From: Physcia stellaris
Lineage: Eukaryota > Ascomycota > Lecanoromycetes > Caliciales > Physciaceae
Assembly (NCBI GenBank): GCA_018902385.1
Contig: JABSSW010000057.1
Location: 186,001 to 250,000 of the forward strand
Length of the DNA: 64,000 nt
Direction of reading: 5' to 3'
The position numbers and the translations under genes are program-made. Each line of letters begins with the position of its first letter. Position 1 is the stretch's first letter. Below, one piece after another: positions 1-64,000 of this stretch. The notes under the pieces were generated by a model. That model had not been told where the DNA came from. It was given only the letters and a program-made list of their open reading frames with translations, and searched no databases.

Positions 1-2124
1 ATGAAAGAACTCTTCCGAGACACAGTGATAGGACATTTCATCCGTTGGCTTACTCGAGGAAAATGGCTTCCCCACGCCGAAGACCTCGATCCCTCGCTTT
101 GGCGCATGTACATCTCCCCCGAGAAATCATCCCAGTTCTCAAACATCGGTCCTCGGGGGTCTCTCAAGAAACCGAAGAACTTCAGTACAGATCATTCCTA
201 CAACGTCACTCCTCAGAGCGAGAAGACCGAGCAGAGCCATTCTACCGGAGCCTGTGATGTTATGAGCAACGAAGCGGCACCTACGGCAGAAAACCCCAAA
301 CTGTCTAATACTAGACAAATCAAGGGAGACGGACTTTTTAGCCGAGGAACATCAAAGGACGGAGACAGAGTACCACCCACAACCACCAAACCTTCACAAT
401 CGGAAAGCCATGAGCAACGCTATGTTGGCGACGCGATTGGACAAGAAGGCATGGACGTCAGCATGAAAGAGGGTCAAGTGGATGGAGACCCACCACTCCA
501 ATTGCAGTCATCGAAAAGCGAGGCTGCCTGGGACGACGTACAGCTGGAGGATGGGCGCGAAGGTGTGGCCCCTCAAGTTACGAAGGTGGATTCCACCAAG
601 GATAGAGTCGTCAACGTGGTTGTCTGGTTTGGGCCTGACGATCCTGAAGTGAGTAAAATGGTTATCTGCATGCCCATGTGGTCGCAAAGCTAACGGTAAT
701 GAATAGAATCCTGCCAACTGGTCGCACACCAAACGCGCCGTGGTCAGCGCCCAGATCTTTCTTCTGACCCTGTGTACCTACATCAGTACATCGATCTTTG
801 CACCGGGCGCCACCAATGTGATGTCACACTTCGGGATCAGTTCGACCGTCGCGACCATGGGCACTTCAATCACTCTGTTGGGCTACGGTATCGGTGTCAT
901 GTTCTGGTCGCCGTTGTCTGAGGCTATCCGTTTTGGCCGCAAGCCAATCTACATTGGAACTCTCTGCGTTTTCGTTGCTCTCCAGGTTCCTATCGTCTTG
1001 GCCAACAGCATAGGCATGCTTCTCGCATTCCGCTTCCTTAGTGGTATCTTCGGCGCACCCGTGTTGGCAATCGGTGGAGCCAGTATTAGCGACATGTATA
1101 CTGCTTCCGAGCGCGGCTATGCCATTGTCCTATGGGATGTTGTCTTCGCCGCCGCACCAGGTAGGTTTTGTATCTCGTATTGCAGCTTTACACTGAAACC
1201 GCATTAGTCCTGGGTCCTCTCATTGGTGGCTTCGCAGCGCAGCACAACGGCTGGCGCTGGACAATCTGGACAATGATGTGGCTATCAGGAGGCACCCTTG
1301 TCCTACTGCTTTTCCTCATGCCTGAGACCAATCCAGCCAATATCCTTTACCGTCGAAGTCGCCGGCTCAGAGTCCTCACCGGTAAGAAAACCTTAAGGTC
1401 CGAGCAAGAGGTACTGGGAGGACAAGTCAGCTGGCGCGAAACCGTGCACGGAATATTGATCCGACCGTTCGTCCTCGCCCTCACGGAGCCCATCCTGTTG
1501 GTGCTGAACACCTACATCGCCTTCCTCATCACGCTCCTTTTCTCCTCCCTGAGCTCCTTCCCCTTGGTATTCATGGATATCTACGGCTTTAACCTTGGTC
1601 AAAAAGGTCTCGCTTACTTAGGCCTCTTCCTCGGCGGCATCATCACGATCCCTCCAATGTTCCTCTACCTCCGCTGCCGCCAGGGACCGCAATTCAACGC
1701 CAACGGCGAGCTCACACCCGAAAAACGCCTGCCGCCGGCCATCGTCGGGTCTTTCCTTGTGCCTATCTCACTCCTCGTCTTCGGGTGGACCTCCCGAGTA
1801 GATATCCACTGGATTGTGCCCATCATCGGCTCCAGCTTTCTCGGCTCAGCATACGTATGCCTCTCCTACGCCATCCTAAACTACATCCCCGATACCTATC
1901 CCGAGAACAGCGCGTCCGCCTTCGCTGGCAACCAGTGTCTAGACTGTACTGCTGCGGCCGTCTTTCAGCTTTTTCTGACGCCGATGTTCGAGAACTTGGG
2001 GATTGGCTGGGCTTCGACGCTGTTGGCGGGTTTGTCTTCTCTTTTTATTCCGGTGCCGATCGTGTTGTATTACAAGGGGCATGTTATTCGGGGGTGGAGT
2101 AAGCGCGCTAGACAGGATTTCTGA
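1..2124 (+). CDS. MFS multidrug/H+ antiporter, DHA1 (12-spanner) type
   Basis: Plasma-membrane proton antiporter expected to export drugs or other small toxic molecules. Three exons, 1-648, 707-1160 and 1208-2124, join in frame to a 672-residue protein; the introns (58 and 47 nt) have GT-AG ends. The start at base 1 is believable because the N-terminus (MKELFRDTVIGH, then a DPSLW motif near residue 31) is the usual opening of this fungal subfamily. A long hydrophilic N-terminal tail of about 210 residues leads to PENPANWSHTKR, then the transmembrane part begins. Family motifs seen: GRKPIYIG loop after helix 2, RFLSGIFGAPVLAIGG helix 4, GPLIGGF and GWRWTIW in helices 5-6, PETNPANILYRR before the central loop, and YPENSASAF near helix 10. 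Substrate cannot be read from sequence; azole, caffeine or polyamine efflux are known for relatives. The promoter lies outside the window. Confidence 0.93.
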
Positions 2125-2768
2125 GGGCGAGGAGGGTTGGCTGCTCTGCTGGCACGTTGGGTTGCTCTTGCAGTGGGCTTTGGGAGTTTGAAGAAGTGGG
2201 AGATGGGCTTTCATGTTGGGTTTTATAAGATCAATTTGGCGACATGAACGATTGGTAGGGCGCGAAGGTGGTGATCTAATATATTTAAATCTTAATGGTG
2301 GAGCAATGATTAGCAGTGGTTATAAACGATAACGGCATGCAGCGGTCCCAAGGCATCGACTAGCTATTCATTTACCCCTTAGATTGCCAACCTCTGTACT
2401 TAGAACATCGACTAGGAAAGGATTCAGCCATCCATCTATCCATCTCGGCGCCAAACCCACCTACTTGATTGCGGGGCGGCCCCGCTCTGGATACAAGAAT
2501 ACACAGCCTAGAACTACCGCATCGCAAGTCTATTAGAAGGGAAGCTTTAAGTCGTCGAAGCGAGGTCTACCGTCCAGGGGGTAAACAGGAATCTGCGGGG
2601 GAAAGTTTCTTGTCGTCGGAAGGGGTGGAAGGAGTTGGTTGCTGAGAGCCTACCTGCGTCTTTGATTATGCACACAGTCAAGGTATGAGTGCCGAATTGG
2701 GAAACCCCATCGCTTTAATCGGCCTGGTGGGTCAAGGAGATTATGCAAGGGAGGCGCCACTTTTGACA

Positions 2769-2816
<48 letters not shown>

Positions 2817-3357
2817 GTGCGGATCTCCTGCTCCTAATATCTGATCCTACAGGCGCCTTGGGCGATTCTGCTGCGGATGTTACACTCGATCTTCAGTCCC
2901 TTTCGACCCTTCCTGTTGCCTGCAACCACCATTCCATGATTGGTTCGATCCAGAAGGGACAGCAACGATGTGCGCCAACAATGGTCTAGATTTCCTGCGT
3001 TTTCGCGGTGCATAATGGCTTTTTTTCGATTGGTGGGCTTTCGTCTGTTTTTACTCGATTTAAATACTGGAATTTTTTGATTGGAGGATTATTGTGAAAA
3101 AAGTTCTTGGCGGTGAGTCACAGGGTCATGCGAGGGGGGGAGGGCCCAATATATTTGTGCATTAGCGCGATGGAGAGAGATATATAAGAGTGTGCGCTTT
3201 TCCTTTTATTTTTTTGAATTTCTATACTCTTGTTATTCTTGATTTCTCTTTACGAGAATACAAGAATTATCTACATATTCTTTTCTCCCTTAATATCCAA
3301 GAACAAGAACCCTGGTCCGAACATAAATCTTCTTAATCGGAATCGAATATTTTGTAT
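2125..3357. other. Intergenic, no gene seen
   Basis: No coding region recognised. It holds a perfect AAT/ATT palindrome at 2769-2816 and ends at the target-site duplication of a small LTR-like insertion. The stretch around 3180-3340 is pyrimidine-rich and could be part of an older repeat. Confidence 0.5.
2769..2816. repeat. Perfect palindromic microsatellite (AAT)8(ATT)8
   Basis: Eight AAT units are followed directly by eight ATT units, giving a 48-bp perfect inverted repeat without a spacer. Single strands could fold into a 24-bp stem. Confidence 0.97.
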
Positions 3358-3362
3358 GTAGA

Positions 3363-3508
3363 TGTAACGGCACGCATTTTTGTCGCTTGCTCAGGGTTAA
3401 TCCATCTAGTTAGGGTTTCAGCGCCCTGGGACCGCCAGAGCCCTAACCCAAAAAAATTGAAAAGTTTCTTGGGCGGGCGTGCACCCAAATATAAGCAGGA
3501 ACGTTACA
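3363..3508. mobile_element. Solo LTR-like insertion (146 bp) with 5-bp TSD
   Basis: The element begins TGTAACG and ends CGTTACA and is flanked by the same pentamer GTAGA at 3358-3362 and 3509-3513. TG...CA ends and a 5-bp target-site duplication are usual for LTR retrotransposons, so a solo LTR is the best reading. The seven-base terminal inverted repeat would also fit a very short MITE. No second copy is seen in the window. Confidence 0.7.
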
Positions 3509-3770
3509 GTAGAATTAGTGTGAGTGAAACGTCGATGAATCCTTTTATGTAGTGAAGCGCTTCAATATCGCGACCATGTCATGTATCTTGGAACCTACTA
3601 TGTAAACAATCTATTTCTTCTTTGTATCAGGAGAATCCTGTGGTCACCGATTGATATCTGCTCACTGCGCCATTAGTCTGCCACAACCTCAATCTCGAAA
3701 CCAATAGATCAACTTCTCAAATCGTGTTACGCAAAGAATATCTGTCCCACTTCAACCCCAATTGCGAAAA

Positions 3771-5357
3771 ATGAACAAACGAGGTGCTGAAAGTGTCTTG
3801 GAGAATCCACGGTTCCAGGGCCCCATACAGCCAACGACTGGTAATACCAGCAACATATTTGCAAACAAAAGTACAACCGAGTTGCAGGATCTCTATGCAC
3901 AGATAAGCAAGGATACAGCGGTCCTCAGGACCGAAAAAGAAAAATTCGTCCAAGTGAGTACTCGATTTGATAAGGGCCTGTCGTGTCTTGTCCGCTGGTA
4001 TCTGGAAAGAACTAATGTCCCGGACTGTTAGAATCTATTAAAATCCCAGGAGCCCCTGCACAACGCTTTGCGCAATGCAGAAGCTCAATATGAAATCGAA
4101 AGAAAGAGAGCCGAGGATGCCGAACGCTTGCTGGCCGAAGCTCAGGTGAAAGCGCAAAATCTCACCCTGGAGACCGAGGCCAACAAGCAAAGAGCAGCGA
4201 AGGCCGAACGTGAAGCGATGGAGTGCCAAGGGAGATTAAATCAAATTCAAGATGTCAGAGTCACCAATCCTTTTGTACTGGTTCTGATTGACGGCGACGG
4301 CTACATTTTCCTCGAAGACCTTTTACGTAAAGGCTTGCCAGGTGGCGAGACAGCAGCTCATCTCCTTCGCGAAAATCTCGAGAAATGGATAGAAAGAGAT
4401 CCTCGCTTCCAAAATACTGACGCAGCTCATTGGCGTTTTAAGGTACGGATTTACCTCAATCTGGAGGGCTTATCTCAGGCACTTTATAACGCAAAGCTTG
4501 TACCGAGTCTTCAAACTTTGCGTCAATTTATGACAGGCTTTACACAAAATCAGCAGCTCTTCGACGTTGTTGATGTTGGTCATGGTAAAGAGCGGACGGA
4601 CTACAAAATAAAAGCCAATTTCGAAAACGAACTCTTCAACAGCAGCTGCAAATACGTGATCCTGGGCTGCGCTCACGACAATGGTTACATACCTATGCTT
4701 GACCCGTACAAGAATAACAAACGCGCTGGGAGTCAAATCATGATCTTGAGCAATAAAGCAGCAACCCAGCAATTTAAGACTCTGTACCCTGGACCTTGTA
4801 AGCCATTCGGTGAGTTGGGTCTCTCAGTGCTCCAGTCATCCACAGTCCTAAACAACACAACCCGTTCGCCAACTTCACCAAAGCTGGCAACCGGTCTACC
4901 AGTCAAGACGCAACCAACGCCACCTCAAAGCCCCGCAGCGCCTCCTCCACCCTTCCAAAAATCCCACTACTACCCTCAACCCATCTCCGTCAACCAAGAT
5001 GACCGCCGCATCGACCATCCAATCCCAGACCCAGGTCCAGAAATCGCGCGCGCCTACAAGCAACGCATCCACAACGGCGCCACCAAACCCTGCAACGACT
5101 TCCACCTCACAGGCCACTGCCGCAACGACCCGTGCCGCTTCGACCACACTCCTCTCTCCTCGCCGGACGAGTACCTGGTTCTCGCGCGATACGCGCGGAA
5201 CCAGCCTTGTCACGCCGAAGGGTTCTGCCGCAACGAAATGTGCGTTTTCGGACACCATTGCCCGCAGGACGCGGCGGGTTGGTGCCCTCATGGGAGTTGC
5301 TTTCTGGCCCGCTTTCATGGGCTTAAGGTTGATAAGCTTGTGCGTTGTGAGGCGTGA
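3771..5357 (+). CDS. CCCH-type zinc finger protein with coiled coil and fungal NYN-like N-terminal domain
   Basis: Likely RNA-binding protein of unknown pathway. Exons 3771-3953 and 4032-5357 (78-nt intron, GT-AG) give 502 residues. A short N-terminal region is followed by a charged coiled coil (about residues 40-125, rich in E/K/R/Q/A). A globular domain starts at NPFVLVLIDGDGYIF, typical of a fungal family found in front of CCCH fingers (DUF7923-like in recent Pfam); the acidic DGDG is suggestive of an NYN/PIN-like fold but no nuclease activity is shown. A proline-rich linker leads to C-terminal fingers: C-X8-C-X4-C-X3-H near residue 415, C-X5-C-X4-C-X3-H near 454, and an irregular C-X7-C-X4-C-X5-H from about 471. 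The start ATG at 3771 is the first in the open frame. Confidence 0.88.
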
Positions 5358-7922
5358 TGTGCTGGCTTTTGAGATAAGATAATGAATGATAATTCAACAA
5401 TGAGACGAAGGAGATGACGATTTGAGATGTTTTTGATACCCCAGAATGAAGGAGACTACCGCCTATGAACGGCTGGCGCAATGGGTTTATGGCTTTTCGC
5501 TTGCTTTTTGAAAATGCGAGGGGGAGAATGGCTTATAACCTACAGAAGCCAAAACACTAATATTCTCGACCCTGTCAAAGCTCATTTCTTTCTAATCTAC
5601 CTCCTCCCCAGAAAAAAGAAAGAAAAAAAAAGAACAAATAATCAATGTGAACAGCATGCTGCGAAAGCAAAAGCAAAAATCAAGACACTACGTGAAATTT
5701 CGGTTATATAGTCAAATGAAATCTCTATTCGTTCAAAGGCGCAACATGGAACTTCGGCTATATACTCAAACAAATTTCTACTCATCCTTTCGAGATTCCG
5801 ATAATATGAACCAAGCTCTAATTCACTACATCTAACAGTCTTCTCAATTATTCAATCATTAGTCAGATCCTAATTGGTTTCAATTTTTCACGGAGCCACC
5901 TCCCCTCGAATGGAGATAGAACCAAGCAACAGGCCTTTCTCAAATACACGTCTATCTATTTGGCATCAAGACCAGATACCATCACGCCCCTTACCAAAGT
6001 GAGCAGGTGACGATAATGGCGTTTGTCGATGCGTGAGAGGCACTCGGTCAATTCCTGTTATAGTGAATTATGAAATGTTGTTGGTGATCGCTATTGATAT
6101 ACCCTAGCGTTTAGGTAAGATACAAGTTCCAAGTCTCAAAACCCCCATCCATATCCTCAAACATCATCGCATGCTCCCCAAAAACCACGAATCGAATGTT
6201 TGATCTTCTCATGCTGCGTTTCTCCCTCTGAGCTTATGCATTCTCTCACTCTCACTCTCTCTTTCCCTTTACAACAAGCGATCTTCGACAGCCATATCAA
6301 GTGAAAACCCAAATCCAAAAATACCATCTAATGCTGCCTACTTCCTTCACTGCCAAGTATATACAAGAACCTTTTTGTCTCGGGTCTGGCCGGCAAATAG
6401 GCCACCCGCATGAACGCAACAACTCAAAAGAGCAGCTTCCAGAGCCTGATTACTTTTCCCTGCCTCTACAACTTGTGTGTGTAGCGAAAAAGAACAAAGC
6501 CTCCAACGGAAATGATGACAAAACGCCGAAGAAGGCCCCCCTCCAAGAAAAGGCGTAGCTGGGCGGCGCAAAAAGACAAGGAAGGCAAGGAATGGGGCGT
6601 TGATCTCCTGTTTAGTTGGGAGGGTCTGTCCCTTCCAGTCCCTTTGATTTTGTCAACCATGCGTTAGGTTTACCGGCTAGCTTGGATGGGTCTGTCACCT
6701 GTTTTGTATACATTTGCGGTTGATTTTCATTTTTTTCATTTGATAGAAATTTGTCTATATACCCCATCAAGTAAGGCTAGCCGAGACTAGGAGTCTGTTG
6801 GCAAGATTTGGAATGGGAGAGAGAGATCAGAAGCATTAGTTTTGTGGCTAGGTTTCAAGACATGATAATGCGGTCATTCGCATCTTGCAAGCGGAGTCTC
6901 GAAATAAAGCTGTTTCTTCTCTGTCCCGCTTGCCGGAAGTTGACCCCAGCCCAGTTATTCTCGAAAGACGTTCTTATTAATTAGCGAGCTGAAACTCGAT
7001 TTCTACTTGTAAACGATTTAGAGAAGTAGCTACTTCGCTAAATAGTAGAGGGTGCACCATTCACCTCTGGCTCTTCAGTCGAACGCGCTTCCAGAATGGG
7101 AAAGGGCTATTCTTGGACAGCCACGGCACAGGGCGAAGGAGTAGTGCTGGGGCGACGGTGAGATTCATGCTGCTTGCTGACTGCAGCCGAATTAGTAGGG
7201 TTTCGAGGTCGGATGAGGGGAGGTGCGTATTCCACGAATTGTCGCCTGAGGTATTGCTGCCGGTGGTAGGTATCGCGTTGTTCCTCAATTAAGCAGCACC
7301 CCCAATGTCTAGTTATACATACCCCAACCCTACCCGCAAAATAATAGTGGGGTAGCTGCTTAAATGACGAGTAAAGGGATAGAACAACTGTAACTTGACG
7401 TGAGGGCGCGTGCTGTGGACCTGGCTTTTGGGTTTGGTGGATTACCCGGGGCTACAGGTAGCTACTAATATTCGGAGTCGGATTGGGGGATTTGAATTGG
7501 GAACACCAAGCTTGGATGATGTATGGTTGGAGTTACGATTATTCGATGGGGGAGGTACATACCAGCTGGCAGATGAGTCAATTGTGCATAGATGTTCAGG
7601 CTGTCACATGACCAGACACGATGGGTTGTTCTGATTTGAGAGGCAGATCTGGCGCTTTTGAGATCTCACATCCGGTGATCTGACCAGGCCGAATCAAGTT
7701 CGATCTATACTCTTAAGTACATAAGCTTCTGGTACATGCTAAGAGAACCAAGCAATCTACTACTCTGCTCGTTGCTGCGGTATAAGCGCGAGATCGCAAG
7801 ATCGCTACTTCCGACACGGCACATCATCTTCAGGTACCCTCGTCTCTGAGATGCCTGACGATCCTCTCTCTTGAGTGTCGCACGGTGTCTTTGTTGATGC
7901 TTACCTTATCAAAAGATAAAGC
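5358..7922. other. Intergenic, 2.6 kb, no gene seen
   Basis: Only short open frames without family resemblance. Contains an A-rich run near 5610-5635 and a CT-rich tract near 6240-6268. The last few hundred bases are the presumed promoter of the secreted-protein gene that starts at 7923. Confidence 0.45.
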
Positions 7923-8831
7923 ATGTGGTCGATACTCGTCTGCGCAATCGTGTCCGTGGGCGAGCTCCTGCATAGAGCGCTAGCGCTGCACATCCAACCC
8001 AGGAATCCGACCCTGTCAACTGTGCACTCATTGATCCAATCATATAACACATCAAACTCAGCTCTGACCCTACCCCCCGTCAATTCGCTCAACACCCAAG
8101 TAGGAATCCCCTTCGGCTGCAGCGGAACCCAGTACGGCTGGCTCCTCGACATCTCCAGCTGTCTAGACGCCCTGGCCCAACTCGACCGCACCTCCACAGA
8201 GGAGCAAAGCTGGGGTCCCCGGCGCTTGCAATACGACATCGGGTTCCCGCGCACCTACTGGAGCACGGATCTGAGCTGCGTGGTGATCCCGATTCTCGCC
8301 CCAGGGGAGACCCACGCGCGCGCGAGTCTTCAAGACGTCGCTGCCGGCGCATCGGTTCTGCTCCGGGAATGTGTCAACAAGCCCCCGAACCCAGGTGGGC
8401 TGGCCAAGGATATCAGCTCCGATCAAAGTCTTGGTGTTATCGTGGCGAAGTATCACCCTAGGACTGTGCACTGTTTTGGCCGTCCAGGGATAGGCGATAT
8501 TGAATCCTCTTGTCAGGATCTGCTCAATACGATGGATGCGTCAAGGGAGATGCGCATGTTCGCAGCGGAAAGCAGTCCCAGGTCGCCGGTTGTGAGGCTG
8601 CCGAAGACTATTCCGTCGAAGGATCGAAGATGTTTTTTGACTCTTCAGACGACCGGGAAGTCGGATTTGGAGAATTGGGAGCGCATCTGGGAAGATGCTT
8701 CTCTTGCGACTGCGAAATGTATTCGTCAGGGACAGGCTGGTGAGGTGGCTGGTCTGGGGTACGATAATCGCCTTGTCGTTACGGTATCTGGTCGGGAACT
8801 TGGAAATGCTGAGCTTGTTGCTACCGCATGA
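7923..8831 (+). CDS. Predicted secreted cysteine protein with two related domains
   Basis: Single-exon gene of 302 residues; function unknown. The first ~22 residues (MWSILVCAIVSVGELLHRAL) look like a signal peptide, so it is probably secreted. Two halves share a layout. First half (about 60-165): SCLDAL, then FPRTYWSTDLSCVV, then an Ala-rich helix ending LLRECV. Second half (about 195-290): SCQDLL, then RLPKTIPSKDRRCFL, then DASLATAKCI. Each half thus carries three cysteines in the pattern SCxDxL ... [RL]P...S.D..C ... A...C. The same pattern appears once in the gene at 19806-20624. This is a common lineage-specific fungal hypothetical family; no enzyme motif is visible. The ATG at 7923 is the first in frame and directly precedes the signal peptide. 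Confidence 0.8.
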   Translation: MWSILVCAIVSVGELLHRALALHIQPRNPTLSTVHSLIQSYNTSNSALTLPPVNSLNTQVGIPFGCSGTQYGWLLDISSCLDALAQLDRTSTEEQSWGPRRLQYDIGFPRTYWSTDLSCVVIPILAPGETHARASLQDVAAGASVLLRECVNKPPNPGGLAKDISSDQSLGVIVAKYHPRTVHCFGRPGIGDIESSCQDLLNTMDASREMRMFAAESSPRSPVVRLPKTIPSKDRRCFLTLQTTGKSDLENWERIWEDASLATAKCIRQGQAGEVAGLGYDNRLVVTVSGRELGNAELVATA

Positions 8832-10397
8832 CTGCGCTTGGTCTTTGAGATCTGTTGTGTACACGCGACGTCAGTTGAGGAAAAATGTATCATTAGTGCA
8901 GAACCGAAAGTTCGAAGAACCAAAAGAGGATATGACGTTCGTGCCGAAAGTGAGAAGAACTCAATGCTGTGTTCCAGCGTAGACCGTTCTCTTCAGATTT
9001 CTCGCATAATTGGTACGTATCATGAGATTACTGTTAAATCAAATCACTTCAGTCAGATTATCGAGCGTAAAATAAATAGTGGAGAGGGAATTAAAGGAAA
9101 ATGTTCATGCGTACCTCGAGGATTCCACTATTTCTCAAGGTTCAAACGCGAAGCCGCTCGAAAATGAAGTCGCTAATTCACAAGGAAAAGCGTAATCGCG
9201 TCCTTTTGTTCCTCGCCTTCCACAACGAAAGTGTGTGGCTTCTGATTCATTACCTATGAAGAGATGAAAAATCACCGAGTCCCATGATAGAACGGCCACT
9301 TATGACAGAAGTAAAACAATGGATGGAGTCATCAAGTCCAGCGGTCTTTTCTCCTATTCGAGAGCTTGAGTGATGAGTAGACGTACATGCTTTCGTTGAC
9401 TGGGGCAGGAGAGAATTTCTCGGAAATAACAAATGAGATCGATGAAGCTGGGGATAGTAGGCGTAAGCATTGACCAGGAATATGGATACAACATGAGCAG
9501 ATCCATATCTGCATGCTCAAGGGGTTTGTTTTTGGACTTTTCTTGGTGGAGAAATGGTGGAAAAGTATGGCTCAGGAGGTAGCGAGTGCCTGTCTGGAGT
9601 CGTAGGTCGCCAGGCTCGACCCCGGTACTTTAGGATCGCTAAATGTCGGCGTCTTCAATTTGAGGCAGAAGTGTAGTGAGTTTCAGGAAATCTAGAATCG
9701 AACTCGCAAGGGATAGCCTAAGGAGCTCACTATGGTTATAATCCGGTAGCGTTCGTTTAGATTTTCGATCTATGCTGTAATGGCCTGCTATGTGCGGAAA
9801 TGGAGTATCCCATGTGGTTTGTGAGCGGCACATAGGGTTGTCGTTCAGTACGCAATATAGGTATGCCAGTATTAGGCTTGTCTTGTTTTTGACGTTTTTT
9901 GTGGCATGAGTAGACGCAAGGGTGATGATTACTGAAGCCGAAAGACCTTCGGGATTCTCGAGAAGAGCTTATCTATTGTCTTGACAGAGTCAATTCCGGA
10001 GGGCCGAAAGTCGTAGGGTCCACCAGCCAGCAATCTTGTCATGGCTTCTCGCATGACTGGTACAACGTCTTTCTGGAGTACTGAATCTGGACGCAATCAT
10101 CACATACTTCCTTTGTCGTCTTTCACAATCCCAGAACACAGTAGCATGCTGTATATTGAAAGTTGGACAAGGTGCCTTAAGCATTAGCTGGTGTGGTCAA
10201 GATGGGACCAAATTCTTAACAGAACAAACATAGGTAAATCTCCTTCGTGAATACCATACAGCACGATTCCAGACTTGTCTGCGCATCTCAAAGCGTCTCA
10301 ATCTCGAAGACACTGTTTATCATCCATCCAGCTAATTCATAAACAAGCCAAAGACTTATCAATTTCCGTCATCGTTCATCCCAAGACCCACGCACGC
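8832..10397. other. Intergenic, no gene seen
   Basis: Short open frames only, none with signal peptide, repeats or family motifs that I can support. Confidence 0.4.
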
Positions 10398-10402
10398 AAA
10401 AA
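10398..10402 (-). terminator. RNA polymerase III terminator of the tRNA gene
   Basis: Five A on the plus strand (five T on the transcribed sense strand) six bases beyond the tRNA 3' end. Confidence 0.75.
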
Positions 10403-10408
10403 TACAAA

Positions 10409-10490
10409 GTCCCAGCACTGATTTGAACAGTGGACCCATCGGAAACTATGCCTTCTGCGGCCGATTGCTCTACCACTGAGCTACTGAGAC
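10409..10490 (-). tRNA. tRNA-Cys (GCA), intron-containing
   Basis: On the minus strand an 82-base cloverleaf folds fully: acceptor GTCTCAG with CTGGGAC (one G-T pair), D arm GCTC/GAGC, anticodon stem ATCGG/CCGAT, and T arm CACTG/CAGTG with loop TTCAAAT. The A box (TAGCTCAGTGG) is good; the B box (TGTTCAAATCA) is slightly off consensus but kept by the stem. Between the anticodon stem halves are 18 bases, i.e. a seven-base loop plus an 11-base intron in the usual place, one base after the anticodon. The anticodon reads GCA. Position 33, almost always U in elongator tRNAs, is C here. Either an unusual working gene or an early pseudogene. Confidence 0.82.
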
Positions 10491-12880
10491 TATGGATGGA
10501 GAAGTAAACCTTATACTACTACAAGTATAGTCTGTTAGGTTTGTGGCGGGCAGTGTCCTCACTCGCTCAACAAATCCGCCTTTGACTAAACAACTCACAT
10601 GGAAAGAATACGCACTTATGCCCCTGGATGGGGCTCTAGTTTGAGTGAGGTGAAGGTCCCAGTAACTCTGTCGGGGGCCCTTGGTGCCTGTGAATACGAA
10701 TCTGAATGTGTGACTCACCTCCTAAGACAACTCTCACTGTAGGGGATTCTGCCTAAGATAAGAATCTTGGCATTTATGCTTGCCTTGATCAGGGCACTTA
10801 TTGCTGAGTCCAATTGTCGATTGCATGAAAAAAGGAACGCAGTCTTCTTGACGGTCATTAATAGCTTAGAGAGCATCGCACTTAAGCTACCGAATGATGA
10901 CGAACACTTACCCTTTCACAATGCAAAACCATTAAATATGATATGAAGGCATCACGGCCTGAGATTTTCCCAAGTTGGATGCAGGTAGGTCCGTGAAGGT
11001 ATATCGAAAGCGAATCGTAAAGCTTACAACGGGTCATAGGATATCGTCCTTGCTATGACCATGTCCATGATCATAGGATACTACACCAGTTCGAACTCCC
11101 GAGATCCCTCCACCCCTTTTGGGATGCGCCTCGGGACTCAATCGATGGTCAGATTCTTTTGCACGCTGGTCCGCACTTTTCATGCGAAACCTAGCCTAGA
11201 CCCGCTGGTTAATGGGTTCCAATTCACACCAGTCTTCTAGCAAGAGGCTAATATACTTACCCCAAGGATTGTCGACTATTTGTACGAATATCTTAATGAC
11301 AAGCTGACAATCGTTAGATCCATAACGACCAACCAAAATCCCCAAAATCTCTGTCCAGTGGGTGGAGGATGAAGCGAAACAAAGGGCGGGGGATTGGAGG
11401 TATTTCCAGGGAGGCGCTCGAAAGGCGCCAGGAGGGTCTCGGGCGCCTCGGGCCGTTGGGCCAAATGGGCGATTGGCCGAAGACTCGGCACAAAGATCAA
11501 TCCCCTCGGTCACCGATGCTCACAAATATACTCGCACCGCTCCGTGCAATCTGTTTAGTAGCAACGATCGCTCAAGATTAAGGCATTTCACCAAGCAATG
11601 GATCCCCAACTATTAATCACAAGGATCCAGGAAAGAGTCAATCTCCTGTTGAGAAACAGGCATGGAATAGGCTGGCCTCCTTCGGAAATAGGCGCAGGAT
11701 TGATTGCACTGAGCTTGGCACCTTCGATCCGTCTAATTGATGATGATGATCCAAATCTCTAGATACAACACAAGTCTAATTGGTGGATCGTACACGACTG
11801 AACGACGCGAGTACTACCTAGAAGTGCCGGAGCAGGACCTACCGCATCTAATTTGCAGCTTACCGGTAAACATTTCTCTTCTCTCACTCTCATAAGTAAG
11901 TCGCGAGAGTCTTACTCTGCTCATTATGCCTTTGATCTCTTCATAATGTCTCTTCTTAGTGGCATAAGCGCTTTCTGTTTGTTTGCCCACCACCCTCATT
12001 CAATTGGAGGAAAGAGGGAAAGAAGAACAAAAAGCCATCTACCAAAATTTGTTCTTCTTTCTCTCTTTGCATTAAGTCTATATAATCATAACAGTTGAAT
12101 CTGTCCACTCTTCGAAAATCGAACCACACAGGCATTCAAGAAACACTTGCTCTCCATAACCCGACATCGTTTTCTCTCATCCCCCATATTCTTAAATTTC
12201 GGCTCGACGCTTCTGATCTATATCTGGTCTCGAATAATCACGTGTGGCAATAAGCTACGCAATAGTCGTCAGACCCAGATTATGTAAGGATAACGCACCT
12301 AATCTTATTCACAAACAGAAGTGCAGAAAGAAGAGAAACAGCATTAAAAAGTAACCAGTTTACGTCAACACAGTAACAGATGCCATGCGGGACACAACAT
12401 CAGTATCACCGGCGATGTAACTATTCTCATAGTGCGATGGCTTGACTCAATGTTGCCTTCATCTCTGAGCTTACCCTTATTCCCTTTTTTTAACAGCCAT
12501 TACCTTGATAGACTCTACCAAAAAAAACCCTTGAAAAACAGCCACGATGAATATATCTTCCTAGGTTTTACTCGGACTTGGAATCCTCTCGCCGCCGTCG
12601 TGCAGACCGAATCTCTCGGCCTTGGGCACATCACCCACTTCATCGCCTGTAAGTCTAAGCTAGCTCTGTTCAAAGCACACTTCGGAACCGCACATATATA
12701 TTGTGCAGGAACTAGCTTCAACAACCCCTAATAAACCAGCCTCAAATATCGAGGTTGGCAAGTCATAGGATCCCTCTTATCAACGGGTATCATCGGCCAA
12801 ACGACTTCACGTTTCAGTAATCAACCAACAATCGATACACATCACATTACTTAGATATACAAAATGAGTTTCCCGATAAT
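10491..12880. other. Intergenic, 2.4 kb, no gene seen
   Basis: Open frames at 11196-11616 and 12432-12731 overlap each other on both strands and show no recognisable domain. No repeat structure noticed. Confidence 0.4.
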
Positions 12881-13545
12881 TCACCTTCGAGACAGACGAT
12901 ACTTCCCATTCGTCACAGACATAATTGGAGCCTGGAATTGCCAACACACCTGCTCTTCATGCTTTTTCTTGTCGATAGGACTCGAGGTATCTGTACAATC
13001 TTCCGTCGTGTAAACCAACAGCCTGTCGAAGCTCACCCACGAGCCCCAATTGACGCAAAACCAGAGTTTCTTATAGTCCTTGGTGGGTGAGATCTTGAGA
13101 CAGTGGGTGTTGTCATGGATCTCGGGCCGTGGGCCGATGGGGTTGCTTTGGCCGTTGGGGTCGGAGAAGTAGCCGGCCCTGTTTTAGGGGTTGAATATTT
13201 AGCTTATTCCATATTTTGGGGGTGGGCTAGCTTTCTCGTCACACACTCTCCCCTTTATCCTTTGGGAGGGAGGTGGTGAGGGCTTAAAAGGGGAAAGGGG
13301 AGATCCTTACCAGCCATAATGCGGCAAAATACCTCGCGCCGCGAGCTCAGGCACCGAGTCATTGTTGGATGCAGAACCGCTGGACCGCAGTGCCATTGCC
13401 TTTACTCCGGCCGCAGTAGCCTGCCCCTGCATCCGCTCACCCAGCACGCTCGTGCTCGTGCCTCAGCAGCAGACGACGCTGGATGGGAAAGCGTTCCTTG
13501 GAAGACCAGCAGAAGAGCGAGGAGGGAGGCGGTTGGGGATTGCAT
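12881..13545 (-). pseudogene. Small secreted cysteine protein, paralogue A (frame interrupted)
   Basis: Reads leftward. A start at 13545 gives a clear signal peptide (MQSPTASLLALLLVFQG, Ala-rich tail to about residue 33). The mature part lies in a different frame: the segment ending ELAARGILPHYGW (to 13311), a 132-nt intron 13179-13310 with GT-AG ends, then exon 12881-13178 with AGYFSDPNG, THCLKI, LWFCVNWGSWVSFDRL, EDCTD and QVCWQF. No ordinary intron joins the signal-peptide frame to the mature frame, so the gene is probably broken once, or the signal exon is spliced in a way I cannot see. Function unknown. It is clearly paralogous to the plus-strand gene at 14377-15070: the same intron position and phase (inside the Trp codon of HYGW) and shared PRP-I-D, SFDRL and VC-F motifs. 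Confidence 0.65.
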
Positions 13546-14376
13546 GGTCTGCTCGGCTATTGAGTAGATCGGAAGCTGATCTCGGTTGATGATATTGATG
13601 GTTTGTAGGTAAATCGTCAAAACCCGTTGTTTGAACTCTTTTTGCGATTTGATTGTTTTTGCGAGGGAGGTAGGAGAAAGGGATGGGAAAGGAGGTTTTC
13701 TGGTGGCTTTGGAAGTTCCCGCCTGCGGTAACGAGTGCTTTTGTGATATGGGTGGGAGAGAGTTGCTGATGCTGGGGAGAATAAGTATTGAGAGTAAATC
13801 AGTCGAGGAGATGGATTCAAGGCGTCTTTGCGGGAAATTACTGACTCTTTTATAGGGATGTTCCCTAAGATTCGACTTCTTCTTCTCTTACACAGTCACA
13901 GACAATCGAAGATGTGTGAACCGTTTCACAGTGAACAGGTTATGATCTATTCATGACTCTGTCATCGACAAACTTTCACACAGCTCGTGAAGGACGTCTG
14001 CAAGGTATCTTCTGTTCACAATCCATCTCTTCATGCACGCACGATCCTTGTGACCGTGTGAAAACAGGGCAGCATCACCACCCACATTCTCTGTATCAGA
14101 ATCTCTTCCCTCTACAAAAGTATTCTCCTAGACACAACCACATCCTCTCCTTCCCCGTCGACAAAGCCACAGCCAAGTACCCTGGCGGTACTTTTAAAAT
14201 CACTAGTAGCTGTCTTGTATCCCCCATTCCTCTCATCCATCTCTTATCAACGCGAGCAGTCTCCCACCACCTAGTCCACCAAAGGAAGCTACCTTAACGC
14301 AAAAATAACCCAGCCGCGGACAATACACAATCACCCCTCACCAACAAAACAAGAACAACTCCCCAAAACGAGCGCC
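13546..14376. promoter_or_regulatory. Shared intergenic region between divergent paralogues
   Basis: About 0.8 kb separates the two divergently read secreted-protein paralogues, so any promoters for both must lie here. No specific box is called. Confidence 0.35.
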
Positions 14377-15070
14377 ATGCACCCCCAACCACCCACCTCA
14401 CCACTCTCCTAGCTCTTATAAGCCTCTTCTCCCGCCACCCAGCCTCCACCTTCGCCGAGTCAGCGCCAACATCAACCCTCTCGCACAGTCCCTCCACCGC
14501 GGCGCACTTCTGGCAGCATTACGGCTGGTAAGCGTCCTTCCAATCCCTCCTAATCCCTTCCCAAGCCCCCTCTCCCTCTCCCCAAACCAAAAAATAAGAG
14601 GCAAGCAAAAAAAAAAAAGAAAACCGACTAACTTCCCCCCTTCCAATATACAGGGTCGGTCTCTTCCCCAACTCAACCTGCACCGGTCCCCCCCTGGGTC
14701 CCACCCGGCCCAAAATCAACGACCAAAGCTGCCATGCCCTTTCCGCCCCATCCTTCCCCTTCCCCTCCCCTCCCCATCCCCATCCCCATCCCCATCCCCA
14801 TCCCCATCCCCATCCCCATCCTCCCCCTTCCCTTTTCCCTCCTCCAACTCAACCCTCAACACAACCCTCTACATGGGCATCTCCTTCGGCTCCGGCCTCC
14901 TATCGTTCGACCGCTTGGGATATTTTCGCGATGAGGGATGTAGTGAGCAGGCGGGGACTGTGGAGAAGGGTGAGCATGATGGGGAGGGGGATGGGAGTGG
15001 GGAGGGGGCGGATGTGTGTGTGCTGTTTCCGGCTGGGACGGTCGCGGTGAAGAGCGCGGATAAGAGATAG
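14377..15070 (+). pseudogene. Small secreted cysteine protein, paralogue B (frame interrupted)
   Basis: Exon-like segment 14377-14527 encodes a leader-like LTTLLALISLFS stretch and ends AAHFWQHYGW; intron 14528-14653 (126 nt, GT-AG) splits the Trp codon exactly as in paralogue A. The second exon begins VGLFPNSTCTG and carries GPTRPKINDQSCHAL, then a CCCCAT-repeat tract, then in another frame TTLYMGISFGSGLLSFDRLG, EGCSEQAG and VCVLFPAG, ending at 15070. The frame changes across the repeat, and the leader segment has no ATG in its own frame, so about two interruptions are present; repeat slippage is the likely cause of the first. Function unknown. The conserved match to paralogue A (PRP-I-D, SFDRL, C, VC-F) shows that both frames are genuine former coding sequence. 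Confidence 0.6.
14772..14821 (+). repeat. CCCCAT hexanucleotide microsatellite
   Basis: About eight tandem CCCCAT units inside the second exon of paralogue B. The tract reads His-Pro in the upstream frame and Ser-Pro in the downstream frame. Confidence 0.95.
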
Positions 15071-16343
15071 GGCTGACGGGATGGATGTGTGCGGTTTCCT
15101 CGCGGAGCTGGCTTGGACTTGAAGATGATGAGTTGGTAGATGTGTTCCAAATAAATCGAATTTCCGTGACTGGGAAAAAACGCTTCAATATTTAAAAGCA
15201 TATGAGGAAACCTATCCTCATAGTGATTGTCGTTCCGTAGAGTCCATCAAGAACAACGACTTTCAATAAATTTCAAATACTCACAACTATCCATTCCAGT
15301 ATTCAAATCCTCACGACCCCACCCATCGCATCCCGCCCACTCGAAAGCCCTACCCTCACGACTCAACATCCGCCATCAATCTATCCACAGAACCCAAGTG
15401 CCATTCAACATTACCTGAAGCCCCGTCTGCAGACGCGCTTCACTGAAGTGCATCCCCAGCTTTGAATCATAGGCAAGGGCAGAGTAATCCAAGGTGGCTG
15501 TATTCCTGAGGATGTGCATACCGAAATGGGAGGTGGGGACACTGGGAAGCTGCTTTTTGGGGGCAAGGAGGAGGGGGGAAGTTGCTGATCCAACTGAGCC
15601 TTTTTGTGGAGAGTAGAAAGAGAGTTTGATAGTGCGGGTCTTAGTATCGGGACAGGTGCTTCTTAGCTAGCAAGAGCAATCCGAACGATTCTGAAGAGCT
15701 AGCTAGAGCCAGACAGACAGACCTAGCACGCCGACGTTTTGGGCAGGGAGACGTGGATGGATTTTGCCTGCTGGTGGTGGGGAGATGGGGAGGGTTAGAA
15801 GATATCTGCCCTTCCAGGCTTTCGTTGGGAAGATGGATAATTGTGAGGCAGTCATAGGAAATGGAGATGCGCACTCGGTTTTGCCCCGGGCGAGGGATCG
15901 AATAACAAGAGTGAGTGGTTTCGTCAGATATTTGGGAGATCTCGTCCTTTAGGGATTTTTGAAAACGGCCCCGGCAGAAACGGCGATTCATTTCCAAGAT
16001 GGCGGTAAGAAATGACCGACAATGAGAATCTGGTGCCTTGGCATGGCATACAAAAGTGCTCCGATTCTGCCTGTATCATGAACTACTCCAAGAAAGCAAA
16101 TGAGATTGATACCAATGGAATGGGTAGTCACCCATATCCTTTCGATAGAATTGACATCAGTGAACAACTACCCCCGAGATCCCACGGCCAGCTCGAGCAA
16201 GTCATAGTGCCTAGCTTGAATTTTTTGAAAAGGAAGACTCTTAGTATCTGTGCTTTGCAGTGCTGGCCATCTCTTCAGGGATAGTCGCATCGGTGACTCT
16301 GCTTTTCATCGCTAGCAATACCTTTTCGTGGACACTCGGAGTT
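15071..16343. other. Intergenic, 1.3 kb, no gene seen
   Basis: Short open frames on both strands, none with convincing features. The right end is the 3' flank of HUS1. Confidence 0.4.
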
Positions 16344-17834
16344 TTAGGCGCTATAGCTGGCGATGTAGTACTGTTAGATTGTGTTAGTGCAAACGGAATG
16401 AGCATTTGAGGCGTGATGGTCGGGGTAGGTTGGTACATGAAATAGAGGTTGGGAATGAGAAGAGGGAAGCAACAGAAACAACAAAAAAGGTCACATACCG
16501 TGAGCGCCGACTCCTCGCTATCGGTATTGGTGAGGTAGACATAGAGGATAAGAGCATGATCATGGCAAAAGCCTAGAGCGCAGTAAATCAACATTTAACC
16601 CCCACCAAAAACGATAGAAGAAAGAATGCAGAAAAACTCACAAGCAATAACTCGTCCACCCAGTCTCCCCACCCCGAGCACCCTCCCCCAATCTCTCCCC
16701 TCAACCCTCACAGTAGCCCACCCCCCAACCTCCCTCATCTTCGTACTCGCATGCTCCCTCACCGCCTCCTCCCCACCCTCCACCTGCCCCGGATCCAGTT
16801 CCGGATTCGTGAGTCCCTCCCACCTGCTCTCGATCTTCAAATTCGGCGTCTCAACGCCAATCTTCAACCCCCCATGTCCATTCGCCGCCAACATGAGCCT
16901 CGAATGCGAGCCCAGCGAAGCAACATCGCTTTCGCAAGACTGATTCCGGCGAGTGGTAGGGAGGGTGGAGGAGGGCGCGAGCGCAAGTTTGGTGAAGCGC
17001 TCGGAAATGGCTTTGAGCTGCAGGAGGGAGGGGAGGATGATGTGGACGTCCGGGTCGCGGCATTTCGGCTCGTGGATGTTGGCGACTGTGACTGCGGCGA
17101 GGACGACGACGGGGATGCTCTGTGTGATTGTCGTTTCCCGATCGGAAACTCCCATGAAGTAGCCCGGGTCGCCGTCGCGCTCGGATGGCTCGGCGAATTC
17201 GTCGTATTCCTCCCTTCCGTCGATACCTCGTGTCGCTGTGTCTTCGGGGTGTTCTGACGCGGCGTTGTTGTTGTAGGTTGTGGGGATCGAGGCTGCGCGG
17301 GACGAGAGCGAGTTTGTGGTTATTGTTAGGGAGAGGAGTGGGATGTTATCTTTCTTCGTTAGACGGATGGAGGCAGACGACGCTGTGAGGGCGGAGCGGA
17401 GGGCGCGGTGGAGGTGGGCCAGGGGGACGCGGAGGTTGATGACATTGGATTGAGCAGCTGATTCGATGATGTACGTTTCGAATATCGCATCCTAAATTCT
17501 CGGCGGGTAAGCGGCTTGAAGCTTGCAGATTGAGGAAGTGTGCTGAGAGCCACTTCTTACTCTTGACAGGACTCTGAGATGGGGTTAGAAGCAAGAAGGT
17601 AAAAAGGAAGCGCTGAATGGAGTCTACTTACGCCCACACTTGGGAGCCTTGCTCAGGAATGACGGTAAAGCGGACGTGTTCGTCGTCCAGGCGGATCCAT
17701 GCTTCCTTTCCGAGTGACGATAGCGATGCCGTCAATTCTTGCCATGGACATTACTGGGTGTTCACAAGTCTTGATCAGACGCCATGCTTACTCGTAAAGG
17801 TGCTGATGTTTTGAATTGATGCTTTGAATCTCAT
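16344..17834 (-). CDS. hus1: HUS1, subunit of the 9-1-1 DNA-damage checkpoint clamp
   Basis: Nuclear sliding-clamp subunit that with RAD9 and RAD1 is loaded at damaged DNA and activates checkpoint signalling. Six exons, 5' to 3': 17834-17792, 17737-17632, 17573-17561, 17491-16642, 16572-16499, 16370-16344; all introns are GT-AG and phases agree, giving 370 residues. The N-terminus MRFKASIQNISTFTKLTASL and LGKEAWIRLDDEHVRFTVIP are classic HUS1, followed by GSQVWAVLSRDAIFETY, SAAQSNVINLRVPL and the C-terminal CFCHDHALILYVYLTNTD with the short tail LTYYIASYSA. The third exon is only 13 nt (completes Ala, then Val-Leu-Ser-Arg). The middle has a low-complexity acidic insert after TYNNNAASE (around residue 130). 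The start is the only ATG giving this N-terminus. Confidence 0.95.
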
Positions 17835-18379
17835 CGTGACTTGCAAGAACGCGTATGAATCATGAATGTGTGCTCGACAAGGTACGAGTACCATGCGGAA
17901 CATCCCGTTCGGACGCGAACATGGCCTCACTTTAGCGTCAAGGGGCAGGATCAGATCGTTTTGGATCCGCACGTGTAGCAGCTATGGCTCCATTTCGTTT
18001 TTCATGGGCACCGAGTTCAAAGATTATGAAATTACATAAATACATTAAGAGCAAACGACCTCTATTAAACGCTTGCAGGCGCTCAAGCCCGCCTCGCGGC
18101 CACATAACCGTCATACGAGATCATATCCTCTGGAATACCCACAGCCAATGGCCACCAGAAGGATATCATAGTGATACGGGCGTATAATGCGGTCGACATC
18201 GCATTCCGTCATTGATGCCTAGTAATGGCAGGGCCGGAAATAATGCTCGAAAGGCTCAGGGGATATGGAAGAAAATGGAACAGATCCGAGTGCCAGCGGT
18301 GGTTCGTGTACCAAAGACAGTGCTGCTGCAGGAAGAGGGCCGGCTTCGTAGAATGTGGTGAGTGTGCAGCAGGCAATCT
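17835..18379. other. Intergenic between HUS1 and the next gene
   Basis: Upstream side of HUS1 and downstream side of the membrane-protein gene. No feature recognised. Confidence 0.4.
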
Positions 18380-19045
18380 CTAGGATCGTCGCTCAATCTC
18401 CTTCAACCCCCCAATCTGTTCCAGATCCAGCTCTTTCCAATCTCCACCCTCATACGCTGGTAAACCCTCCTTCCCGTCATGCAAAGGCTCCAATCCTACA
18501 CTGCCCATATCGCTGACGCTGACCACGACTACACGTCCACTCTTGCGCTTGCCCATCTCGTCCTCTTCCTCTGGAAATGTGATCCGGATCTCAGGAATAG
18601 GGCTAGTGGGTTGGGAGTCGTTCATCAAAACCTCTTTCTCGCTGTAGGAGTAGATTGGCTTCGAATTCCGACCGTATGGAGCAGCTGTAATCGTAAGGCG
18701 ACGGTGGTTTGACTTGTGCGAAGTGCGAGAGGGAGAAGTGTAGACAGGGAGATCTGACTGGGAGCCAGCAATTTTCTCCGCTTGCTCTCGAGCAACCCGT
18801 TGCTGGCGGGTTCGACGAGCACGGAGTACCATCAGAGCGGCAATAAGAATAATACCCAAGAGGACGAGGACCAGTAACGCGATGAGAAGATTGACCATGG
18901 TTGGTGTGAGAGCAGTAGATTCGCGCTTATTGTCGCGGACGACAAGACGACGCAGAGGTGGCATTTCTGCTGTTGGAGCCTCACGCTTGGAACGAAATGC
19001 GTGTCGATGATGATGGGAGTGAGCCGAGTGGGCGTGAATAGACAT
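18380..19045 (-). CDS. Single-pass membrane protein, fungal conserved hypothetical
   Basis: One exon, 221 residues, function not recognised. The ATG at 19045 opens MSIHAHSAHSHHHRHAF, a His-rich N-terminus; an upstream extension has no ATG. Residues about 50-75 (MVNLLIALLVLVLLGIILIA) form one strong transmembrane helix, followed by the basic stop-transfer RARRTRQQR, so the C-terminal 145 residues are probably cytoplasmic. That tail is polar with several Ser/Thr-Pro sites and a PEIRITFPEEEDEMGKRKSG acidic/basic patch. No cleavable signal peptide or enzyme motif is seen. Confidence 0.78.
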   Translation of the reverse strand: MSIHAHSAHSHHHRHAFRSKREAPTAEMPPLRRLVVRDNKRESTALTPTMVNLLIALLVLVLLGIILIAALMVLRARRTRQQRVAREQAEKIAGSQSDLPVYTSPSRTSHKSNHRRLTITAAPYGRNSKPIYSYSEKEVLMNDSQPTSPIPEIRITFPEEEDEMGKRKSGRVVVVSVSDMGSVGLEPLHDGKEGLPAYEGGDWKELDLEQIGGLKEIERRS

Positions 19046-19805
19046 TATGAGAGGACTTCTCGGGTTGCTGTGGAACACCGGTCGATTGAGTTTTCCTCCA
19101 GCGTTTAGCGGTCACCGTAGCTTGCGTAAGGGCTTGGGTAGTCTGTGAGGAGGACAATTAAGTGGAAGTGACGAGGAAAAGAAAGGAGGGCAGAATAGCA
19201 GCGAAAGAGTGAGCTGCTACCTGGGGGGGTAAGGAACGTCTGTGGAATGTTGTGAGGTAGAGAAGGGGAAGGGGCGAAAGGGTCAACAGAGAAAAGAGGG
19301 AAGGAGAGAGGGGAATGAGCAGATCACGTGCAGATATCTTGGCGCCCAGCCAATCTCCGGAAAAGGGACACCGGACCAATGAGAGAGCTCGTTGGTAGAC
19401 AGTAATCTTCCTATTAATTTATCTTATCTTCTACCTTCTACTACGTACATGGACATACTGCAGGTATCACTTGAGCGATGGAATCGATATTCAATGAAAG
19501 CTCATCAAAGGTTTGCACACAGCATAGTCTTCGCTTTTTTATCAATAAATTACATTGACTCCTGTCAGAAGAATCCAACATCAGCACCGGCTCACTTGAT
19601 AGGCCTCATGCTTAATACCACCTGTGACTCCCTGTATTTCTGTCCACTACTATCGAGTCTTGGTGGAAGAGATGCGCTCAGTGGAAGCAATTCTAGTGCC
19701 TCTGTAGTACCGAGCACCCCATTCTGACGCATTTGACCTATTGAGTGGGGACGGATATGTGAAGCCCACCCAGACCCTGGTGAACTTTTCACTAATTGAT
19801 CCCTC
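19046..19805. other. Intergenic, no gene seen
   Basis: Purine-rich promoter-like sequence to about 19330 upstream of the membrane-protein gene, then AT-rich DNA. The overlapping plus and minus open frames around 19400-19730 have no recognisable content. Confidence 0.4.
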
Positions 19806-20624
19806 TTATTGTTGTGCCGTAAGGTTACGAGTATTATCCGTGCTTCCAATGGCCAAGGGTTCAAGATGCTGGACATGTAATCCAAGGCTGGGGAAAACCG
19901 CTTTGTTGATGAACGAGCCCGTACCCCAAAGGAAAACGCCAATGGCGCCATAAGTACCTATCCAGCGGCAATTCCACGTCAGTAAAGCCCACGACTTCTG
20001 AACAGGGTCCACTAGAAGAAACACTCATCGCCGACTACATACCGGTATAGCTCCAGCCTGTCTGCGTGGTGAAAGTGAGCGGTGCCTTACAGCTTGGACT
20101 GCAGAACGGATCCAGGCACGTTTTAAGGATACTATTCACCGAGTACCACTAATCACAGGCCCAATCAGGATCGTCATGTCGAGCGAATTCAAGAATGGAG
20201 ACTGCCTTACAATATCCCGGTAATTGCCAAAGTCCGTCGACACAGGGGGTGTGATTGGATGATATCCAGGTATTTGTCCATGTTGGAAAGCGCTAAGGTG
20301 TTGTATGACCATGGTGCAGGATCGATACGTATATCTCCTAGGTGTTCTGGCAATGGGTAGCCCTGATACACCTGTGGCGCCCACTGGAACAAACTCGAAC
20401 TCATCCTCTGCGTGTGCTGCAACCTCCTTATGGCTGAACTGAAGGGCCGCGGAAACGCAGTCATTGGGGTTCAAGTCCGGTGTGATCCACTCTGGAGAGT
20501 TGACGCATCTAGCATGGCCGCTGTGCAGACTCGCATTTGTAGCTACGCGTACAGGTGTACATTGGACCTTTGAAGGTAGCGAGATATAGAGAGAGCAGAG
20601 GAGGGAGAGACACAGTAATAACAT
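19806..20624 (-). CDS. Predicted secreted cysteine protein (single domain)
   Basis: Three exons, 20624-20211, 20148-20043 and 19957-19806, with GT-AG introns of 62 and 85 nt and agreeing phases, give 223 residues. The N-terminus MLLLCLSLLCSLYISLPS is a signal peptide, so the product is probably secreted. The core has DCVSAALQFSH, EFEFVPV, RTPRRYTYRSCTMVI, FGNYRDIWYSVNSILKTC and then CSPSCKAPLTF. This matches the layout of each half of the protein at 7923-8831 (Cys-x-x-Ala ... P-R-Y ... S-C ... helix ... C). The C-terminal exon contains GAIGVFLWGTGSF, weakly hydrophobic. Function unknown. The splice joins RDI|WYSV and YTG|TYG read smoothly and remove two stops, which supports the model. Confidence 0.78.
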
Positions 20625-22841
20625 TTTACTATGGCAGAAGTCCTATCAAGACGTCGTTTTGGTCGTCGCGGCGATATTCCAGAGCGGTCTTTACATGCCC
20701 TCATCCTTAACAGGGACTTCTTGCCGACCCTCTCGAGTGCCTTGTTGCTAACGTATTGCTGAACGTCGGTTGTGCCCGGCGTGTACGAGTAGGAGCGTCT
20801 CAAGAATATAAAGCGCTCGCAGCTAGAAGCGAGCAAGCAAAGTGGTCCTGAGCTTGTTGGTCGCCTATCGCAAGGGAAAAACCGGTGGGCAGCCAGGCCT
20901 ACGAGTGGAACTCAGGAAAGGGCAGCTCCAGGGTTGTAATCTCTGGGCTTTCGTGGGTGCTGCATTCCATGTTATGTTGCTCTACCTTTCCTTGATCAAT
21001 TCGACGCTTGACGGTCTCTTATCATTTAGGTTCTTCATTGCCAAAACCTCTCAGTAAGACAGAACACTATAGCAGGAAGACAACAAGACAAAGAGAATCA
21101 AGCAACTGGTCGCCCACACTTCAAATGGCTGTAAACCGTAGCTTGACAATGGATGATCATGACATCACAGGTATTTTGATTATTTACTCAGCAACTTCTG
21201 TTGCTTGCATCTATCCGGGGAAGTATGTTCCCTCTCCACGGCCGAGAGCACGGACCTTAGCTCCCTGATGCCACTGCCAGTCATAAAACAGCGATTCGAT
21301 TTGATAGGGGCGCCCTGTCGAAATAGAGTGCCGTCATGACGCACAATTTATTGAAATTCACAGAGTACCTGTGTACTATTGACGCCCCCCTAATAGGTAC
21401 TTGGTCTTTCAAACGTAAAATCTGCCCCTGGCTGAATAGCAAAGTGCCTAATAAGTAGTCGGAAGTTTTGATAAGTCACCTGGGCTTCCGATGGCCGCAA
21501 ATGATCGGGGTCGAAGCTCAGTTACACAGCAGCCGTTCACATGCAAGCCAGCCTGTGCTCTGTTGTCGCCACAGCAAGATCAGCACGTTGTGTGGATCAG
21601 TATACGTACTTTTGCTCTAATCTCATTAATTGAAATGCAATACCGTTTAATTTGGATTCGAGTATTAGGAAAAAAGGGAGCAATCAATAATGATAATGAG
21701 GCGATGAGAGGAGCAACCAGACCCTGACTTAGGTACCTAGTACCGCGTACCTGGCTTCACGCGGGGACGGCATCGTGAGCCGAGGACGCTAGAGTGGAAA
21801 GGCTTGGCATTTGGCAGGGTCTGTCGTGATTTCTGATAGCAGATCTCGCTTGCCCGGCTCCCACCATCTTCGTGAAGTCGTGAGACGGCCATCCAGCTGA
21901 CTAATCGTCATCATCACATCCGATGGTCGATGGTTCACATGTAGAGAGTTGTATAGTCACGGCGAAGGGCATCACAAGAGATGCCTTCCAGTGTATTTTT
22001 GATGAGTTGCACCGGTCTCTTCTCAACCGGCAGATCGACAGGCGGACCCTGACTGGAAGGCTGAAGTGGACACCCCCGGACTTTGTTAGTGGCAGCGTAG
22101 CTTAACGGTACATACATTTGATAATGCGCATCGTGTGAGACTTGAAGCCTGCCCTTTTGTGATACTTCATTGTACCGCTACGGGCAAATCTGATCGGATT
22201 CAAAAGCCACTTCCCTCCCTCTTCTGCTCGACCTCCCCTCCTCCTCGCCATCCCGTCGAAATCGATCGACTTTGGTGCCAGCATTCTTCGCGCGGATTAG
22301 GAAAAGTCCCTTGCTTATGACCACATTCCCCCGCTCATTTCCCTATCGCTGCGGCCCACTGGTTGTGGTCGATTCGTCTTGACAGGTCCAGGTGCCCAGA
22401 CGATAATACACCCACGGTTGCCTGCGCCTTGAGGGGGGACCCCAAACCGACAAACGACTGGCGCCAGGGAAGGCCTCATACCGCCCTTTAGTGAAAGGGG
22501 GCCACGGCTTCACCTTGCATCGCCGCCATATACTTCTACTCCATTCCTTGCTCCAGACACCTCTTGTACATGGACTCACCACTTCTCTGTATTGTTAGTC
22601 CGACTGTCCTTGTGTGAGTACAGTGCCCTCTTTCGCACATTCTACGGATCCGCCTCGGGTACTTGCTGACAACTTCCTGCGCCTGCATAGCAATATTCCA
22701 AACCTCCATCCTTAAACACACTGTACAAATCTGTCTGCTAGGGAAATTTATGGATGAGATTCCCCTCAACGCCAAATCGCCATCGCCCTCACCAATGACC
22801 TGTGCCGGAACACTCCCACGCACATACAATCCGCGCTCATT
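20625..22841. other. Intergenic, 2.2 kb; probable promoter and long leader of the PUF gene
   Basis: No convincing coding region. The rightmost part (about 22200-22841) is pyrimidine-rich and may be the 5' leader of the PUF gene. Short open frames lie on both strands. Confidence 0.4.
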
Positions 22842-25800
22842 ATGACGTCCACGGTACCGTCACCCGAGCGCAACCTACACGCGCGACCTTCGCTGACAAC
22901 GGATCAGAGTAGAAAACCATTTGGTAGCTTTGGAAATGGGTCTGGGTTGACCAATGAGGGCTCAAGACCAGGGAACGGCACAACATTTGGATCAGGGTTT
23001 ACCAATACATCGGCCGGATGGAGTGGCGGGATATGGTCCAATTCAGCCATAGGCAGCGGTATAAAGAATGGATCGACTGACAGCGGGCGCGTGCTTGGTA
23101 ACTACACTACCCGTTGAGCTTTGAAGAACAGGCATGCTGATTGTTTCGAAGGCGATATCTCAAATTCAGCACCGAGCAACCATGAGGCGATTACTGGATC
23201 CGGCTCGCTTCTGTCCTCTTCAGAGTCAGATAGCTTCATTGGTCGACATACAACACCATGGAAAACAGTCGAAGATCCCTCGCCTGGGCTCACAAAGGTC
23301 CACAGTAACCACTCAAATTCTTCTACGATGCATCGTCAAAATAGCAACCAGCTCACCTCGCAGGGCTTTTCCGAGAATCATTCCGCACATTCATCCTATT
23401 ACTCCGTGCCTTCGGCTTCAGTAAGTTCCTCCAGCAAACAAACACAAAGCAAGTTTCTGGATCCAACGTCTTCGAGTTTTGTGGCCTCCGCTATGCTTAA
23501 TTCGGCGAGATTGGGGCGCACATCACGAAATAACAGTGACGAGGAAACACGGCCTGCGGTAAAAAGCATTGCGTTTGGTGAAATGGAAGGGGGACACTCC
23601 ATACAGCCTGGCCGTCCAAATTACTATAATTTCTCCGGACAAAACAGTAGTGCAGCTTCCCGCAGCGGTAGCATGCCTCCTTCTCGGCACGATACCCTTC
23701 AGCCTACTTCTCGCTTTGTTGATGATACACCTAGGCAACAGAATGTTCATCTAGGATCTACTCCTTTTCATCGTCCCAATTACTCTGTTCAAAGCGCCAT
23801 GCATCCATCAAATGGGGGTTCCATTGGCCAGAAATACAGCGCTCCACCGAACTCGAACGACTTAGGAAGCCTTGCCGGTGGTTTCGATAAACTAAGTCTC
23901 ACGAGAGGAAATCATCCAATGTATGCCGAGCAGGATCGAGACTCGCAACAGCTCAATGCTGAATATGCCGACCTCGAATATGCACGGCCGACGAATGGGA
24001 ATAATTCAAACGAGATGTGGGCAATGGATGACGCTCCATACCCCGGGAATCAGGCTTTCTCTGAGGGTTTACTCCACGGGACAATGCCTTTACATGATCA
24101 ACCTTATCGAAATAATTCTTACGGCCCCTCCTACTCGCATTCACCTAGCAATAGCGAAGCACGACGGAGCCAACACAGCCCTTACTACTCTTCTGCCGGC
24201 ACACCATCCAGCTACCAGCAGCGAGCCCCCTCAAGAGCTAGCTTCAATGGAGTTGTGGTACCAGGACAGGCTGCTTTGCTGGACAGAAAACTGCGTGGCC
24301 TACAACAAGAACAGCAGGGATACCCAGCAACCCACCCCAATCCTCTGCAATACCGTCCTCCAATGCCGCAACATTATGATTATCATCCTCAGCATGCCTT
24401 GAGAATGAACCCTCTTGCGGCCTACTACCCTATGCCTCCGATGCCAAGCATATTGAATCCACCAATACCAAGAGGACCGGCCAGAGACCAGGACATAGGA
24501 CAGCATCTGAGAAGTGCGCTGCTTGAGGAGTTTCGGTCTAATAGCAAGACCAACAAACGATACGAGCTCAAGGTATGGATTATCTAAGATATTTGGGCAT
24601 TCTGCTAACGAAGTATAGGATATCTACAATCATATTGTCGAGTTTAGTGGGGACCAGCACGGATCAAGATTCATCCAGCTAAAGCTAGAGACTGCTAACA
24701 GCGACGAGAAAGACCAAGTCTTTCGCGAGATACACCCGAATTCAATTCAGCTGATGACTGATGTATTCGGTAATTACGTGATCCAGAAGTTCTTCGAACA
24801 CGGTAATCAGTCGCAGAAGAAAATTCTAGCAAATCAGATGCGAAATCACGTATTAACCCTCTCACTTCAGATGTATGGCTGTCGTGTAGTACAAAAGGTA
24901 AGATCAGTATCAAGAGATTCACGGATCTTGCTGACAAGCCCAGGCACTGGAGCATATATTGACCGACCAGCAAGCGCAATTAGTCAAGGAGCTGGAAAAA
25001 GACGTTCTGAGATGCGTCAAGGATCAAAATGGAAATCATGTTATACAAAAGGCCATCGAGCGGGTCCCAGCTGAGCACATACAATTCATCATCAACGCCT
25101 TCACGGGACAGGTGCAAGCTCTTGCGACACATCCTTATGGCTGTCGTGTCATCCAGCGTATGCTTGAACACTGCGAAGAACCTACCAGATCTGCAGTTCT
25201 CCAGGAGTTGCACGCTTGCACAACATCCTTGATCGTGGATCAGTTCGGCAACTATGTCACTCAACATGTCATCGAACATGGCAGAGAAGGTGACAGGGCA
25301 CAGGTTATCTCTCTTGTGACCGCGCAGCTGGTGAATTTCTCGAGACATAAGTTCGCTAGTAATGTCGTCGAAAAGAGCATCGAGTTCAGTAGTGAAGAGC
25401 AACGGAAGAAGATCGTCGCCACTATAACGGCTCCGGTTGAGAAGGGGGAGAGTCCGATCACGCTGTTGATTCGTGATCAGTATGGCAACTATGTCATTCG
25501 TACGTTTGCTCATCTCTATCACCACGGGTATGCATCTACTGACGGTGTTCTAGAAAAGCTACTCAACTGGTTGAAAGATTCCGAGCTTTCGGATTTCGTG
25601 GAGTTCATCAAACCTCAATTGGCCTCGCAAAAGCGATTTGGCAGCGGGAAAAATATTGCCGCAGTTGAAAAACTTGTCTACGAAAGATGTCCCAGCGTGC
25701 CTGGACTCCATGCCAACAACACTCTACCGGCTCCGATGCTACCTCCTGTTGATACTTCAGCCGCGCCGACACCGCCTTTGGTGCCTGGTGACGCTGTATC

Positions 25801-25915
25801 TCCTCAAAGCATATCGATCCCCAGCACTAAGGCCAGCTCTATTGCCGAAGTTGCGGAATCACGAAAATCCAGTGCTAATCACCCTCTGGAGGTCTTGACG
25901 CCGACCTCGACCTAA
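22842..25915 (+). CDS. Pumilio/PUF RNA-binding protein, Puf3-type
   Basis: Cytoplasmic post-transcriptional repressor binding 3' UTRs. Proposed exons: 22842-23058, 23119-24572, 24619-24897, 24944-25499, 25554-25915 (955 residues). The first junction (intron 23059-23118) is the least certain; the others are clear. A long low-complexity Ser/Asn/Gln-rich N-terminus precedes a C-terminal PUF domain that starts near [19 protein letters not shown]. Eight repeats are present with recognition triplets: R1 SRFIQ, R2 NYVIQ, R3 CRVVQ, R4 NHVIQ, R5 CRVIQ, R6 NYVTQ, R7 SNVVE, R8 NYVIQ. By the known PUF code this set reads UGUANAUA, the Puf3 site. Intron 4 (25500-25553, 54 nt) splits the R8 triplet just before its Gln and lacks a stop if retained. 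In yeast Puf3 targets mRNAs for mitochondrial proteins; the same here is inference. Confidence 0.93.
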
Positions 25916-26575
25916 ATCATTCTTTCACAACACCGCAGCGTTCCAAATTCTCGGACTCGCTTTCTCTTTAGGGGTCACATTCAATCTCTTGATAGAAAGT
26001 ATCTAGGACCACTTCGTCGCATCGGGCGAATCATTTGTCATAATAGCATCTTGTCGGACCTCGGCAATAGCTTTTCATTGTCTTTCTCGGATACGACTTT
26101 ATCTAACGAGCTCTTGCAGCACTTCGATCATGGCTGGTGAACATTTTCGGGTAATTACACGGTCTCTCCTCAAAAGGTCGTTGATTTTGGAGGAATTGCG
26201 AATGACGGCATATTGCTTCTGTTACATAAATTAGCGATGGATGCGTGAGCATTATTGGGGTGTGAATGATGAAAAGGAGTACAATTGTATAGATAGCTGG
26301 TATATAGCAAGGTGCATACTGGAGCTTTTGGCTAACAGCAATTTCAAACATGATACCCGTCACGTATAGCCTGACTCGTGCACCTGATCTCTTCGCCATT
26401 TTCTCTTTTTTTTCTTCTTTTTTTTCCTCCCCTGATGGCGGCGTTGTCTCACTAGCGCGAAGTGGCCCTGAAGCCTCCCGCTTCAACCTTTTCTATGACT
26501 TCACACCTAAACATCACGATGAACGGGTAACGACGCCGCAAGCTGCCCTTGAGGCAGGGCTTCCGACCTTACACA
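25916..26575. other. Intergenic, no gene seen
   Basis: 3' flank of the PUF gene and promoter of the SDR-like gene, with a T-rich tract around 26400-26430. Confidence 0.4.
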
Positions 26576-27797
26576 ATGAGCGAAGAAAGTGCTCGTACGG
26601 CGCTATCGCCAATATCAACGCCCCAGAAAGCCAAGCTCCAATTGCCCGCCAGCTGCGATCCACCGGGGCCTCAGAATCCACAAAAGCAGCTCGTATGGGT
26701 GGTAGGTCTCTCATCATTCGTGGCATACTATCCATGGCTCATTTTCACTGCTAAAAGATATTATCTAGGTCTTCGGAGCAACAGGCCACATCGGCCGCTC
26801 CGTCGTCAAAGCCGCTCTCTCCCATGGCGACCTCGTTACAGCGGTTGGCCGCACCCACTCCGACTCCATCCCAGCCATGCAGTCCTGGCTCTCGACTCCT
26901 AAATCCCCTCATGCCTCCTCTTCCAGCCCACCCACCGCCTTCTCCCCCACCATGGCATCCAGCCAGACCTACCTCCCCCTCCTCTGCGACGTCCGCATCC
27001 GCGAAACCGTAGACGCAGTCCTCAAAACTAGCATCGCGCACTGGACCCGCATCGACATAATCGCCAACTGCTCCGGCTACGGCGTCATCGGCGCCTGCGA
27101 AGACCAAGACGAATTCGAGATCCGCAACCAATTCGAGACCAATTTCTGGGGCACATTGAACATCCTCCAGCTCTCGCTGCCCTATTTCCGCGAGCGGTAC
27201 ACCGCGACCGGCGACGGGGGCCGGTATCTCATTTTCAGCAGCACGAGCGGCGCCCTCGGCGTGCCTGGTCTGGGCCCCTTCTGCGCCACCAAGTACGCGG
27301 TCGAGGGACTGGTCGAGAGCATGCTGTATGAAGTCGACGCGTTCAATATCAAAGCCACGCTCGTGGAGCCGGGCCATGTCCGCCGCGACGAGCCGGGCAC
27401 CTCGACTACTTTACCCACCTTTGGCCATTTCAGCATCACGCCCGCGAGCGAACCCTACGCTGGCGCCACTGCGCCGGCGGGACATGCGAAGAGGATGGTG
27501 CAGTGGCTGGGCGAGCGGCAGCCGACGAGCGTGGTGAAGGCTGCGGAGCTGGTGTGGCAGTTGGGGCATTGCAGTTTCCCGCCGCTGAGGCTGTTGTTGG
27601 GGAGTTTTGCGGTGGAGAGCGTAAGGGATCGGTTGAGGTGTGTGATTGAGGAGATTGAGGACTGGAAGTTTTTGAGTTTTGGGGAGGAGAGGGCGAAGGA
27701 GGGGAAAGAGGATGAGGGGGAGGGGGATGACGGAGATGCTGGGGAGGAGAGGGATGTTAAGATGGAGGATGGGGAGGGGGAAGACGTTAGTAGTTAG
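26576..27797 (+). CDS. Short-chain dehydrogenase/reductase-like protein lacking the catalytic Tyr
   Basis: Exons 26576-26701 and 26769-27797 (67-nt GT-AG intron) give 384 residues. The Rossmann start is VFGATGHIGRSVV (about residues 43-56); NCSG near 142 stands at the classical-SDR NNAG position; LIFSSTSG near 197 supplies the Ser region. The active-site Y-x-x-x-K reads F213-C-A-T-K217, followed by KYAVEGLVESM, so the catalytic Tyr is replaced by Phe. The sequence around it (GPFCATKYAVEG, LVEPGHVRRD) otherwise fits the family. About 40 C-terminal residues are very acidic (EGKEDEGEGDDGDAGE). Oxidoreductase activity is therefore doubtful; a binding or regulatory role is possible. The ATG at 26576 is the first in the spliced frame. 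Confidence 0.85.
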
Positions 27798-30700
27798 GTG
27801 TTGTGGGAATTGATCGCCCTTTCGCGTGATCTTAATATGTTGGATAACGTAAATATTGCTATCTTCATTCTGTTTTGGTCTTTTCCTTTTTCTCTTGATC
27901 TGTTCGTCTTCTCTTGAATCATCGTACGCTTGGAATCCCTCCCGGGCCCTTACTCAACCCTCATACCTCATAAATCGGAATGACTTCGGATGGTCAATAT
28001 CTTTCACTCCACATTACTCCCCGTTATCCCAAAATCAGGCACTCGTGTCATTCGTCTCGGATAATCGAGGACCCTCAAACTCCACTATATAGCCCTGCGC
28101 AAGCAAAACAACTCACCGATCAGGCAACCGACTACTCCATATGGGGGGATGACTACGAAGGGCCAAACCTCCTCACTTCACTTTTCTCCTCCACTATCCC
28201 CAGGGCTGGTACTCTTATCAGTCGAATTTCATGCCCAGCAAAATCGCTGGAATATTATTCGAAGTCTTTGAGATGCCCGCACTATCTGATGTGATGTTGT
28301 AAGGTGACTGTTTTCCCTATCCTGTTGAGAATGTTTTCTCGGGATTTAATGGTGCTACGGCATCTATTGACCACTTTTTCTCCGTTCTTCATTATGGACT
28401 TTCGCCTAACACTCTTCTATTTAGGAGGGCGATCTCAGCGTTCGTGCAGAGACGGGAGATCGATAAGTTCAATGGAGAGTGAGCATCAGCTTGCAAGTTG
28501 AGAATATTTGCATTCATGATTAGTAAAGGACGTAGTCGTGCTCGGCTTGATCACATGAGAAGACTCGCTTCGGCCATATGTCGATTATAATTCCATTCTA
28601 TCCATCAAATTACTCTTCAATCTCCATAAGGGTGACCTCCAATTTTCTTCTCATCTCATTCCTTACACCGTGAATCTTGACAATAGTCTTCCCATAGCGA
28701 ATCATCCCCTGCAAGATCCTCAAACTTTTACAATCTAACGGCCTATTCAATCTACAATGACCACCTCATGACCACTGCTCTCCATAAAAGTCATCATCTC
28801 CTTACCCAACAGTGTTTCTCGTTTATTCATCCCATCATCCCATCATCACCAGCCTATATATTCCAGCAACAATGATCAGATTCTCAATCATTTCCCACTC
28901 AATAACTCCGTGTTTGTTTGATGGCCTCCTCAATCCATCAGTCACTCTTCTTCACCCTATAAACAGCCCATGAATGATAATCAAGCGCCATCACTCATGA
29001 CCGGAAGAGGAAAGGCCGGATCGGTGCTGCAGAGTCTCGATATGCGGAGTGCACGTGCTTCTGCTATCTTGCTCTAGTTTTGGTATTCAAGAATCTGCTC
29101 TCTAAGGGCTTTGCTCGGAAGTCTTTGATACATACTCATACACCGTGTATTCCCCTTGATTCTCCAGGAGCATCAGCCTCTCTTCTCTTCATCGTCAAAC
29201 AACAATTGTCAACCATTTTTATCATCGAGTAGTCACAGACAATTTGTCATTCCATTCTTTGAGTTACTACGACTACCACATCCTCCAATCATCGCAGGAG
29301 CAACGATTCTCGCTCATACCCTAGAGCCGACGTTTACATGGCTTTACCCTGGATGCCAGGGATCCTGACCACTCCCCTCATCTATCGAGTTACCAAAGAC
29401 ACAAACAGTCAAACAGTCTAGAATGGCCAGATCGGTGTTCTGTCATACTTGGCTTACTATTTGTTCCGCTCCTTTCCTCTTTCTATGGAAAACGGTGGAG
29501 GTCTTCTCTTTCTCTCCGTTGCTGCTTGTATTTATTCTTGCGTTACTTTCACGTATTTACGTAGCTCGTTTGGGGAATGAGATCCCTCCCCGCGGCGGCG
29601 ATAGAGGGCGCTCTTCTTCGGCAATTGGGGGCTCTCCTCTCCGAGGCGAGAGAATTTTGAGTATTCTGATAGTTTTGAATGAGTCCTTGGTGCATACGAG
29701 TTGTCAAGGACATTGCGGGGGTGGGTGGAGATTGGTGGGACTAGATCTCTACGCTGTGGGTGTCTATCCGCGGATCATATATATGTCGATCACCACACCC
29801 TCCGCACCTCGTCCCCTCCATGCTAAGTCTATGATGTCCCTCACCAGCAACGTAATCGGGAATTGAAAGAAAGAGGAGGAAAACCTCTGTTTATAGAGCT
29901 GCAGAAAAGACTACAAGTTTTGTCCCGTCGTCTGCGAAAGGGGTCACACGTTACTCTCATTTTCTCCTCACCGAGCATCGAATACGCGGAGATAAGCTCC
30001 TGCGGGCGTATACAGTCTCAGTTGCTAAATACAGATAATCTTGGGCGGGGCGATTCGATGTAGGATTCACACTTCAGCAGTGAGGGCTAGACGGCTTTTC
30101 GGTGCGATATGTGGTCCGGTACCGATACAATGATAGAAATGAGTCCACGGCCTCATCTCCTCACGAATCCGCAAATTCCTCTCAGCTCTCCAACAACCCA
30201 CTTTTGCCTCCACCCCTATAAGTCAATTCAATCTTCTTGTCTCTTCTCACTCGATCTCCTACTTTCTCTCGGCTTTTTCTCAAGGGCATCGTAGCTGCTG
30301 TTTCAGCTTCTACGACTCCTGCACTTACTCCCAGGAACGCTGATTCACCAATTCCCAGCGAGTATAGCAAAGGTCACGGAAGTGCAAAACCTATGTCAAA
30401 TGAAAGTCAAATGGTACGGGGCTGCTATACCCTTGCTGCGCTTTATCAGATCGCAACCATCTTTGGCGGGGTGTAGTTTTCTCCATCATCAGAGGATCCT
30501 CAAGCCTAACATGGCTGTACGCGTGAGTATTAGCTCGAGATCACCAGGTTCTATAGGTGGCTACATTATCCGGCAACGTCCATCCGTTCATTCTTCGCCA
30601 ATTTCGCACCGCTCGACAGTTTTTGTAGCGACTTCTCCAACGAGCGGACATCATACATTCACCGAGAGCTTATTTGCAGCATAATCCAGGCCGCTTGACC

Positions 30701-31861
30701 AATCTCTCCATCTGGGAAGCGAGAATAGAGTAACGATCAGGGAGCAGCTCTCAAAATGCAGAGCGCTGCCCTGTCGCACAGGAAGTTTTAACAATGCCCG
30801 ACTTCAACAGGACTAGACATGAAGAGGTGTACGAGGTTGAAGTGGACGTGTCATTGGCACAAGATGTCGACGTGGAGACTCTCATGAACCTGGAGTATGG
30901 AGAGGAAAAGCGAGACTGGCCAGAACAATGCTGGAAATGGAAAGGGGCGAAGTCACGTATGTTGACTGTCATCAAGAGAACACAAATATTTCAGCAGACC
31001 CTCCGTCGGTCTTGACGGACCAAGAATTTGGCAGTTTGGACATGATCGACAAAATTCAAAGATGTCCTTGAATCGACTCGGCCACTAATATTTCCCTACA
31101 GCCCTCGCTTGGGGAATCTTGTCTGGGAAATGCCCACAGACATTATGTAGTAGGATTAATGCTTGGGTGACTTCTTCCGCATGCAGACATCAACTATACT
31201 GTCCGGATCGTTCGATATATGCCAAATCTCGAGGATTCTCTGTCAATGAAATTTTCAATCGAGACCAGTCCCAGCTATTGCTGGATTCCACTAAGACTCT
31301 CCGGGCTACACCATAATAGCCACCCACTTGTTGTTACACCTATTAGTGCGGTCGAAGACGGGAAGCCCAATCAGGTTACATTAGCTGGCGACTTTATTCG
31401 TTGAATGCGGGATCGTCGGTTGACGGTCTCGAATTTTGTTGAGGGATTTCATGGAGTCGATTTCATTTTTATTGTGTTGGCGAATTCTGATGCCCTCCGA
31501 TGTTTTCACGAAGTGATTGATAACAAGAGTTGCAGTTCGCGAAGACTAATCTTTACAGATAACCAAATGGGAGATTAAATACAGAAGATCATGAGTTGAG
31601 CACAATTATCATAGGAAAGGGCAAATCCGGATTCTCAGATGTCACTTAAAACCCTTTCTCAAGCTCCGATGAATGAATACTTCATCGTTTATGCACCCTT
31701 TAACAAAACCCTGAAAATAATCTTAACGTCATAAAGCGCTATCTCGACAACCCCAAATATCAGCCTCAAAACCATATCGAATCATGCACGACGATTGGGA
31801 TTGAATGACTCGAAGAATCGAATTCCTGGCATCAAATTCAGTCAAGAGCTGTTTTTCTGAC
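27798..31861. other. Gene-poor stretch, 4 kb, no supported gene
   Basis: Open frames (for example 29423-29866 with a hydrophobic start, and 30794-31015) lack family resemblance and cannot be joined into a convincing model. Probably decayed sequence leading into the SNF2-like relic. Confidence 0.4.
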
Positions 31862-32350
31862 AGTCAGTGGCCATTAATTGGTTTCGGGACATGATCACAA
31901 GATCGAGTTTTCGTGGGTGTATTTTGGGGGATTATATGGGATTGGGAAAGGCATTTCTTATATACTTACGATACGTTTCATCAAAAAGCTCTTCTATTTT
32001 TTTCTCTCTTGACAGTCGTATTGGCGAAGAAGTATCTAAATCGCTCTATATCTCCCCTTACTTAGCAGTCATATTGGGGAAGAACTTATCCAACCCCCTC
32101 GAACCCCTCTCTCAAATAAATCTTTTCGCCACTCCATCATAGTATTATAACGACCGTCCAGCAACCTCAATAGAAAAACGTGAGGAAGCCGAACCCAACC
32201 TGATCATCGTTGCCTGGTATCTTCTCATACAGTGTATTGGAGTATTCAACAATCTATACCCCGGAGTCTTCGGTCTATTCGTCTATCACAGGGATATCGT
32301 CCTTTTCCTAGATCGTGGGCATTTTTTTATAGATGGTATATATAGTGACA
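31862..32350 (+). pseudogene. Relic of a SNF2-family helicase/ATPase
   Basis: Two blocks resemble the N-terminal ATPase lobe of SNF2/Rad5-Rad16-type proteins. At about 31862-31960 the frame reads SVAINWFRDM followed by FRGCILGDYMGLGKAF, matching the usual HQ-x-x-IxWF ... GGILADDMGLGKT motif I. At about 32175-32285 another frame reads PNLIIVAWYLLIQCIGVF and GLFVYHRD, matching motif Ia (PTLIVVP..LL.QW) and the following LYVYHG strand. Key positions of motif I are changed and the blocks are separated by stops, so this is not a working gene. Flanking sequence between 30.8 and 34.6 kb may hold further, less recognisable parts. Confidence 0.6.
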
Positions 32351-34733
32351 GGCATCTAGGTCTGGTGGATCAACTACTCAAGAAAGAGAAGAAAAAAAGC
32401 TCATAGTTCGAGTTGGCAAGAATGGGGCTTCTGAAATTCTACTAGTATTAGTTTATGTTCCACCTTCTAAAGATGGGTACTTTAATCGAGTAACCAGCTT
32501 CGGGAATAGAGAATATATAATCTAAACTTATCACACAGAACACCTATAAGGAGTCTGCTCATGACAAAACGCAATCTTTAGCGGGTGAGTGTTGGACCGC
32601 GCTCACGGGTCTATTCATACTCGATATGCAGCTTGAGAACTTCAACATCGAATACAGGACGGAGTAATTTGGGATACGGGAGAGTTGTGACAATTTTCGG
32701 AAGAGTTGAGGATGAGAGAGTTGCGGCGCTTTCACGATATTTAAGGGCGGATATAGGGTGAGGTGATTGATTCGAAGACAAGGGAGGTTGAAGTACCATG
32801 TTTGTGCTCTTAGAGGAGTCCTTTTGCATACTTGGTTACCGTCACGGCATTGTCGGATGCACTGGGGATCTGAAAAGGCGTGGGGGCGGAGTTTCAGGGT
32901 TTGTCATAGAGAGATCTGTCATTGAGTTTGCTGATTGAATGTGGTCCGGAACGACCTTGTGTGACTTCCCCTAGAATAATCTCACCATGGCTGATAACAG
33001 CTAAGACCACAGCTCGAAGAAGAGGGTATCAACAACGTAAAAACACAAATCAGAGGGAAGGAGCCTCTTTGGATATTGAAAAGGGAGCTAGTTTTGTGAT
33101 TGGGACCGGTGAAGTTGCAGAAAGTTCAATTGATGCTAATAAACTTCCCCTGCTCTCCCATTCTTAGTGGTAATACAGAGTGCTACGAGTGGCTAAGAAC
33201 ACGCTGATGCAAACTAATAAGCTGCCATTAGCATTCATATCAATAAATATTCACAAAAGCAAGTATACGTTAAAGTGTGGGAAGTCCCATGTTCCCGAGA
33301 CCCCAGATCAAGTCCTTATAAGAACTAGGCGTCGAGACTCGTATAGATTGTATTGAGCAGGGGACCTACCGTCAGGCTTTTCCACAATTTATAGCTTGGA
33401 GCTATCTGGAATTGTTGATCGCTGGATAACATTCGTGGCACAGCTTGATGTGCTTTTTTACAACATTAATTCGGCCGACTTGGGATCTTTTCTGGGCCGC
33501 GGGGTGAACTTATTAAGTTATTTAGTCTTTTTTTGGGAGTTCTCATATGATGTTAGCTTGGTAACGACACTTTATTCATCGCCATTATATGAGAGAAATC
33601 TTTGACGGACTGCTCGGTATCGGATGGAGAGATGTTGTGACTGTAGCCTTGAAATATAGAGTAGAGGTTCAAGGAATCGGACTTGCTCAGCTTTCGGAGG
33701 TTGAGCTAGGTATATTCTCGCTTGAACTCGACGCTAAGAAACGATATCTATTCTCGAGAACAATTGGTGGCCCCTGCAACATCGACTTGGCATTTGTCAG
33801 CAGTAAGTTCAGAGAGGCATTGGGGTGAAGTCGACCGAATGCAGGAGGTTTGACCGATGCCTGTGTATCTTGGGAGCTGCACAAAGCATTGATTTGGTCC
33901 AAAAATATGAGAAAAGGCTGATGGATTTAAAGGCGTGTTTGAAGAGGGTTCTTATATAAATCTATATATGGTATTTAGCACAGCGACATCGGTAGGCAAA
34001 TATTCGACTCACTTCTCGAACTCTCAAATAAATTTAAAAATTGAAGGCGGCCTGGGTGACAGGATAAAATGTCAGAACCTTTACAATAGTGCTATTAACA
34101 AAACCTCTGGAGGACCAAGAAAAAGAACCACATTGACAGCATCTGTAATTCGAAATATCTGAGTCTGTTCAAGATGACTCAGCTATTCGCAATGCTATCG
34201 ACGAAGATTTAGTTTCAAGAGTCTCTAAACCATTTTCTCGCAGCTGCGTACGTATTGCATACGGTAGCACTAATTTGTCAGGATCCGGGCAAGAGTGAAG
34301 GGTTTCCGAGAAGTCGTGTGCTCAGCCATGAACATCAATACCTCTAGTATTGGGTGGGTCAGCAGCAAGATAAACAACAACAGTAGTATTAAGAGTCATA
34401 GCAGTAGATGTGCTTTGCGCGTTCCTGGACCTTCTCATACTTTTCCCAAGGTGATTGATTTCGTAGTATCGATACGCCACTAGTCTTCGCCCTTTGCTCA
34501 TTTGCAGGGGTACTCCATGGCCCTTCTCGCTACAGACTCTAATGCTGGAGATTTTTTAGTTGTGCTCGTTCGAGAGTTTGGAGGTGAAGTCTCCCAAAGC
34601 TGCATCGACGTCGCTGCCATCATCGAGACCTTGATTGCCGTCTAATTTGTGGTCATATTGGTCGTTTCACCTTAAGCCAGTCGGAAAAAAGCGTCTAGAA
34701 AGTCTGCTCCACATGGTCCCAGCTTATGGAATA
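32351..34733. other. Gene-poor stretch, possible further relic sequence
   Basis: Open frames at 33396-33605, 33589-33828 and 34295-34483 have protein-like composition but no motif I can name. They may be later parts of the SNF2-like relic. Confidence 0.35.
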
Positions 34734-34738
34734 GCAGA

Positions 34739-35523
34739 TGTGCCCGTTCATACACCAATAAGTTTATTCGCCAATCAACGTACGTTCATTCGTCAATCAA
34801 CGCGTTCGTTCGTCAATGAACAGATATTGATCAATAAACGCGTTCATTGATCAATATTCAAATCATTGACAAACGATCTAATGTATTGCTCAACGCACGA
34901 AAATGTTGTTGTTTCAACGCATGCTGCTTTTGTGACCTGACGTATTAGCAGACTTTTCGTCGATACTGTGCAGCGAAACTCCTTCTTTTGCAGCGAAATT
35001 TCCATCATGTCTATACAGCTGTCTATACAGTCGCACAACGTCGAAGCATGAAGTCAATCTGATTAGTCGCTCAATAGCAGACATGTTGTACGAACACGTA
35101 AGTTCGTATAATGAGTTTGTGTATATAAATCTTTTGATAGATTTGTCAGTTAAATCAAGTCGTTGACATTTTTCATGTGTCGATGATCAAAAACTTATAA
35201 CGATCGAAAATAGACTGATGATGAGACTAGATATGAAAGTTGTGATAAAGTTTTTGATGTTTTGGAATGAATTGATCTCAATGGGCTTGACTGCAGAATT
35301 CGAAACGAAGACGATTTTCATGCTCTATTGATCTTGATCCGTATGCGAGACTTCTGCAGAATAAAAGCAGCAATGATAAATACGTTCATTTGACAATAAA
35401 CGAGGTGATTTGTCAATGATCTGAATATTGACCAATGAACGCGTTTATTGGCCAACAAACGTTGATTGATAAACGAACGACGTTGATTGGTCAATGCTCG
35501 TCATTGACCAATGAACGGGTACA
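34739..35523. mobile_element. 785-bp non-autonomous element with long terminal inverted repeats
   Basis: The left end (34739 to about 34870) and the reverse complement of the right end (about 35390-35523) align over roughly 130 bp. Shared blocks are TGTRCCCGTTCAT, CCAATCAACGT, AATAAACGCGTTCATTG and TCAATATTCARATCATTGACAAA in broken form. Each arm is itself built of short palindromic units of the type CGTTCATTGGTCAATGAACG. The flanks GCAGA (34734-34738) and GCCGA (35524-35528) may be a diverged 5-bp target-site duplication. No transposase is encoded, so this is a MITE-like DNA element mobilised in trans, or a foldback element. Confidence 0.72.
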
Positions 35524-35670
35524 GCCGACACGGATCGGAAAATTTGCCGGGTATGCAATGTATGCGACGACCCGTTCTTCTATTTTCGTATTTTATGTGA
35601 CTTTAAGTATCGACATGTCCATGTCCCAGATATTGATTTGAATTTTAAATCGTCGTCGTGGTCTCCAGAA

Positions 35671-36776
35671 ATGCGGACGACTTTCTCCCTCCTGTACGGG
35701 ATCATCGTCTGTATTTTGTCGATCACGGTACAAGCCGATATCCGGGTGTCACGTACGTTCCCCCTTGCTAGCATGATAGTCCCTACTCACAAAAGTCTAT
35801 AGCCTTCGAGACCGTGCGACTTGGTCCGTATGCCGCCCAAAATTGCAAATCGAATAATCAACACCTGTCCAATGTGCTCTTGTCCCTCCATGGCGCTCTT
35901 GAACCCGTGCTTCACGACCTCGAGTCCAACCGGTCCAGCGCCGCCTATACAACATTTTTCAAGAACGTCGCATACGCGCCTTACGTGCGTAAGATCTTCT
36001 CCGAAGTCTGGGGACCTGTTGCAGTCAATCCAGAGCCAGATGAACCTCCTTCGATACCCATATTCGTCTGCATAGACGGCCCGCCCAAGCCAGTTGGGGG
36101 CCGCGACATAAGAGAATAGACGCGTACAACTTCTGTAAAGCGCATGCTACCGCACCAGCGGCAATCTTACTGCCTACACCATTCGTCATCCTATGCCCTC
36201 TTTTCTTTGAGCAGCCTGCTGTCCCCGCGGTTACCAAATCAAGCTGCTTGTCTATCGATCCCAAGCACCCCCACCTCTTCGCCCAGAGTGGGACAAGCCT
36301 ATATGTATATCAGATGTGGCATCTCTTGCATGAAATGGTGCATTACTATATATGGGCTAGTAAACATACGGATAGGGACTTTTACTATGTTAATCAGTGC
36401 ACACACCTCTCAGGCAGAGAAGCGATTCTCAACGCGCAAAGCTACACTTACTACGCTGCGAGTAAGTGTGGCCATCTTTGAAGCTCATTGCTTTTGAACG
36501 CCCTTCCGCTCTGAAAATTTGTACTGATAAGATACCACAGATGTGCGGTTAGGATGCACCACCTTTCCAAAACTGAGCACTCGGCCAGTTGGTCATGGTG
36601 GAGAGTTGCTTGAGATATGGGACAATAAGACGACGCATGCTGCCGATGCAAGTGTCGCGTCGGAAGCTCAAGACGTGTCGGTCGTTGCAGCCCCAGCAGC
36701 GAAAACGTCGGAAGCGACCGTTGATCCTAATTTGACGAGTCAAGGTGCGGGAAAGCGTCGCATAGTGTATAGGTAG
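35671..36776 (+). pseudogene. M35-like (lysine-specific type) secreted metallopeptidase, one frame break
   Basis: Signal exon 35671-35752 (MRTTFSLLYGIIVCILSITV), intron 35753-35802, large exon 35803-36461, intron 36462-36540, last exon 36541-36776; junction phases agree. The body matches fungal secreted zinc peptidases of the M35-like family: NCKSNNQ, SSAAYTTFFKNVAYAPYV, FVCIDG, CPLFF, then the zinc motif LLHEMVHYY (HExxH) and NAQSYTYYAAN. Between FVCIDGPPKPVGG and IDAYNFCKAH, around 36095-36125, the reading frame changes once without a usable intron, so the copy is probably inactive unless this is an assembly error. A C-terminal extension of about 70 Ala/Ser/Val-rich residues follows the peptidase domain. 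Confidence 0.75.
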
Positions 36777-37707
36777 TTGGATAAAACTCAATTGATGGTA
36801 GCGCAGCAGATATTCAACAGGGCACCAGTAGCTTCAGCCAAAGACCCTTCTTAGATCTTTTCATCTTCGCTTTTCCAGTAGTTTGTCATTATCAATTATG
36901 TTGTGGACCCACTTCGGGCATCCGTGTGTGTCATTGAAGTATGTTAGAGACTTTCTAGTCCGTCACGAAGGCAACTCTCTCCTCGAGTATGCTCACATCT
37001 GACCTAACGCCGATCACAGTGTCAAAGGGTCCAGCTGGTGCATGATCAGTGCCTTTTGATGCATCATTGTTAAATAGGGGCGTCTCTGTGAGGGAGGTTT
37101 TGGCCACGTCAATGGTGGGTAGGTGTCATGACGGACAGATTCGAGAAGGTAGTCGCCTAATGAAGGTCGGATTGCACACACTACGGATAGTAGAAACATA
37201 GAAATCATATCTGGTCTAGCAAGGGGACTCTACGAATCCTTGGATAACGGTATGTGGGGCGTTGAGATTAGGGGATTGGGGATAATCTTCTTCGCGGACG
37301 TGACGTTCCTACTGGGGAGGCCGAGGCATAGTGAGATCCGGAATGCGTCACGCACATCTGATCGCAAAATAGTCTTCAAACAAAAATGTCGTGCGTGCAA
37401 TAGGTCAGCAAAGAGGAAGTGCAGTATCGAGATGATAAAGTCGTGGCTGGCAAGCTGGGAAGCCATCATTCTTAAATGCTTCAACATCTGATCATCAACA
37501 ATGTCATGTCGAGGAAGTGTTTAGGACTCTTCGAACGGACAAAAGATTCGCATCACAATCGTTATCTACACCGGATCTCACAAATACAGAGTCCGAGACC
37601 AATCACCGAGCAAGGCTCTTAGGAACTGTAAAGCACGTGCGTACGAAGATTGACCAATACTCGATTCAGTCGAACAGCAGACATCATCATCCAGGCCACC
37701 AGTGCTA
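36777..37707. other. Intergenic, no supported gene
   Basis: Two overlapping open frames on opposite strands near 37230-37490 and a signal-like start at 37208 (minus, MISMFLLSVVCAI) are present, but no family match is visible. Confidence 0.35.
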
Positions 37708-38483
37708 TCATTTCCCCACACTCAGTCCCTCGCGAAGGAAATTGGCGCCAACAGGCCCTTGCAACCCACTGCTAGCCACAAAGGTACTCAGTGGCTGACC
37801 CACAAAGTCGGAAGCCAGGATCAAATTTGGATTGTAATTTGCGGGCTGTCTGTACACGAGGAATGTATACCGATGCTGGGCGATGCTGGCTGGGGTGAGA
37901 GGTTTGTAAATAGATAAAGTGATGCGTTTCTGCGTCGTAATGCCTGCATTAAGAACATTTGACTTAGATATGTGCTTGAATGCTCGAGAACGGATTCATT
38001 AGACCAGGAATGAGAGACTTACAATCAGGCTGTACGTCCGAGACGATCAAATGGACGAAATTCCCAAGGAGCATGCGGTCAATGGGGACATTTGGCGAAG
38101 GGACGTCCGGGTCAAGTAAAAGGACTGTGTACTTAGTCGCACTATCGAAGCTCGCTTCTTTGGTGATGGTAAATGTAGGCTGTGTGAGTGTCTCTACGTG
38201 AAGGTGAGCACAAGTTTTCTCCTACACCTAGAGGCAGGAGCAACTAACCAGTGGTGGCAAATGTGTTGCCCAACGTCACTTGTTTACCACCGTATGCTGC
38301 ACGAATGAGGAGAGATGGATTGAACGAAGAAATAAGGTCCGGTACAAGCTTCGCGTCATAGATCGCTTTCTTCGCAGCTGCGAGGTCTGAGCTCGACGGT
38401 ACTGTGCAGGTATTGCGTGAGAGAAGGGGTGAGGCAACGGTGAAGGAGGCCGCGAAGACAGCCGCGAAGAAGGAGAAATGCAT
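37708..38483 (-). CDS. Secreted PEBP (phosphatidylethanolamine-binding) family protein
   Basis: Exons 38483-38249, 38193-38023 and 37943-37708 with GT-AG introns of 55 and 79 nt and matching phases give 213 residues. The first 18 residues (MHFSFFAAVFAASFTVAS) are a signal peptide. PEBP features: YGGKQVTLGNTF, QPTFTITKEASF, the ligand-site strand LLLDPDVPSP, a variant of the H-W-V segment (NFVHLIVSDVQ), and HRYTFLVYRQP. The usual G-x-H-R before the last strand is AQHR here. Members bind anionic ligands and occur in fungi as secreted or vacuolar carboxypeptidase inhibitors or proteins of unknown role. Unlike its neighbours it reads through intact. Confidence 0.87.
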
Positions 38484-39271
38484 TTCCGCGAGAATATGTG
38501 GTAAGTTTTGCGGGGGGTGGTTTGTATCTGGAGAAATGCCGGCTGTCTAAGATCCACAGGTTTATGAGACATTTTGTATTGTGCAGATCTTGACGAAGGC
38601 CAGCGACGATTGTAATGAAGTCATCAAAGAGCAATTGTAATGAAATCATCTAATAGGTTCTCCGAAAAAAGGAAGAAGAATCCGGAGTCTGGACGGTTCT
38701 AACCTCGGGGACCCTCGGTCAGTCTCCCGATCTCCAGTAAGGTGAAAATTTAACACACCACCCAAGAATAAACCAGGCGCTCTGCACAAATCAGGTTTCT
38801 TCACTGACTTCGCAAAAGTGAGGTACAGTCTCGGCAATCTCCAATGAGAAGAACATAGAGCTCAATAAATATGGCTCCAGGGTCCGCTTTTGAGAGTTTG
38901 AGTTGCCTAGGTCGATAGCGGTGACCTTGTTGCGAATCACCCACGCATGAGCTTGACGTCTAAGATGGAGGTGATCTAAGATGTCCTACATATTCCGCTT
39001 TTAGCTAGTTAGTCATGGGACCTCGGGACCTACCAACTAGGAGCCCAGAGTGCATGTATCAGTTAACCAACCGATCATTTCAAGCCAACCAATTCCACAT
39101 CTCTTGATCCGGCCAAAGCCTCTTTCGTCACTCCAAATATGGAAACGCACCGGTAAACCCACCCACAAGGTCTAGATCCCTACATGCAATTCAATAAGTC
39201 TGTCTGCAAACGTGGTACGATAAAAGTAAAATTCCATGCACTGATGGAAAATGGCACTTCAGACTTTGTGC
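38484..39271. other. Intergenic, no gene seen
   Basis: Promoter side of the PEBP gene and downstream side of the next minus-strand gene. Nothing else recognised. Confidence 0.4.
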
Positions 39272-39972
39272 CTAGATGTTCCCGGCCGCGGATGCTGTAG
39301 GGGCGGTTCCGGGGTCTCGCTCCGGCGAACCCAGACGGGGTGGAATAAAGCTGTAGGCAATGGCAGGCGAGCACGTCCAGTAACCGCCATCGTATGCATT
39401 GAAGACGCTCACCAACATGGATCTATCACTGCTGCCACGGCGTCCTGTGCGGCCATTGGCCACATAGTCGAGCTGTGAGGGACAGTCAATAAACTCCTGG
39501 TCGACTGCGATACTGTTGACATCCCACGTGCAAATCGGCGCGGAGCTCAAGCAGTATATTACGACCTGTCCACCCGTGGCAACAATCGTTCTAGCAAGTA
39601 ACCCTTCGGACTTCCAGCAGTTGCACACCGCGCTGCTACGCCAAGAAAAAAAAAGAGAAAAAAAGTAAAAGGTAGCGCCACCAGAGTGACGATCAGAGAA
39701 GCAGACGATACCTGACAAGCACAGGACTTACAGTATTACGTCGACCGAAAAAGGACACTGTCGCAAATGATCCCTGGCACCGTGTAAATTTGTATGTATA
39801 AGCCGGCGTCTGTGGAATCCTAAAAGAGGTATATTGCTGTTGTGCAGAGATGGCCTTTTCAAAAGCTCGGCGGGCGCCAATGTCGCGGCACAGGTTTGCA
39901 GAAGTAAGCTTGGGAGAGGTGCAGACGGCGTTGCAAGCACAGACACAGATATATAAGCTTGTGTTGCTTCCA
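39272..39972 (-). CDS. Cysteine-rich hypothetical protein, 5' end not resolved
   Basis: Two segments splice well: an upstream frame ending HLRQCPFSVDVI (down to 39732), a 96-nt GT-AG intron 39636-39731, and exon 39635-39272 with SAVCNCWKSEGLLARTIV, YCLSSAPICTWDV, FIDCPSQLDYVANG and DGGYWTCSPAIAYSF. The phases agree (Leu codon split). The upstream frame is open from about 39972 but has no ATG, so a first exon is missing or the gene is a fragment. Six to seven cysteines in about 120 residues suggest a small secreted protein. Function unknown. Confidence 0.45.
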
Positions 39973-40571
39973 GAGTGTTTTATGGATTATGCAGGAATTC
40001 TGGTAAGACATGGACGATGACTGACATGAGCTTATGCCTGTAACCACCAGAGTATTATAGTGGGATACCTGAACCGATGAACTAGGGATCCTATGACTCT
40101 GATAACATCATAGAGTGAAGTTGAATCTGAAGCCAAGTCCACATTGTCGCTATGGTCCATGCACTGACACAGGACAAATTTCGAGCATCAAATAATTTCA
40201 GTGTCCCATATCACCAGCTTTGGAGAGGGCTAAAGTTGACAGACGTGCCGGCGTTGCAATGCAGACATGGAGAAATCCGTAAAAGTACTGAGAGGTGAAT
40301 TGCGGCAAGGCTGCACTGGTGCATGTTGTGTGTGCATTTTGAGGGCTGAGAAAGCGGTGTATGTGGCACCCATCGATAGATTGACTGAGGCGGCCCACTG
40401 GTCTGTTTGGTTCCGTGACTACGTATCGATTAGATAGCTGCTAGACGTCTCGAATTGAGAATCAGGATCTTACAACAATTCTTTATCATCCTGCTCGATC
40501 TGGGCGGTATGAGTACTCGGCCTAACGCGGTGCGCCTCTTCCCTCGACTGTTGATGTAGACGATAGACGCT
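39973..40571. other. Intergenic with ordinary base composition up to the repeat island
   Basis: No gene seen. Base composition is normal right up to the copia element's target-site duplication at 40572-40576, so the change into AT-rich DNA is abrupt. Confidence 0.5.
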
Positions 40572-40576
40572 GATGT

Positions 40577-40729
40577 TGTTACAGGTATGTAGGATGCAAC
40601 GTGCTTATATTCATGATAATATTATCTATCGTACATGTGATGAATGTGAATTATTGTACAGAGTTTGCACGTTAGCCTATAATAGAATAACGCTTTGACA
40701 TTGTCTTTGATAATAAATTTATTTCAACA
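40577..40729 (-). repeat. Copia element LTR (3' LTR in element orientation)
   Basis: 153 bp, aligned without gaps to 45661-45813. Preceded by GATGT. Confidence 0.9.
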
Positions 40730-43700
40730 TTTTTTTCGAATTTGCAAAAATATAAAATCATGATGTTTAATTCATTTCGAGCATGTCGATAAATCGTTAA
40801 TATTTGAACGAAAATAAAAATTTGATGAAATCGTCGATTGACATAATGTCGATCGTTATATATTTGAATTCAATGCGATTTTTTTTTAATTTCGTTTTTT
40901 ATATAATGATATACGATATCGACGTGCTTGATGCGATCATGATGTATTAAATTTTCATTGAATGTTTTGACGTTTTAATTGTCAATATTTATCAATATTT
41001 TGACGTAATTGTTCGATTAATTTTGAATTCGTAAATCAACGAATAATTGTTTGAATCAAATAATTTTTTTGACGACGAATGATATGATCATATATTCGAC
41101 GACGCAAATAAACGTGATCACGATGAATTGAAATTTTAACATTCAATTTATCGAGTCGTCGTTTAATAAAAACAAATATGTTTCGATGAATTTTTTAAAA
41201 ATTTTGTCACGAATTCAGTTTGCATCGCAATATGTTTCGATGTTTAATTTTTTGTTGAAATTATCGTCGTAAATTATGCAAAAATCGATCGTGAAATTGA
41301 AATAAATTATAACACGTTTGATTGTTTTGATATGATTAAAATTGAAATTTTGAACAAATCGATTGATTATGAAAATCGCATTCGTTACATTTGATTTGAT
41401 TTTTATCATTGCAAACATGATTGAATTCATCATTGTTTGATATTGTTTGATATTTTGATCGATAATTTGATTAACGTTGAAAATTGAATCAAATGATTTT
41501 TTCATGAATGTTCGAATTGATTTCGCATTTTGTAAATCGAATTTTTTAACGACGCGTTGAATATATGTTTTTTGATTAAAACGAATTATGTGCATTTCGC
41601 GATTTTTGAAAATGATCATATCAAAATAAAAATTTATTGATTCAAAATCAATCATGTCGAAAACGTTATTGAATTTTGTTTTTGCTTTGTTAATCATGAT
41701 TTTATTGAAAGCAATGATTTTGATATCATCGATTCATGTAATAATGATAAAATTTTTGAAATCAACATTCGTGACGAATATGTTTTGATTCGCGTCGAAA
41801 AAATTGAAAACTAGTTTTTGTAAAAAAAATTCGAACAAACGTTTATATCAAAGTTTGAATGATTGTTTCAAATTATACAATGTTTTGTTCAATTTGCAAA
41901 TAATTTTGTCATTGTCACATTCAATCGAATATTTAACGTAAATATTTGAATCAATGAATTCGTATAAAAATGCAATTTTCACGTTCATTTGCTCAATTTT
42001 CAAATTCAAAAAAACGACAACGACGAATAAAATTCGAAAAATTATTGACTTGACGACGAAAACGAAAATTTGATCAAAATCAATGTCGTATTGTTGTAAA
42101 AAATTTTTGACGCATCATTTAATCTTGTATCGTATCACAACGTCATCGACATTGCGTTTGAATTTGTAAATTCATTTATCGTTCAACGATTTTCTTTCAT
42201 CGAGCGTGAAATTTATTAAATTTCAAATGTGATTTTTCGATAAAAAATCGAATTTTTTTTTCATTGTTTTTAATCATTGTGAAAAATGAAAATTTCGTGC
42301 GACGTCGTTGTAATTATTTGATTTTTTCTCGTCGATCGTCAACATTGTTATGAATTTTTCGAACGAGAAAACGTCGATGTTTTCGACGTAATCGATCAAC
42401 AATGAAACGAAATTGATCGTATCAAATTCAACGTTTGCAATTGAAATTGATTGAAAATCAACAATGTTGTCGAACAAAACAATTAAATCATTTGAATTTG
42501 AATTTCAATTTGCGAACAATTCACGCATTGCTAAATGAAACATCGTGAAATTGACAAAAATTATGACATTGTAAACGATAAAATTCATAAAAAAATTTAT
42601 TCGAGTTGTTTTTTGTTTGAACGCATTGTAACGTATTTTTGTGAAATTTTTTGAAAAATTTTTTGTTGCTGTGACGTCACTGATTTTTGTATAATGATAT
42701 TTGAAAATTTGATTTTGATATGTGATCGAATTTCAATGTTTTGAAAAATTTGAAATTGAATTTTTTGTTTTTTTGTAATGAATTCAATGTGAATAACAGA
42801 AAAATTCATCATTGTTAAATTAACAATTGATTCGATAAAATTCTCATCGAATTCGATGTCAATTTTTGATGTTGATTTGTGATTATAAATATCGAAATTT
42901 TTGACGCGTTCGATTTTCTGACTAATCGATATGTAAATTCGATAAATGATGTCATCGTCATATTCGATGAAAATTTTTTTCGACGTTCGATTTAAAATGA
43001 TTTTTGATTTTTTTGTTGATGACGACGTAGACGATTGATTCGAATGAATACATGTTCGTCAATTTCGAAAATTGTTCGTAAATATTTTCGAACGATGATT
43101 GATTTTTCAAATACGAAACTGAACGTCGATTTTTGATATACGTCATTGCATGTGTGATATCAAATCACAAAAAATTCGATATGTTTTTCGTCAATAACGT
43201 TGTTTTGATCATGATAATGAAAATACGTTAATATGTTTCGATTACATCATTGACGTTCTGAACATTTGTTGAAATTGAATTGAATTCAATGTCTTGATTA
43301 TCAAAATAATTGATTGATTACGTGTTGCGAAATTCGTTGTCATAATTTGTACGTACGATTTTGACGTCAACATCGAATTGACGTTTGATTCAATTAATGT
43401 ATTTGATAAAACATGTAATCATTCGTGTTTGTTTTTGACGATGTATATTTTCGTTCAACGTGATTTGTCATCGATGATATTGATGTAATAACGTTCATTT
43501 TCAAAATTTTCGATCGTTATTGATATTAAATCAATATGAATAATATGAAACGTTTTTTCGACATGATGAATATTTTTTTTATTCGATTTTTTTTTTGTTT
43601 TGATTAATTTGCAAATATCGCAATGATTATTTTTGCAATCGTTTTGATAAAAATAATTCAATTTCTTTAAATATTGACGTAATAAAAAAAAATTTATGTA

Positions 43701-45660
43701 ATTCAAATTTCGATGTCATACGATGAACGACAATGATAATGTTGTTGACAATGCAATCATTTGATATGATTGCAATTTCAAAACGTATAATTCGTTGTTT
43801 TGCAAAAAAACATATTCGATTGATTTGTTTTGATGTTTAAAAATGTGATTTTCAATGTTTCAATAAACGTTTTGTTTTTCGAATGTTGATATTGACAACA
43901 AGTTTGTTGACGAATTTGACATGTAAAAAATTGACAAATCAATGAATTGATCATTTGCATTGTTGTAAAAAAACGAACAATAATTTGATTATTTTTTTTT
44001 AACAATGAAACAAGTTTTGTTTGCAATTACAACATGCTCGATGTGAAACATGAAAAAATGTATAAAATCTCGATTTTTGCACACGTGAATGTTGACGTTC
44101 GAGTTTGTGTATCACAACATATCGTTGATTGAATGATTAATGAACAGAATTTGTTTTCAAAATTCAATCAACGACGTTGATTGTTATTGTGAATTTTGAA
44201 TTTTTTCAAAGTTTTGTTGTATGAATGATCAGACATGTTTTTGTTAATTCATTTTTTGAAAACGCTTTTTGAATAATTATAATAACACTTTTCAAAATTA
44301 TGTTTGATGAAATCGTTGTTTATGCATTTTTGATTGATGCAAAAAAAATCGATGTATTCAAATTTTGATGTATTGAAACGAATACGTTTAAATTTTTCGA
44401 AACGATCAACGATCAATGCAATTGAATTTGATTTTGCTATCGTATCGATGATAATTTTAACGAAATTCAAAAAAAAAAAATTTCGATTTCGATGAAATTT
44501 GTGTTTTCGAAAATTCATTCGTCACGTTGACGAGTCACGAAATAATTGAAATGAATTAATTTGTGCATTTTGAACAACAGAATATTTTGACAAAATACGT
44601 CGACAATGAGTTTCGAATCAATTTTTCGATAATCAATTGATTGTGTAATGATTCGACGATTTTGATGTAAAATTCGACGTTTGTTAAAATGACAAATCGA
44701 TCAATGAAATCGAAAATGATATCGACGAGAAAAACGAAAATATTTTTTTGAAACGTTTTGTTATTTTTGTTCAATAGATCGATGATGTTGAATTCGTTAT
44801 GACAATGATAAAAAAACGATGATTGACGTTCATTGCATTGAACAAATAAAAAAAAATTTTATTCAAATTTCGTTCGTGTTTCTCGACGACGATGATGAAA
44901 TTCGTGAATTTAATTTTCGTTTTTGCATCGATGAAATTTCAATCGATATTTTTATCGTGTAAAAATTCGACGATAAACATTGATTTTATTGATAAATTGA
45001 TTGTTCATTCAACGTGATTGACTCGAAAATCGTTTTTGACGTCGATTTTTCAATTGAAATACTGTTTTGATTTTGAAATGAAAACGACAAAATTGTGAAT
45101 GATGTTTGACGTAATCATTGTAATATTTAAGTTTGAAAATTTGAATCGTATAAATGAAAAAAAAAAAAAAAACGTATGTGACTCGTGAAATCGTATAAAA
45201 CGTGTAAATTTCATGTCGTATTTGTTTTTTTTTTTTCATTTCGTAACAAATGAATTCGAAACATCGATTCGAAACAATGACGAGTTCATTAAGTTATCGA
45301 ATCGTGTATGTGAAATTTCGTGTTTCTTGAAAATGTTTTTATCGAAATCGAATGATCGATCGTGCGTTCGAATTTGACGTTCGCTTAAACGATGAATGAC
45401 GTTTCGATCGATCGACGTCGATATTCGTTTTTGAAATCTTTGAAAAACTAAATGACGATCGTTAAAAAAACAATATGCATACTATTGACGATACTAAATG
45501 ACGATAAATTCGTTGTGAATTCAATTTGATGTTTTCGAATTTGATCGTCGTTTAATTCATTAAAGATTTTTCGATCGATGCATAAATCAACGTTTGAACG
45601 TTGTAAAATAATATGAATCGATTCGAATGATGTTTGACAAACATTGTCGAATTCATAATT

Positions 45661-45813
45661 TGTTATAGATATGTAAAATGCAACGTGTTTATATTCATGA
45701 TAATATTATCTATCGTACATGTGATGAATGTGAATTATTGTACAGAGTTTGCACGTTAATCTATAATAGAATAACGTTTTGACATTGTTTTTGATGATAA
45801 GTTTATTTCAACA
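45661..45813 (-). repeat. Copia element LTR (5' LTR in element orientation)
   Basis: 153 bp, aligned without gaps to 40577-40729. Followed by AATGT. Confidence 0.9.
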
Positions 45814-46215
45814 AATGTGTTTTCATTATGCTTTCGTAATTCGATTAATTGAATTGAGAAATTTCGAAATTCTTGCGTCGAAATGATTGCAATGACATAG
45901 ATTTTGTCAAATTTTATTGCTATTTCTCGTGTCTCATAATGATTTCGAAATGTAAAAATTTTAATGTCAAGACATTTCAGTGCGTTTTGCAAATTTCTAT
46001 TGACGTTACGCGTATTTTTCATCACGACGTTCGAAAATGAAATATTTTTCGTTTCGATTTTTCGAATTTCACGTCAACATTATTTGCACATCATCGATAT
46101 ACGCACACTCTATTCGATTTTGTAACATTTTCGAGAACATTCATCATGTTAACGCGAAGACATCGACTTCGTGAAGTCAACAGCATTCGCAATTCAATAC
46201 ATATTATTTTCTTTT
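45814..46215. other. AT-rich spacer between the two LTR elements
   Basis: About 400 bp with the same depleted composition as the neighbouring elements. A minus-strand open frame (45756-46025) is present but not recognisable. The spacer is either part of an older repeat or single-copy DNA hit by spreading mutation. Confidence 0.45.
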
Positions 46216-46220
46216 GCAGT

Positions 46221-46374
46221 TGTTGAAGTATAATGAAAATTCAAAATCATGTTTTGATTATTATGACTATGAAGATGTAAATGTAAAATACATCGAATGA
46301 AAATGAGAAATTGCTCGCTAATATACAAAGACAATAAATTAGTTTCAATCGAATTCAAACTTGAATTCGCAACA
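46221..46374 (-). repeat. LTR of the short element, hypermutated copy
   Basis: 154 bp; matches 48057-48214 except for a few indels and roughly two dozen G:C to A:T transitions. Confidence 0.9.
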
Positions 46375-46756
46375 CTTTTTTTCAAATCGAATTCGATTGA
46401 AACGAATTGTTGTTCTTTTAATGAATTTTCAATTATGCTCTCGCTGATCTCGTTAAATTTTTAAAAACTTTGTGAAAAAACTGAAAAGAATGCTCAGCAT
46501 CTTCGACAAATGAAATGATAAATCGATGCGATCAATATATATAATCAATTTTTGTTGATAGATGACGTTGTTGCTATGTATGTTTTTCATTACATAGTTT
46601 TTCTTTGTCAGTGATTGCTGGAACGTCATATCGCTCAGCTTCAAAATAAATATTTTGTACTCAACTATAAAGCATTGTATGAAGAGTTTTCTAAAACGAG
46701 ACAAAGCAAAAAAATACTCAACAATCATTGACAAAAATACTCGTGATATTGTATAA

Positions 46757-47400
46757 GTGATAGCTTGATGATTTAATTTGCAGCTTGATGACTGAGTAAT
46801 GTATAAATGATAGCTTGATGACTCTGTAATTTGCAACTTGATGACTGAATAATGTATAAGTGATAGCTTGATGACTTGATAATTTGTATAAATGATAGTT
46901 TGATGACTTAATTTGCAACTTGATGACTTTGTATAAATGATAGTTTGATGATTCTGTAATTTGCAACTTGATGACTTAATGACTTAATTTGCAACTTGAT
47001 GATTTTGTATGTATATGACTTATGATCAACAATGACTTTTAGTCAACAATGACTTGATATAAACATCAATGACTTTAATATTAGCAATGAGATTGTATGA
47101 TCAACAATGATACAGTCAACAATGACTTGATATAAACGTCAATAATTTTGATTTATCAACAATGACTTTGCGTATGATCAGCAAATGATACAATCAACAA
47201 TGACTTGATAAAAGCATCAATGACTTTGATTTATCAACAATGATGCACATTTATTCATGAATTGTTTCATTAGATCTGAATATGTTTCAATAGATTTGAT
47301 ATGTTCCAATAGATTTGATATGTTTCAATAAATCTGATAGATCTGATATGTTTCAATGAGTCTGATATGTTTCAGTAGACCTGATATATTTCAATAAATA
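46757..47400. repeat. Degenerate tandem repeats inside the short LTR element
   Basis: Three successive arrays. About 46757-47010 is built on units like GATAGCTTGATGAC and TTTGCAACTTGATGACT. About 47030-47240 is built on ATCAACAATGACTT and ATAAACATCAATGAC. About 47265-47400 is built on TGATATGTTTCAATAGAT. Units are irregular in length and order. Confidence 0.8.
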
Positions 47401-47627
47401 GTAAAATTTCAATGATTTGAATGTCTAGTGACTTGTATGCTCAAAACTCATTATAACAATGTTAATTACAATTGATAGTAACGAAAACGCGTTGCGTTGA
47501 TGAAAAATTTTTGCTCGAAATGACAAATTGCGATCGTGAAATCAATTGCGATCGTGCATTTGTTGTTTGTTTGTAAAAAACGATGTGATGTTCATCGTGA
47601 GATTGCGACGCGTATAGCGCCGGACTC

Positions 47628-48052
47628 ATTTAGCGTGAAAAAGTTTTTTGCATTTTCTTGACATTTTTTTCAATTTTTTCTTTTTCAAATTTGTATGATA
47701 GTAATTTGAGAAAATTTTTCAATTGATGTTTCAATCATTTTTTCAAGCATATAAATCGTTGAAGTCTTAAATATTTCTGTATAGTTTTTTCTTGATGTTG
47801 CAAACATGTCTTTTCGCAAATCTTAAAATTAATTCTAAGTCTTGTTTGAGAGACATTGAATGAAAAATCGATAAAACAACATCAAGAAACGACTATACAG
47901 AAGGAATTTTTATGACTTCAACGATTTATATGCTTGAAACTTTAGTAAAAACATCAATTGAAAAATTTTCTTAGATTACTACCATACAAATTTGAGAGGA
48001 GGGGCCGAGAGAAGGATGCCAAGAAAATGCAAGAAACTTTTTCACGCTAAAT
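47628..48052. repeat. 425-bp foldback (long inverted repeat) next to the right LTR
   Basis: The left arm (47628 to about 47800) and the reverse complement of the right arm (about 47880-48052) align over roughly 170 bp. They share ATTTAGCGTGAAAAAGTT, GCATTTTCTTG, AAATTTGTATG, AAAATTTTTCAATTGATGTTT and TCAAGCATATAAATCGTTGAAGTC in broken form, with about 80 bp between the arms. It could be a nested MITE or a leader hairpin of the host element, since it starts only four bases inside the right LTR. Confidence 0.8.
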
Positions 48053-48056
48053 AACC

Positions 48057-48214
48057 TGTTGAAGTATAATGAGAGTTCAGAACCATGTCTTGTTATTATT
48101 ATGACTATGGAGTGTGTAGGTGTAGGATACATCGGATGAAAGTGGGAACTGCTCGCTCACATGTACAGAGGGAATAAGCTAGTCCCAATCGGGCTCAGGC
48201 TTGGATTCGCAACA
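48057..48214 (-). repeat. LTR of the short element, largely unmutated copy
   Basis: 158 bp with near-normal GC content; paired with 46221-46374. Confidence 0.9.
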
Positions 48215-48219
48215 GCAGT

Positions 48220-49198
48220 TGTATGTATCGAACGATCACGGTAGAGAGAACTCTTTAGATGATAAACCGTATTAGAGCCCAACTGAGACTATTGAGGCCA
48301 TCGTGATGGGTGTGACTTGATAGCCCTAAAGAATTATCCTTAGAAGTGAATACGAGGCGAGTGAGGGAAGCCCGGAGCTTTAGCGGTGGACCTGACCCAC
48401 GATTAATCGCTGATCACCTTTTTGGACATCACATAAAGAAACGGCAGTCTGGAATGGGGTCCCACGATTCTATATGGAGACTTTCGATACTCTGATCCAA
48501 AGAGGTCGTTATCTTGACATCGTTGATTTCTTTACTCGATTACGGATACTCTCTGGACCTCTGGATCGAATTCTCCCCATATGGTGATGCAACCCCGCAA
48601 CTTGCAGCCCTGCTGCAGGGATGACCAAACTGTCGGGTCTCATAGAGATCTTAGCACTTGCCACAGACAGATGGAGCTCCAACAGCAGATCTGGACAATT
48701 CGTGAGGACAAAGTCACCCGTTCTCGAAATCATAAAAAAAATGATATAAACGAAGCTTTCAATTCGAAATTTTTTCTCGGCGTCCGGCTATCATTCGTTC
48801 CTTTTCTTATGAATCTTTTATTTTTTTCCGACGGGAGCAGTGATGTAAGGCTAAAATCGGCACTCCGTTTTGTCGGTGCCGAGTGGCTGCGGTATTCTTC
48901 CTTGTACGTGTCCGGTCTTTACATCGAGAGCTGCATCTTGCACTACCCCAGGCCAAGTCCTTGGTACAATGACGCAGTAGCTGCATTGACTTTTGCTTTT
49001 CTTGCCCGAACAGTGCATGTGCTCATCATGCGTCAGTGCATGATGCCTGTTGCACCTATATCTGATTTCCAGAACGACGAAGCAGGAAGGCCCTTATGCA
49101 ATCCATATCCAGTTTTCCTTCCAGCAGCAACAATTTCTTTTTCTTCAAATTACGGAGCGCTTCGCAATACCTCCTTACTTTTCCAAATCTAGAGAAAG
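48220..49198. other. Intergenic after the repeat island
   Basis: Normal base composition resumes. The open frame 48581-49192 has no family resemblance and no good start. The last part is the presumed promoter of the CFEM gene. Confidence 0.45.
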
Positions 49199-49868
49199 AT
49201 GCGTATTCTAGACGACCTCCTCTTGAGTCTGGCTGAGCTTGTTGCATTTGCCTCGGCCTTGGATCCAAACATCACGGCCTCCACTCCATTGCCGTCTGTC
49301 ACTGCTTCTGTCTTTGCTGGTCTGCCAGCTTGTGCTGTAAGTTAAAATTCCTTACAACTTAGAAATTTACTTATCCACCCTCTAGACATCCTGTATCAAA
49401 AACACCCTAGCTACGTTGACAGCTTGCGCATTGAGCGACATCGCATGCATCGTACGTCTCTCCTAGTAACAGTATAAGCACGTCTATTGATTGCAACCCA
49501 GTGCACAAATAACGAGTTCATCTGTTCCAACCACGACTGCGAGCAGGGAGCTTGCACACAGCAAGAGCTCGATGGTACATCTGGCCCACATGAATCGCTC
49601 CTCCTTTTCAATGGTATATGACGGCTAAGCTAACAAAGCTCTCGCAGAGAGACACAACAAGACTCAGCAGCTTTGCGCCAACTTCGGCGGCGTTCAAGGA
49701 GACAACTGCGCTGCTTCCAATGCAAGCTCTAACGCAAGCGTGACCGCTTCTTCAACGCCCAGTGTGGTACCTTTCACCGGTGGTGGTGGAAGAGTGTATG
49801 AAGGCTTCGGCATCATTGTTTCCGCGTCCCTTCTTAGCGGCGCTGCCGTGATACTTTTTCTGCTTTGA
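49199..49868 (+). CDS. CFEM-domain GPI-anchored cell-surface protein
   Basis: Exons 49199-49336, 49386-49451, 49502-49574 and 49648-49868, all GT-AG with short introns and agreeing phases, give 165 residues. The N-terminal leader (MRILDDLLLSLAELVAFASA) is a signal peptide. The eight-cysteine CFEM domain follows: LPACATSCIKNTLATLTAC, DIACICTNNEFICSNH, DCEQGACTQQEL and QQLCANFGG, spanning about residues 43-105. The Asp in DIACIC is the residue that binds haem iron in Candida CFEM proteins. A Ser/Thr/Asn-rich spacer and a C-terminal hydrophobic tail (IIVSASLLSGAAVILFLL) predict a GPI anchor. CFEM proteins act in haem/iron capture, wall function or host interaction; which applies here is not visible. 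Confidence 0.9.
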
Positions 49869-52395
49869 GCTAGCTGAGCTATATGGTGTTGGTGACGAAA
49901 ATCAACGGAAGTCGTTGCTCCCGCGGATTTTTAACGATTTCCCTACTCCTGAACCGCAATTTTGGATGCGCAAGAAGTCGTATCACTTTTTTCATCTAAG
50001 TTCGTGATTAATTTGAGCAATCGCATATAGAAGCCTCCAGAGTCATAGATATGGAGCGACCTTCGTACACGAGGTCCAGGATCATCCAATTGTTAGTGAC
50101 ACTGCGGCCTTTTCAATGGTTCTTAGAAGCGGCTAGGCTTCCGGCTGTTCTTCGCCCTGAGCTCCAGTGTCATCTAAAGCGTCTATGTCCTCGTGTCACT
50201 TCACCCAGAAGCAGGCTGACTCTATTAGAGACAACTCTTGAGTTTTGAGCTCCTCCAGAAAAGTGCCAAGGTCTACCGTAGGTTGGAGCAGTCTATGTAC
50301 TGCAGCTTCATGCCGGGAATTTCTTGATTTATGATACAACAGCCTATGCCGAGAACATCACGGATACTGGCAAACAGTAGCCAGGACGAAGTGTTATATT
50401 ATTGATAACCTATTTGGTTTCCATGGAAGTAGAGCTTGATTGAGCTTCGTCATGTTATTGAAGACGCGACGAACGCGGAGAATAGAATTTCAGTTCCACC
50501 ATTGTGAGCGCCAAGCTGCCCATAGAGCTTATTACATAAGCATGTGTTCCAAAAATAGCCACACAAAATGCATGAATCCTCTACTCATATAGACCTCCGA
50601 AGCGTCGTGGTCCTATTGGCGCTGAATCAAAGGTATCTATCACCAACCAACTAATACTCACGAAAAGCTACTTCGTCTCTCTCGTCTTCACTAGGCTAGC
50701 CCGCAACATCCCTCTTCCGATCCCTCTCCCTTTCTTCACTCTCGGCGCTCGCTTATCTCAAAGATCTGTCCACTCTCCACTGCCTACTCATCCTCTCACG
50801 CTCGGCCAGCTTCCTAACCGCTCGAACGTACTGCAAAATAGTGGAGCCACCTATCTCGGACTTCGTCCCGGAGGTGCAGCAACCCTTACGGCTTGTCATA
50901 CATTACCATTGCGGTCTTAACCTCTCCTTGTTCGCGCCCAGTGCCAGTGCCATTCAATGAAAGCCATACATGATGTTCTGTGAGGAACACATTCTGGGAA
51001 GTAATGTCCGCGAGATTTTCCCTCAATATCTATAACATCTCTATCCGCTGTTCGAAGCTTGGCGATCGGTTTAAGAATGTCTCCGCAGCCTTTCTCGACA
51101 CACATTTGAAAAGGCTAACAGCACTACATCTTACGGCAGCTTGAAGGCAACGCTGGTGCGATAGACAGGGCGATCACGGTTCCGCATCCGAGGTTGGGCC
51201 AATATGAAAATTTTACTTTGCGAAAAGCCATCCTGGCTCGAGAAGCAGAGAGTTCTCAGATCAATGTGGTAGGTGGCTATATGGTTTGCTCTAGCAGAAA
51301 TCTTGGGTCTAACAGAAGGGTGTCAGAACGTGGCATGGAATTTGCTCGTCAAAAGAGGGCCGCAGATTGTCTTGTCACGCCAGACGTAGTCACCACAATA
51401 CCTCAATCGCCCAAGCCCGGGGTATCGTTTCTTTACTCTCCGATGCAAACTCGCCAGGATTGGGTTAGCTTAGTTTGGCAGAAGACGGGAGATGATTCCA
51501 GGGGTCGTTCCGCATATTTATCCATTGGGAACACACATGAAACGTCCCCTTAGAGCAGAGGTGGTTGATGGGCGGGAGGGGTGGTGGGAGGTTATGCTTA
51601 TTGCGAATACGCAGGAGAAGGTTGTGATGGCGGTTATTCGATGAGAGTTACTGGGCTCGTATGATACGCCCCGTGTTCTACTGAGAGCAACGCAATTTGT
51701 CAAGGCATTGTTAAAAGGCACTTTCTGTGTCGAAGAGAACAAGCTGGATGAGAGTCTAGGTCGTGCACAGCAGGAGCTCCCTGGAAACCTGACAGCCCGA
51801 GATATCTCAGTCTTTCGAGGTACATCTTGTAGCCATTGTACATTTCCCATCGAAAGCTGTCAGATTACTGGAACGTGGCAGTCCGTTTGCTCATAAGTTG
51901 AGCTATGAAACGAGCCCAGCCAACCATTGAGCAGCTAAATTGTTAAGGAACTTGCTCGTGGACTCTCGCTAGTCAGTTTCATGACGCACATGTCCTCTAT
52001 GAATGAACGGCACTATCACGCGCTTAATGTTGTTACGAGATGGCCCCTATCCCGTGCAGAATAGCTCACCTATTTTGAAACTGGGGCATAGACCCATCCC
52101 GCGAGAAGGCTGAATGGCTAGTATATCGAATGCTATGTAGTCACGCGAGTTGACGAGAACCCGGGCAGATTGTCGACTAGCAGGACTCTATTGCCAACTC
52201 ATTAAAGTCGATCGTAGCCTCGAAGCCTTTGCCATTCAGTTCACACCAAGCCTACAGCATAGTTTGATTAAGACACATAATGCGAGAAGAGCAAGAATCG
52301 ACTTGGCCATGAGATCAGTTCTCAAGGTGTTTTGATGTTCCATTCAGTGGTCCATAGTCCGAAGACGATCTACCGTGATCCAGTCCGGCGCCCAC
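49869..52395. other. Intergenic, 2.5 kb, no supported gene
   Basis: Contains short open frames at 50051-50248, 50917-51105 (minus, 62 residues) and 51194-51553, plus a plus-strand stretch near 51535-51645 that could be the decayed end of a gene. None has a recognisable domain. Confidence 0.4.
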
Positions 52396-53914
52396 CTAAT
52401 CTGTTAGTGTAAACAGGAGGTTGTAGAAGACGTCGTTCCCTTCTGTTGTGAACATCGTAATGGACTCGATACCCTTGTTTCTGAGAGCATTGGGATGATC
52501 TACCAGCATGTACACAATCCCCTTACCTATCGAAAATGATATTGGAGTCAGCATTCCCAAACCTAGGTAAGTGTTCGGTTTGGACTCTAAACGGAATTGG
52601 AAACGCTCCAAGAAATATGGTACTTACCGTGAGGGGTCCCAAGTAATGCCTGGAATTCTTCGTCGTCCACATCATAGGTAATACCTGGCCAAGGTTCATC
52701 CAGGGTATCGTAGGGGACATCGGCAGCGTTGTCCATGATACCCATTGTTGAAGCAGTAATGATATGATGCTTGAAGATCCACTTGAGCCTCGGGGCGCTG
52801 TCTCCTGCCTGTGATGCCGCCAGCATCAGCATCTCCATCGCAAGTACCAAGAAAGAAAAAGAAAAAACTACCTCGCTAGCCCAGACATTCCAGACTATAT
52901 CACTCCATCGCCAAACATTGGGTACACGCTCGTTGGCAGGTGGAAGACCTTGGGCAGCCGCTGGGTTCGCCTTTTCGCGCCTATGGATGAGTCCGGAGTC
53001 AGCAGCCATTCTTGGGTAAGCGTTGAGTCGCGAAAGAGAGAGACCCTCCCTTGATACGAACTTTTTCAACTCGTAAGCACAGCCGAAATTGTGGTCGCCG
53101 ATTATCGTTCTACCAGGGACGTTGTAGATATTGCGGAACTCTGCGCCAGTTGCAGCCTGTTACTACGTCAGTTCCCTTCGATGCAGGGGCCGCAAAAGGC
53201 GTAGACGCACGTTATCCTGATGAAGGCAATTATCGAATCGCTTGTCTTGTTTGACAGAGATTGAATGACCGTTACTCGCCATGATCCCAAAAGACGCAAA
53301 GGGACCCTCAGGTTCGTCGTATTCGTGAGTGATCGTATCTGTCGCTGGTGAAATCGACCAGCCAGCATCACGGATCTGATCCAAGTTGTTGATCACACTC
53401 TGGTCGCGGTGTCCAAGCAGCAGGTCCAACGACTCTTCGCCCGCAGCTAGAGCATCCTTCCTAGAATAGACCGTGCGATTAGCTGATAGCCTGATTTTTG
53501 ACAATGGATAGCTATATGTACTACGCGAGGATTTCTGGTCGGCATAGCGTGTCCTTTTGTGGGTTTGATGCCCGATTTCAAATGAAAGGAGTGATGAACG
53601 GAAACACGTTTCTGATGGAACATAGCTTACCAGCTGATATGTCCATCAATCTGTCTACGGATCTTATCTCCCTGGGCGTTCTGTCCTGACTGGAGGAAAC
53701 TGGTATTCCCAAGCTGCGCAGACGTGAAGAGCAAGCCTTCATTGCTTCCGAAAGGAACAGCAACTTTCACATTGGGTAAATGACGAGCAGAGACCTTGGA
53801 TGCTGGTACTGGAGGGCGTGCGACCGGCGAAAGGTATGCTACGGTTATCACGAGTAGAGATACGACCGTAAAGAGGAAGGCGGTCAGCCCGCGTGGCATG
53901 CTGAACTTAGCCAT
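52396..53914 (-). CDS. Single-pass membrane/secretory protein, fungal conserved hypothetical
   Basis: Five exons: 53914-53631, 53460-53211, 53156-52872, 52808-52628 and 52526-52396, all introns GT-AG with matching phases, giving 376 residues. The N-terminus MAKFSMPRG is followed by a hydrophobic helix (LTAFLFTVVSLLVITVAYL, residues 10-28), a signal anchor or long signal peptide. The luminal part has SISPATDTITHEYDEP, FRNIYNVPGRTIIGDHNFGC, NVWRWSDIVWNVWASE, APRLKWIFKHHIIT and a C-terminal GIVYMLVDHP ... ITMFTTEGN. The pattern resembles an uncharacterised family of filamentous fungi; I cannot name a function. It stands alone with its promoter to the right, where TTAAACCG-like repeats occur. Confidence 0.8.
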
Positions 53915-55268
53915 TGTGCTGAGGCAGAGTTGTGTCTGTAACAGGATAGGTAGAAGTGGCGGTAGGCACAAAATTTGAGAGATACAAGGTGAGAGAGTGA
54001 GCTGGACGGCGAGGACGGGTGGTGCGGTGAAAACTTCACTAACTACTATTAGTAGGGCCTTACGTAGTGCGTTTGACGGTAAGTTCCGGATTAAACCGGA
54101 TTTAAACCGTTCAATAGATTTTAAACCGCAGAAACACCGTTTACACTTAGCTAAACCGTGGAATTGCGGTTGCACGAAGGCATTAAAAGCCCCGTATGAG
54201 TACAATTTACCTCGCGGATTCTTAATGGATGAACAGGCAAATATCAGCACATGTGAGACGACGGAGCTTGATCGAGATGCCTTCCCGAATCACCAAATCT
54301 GCCAATGGGTTGAACGATACCTTGTAAGTCATGCCCAGTACTGATTTTTAGAGAAGTCTTACCATATGTACAACCTTTAGGCATTACTAGAATGAAACAT
54401 TATGCTAACTGTGCCGCCTTCGATGGGGCCTGAATGGAGACTGACTTTGTTTGAGTAAAAAATCTTCAGACTCACTTTCAGCAAACGGCACATACCCCAT
54501 AACCTCACGCGTTGAAGTCAATATCCGGAAAATCGATAAAAGCTTTCCAGACTGCGTCAACTTCCTTCCCATAGCCACACCGGCTCAGCCTCCCTCCGAC
54601 AGCATCGTTCCCTTCTGAGTCTCTATGTCAACGGGCTCCGCGACGCTTCTCAGGCAGACAGATATCCCCCTAAATCGTGTGCCTCAAGAGTGTTATCCCA
54701 TACACTCTGGTCGAGATGATGCTTCAAAGTTCGTGCCTAAGGGTATTTGGAGACGCTCTAGGAGCAATTACGGGCCTCGCTCCATCTAATCCTCAACTAA
54801 GCACCACCTAGATCGGAAGTGCCACACCATGCATGGAATATCATGGATTTCAAGTCTAGGAAGGGGACCATCCACGACTAAGCGCTGAAAACGTCGATAG
54901 CATTGACGACTTCGCTATTTGAGAAAATCCTTTCGGGACAATCTTGACAATCCGAGGATTCCTGAGCCGGCTGTTAATGTAGATTCGGTTCTTAGCTTTA
55001 TTGATTACGACAAAGCAGAAACCGCGGATGGAGATACCCATCCACTTCCACTCCCGGCACATCCTCTGCTTCCTGTCGTCTCGAACAATGACTCCACGAC
55101 GGCCTTATCACGCCAAAGTCTCCACGATCTCCACGCTCAGGACTGGAAACGTTACCTCTAAGAAATTTGATCGTGGCTTTACAGCAACAGCCCTGCCACT
55201 CAAAACAAACAAAAGTCCAGACTAAAATCCGAACTTTCGTCATCATCTCCCAGCGCTCATCTCCGCAG
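53915..55268. other. Intergenic, promoter side of the membrane-protein gene
   Basis: Holds the repeated TTAAACCG-type octamers near 54091-54158 and otherwise no recognisable gene. Short frames on both strands between 54.9 and 55.3 kb overlap the 3' end of the protease gene. Confidence 0.45.
54091..54158 (+). promoter_or_regulatory. Cluster of four [TC]TAAACCG octamers
   Basis: Direct copies at 54091-54098, 54102-54109, 54121-54128 and 54151-54158, all on the plus strand, about 180-245 bp upstream of the minus-strand start at 53914. Could be a binding-site cluster; no known factor is assigned. Confidence 0.4.
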
Positions 55269-56626
55269 CTAAGCCTGTGGCGCAAACGAAATCGACGGAT
55301 CCGCCTGGTTGAACACGACGTAATAAGCCAAGAAGAACGCGCTACCTATCGACGCCGATCCCTCTATGCCATGGATACGGGCATCACATAAACCATCATC
55401 TAGAGTCCTCGTTAGCGATTAATTCTCAACCACCCTCCTTCTCTCTCTCAAAAAGAATAACTATAAAGACAAAAAGAGAAGGGGAAGGCTTACTCTTTCC
55501 GCTGTCATACCCAGTAAGCAAATGGCCCGGGATAGTGAGCTGATTTCCATTGACATAGAAGCTGAAATCCGGAAGCGTAGCATCGCACGGGTGCGTAAAC
55601 GCACTTCCATCGCCAGCGGTGTCCACGGCACCATCGACGTGAGCCCAATAGGCCTGCGCGACGGAGAAGTGCACCAGCGTGCTACTCGAGCCGGTATCTA
55701 CCACCCGAAATTAGCACCGCCTTCACTCTTCCCACGTGCTTGCTTCCCAAAGCCAAGCAAATCCAGGATAGCAAAACCATACCGAAATTCATCTGCTGCA
55801 CGAAACTCGTATCCCCAACCGCATACCCCACCCCATCCACAACCCACGACGCCGACCCCTTATTCACCGGCGCACCAACCAACTCCCCCTGAAACGCCGC
55901 CTGATCCACAGCCCCAAACTCAAGCGTCCCACTCCCATCGCTCTTCAAATTGACCGCAAAGATCGGCGCATCCAGCTCTCCCATAGCCAGCTCCATGAAA
56001 GTCGGACTCTGGTCCGGGGTAATGGAGTTCTGGGCCTGGAAGCCGAGGCCGAGGAGGCCATCGAAGGGCTGACCGACGTCGTCGGAGCCGATCTGCGCCG
56101 CGACGCCGAGGGCCATGCGCGGGACCTGCAGGTTGGCGACGGTGACGCTGTCGAGGACCGCGATGCCGGTCGCGAAGTCTTGCGGGCCGGTCGCGTAGTG
56201 GATGTCGAAGGTTTCGCCTGGGTAGGCGTTGTTGGAGGCGGGGGTGTAGACGGGTTGGTTGTTGGGGTTTTCGGCTGTGGCGCCGAGGACCCAGCTGCGG
56301 GATGTCAGTGTTGCAGATCTGGGAGAGGTGGATGTGGGCTATAGGGGAGAGGGGATGGAGGAGGGGAGTGCGTACAGGTCTGCGGAGCCGGTGTCGATGA
56401 AGAGGTTGCCTGTGTAGCCGCCAATGGTCACTGAGGTCATCCAGGCGGTCTCATAGTTAGCGACCGCGTCTGCTTCGGCCGTGCCCGTGTACCGTCGCAC
56501 GAGTCTAGTCTTTTGGTGGAGAGGTGCGACATAACGAGGCTTAGGGGTTTTGGAGGTCGTGGGAAGGGCGAGGGTGCTTGTGAGGAGGGTGCTGAGCAGG
56601 AGGCTTGAGGCGAAAATGGAATGCAT
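55269..56626 (-). CDS. Secreted pepsin-like aspartic protease (family A1)
   Basis: Exons 56626-56376, 56294-55783, 55697-55494 and 55399-55269, introns GT-AG and phases consistent, give 365 residues. The signal peptide MHSIFASSLLLSTLLTSTLA is followed by a short propeptide with a basic LVRRY site. The two active-site aspartates are in FIDTGSADLW (D78) and FDTGSSSTLVH (D255). Family features include PVYTPASNNAYPG, the YATG flap region, FDGLLGLGFQ, and the C-terminal GSAFFLAYYVVFNQADPSISFAPQA, the usual GxxFLR..YxVFD...... IGFA end in variant form. The residues normally preceding the second DTG (AIV) are missing; the splice used gives NFDTGSS. Acidic extracellular proteolysis is the expected role. 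Confidence 0.9.
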
Positions 56627-58288
56627 CGTGAAAGCGCAGAGAGCTTGATATGCTTTCGGATTGGAGAATGACTGAGAAAGCAATCTGAGAGATGACACTA
56701 GAAGCTTGATAAACGATGGACGATGGACAGAAAGAGAAAGAAGAAATGCGAACACAAAAGACCGAACACCGCGCTACTGAAAATGCTGCACAGAGACGAA
56801 AGGTGACCAAAAAAGTTGAGACGAAGAAGGAGATGTTATAGAGACGCAAAGATGGAAGGCCGAGGCGTAGCAGAAAGGATCATAGCTAGCAATAAAAGTA
56901 CATGAAGACGGAGCATCCATCCTTCGACACAGTTATAGAACGAGCTAATCCACAGCATCGCTTTTTGCACAAAGTAGATTGAGGCTGGTTTTACTCTGAT
57001 CTCGTCTCGACCATTGAGTGCGAGAAAGTAGGTTTCTGTTGCGAGGGCACGGTTATGCGCCCTTCCCCAAGAATGACACTGCCACAAGCCATGGCCAAGA
57101 TCTCCCACGCCGAAGCTCGAGTGGATTGAGCAAATGGCTTGAGCCTGAGGAAGGCTGGTATTGGGGACTGGAAATAGGGTCTGATCCTGGCGGGGGCGGA
57201 GGATGGGAGCTGTGGAATGAGGCATTGGAAACCAAGGCACTAGATGTGGCCAAGCAGAGGGAATTGTCAACGACCTGTTCACCCTTTTCACGATGCCTAT
57301 GATCGTAAATATTAGCTGATGATGAGCTAAAGTCCGTGTTGTTGTGGTGTCCCCAAGCCGAGTCTCGATGAAGGGGAACGGATGGCTGTTTTGCAGAAGC
57401 CTGTCTAGGTGAACTGAAGCGTCAAAACCGAAGAAATAAACGAATGCACGCTAGACGCCTAGATGCATGATCAGACAGCTTTAGAGCTGCCCTAGGAGGC
57501 TGTCAAGGAATTAGCAGGACTTGGCGAAGGATCGAGGCGGATGAAACAACAGGCTGAGCGCTTCGCCTCCTCCAATCTTGAATCCTCGGAACGCTGTTCT
57601 ACTCTTACCATTCACCAGTTACTAAAGAGTAAAAATCATCTCTGAAACAATCAGCAAAGGCCCAGCTGGTCGAGAATTAGATAAACGCCGTTGATGGAGT
57701 TGGACTTGGATATCGGCGTATGTACCGCGAGCCAGTTGTTTCGGCGCTGTATTCAGGCATTCAGTTGTGTTGAGGCACCGGGTGGAAATGTTGCTTCGCT
57801 ATCTCAGGGGTTTGTATCGCATTCTATGGGGGATTATATCTCCACAAAAAGCTGCCGAAAAAACAATTCAAAACAAGCAATGAACCAGCTAAAGTCGTTC
57901 TTTGAAATCAGCTGAATATGATAGTGGAATTCTGCAAATCAGGTGTGGTCTTTAAGTCGAAAAGCACTGTACGACAGCATGCCTAAACAGCACACCCATG
58001 TCGGTGAAGACTCTATTGTCATTAAGCTTCCCTTAACGGAAGTCCTTTAACATGCTTGTGAGTGTTTCCCCGTCAGCGGGACGTGTTGATTGGTGAAGGT
58101 CATGCATAATTGATACATCTATGGGGATATAAACCATTTCGGAGGCCGGAGAACATACATACTAGATCAAACAACGGGCTTCTAAAGCTCGACGACTTCT
58201 CCCCTGCCCACAACCCGAGTCACGGTAATACCAGCTTCCGTCGGTTCGTTCCTTGTAGTTCATCGAAAGAGGTTGATAACTCACAATC
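56627..58288. other. Intergenic, 1.7 kb, no gene seen
   Basis: Promoter of the aspartic protease at the left, 3' flank of the F-box gene at the right. Open frames between 56.8 and 57.9 kb have no recognisable content. Confidence 0.4.
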
Positions 58289-59728
58289 TTAATCGATTGT
58301 CAGATATTCCAGATCTGGTAGATGTTCATCCTCCGACTTTTCAAGATCACGGAGCAGCCAGGCCTTGTCCCAAGGCCAATCCAGCGTCGTCGCCGACACT
58401 AACAATGTAACATTGTCCCACTCCAAATCTCTGGGAAACATATCCACTACCCAATCCCTCAACATTTCGACTTCCATCTTCGGCTCATCTTTACCATCTG
58501 ACCACCCGCGAGTGCAAGCAAATGCTCCCTGCTTCTCGAAAAGCCGTTGATTCGCCCGTAAAACCTTCAAGGCGATGAGCTTCTGTAGGGATTTGACATA
58601 CTGATCGTCCTCAAGTTCGAAGTCTATCCATATTGCATCCAGTGCCAGACTGACAAGGCTCTTCGCAGCAAACTCTTCCAGAGCCTGGCCGATTCCGCGC
58701 GGCTGGAAGTCAGCGCTATTCGGGTTATGCCAATAGTGATAGGTGAATCGTTGCAACGTCGCGATACCGGCAAGAAATGACCGAAAGTGTTGTGCCCCAA
58801 TGGCACTTTTGCTAAAATTGATCTCAGTCACCGTCGAGTGACGTTCAGGAAAATTACTGGGCCACTTCAGCGGTATGAAACGACCCTGTTCGTAAGGTAT
58901 CTGTCCTATGAGTTCCCCGTTCAATACTCGAATTGATGGTAACATAGCAAACGGCAAGAATGCCTCCAGATTGTTCGTCACGTAGTTGTGAAAATTGAAT
59001 GTGACTGTTTGAAGCTTCGAGAGGTATTTCCTGCTGCGCTCGGAGTCTATGTTACTGCCGGGGCTGAGGTCTGCAATGGACTTAGCGATCTTGTTGATGA
59101 GATCCAATTCGGGATCGTGACAGCCCTTCGCCAGGATCACACTTTGAATGTTGGGAAGAAGTGAGAACAACAAAGCGAGACCAACATGATTGTTCCTTCG
59201 CGTGTGGAGGTAATACAACCAATGCGCTTTGTCCTCCATTGACAGTAATGGCGTGTTGCGAATGTAGTTTCTGACTATCGAAAAAGACTTCCTGCTGGCG
59301 ACATTTTTCTGAGAATAGAAGTCTTCGCTCTCAATGTCATCAAGCACGTAAGAACGTTCTGTTATATAATCCATGAAGGCGTCGAAAGGAAGATGTAAGT
59401 TCACGGGATAGTAAACTATGTCCTCGTTTTGGATAATACCAGCCATGAAGGCAAATGTGCTTGGATCGAATAGCTCTATATTGACGAGCCTCATCGCGTC
59501 GTTGCGAACCTGGAGGTCAGAGCCCTCGAGCTCCTTCCAATATTTCGGTCTAATAACCGAGTATTTCTTCTCGAGCTCTAGATGGCGAGCCAGAGCTTCC
59601 TGAGCAAAACGATTGATGGACTTGTTGCAGAGTACCAAGGACTCGATATCAGCGGGGTGCACCAGGTTAACCACGCGAAATATCAATTCGTTAGGAAGCC
59701 TCATTAGAGGAAACATGACGTCGATCAT
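58289..59728 (-). CDS. F-box domain protein
   Basis: Intact single-exon gene of 479 residues. The N-terminal F-box (about residues 6-48) reads FPLMRLPNELIFRVVNLVHP then IESLVLCNKSINRFA, the LPxEL ... L..C.S... pattern that binds Skp1 in SCF ubiquitin ligases. The rest has spaced Leu-rich segments (HRSF..GIATLQRFTYHY, KSLVSLALDAIWIDF, LQKLIALKVLRAN) like the degenerate LRR-type substrate domains of fungal F-box proteins. The substrate cannot be inferred. The start MIDVMFPLMRLP at 59728 is chosen because it gives the shortest complete F-box; the Met at residue 5 is an alternative. Confidence 0.87.
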   Translation of the reverse strand: MIDVMFPLMRLPNELIFRVVNLVHPADIESLVLCNKSINRFAQEALARHLELEKKYSVIRPKYWKELEGSDLQVRNDAMRLVNIELFDPSTFAFMAGIIQNEDIVYYPVNLHLPFDAFMDYITERSYVLDDIESEDFYSQKNVASRKSFSIVRNYIRNTPLLSMEDKAHWLYYLHTRRNNHVGLALLFSLLPNIQSVILAKGCHDPELDLINKIAKSIADLSPGSNIDSERSRKYLSKLQTVTFNFHNYVTNNLEAFLPFAMLPSIRVLNGELIGQIPYEQGRFIPLKWPSNFPERHSTVTEINFSKSAIGAQHFRSFLAGIATLQRFTYHYWHNPNSADFQPRGIGQALEEFAAKSLVSLALDAIWIDFELEDDQYVKSLQKLIALKVLRANQRLFEKQGAFACTRGWSDGKDEPKMEVEMLRDWVVDMFPRDLEWDNVTLLVSATTLDWPWDKAWLLRDLEKSEDEHLPDLEYLTID

Positions 59729-60558
59729 TTAATATGTCAGTTTGTGTGTGAAATCTCAAGATTGGAAGCGGTTGCGTTGAGGTTCTGGGAGGAACACAGT
59801 ACTTGCAAGCCCACATGATGGATACTTGTACGATTTGGAAATCCTCGTCAGCGTCATCGTTTGTTCAATTTATTGTGGCGATGACTCATGAATCTGTCAT
59901 GAAGTCTTTTCTGTCAAGTTATTCCGTCGATGAAAATCAATTAACTGTCGTGAATGAAGATTTTTTCTGTTTGGAAATACCGTGTGACTTGTTTCGGGCC
60001 TGAAATGACCATGACTTTTCCAAGTCAATCGTCAGTTGTGACCTGCCCATGATAATCGTGAATCGCGCAAGGTAATCGTGAATTACCCAAGAGCATCGTG
60101 ACTCCAAAGACAGTGAAGAATGACGACGACCAGACGCGCCAAGGCGGCGATTGCCGAGGAAATATACTTAGCGCAAGCGCCAGAGCTTAATTACCCATCC
60201 TGAGCCCTCATAAATGGATACCGAAAGGAAGTAGATGATAAGTGTGAAACTACGGTGGTTAGTTTTCGCAAAGTAATTGACTGTATATAATATGAATAAA
60301 TCCTTACTACTGTTACAGTTTTTGAGTTGAGCTACCACATATTGATGTTGTTTCGGTGCTCAAGTCTGTGCAGGTAAGCGACACACAGGAATCTGCGAAT
60401 GCTCCTGAGAAATTCAAGTAAGCCTGTTCATCGATAGCAACTGCATAGTATAATACAATTGGAATGGTATATCTACAAGCCTTCAACCTCTTCTCTACTA
60501 ACCCAAACATCGACAGATTCACCGCCTCGCCAGGCTTCTCTCTTACTTTTGCGGCAGA
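59729..60558. other. Intergenic, no gene seen
   Basis: Promoter of the F-box gene and 3' flank of the FAD oxidoreductase. ATCGTGA occurs three times between 60050 and 60115. No gene recognised. Confidence 0.4.
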
Positions 60559-62325
60559 CTACACCCTCTTCTTCCCACCTTTGTACCGCACCCCATGCGA
60601 TATCAGCAGATACTTCTTGAAAAGATCCTCAGCGAAATCATCGAAGACCTCGTAGTCAGCGCCCAGTCGGTAAGCAGCCGCGATGCCTGAGACACAAGCC
60701 ATTTCGTGCATATTCTGGGTTGCATTAGCGAAGAAATAGAAACAAAAGTACAGGAAAAGAGAACATACCACCAATGTCCAGCTACCTGCAAAGTACGTCC
60801 GGTTCTTGCCATTGATGAACATCATGTTTGGGACCACTCTAACGTAGTGCTGCCACCGGTGGCCAAGCTGATGCCACCACTTCTTCTCAATAACCTTACT
60901 TTCATCAATTTGGTCGATTGTCCACAAGTGCCTGCTCCCTTTGTCTAAGAATATGCTCTGGAAGACGTGGTTCTCGTATGGCACAGGTGGTTTGTCCGCG
61001 TCGTGATCCATCCGGAATTGATGCTGGTAGTTGGTGCAGTCAAAAGCCATCTCGATTTTGTGCATATCTTCTGGGTACGAATGGGTATAGTACATGGGTC
61101 GATAACCTCCCGGCTCGTCGCCGGGACCTTTGGACTCATTCTTCGCAAAAGAAATCATGTCTTCTTGTTCCTTGGACTTGGGTTTCGCGCAAAGTTCGGA
61201 TTTGAAGTGTGTTTCGTAATTCTTCTGGAAGTAGTCGGCATCGGTATGAGTGATCGTGATGTCGTCGAAAAGGTAGCACCACCAAGAACGAACTTCTCCT
61301 TCCATGTGGCTGCTTTGCCAAGGAGCTTCTTTGCGTCGTCGGCTAGAATGCACATTACCATATCGTCATAGGTCTCGGTTGTAGTTGCGGGTCCGGTGTG
61401 TTCGCCTCCACCAAGCTCGTCGACGGCCTTTTTGCGCTCAGGGTCAAAAGGCCGGGTTTGAAGAACGACGCCGTTTTTGCTGCGACCGAGGATGGCTGTA
61501 ACGTCCGTGTTTGTGCGAATCTCGACACCTTTAGAGCGAATATCTGCGGTCCAGTCGCCGTAGAATTTCTCGAGGTGAGGAAAGGTTACCATTTGAGGAA
61601 GATTGGGTAGCAGGGTTTCAGGGTCATAGTCCCAGAGCTTCATATTTGGGTCGTCGAAAAGTCGCTCGAGGATCGCGCAGGAGACATTGGCGGTTTGGTT
61701 ACCTAAGTTCCATTAGCAACAGCCATGCATGAAAGAGAGCGATAAATGCATACCTGTGCCCAGAAAGAGTGCGATGAGAGGAAATACCATCTTGTCTCCG
61801 AAGTCCTTGTTAAAGAAAAACATTCGAAGCATAATCCTGATAGGAACGAGACCCAAGACAGGCATGGTATATTTGATGATCTTCAGCACTCTTCCAAATT
61901 TCTTGATATCACCCGAGAATTGGTCGACCAATTGACTAGGGAAAGCATTCGTCCAGAAACTCTCCTTTCCTTGCCCGAAGGCGACCTGCAGCTTCACACC
62001 CTGTGCCTCGTGTCCATACTTTTTGAAGTAGTTTAACGTATGTTTGAAGGCTGGTGATCCTCCCTGCACACCGTCGTTCATCCACGAGGTCCCGTATTTG
62101 TTCTTGTCTAGGGGAATGGAAGTTGCCTGACCACCGATGACGGACATTCGCTCTAGAATGGTGACATTGAATTTATCGGGATGCTGGGCAAGTGTCGCCG
62201 CACAGGACTGAGAAATGTCAGTTAACGAACATAGTATGACGGAGCGCGCTGACCATCCCTGCTGCTCCGCCACCAACAATAACGACGCGCTTCTTTCCAT
62301 TCTTGAGGAGGCCTTCAGACGACAT
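60559..62325 (-). CDS. FAD-dependent oxidoreductase (amine oxidase/desaturase-like), one frame break
   Basis: Exons 62325-62254, 62207-61754, 61702-60769 and 60714-60559. The start MSSEGLLKNGKKR precedes the FAD-binding VVIVGGGAAGMSCAATLA (GxGxxG), then the ILERMSVIGGQATSIPL glutamate and GG, typical of the NAD(P)-binding Rossmann-like amine-oxidase/phytoene-desaturase fold. Further family-like segments are KYGTSWMNDGVQGG, VEIRTNTDVTAI, YDDMVMCILADDAKKLLG and the C-terminal NGKNRTYFAGSWTLVNMHE, where the FAD pyrophosphate is usually bound. The third exon is one base short of frame: FVLGGATF continues as FDDITITH only after a shift near the T4 run at 61268-61271. That is either a real early mutation or a homopolymer error. 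Otherwise about 538 residues would be encoded. Substrate unknown; a TM-like segment (MPVLGLVPIRIMLRMFFF) suggests membrane association. Confidence 0.82.
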
Positions 62326-63065
62326 AGTGAATACCTAGAGAAACGTAGGAGTCGTACAGGAGAATAGGGGGGCTATGTCAATTAAGTCCCGAGAGAAGAG
62401 GAGTTGAAGGAGCAGGACAACGAGCGACGAAGGGGCGAGCTTCTTAAGCACGGGTTGGAAGCTGGGTTCGCGTCGCAGTGGCAAAGATGCACATTGAACA
62501 GGTGAGGAGGTTTAGGCGGAAAAGCGAGGAACATAAAGCGGCTTTGCTTAGGCTTCCCCATCTTGACTGGCTACGGGCGAATATGATGACGTTTGACTCC
62601 CTGTTAGACTTGACGGACTCCTTGTTAGATTGACGGATGCGTGACAAGCCGGATCTTAGGATCTAACGCTAGTGTTAGCGCGATCTTGGTAGATCGGCTA
62701 GATCTCGGCATTTACCTTATGCAAGATCGCGCCAATGACATTGAGAGAGTACACGTGACAGCGCGGAACCATGTCCGTCCGCTTGGCGATCTGTCGCTAC
62801 ACGTTCGCGCCTTCCTGCATACCGCGATAGCGATAATCTGTCAAGTATTCTTAGCTTGTTGTTTTTGTAGTACTTTGTGTTCATACATGATCACTCCAAT
62901 ATACTAATAATAATACCCATCAGCATCAAATTAGCGAGGCTAAGGTGGACTTTCAAACATTGATGTAATATCAGTGCATTCAATACACGTGGTCATCCAG
63001 GACTACTCTCCTAACCACCGCGCCTGATTTGGATTTTTCGGGTCAGAGAAACAGTGCTACTCGTT
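62326..63065. other. Divergent intergenic region
   Basis: Separates the FAD oxidoreductase (leftward) from TDP1 (rightward), so it contains both promoters. A segment at about 62650-62720 has several GATCT/AGATC and CGCTAGTGTTAGCG-type inverted repeats that might be a small element. Confidence 0.45.
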
Positions 63066-64000
63066 ATGGCTGATACCAATGACGACCTCAATTTCAAACG
63101 AGCAATTGCACTTTCATTAAGACAGGAGAACCCGTTCCAGTCCGATCTCGAACGAGCAATTGCACTCTCATTAGAACAGGAGAAGCCGATCCAGCCAGAT
63201 GAAGTGATAGCACTTGATGATGACGAGGATGAAACTGCCGCGTCTCCGGGAGAGGAGCCTCAGACAGCAATAGAAAATCAAGCAAGCACAAACCTCAACT
63301 CAATGCTAGGGCTCAATCGAAAAGCAATGGAAGAGGAACGCCTGTCGCGGAAGAGGAAAGCTGCATCAATTTCACCTCCTCCTCCACGTAAAGCCCCCAA
63401 GACTGCATCGACTGCTCCGGCAACGAAAGCCGTGACAAAATTTAACAATCTCACGATTCCAACAAGTGACCCGTCTTCACTCGCCAAACCAGCGACTACC
63501 ACACCAGACACGAAAGGCTTAATCTTTCCACTGGGCACCATCAAGAAAACCTGGGCCTTTCGCCATGCCCGAGTGGGCAACGACATCAAAATTGAGGAAA
63601 TCCTTCAACGCTCAACTCTCACCCTCGCAGTCCTCAGTTCCTTCCAATGGGACGTCGAGTGGCTTCTGACAAAAGTCGATATTCGCAACACCAAAGTAGT
63701 TATGGTCATGCAAGCCCACGACGAAGCAACCAAATCCCAGTACCGGCAAGAGACTTCCTCCATGACTAACCTCCAACTTTGTTTCCCATCAATGGAAGGC
63801 CAGATACGTTGTATGCATTCGAAACTAATGCTCCTGTCGCATCCGGGTTATTTGAGAGTGGTGGTGCCGACAGCGAATCTGGTACCATATGATTGGGGCG
63901 AGGATGGAATCATGGAGAACAGTGCATTCATAATCGATCTCCCACGGCTTAAAGAGGGGCAGAGTACGGCGGAGGAGGAGATGACGTTCTTCGGGCGAGA
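63066..64000 (+). CDS. tdp1: Tyrosyl-DNA phosphodiesterase TDP1, 5' part (runs off the window)
   Basis: Nuclear repair enzyme that removes topoisomerase I peptides from DNA 3' ends by two HKD motifs. An uninterrupted frame from the ATG at 63066 covers 311 residues and continues beyond the window. Residues about 10-45 carry two tandem ubiquitin-interacting motifs (FKRAIALSLRQE and LERAIALSLEQE), then an acidic patch, a basic KRKAASISPPPPRKAPK nuclear-localisation-like stretch, and the catalytic domain. Visible TDP1 motifs: SSFQWDVEWLL, VVMVMQAHD, and the first HKD motif CMHSKLMLL with VVVPTANLVPYDWGEDG and MENSAFIIDLP. The second HKD lies outside. Confidence 0.94.
   Translation, partial: MADTNDDLNFKRAIALSLRQENPFQSDLERAIALSLEQEKPIQPDEVIALDDDEDETAASPGEEPQTAIENQASTNLNSMLGLNRKAMEEERLSRKRKAASISPPPPRKAPKTASTAPATKAVTKFNNLTIPTSDPSSLAKPATTTPDTKGLIFPLGTIKKTWAFRHARVGNDIKIEEILQRSTLTLAVLSSFQWDVEWLLTKVDIRNTKVVMVMQAHDEATKSQYRQETSSMTNLQLCFPSMEGQIRCMHSKLMLLSHPGYLRVVVPTANLVPYDWGEDGIMENSAFIIDLPRLKEGQSTAEEEMTFFGR

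Follow-up and report, generated by a model that had tools for sequence, protein, structure and literature searches.

A repeat island in the genome of the lichen fungus Physcia stellaris (Ascomycota, Lecanoromycetes, Caliciales, Physciaceae) is poor in G+C, which raises the question of which cytosines were changed there and by what process. The island lies in the window, the whole 64,000-nucleotide stretch analysed here. The original prediction held that C had been changed to T almost only before C or T (CpY). The genome examined comprises 147 contigs and 43,974,083 bases; according to passages of PMC7513301, the assembly described there is larger (46.57 Mb, 184 scaffolds) and the culture sequenced was ascospore-derived.

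Layout and dinucleotide signature of the island

The island extends over 40576-48052, and a profile of the CpY fraction upholds the predicted span of 40577-48056 with soft edges. Its G+C content is 0.25-0.30, down from about 0.48 outside (overall 27% versus 48.7% in the flanks). If the genome consisted of just two compartments with these values, its G+C of 43.32% (PMC7513301) would put roughly one quarter of it in the mutated class. On the minus strand lies a copia element, whose outer LTR (40576-40729) is partly mutated, with 15 of 29 CpY sites lost relative to the least-mutated copy. Its inner LTR (45660-45813) is mutated more than the outer one, as judged from the LTR pair. The copia interior (40730-45659) has no CpC/GpG and nearly no CpT, and contains a relic of RVT_2, the copia reverse transcriptase, with four TGA stops (41503-42201; C57:227503-228201). 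A mutated stretch (45814-46220; CC 0 and CT 19 over 45820-46220) separates copia from el2, a short LTR element on the plus strand (46221-48214) with a foldback insertion inside. Comparison of the el2 LTRs revealed a mutated inner LTR (46221-46374) and an unmutated outer LTR (48054-48214); the el2 interior (46375-47627) is partly mutated, having lost most CpC and about one third of CpT by counts. The foldback insertion (47628-48052) adjoins the outer el2 LTR, and on the right the mutated zone ends within it.

Counts on both strands of the copia interior (40740-45650) revealed no CC/GG in 4.9 kb, 59 CT/AG (observed/expected ratio, O/E, 0.12), 666 CA/TG (1.40) and 570 CG (3.34), with an O/E of 0.41 for TA, compared with 0.90-1.08 for all four CpN in the flanks. 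Every one of 1000 mononucleotide shuffles had at least 143 CC+GG. Relative to the flank, C/(C+T) is 0 in every NpCpC, 0-0.09 in NpCpT and 0.66-1.20 in ApCpR, GpCpR and TpCpR; the value of 0 in CpCpR arises because no CC remains. Ratios and shuffles thus agree with the predicted near-absence of CC/GG and scarcity of CT/AG in an island where CA/TG and CG remain common, and CpA/TpG is not depleted like CpC/CpT.

The repeats inside the window show the same bias. In the el2 LTR pair, where roughly two dozen transitions had been seen by eye, 27 of the 29 C-to-T or G-to-A changes fall at CpC or CpT. The sites lost are 13 of 14 CpC, 14 of 22 CpT, 2 of 23 CpA and 0 of 8 CpG, in line with the claim that CpA and CpG are kept nearly everywhere. 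The copia LTR pair, predicted at about eight of ten, gave eight of nine on recount. The foldback arms, for which the same bias had been claimed, gave 5/5 and 4/4; the second arm pair, with nine further differences that include three reverse transitions, is weak by itself.

Target context in genomic copies

Alignment of genomic copies by the 3' neighbour base placed the changes mainly at CpC and CpT, not at CpA. An unpolarised comparison of 24 copia copies, of which L017 and L018 look near-identical, gave C/T differences as a fraction of these plus conserved C of 0.77 for CpC, 0.68 for CpT, 0.10 for CpA and 0.04 for CpG. For copia1, 11 distinct elements (12 rows, L047 and L071 being one element) were scored against the least-mutated copy, L054, which carries light mutation of its own (4 TGA in RVT_2). 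They have lost 2572/2654 CpC (97%), 3280/3895 CpT (84%), 450/4961 CpA (9%) and 101/3807 CpG (3%), and the spectrum consists of C>T at 0.44 and G>A at 0.39, every other type being at most 0.009. The order CpC > CpT >> CpA, CpG recurs in copia2 (three copies, reference L053), with losses of 1307/1377, 1016/1245, 94/1434 and 58/1265, and in el2 (five copies, reference L052), with losses of 496/629, 395/754, 62/1032 and 24/339. The el2 spectrum is less clean, with other substitution types up to 0.033 (3.3%). Loss of CpA and CpG in el2 (0.060 and 0.071) is equal within error, so only copia1 and copia2 place CpA above CpG. Over 14 copies, the median hazard relative to CpA is 46 (17-192) for CpC, 26 (13-63) for CpT and 0.3 (0.1-1.0) for CpG. 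CpA is a slow target and is not immune: L043 and L045, the most heavily mutated copies, have lost 0.19 and 0.24 of it. Among nine pairs drawn from seven distinct elements, the 5' neighbour has a minor effect (CpT loss 0.64-0.74 whichever base), and C at +3 gives a CpT loss of 0.80 versus 0.65-0.67 otherwise.

Mutation is limited to the repeats, is weaker in a border of 150-250 bp along their edges, and leaves the flanking genes normal. At the edges and INDEPENDENCE, the CpY fraction in the 24 copies is 0.44-0.53 outside the copia LTR, falls to 0.32, 0.22, 0.21, 0.11, 0.05 and, at 250 bp, 0.00 in successive 50 bp inside the element, and is 0.02-0.10 thereafter. In the window, the fraction is 0.45 at 40500, 0.29 at 40600 and 0.09 at 40700 on the left, and 0.03 at 47500, 0.28-0.36 at 47600-47800 and 0.52 at 47900 on the right. 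Given the gradient across the 24 copies, the weakly mutated outer LTRs in the window represent a general effect. Both strands are mutated alike. As an observation given no weight here, CpT changes cluster on the same strand in six of ten copy pairs (z 2.4-4.0 over shuffles); the remaining four gave z values of -1.8 to 1.2, and two pairs re-use elements of others.

The bias towards CpY, strong in the copia and el2 copies, extends to other transposon loci, again with little loss of CpA and CpG. Among the best 30 of 141 RVT_2 matches, 25 domains have CC 0-6, CA 84-98 and CG 68-92; the other five have CC 49-91, CA 87-98 and CG 66-100. Two RVT_1 and two DDE_1 stretches, all short and selected by domain, have CC 20, 3, 1 and 1 and CA 109, 83, 110 and 102, so that the signature appears in all four, the first being only partly mutated. 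Stop codons were tallied by hand for 150 of 165 RVT_2, 150 of 527 RVT_1 and all 11 DDE_1 candidates. TGA made up 408 of 512 stops among the 141 RVT_2 relics listed (TAA 101, TAG 3; four relics without a stop), 250 of 286 among the 150 RVT_1 relics listed (TAA 33, TAG 3; ten without) and 44 of 47 among ten DDE_1 relics (TAA 3; one without). In four intact RVT_2 domains, of which three belong to a single family, there are 4-5 TGG codons versus 12-15 CpA-type chances for TAA or TAG. The TGA excess is therefore what CpY change, turning TGG into TGA, predicts. No mutation is seen in three copia3 copies that are 95-97% similar to one another; the differences between them have a slight CpC excess at most (CpC 0.027-0.039, CpA 0.015-0.018). 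The other 40 matches of this family are 69-80% alike to the three, and several carry TGA stops. The unmutated copies, which count against a RIP-type reading, may be recent or escaping.

Relation to known mutation systems

The comparisons below draw on titles, abstract openings and passages of the cited papers. Passages of PMC5496416 give the order of repeat-induced point mutation (RIP) as CpA>CpT>CpG>CpC in N. crassa, and as CpA and CpG first and CpC last in T. reesei. Similar to both, P. stellaris shows C-to-T change on both repeat strands and has a RID-type gene; in contrast to both, CpC and CpT come first and CpA and CpG last. A signature of CpT with CpA is described for Botrytis, Sclerotinia and Magnaporthe in passages of PMC4352252, with CpT predominant in Magnaporthe and one Botrytis strain and a RID motif proposed for CpT, and for Anisogramma in a passage of PMC10998396. 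These fungi share CpT as a major target, and some of them carry two RID-type genes; unlike them, P. stellaris nearly spares CpA, and CpC leads. CpT to TpT is the dominant form in alignments reported in a passage of PMC7882544. In Rhizoctonia AG8, CpC is the most closely spaced class of CpN SNPs, an unnormalised measure, and the authors call the pattern CpG-biased (PMC4014442, passage). Such cases already speak against the idea that CpA invariably comes first.

Similar to RIP in Cladonia rangiformis, another Lecanoromycete, the edges between genes and mutated transposons are sharp (PMC12542154, passage). Transposons of C. rangiformis peak near 16% G+C according to the same source. Loss of every CpY would, by our computation, halt at 25-26% G+C, so other contexts are presumably mutated there too. 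RIP-like mutation in Microbotryum and other basidiomycetes also changes C to T in transposons, at CpG or TpCpG (PMC4352252, passage), whereas CpG is least or nearly least mutated in P. stellaris. A basidiomycete origin was discarded, the host being an ascomycete. The titles, abstract openings and passages searched contained neither a RIP with CpC or CpY as main target nor a RIP analysis in Physcia.

The prediction that an index based on CpA+TpG would score the island as unmutated was borne out. A passage of PMC7882544 sets the thresholds for CpA-type RIP at TpA/ApT above 1.15 and (CpA+TpG)/(ApC+GpT) of at most 0.75. The island has 0.44 and 1.49, with none of 13 windows called mutated, and the CpA-based indices called none of 24 mutated RVT_2 cores. 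Neither the main target nor the indices of classical CpA-type RIP were thus found in the island windows or the RVT_2 cores, and the CpG loss of 101/3807 in the 11 copia1 elements departs from the basidiomycete CpG type. As in RIP in the broad sense, changes are confined to C:G to T:A transitions in copia1, less strictly in el2, and a RID-type gene is present. Restriction to repeats is seen in the 24-copy edge profile and the normal flanks, at selected loci and with the copia3 trio escaping. The process is RIP-like in the broad features tested and departs from both the classical CpA type and the basidiomycete CpG type.

Candidate enzymes and rival explanations

The suggested search for RID and DIM-2 homologues found two RID-type genes (RID1 and RID2) and one DIM-2-type gene. 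The RID1 gene model (on C5) is complete, with motifs I, IV, VI, VIII, IX and X. RID2 (C6:791557) matches PF00145 and, by alignment, has the features of the RID/Masc1 group, namely DNMT motifs, PCQ, and EQT/EET replacing ENV. RID2 departs from the RID consensus at 13 positions and RID1 at 2, in a comparison set that includes many RID1 relatives, so that RID1 appears more canonical. The RID2 departures lie in the recognition region and in the segment that follows the catalytic PCQ. RID2 is shared with Heterodermia, and further sequences also carry it. The modelled fold of a Heterodermia orthologue (P0002), not of RID2 itself, resembles DNMT1 and DIM-2 and is silent on specificity.

We consider it probable that the process acting here was of the RIP type with its target altered; enzyme specificity has presumably changed, with RID2 as the leading candidate at about an even chance. 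In the proposed mechanism, repeated DNA would be recognised and its two strands would undergo C-to-T conversion, confined almost entirely to CpC and CpT and continuing until few of these are left; CpA would be converted slowly and CpG hardly. By analogy with Neurospora, a RID-type cytosine methyltransferase would act in the sexual phase, and in a narrower version, again near an even chance, RID2 would be that enzyme. Transposons would be disabled, with most stops arising from TGG-to-TGA change. At slightly less than an even chance, a second RID lineage of Physciaceae, altered after PCQ and in the recognition region, may have switched RIP from CpA to CpY.

The canonical RID1, complete in its model, could instead make the CpY-type RIP with a drifted specificity, leaving RID2 another role. 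RID alone yields RIP in Neurospora, which speaks for this reading; the few departures of RID1 from the consensus, compared with those of RID2, speak against it, and we consider it unlikely. A heterochromatin-guided DIM-2-type enzyme is still less probable. The gene is present, and Neurospora's second RIP pathway is linked to DIM-2. That such a second pathway exists is stated in a passage of PMC12543289; however, spreading heterochromatin would explain the sharp limit at repeat edges and the unaffected flanks less well than homology. A cytidine deaminase working on transposon DNA or cDNA, for which the genome has eight PF00383 matches, is an explanation to which we give very little probability. 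Known enzymes of the APOBEC/AID type show a strong preference for the 5' neighbour and a strand bias, but neither was found in the copies, where the strands are mutated alike and the 5' base carries little weight. In addition, cDNA editing was discarded since a DNA transposon class (DDE_1) is also mutated.

An assembly artefact, or copying of one already mutated master element, seems highly improbable. The copia copies, though mutated, remain 90-96% similar to the one in the window, but the same assembly contains unmutated copies, CpT loss varies among copies (0.60-0.97), and in 21 copy pairs the retained CpT sites, which overlap at 1.2-2.9 times chance, show no nesting. For example, L060 and L062 have 36 retained CpT in common; chance predicts about 25 and nesting 62. 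Therefore each copy was mutated in place, separately, and a copied master was discarded; the overlap above chance indicates cold sites common to copies. UV or spontaneous dipyrimidine damage has next to no probability. CpC and CpT are dipyrimidines, but in copia1 the losses are 0.09 at TpCpA and 0.03 at TpCpG, both spared, against 0.86 at ApCpT, and the flanking genes are normal. The sparing of TpCpR refutes UV damage.

A RIP-type process whose target has changed remains our preferred reading. According to a passage of a survey from 2025 that covered 1,239 fungal species, RIP-like defences share a CpA preference (PMC12543289), a rule that a near-saturating RIP-like process largely sparing CpA and CpG breaks. 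It also exposes a blind spot, as the indices in use presuppose CpA, and two RID paralogues in one genome provide a natural contrast for how RID enzymes choose cytosines. If the switch through RID2 is true, a few residues would determine which cytosines RIP targets, its specificity could evolve, and some fungal RIP would have gone unnoticed by indices that presuppose CpA. Nearly all CpG and most CpA would then stay available, for example for methylation.

Unmutated copia copies and a closely similar pair

Three copia3 copies in the P. stellaris assembly, L056 (contig C8, position 901336), L057 (contig C42, position 397536) and L068 (contig C7, position 888840), are unmutated, with a mutual likeness of 95-97% and open frames of 1257-1624 aa. 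In contrast, other copies of this family in the same genome look mutated. The copia copies L017 and L018 have equal CpC and CpT counts and an almost equal composition. They sit on separate contigs (C120 and C70, respectively), perhaps because a segment was duplicated or because one contig is an alternative version of the other.

Further candidate targets of CpY mutation

Another stretch poor in CpY (C followed by C or T), weaker than the main island, was observed at 34760-35500 of the window, with a CpY fraction of 0.29 and a G+C of 0.36 at 35001-35500. Short motifs recur within this stretch, which is perhaps a repeat mutated in part. Elsewhere in the genome, a match to the deaminase domain PF00383 (contig C64, 178666-179121) contains four internal TGA codons and no other type of stop, which may reflect introns or a duplicated gene mutated by the same CpY process.

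Sequence context of CpT change

Comparison of the copia1 copies against L054, the least-mutated copy of the family, revealed that retained CpT sites coincide between copies more often than chance predicts, and that CpT loss is higher where the +3 base is C. Therefore, the context preference may be wider than CpY.
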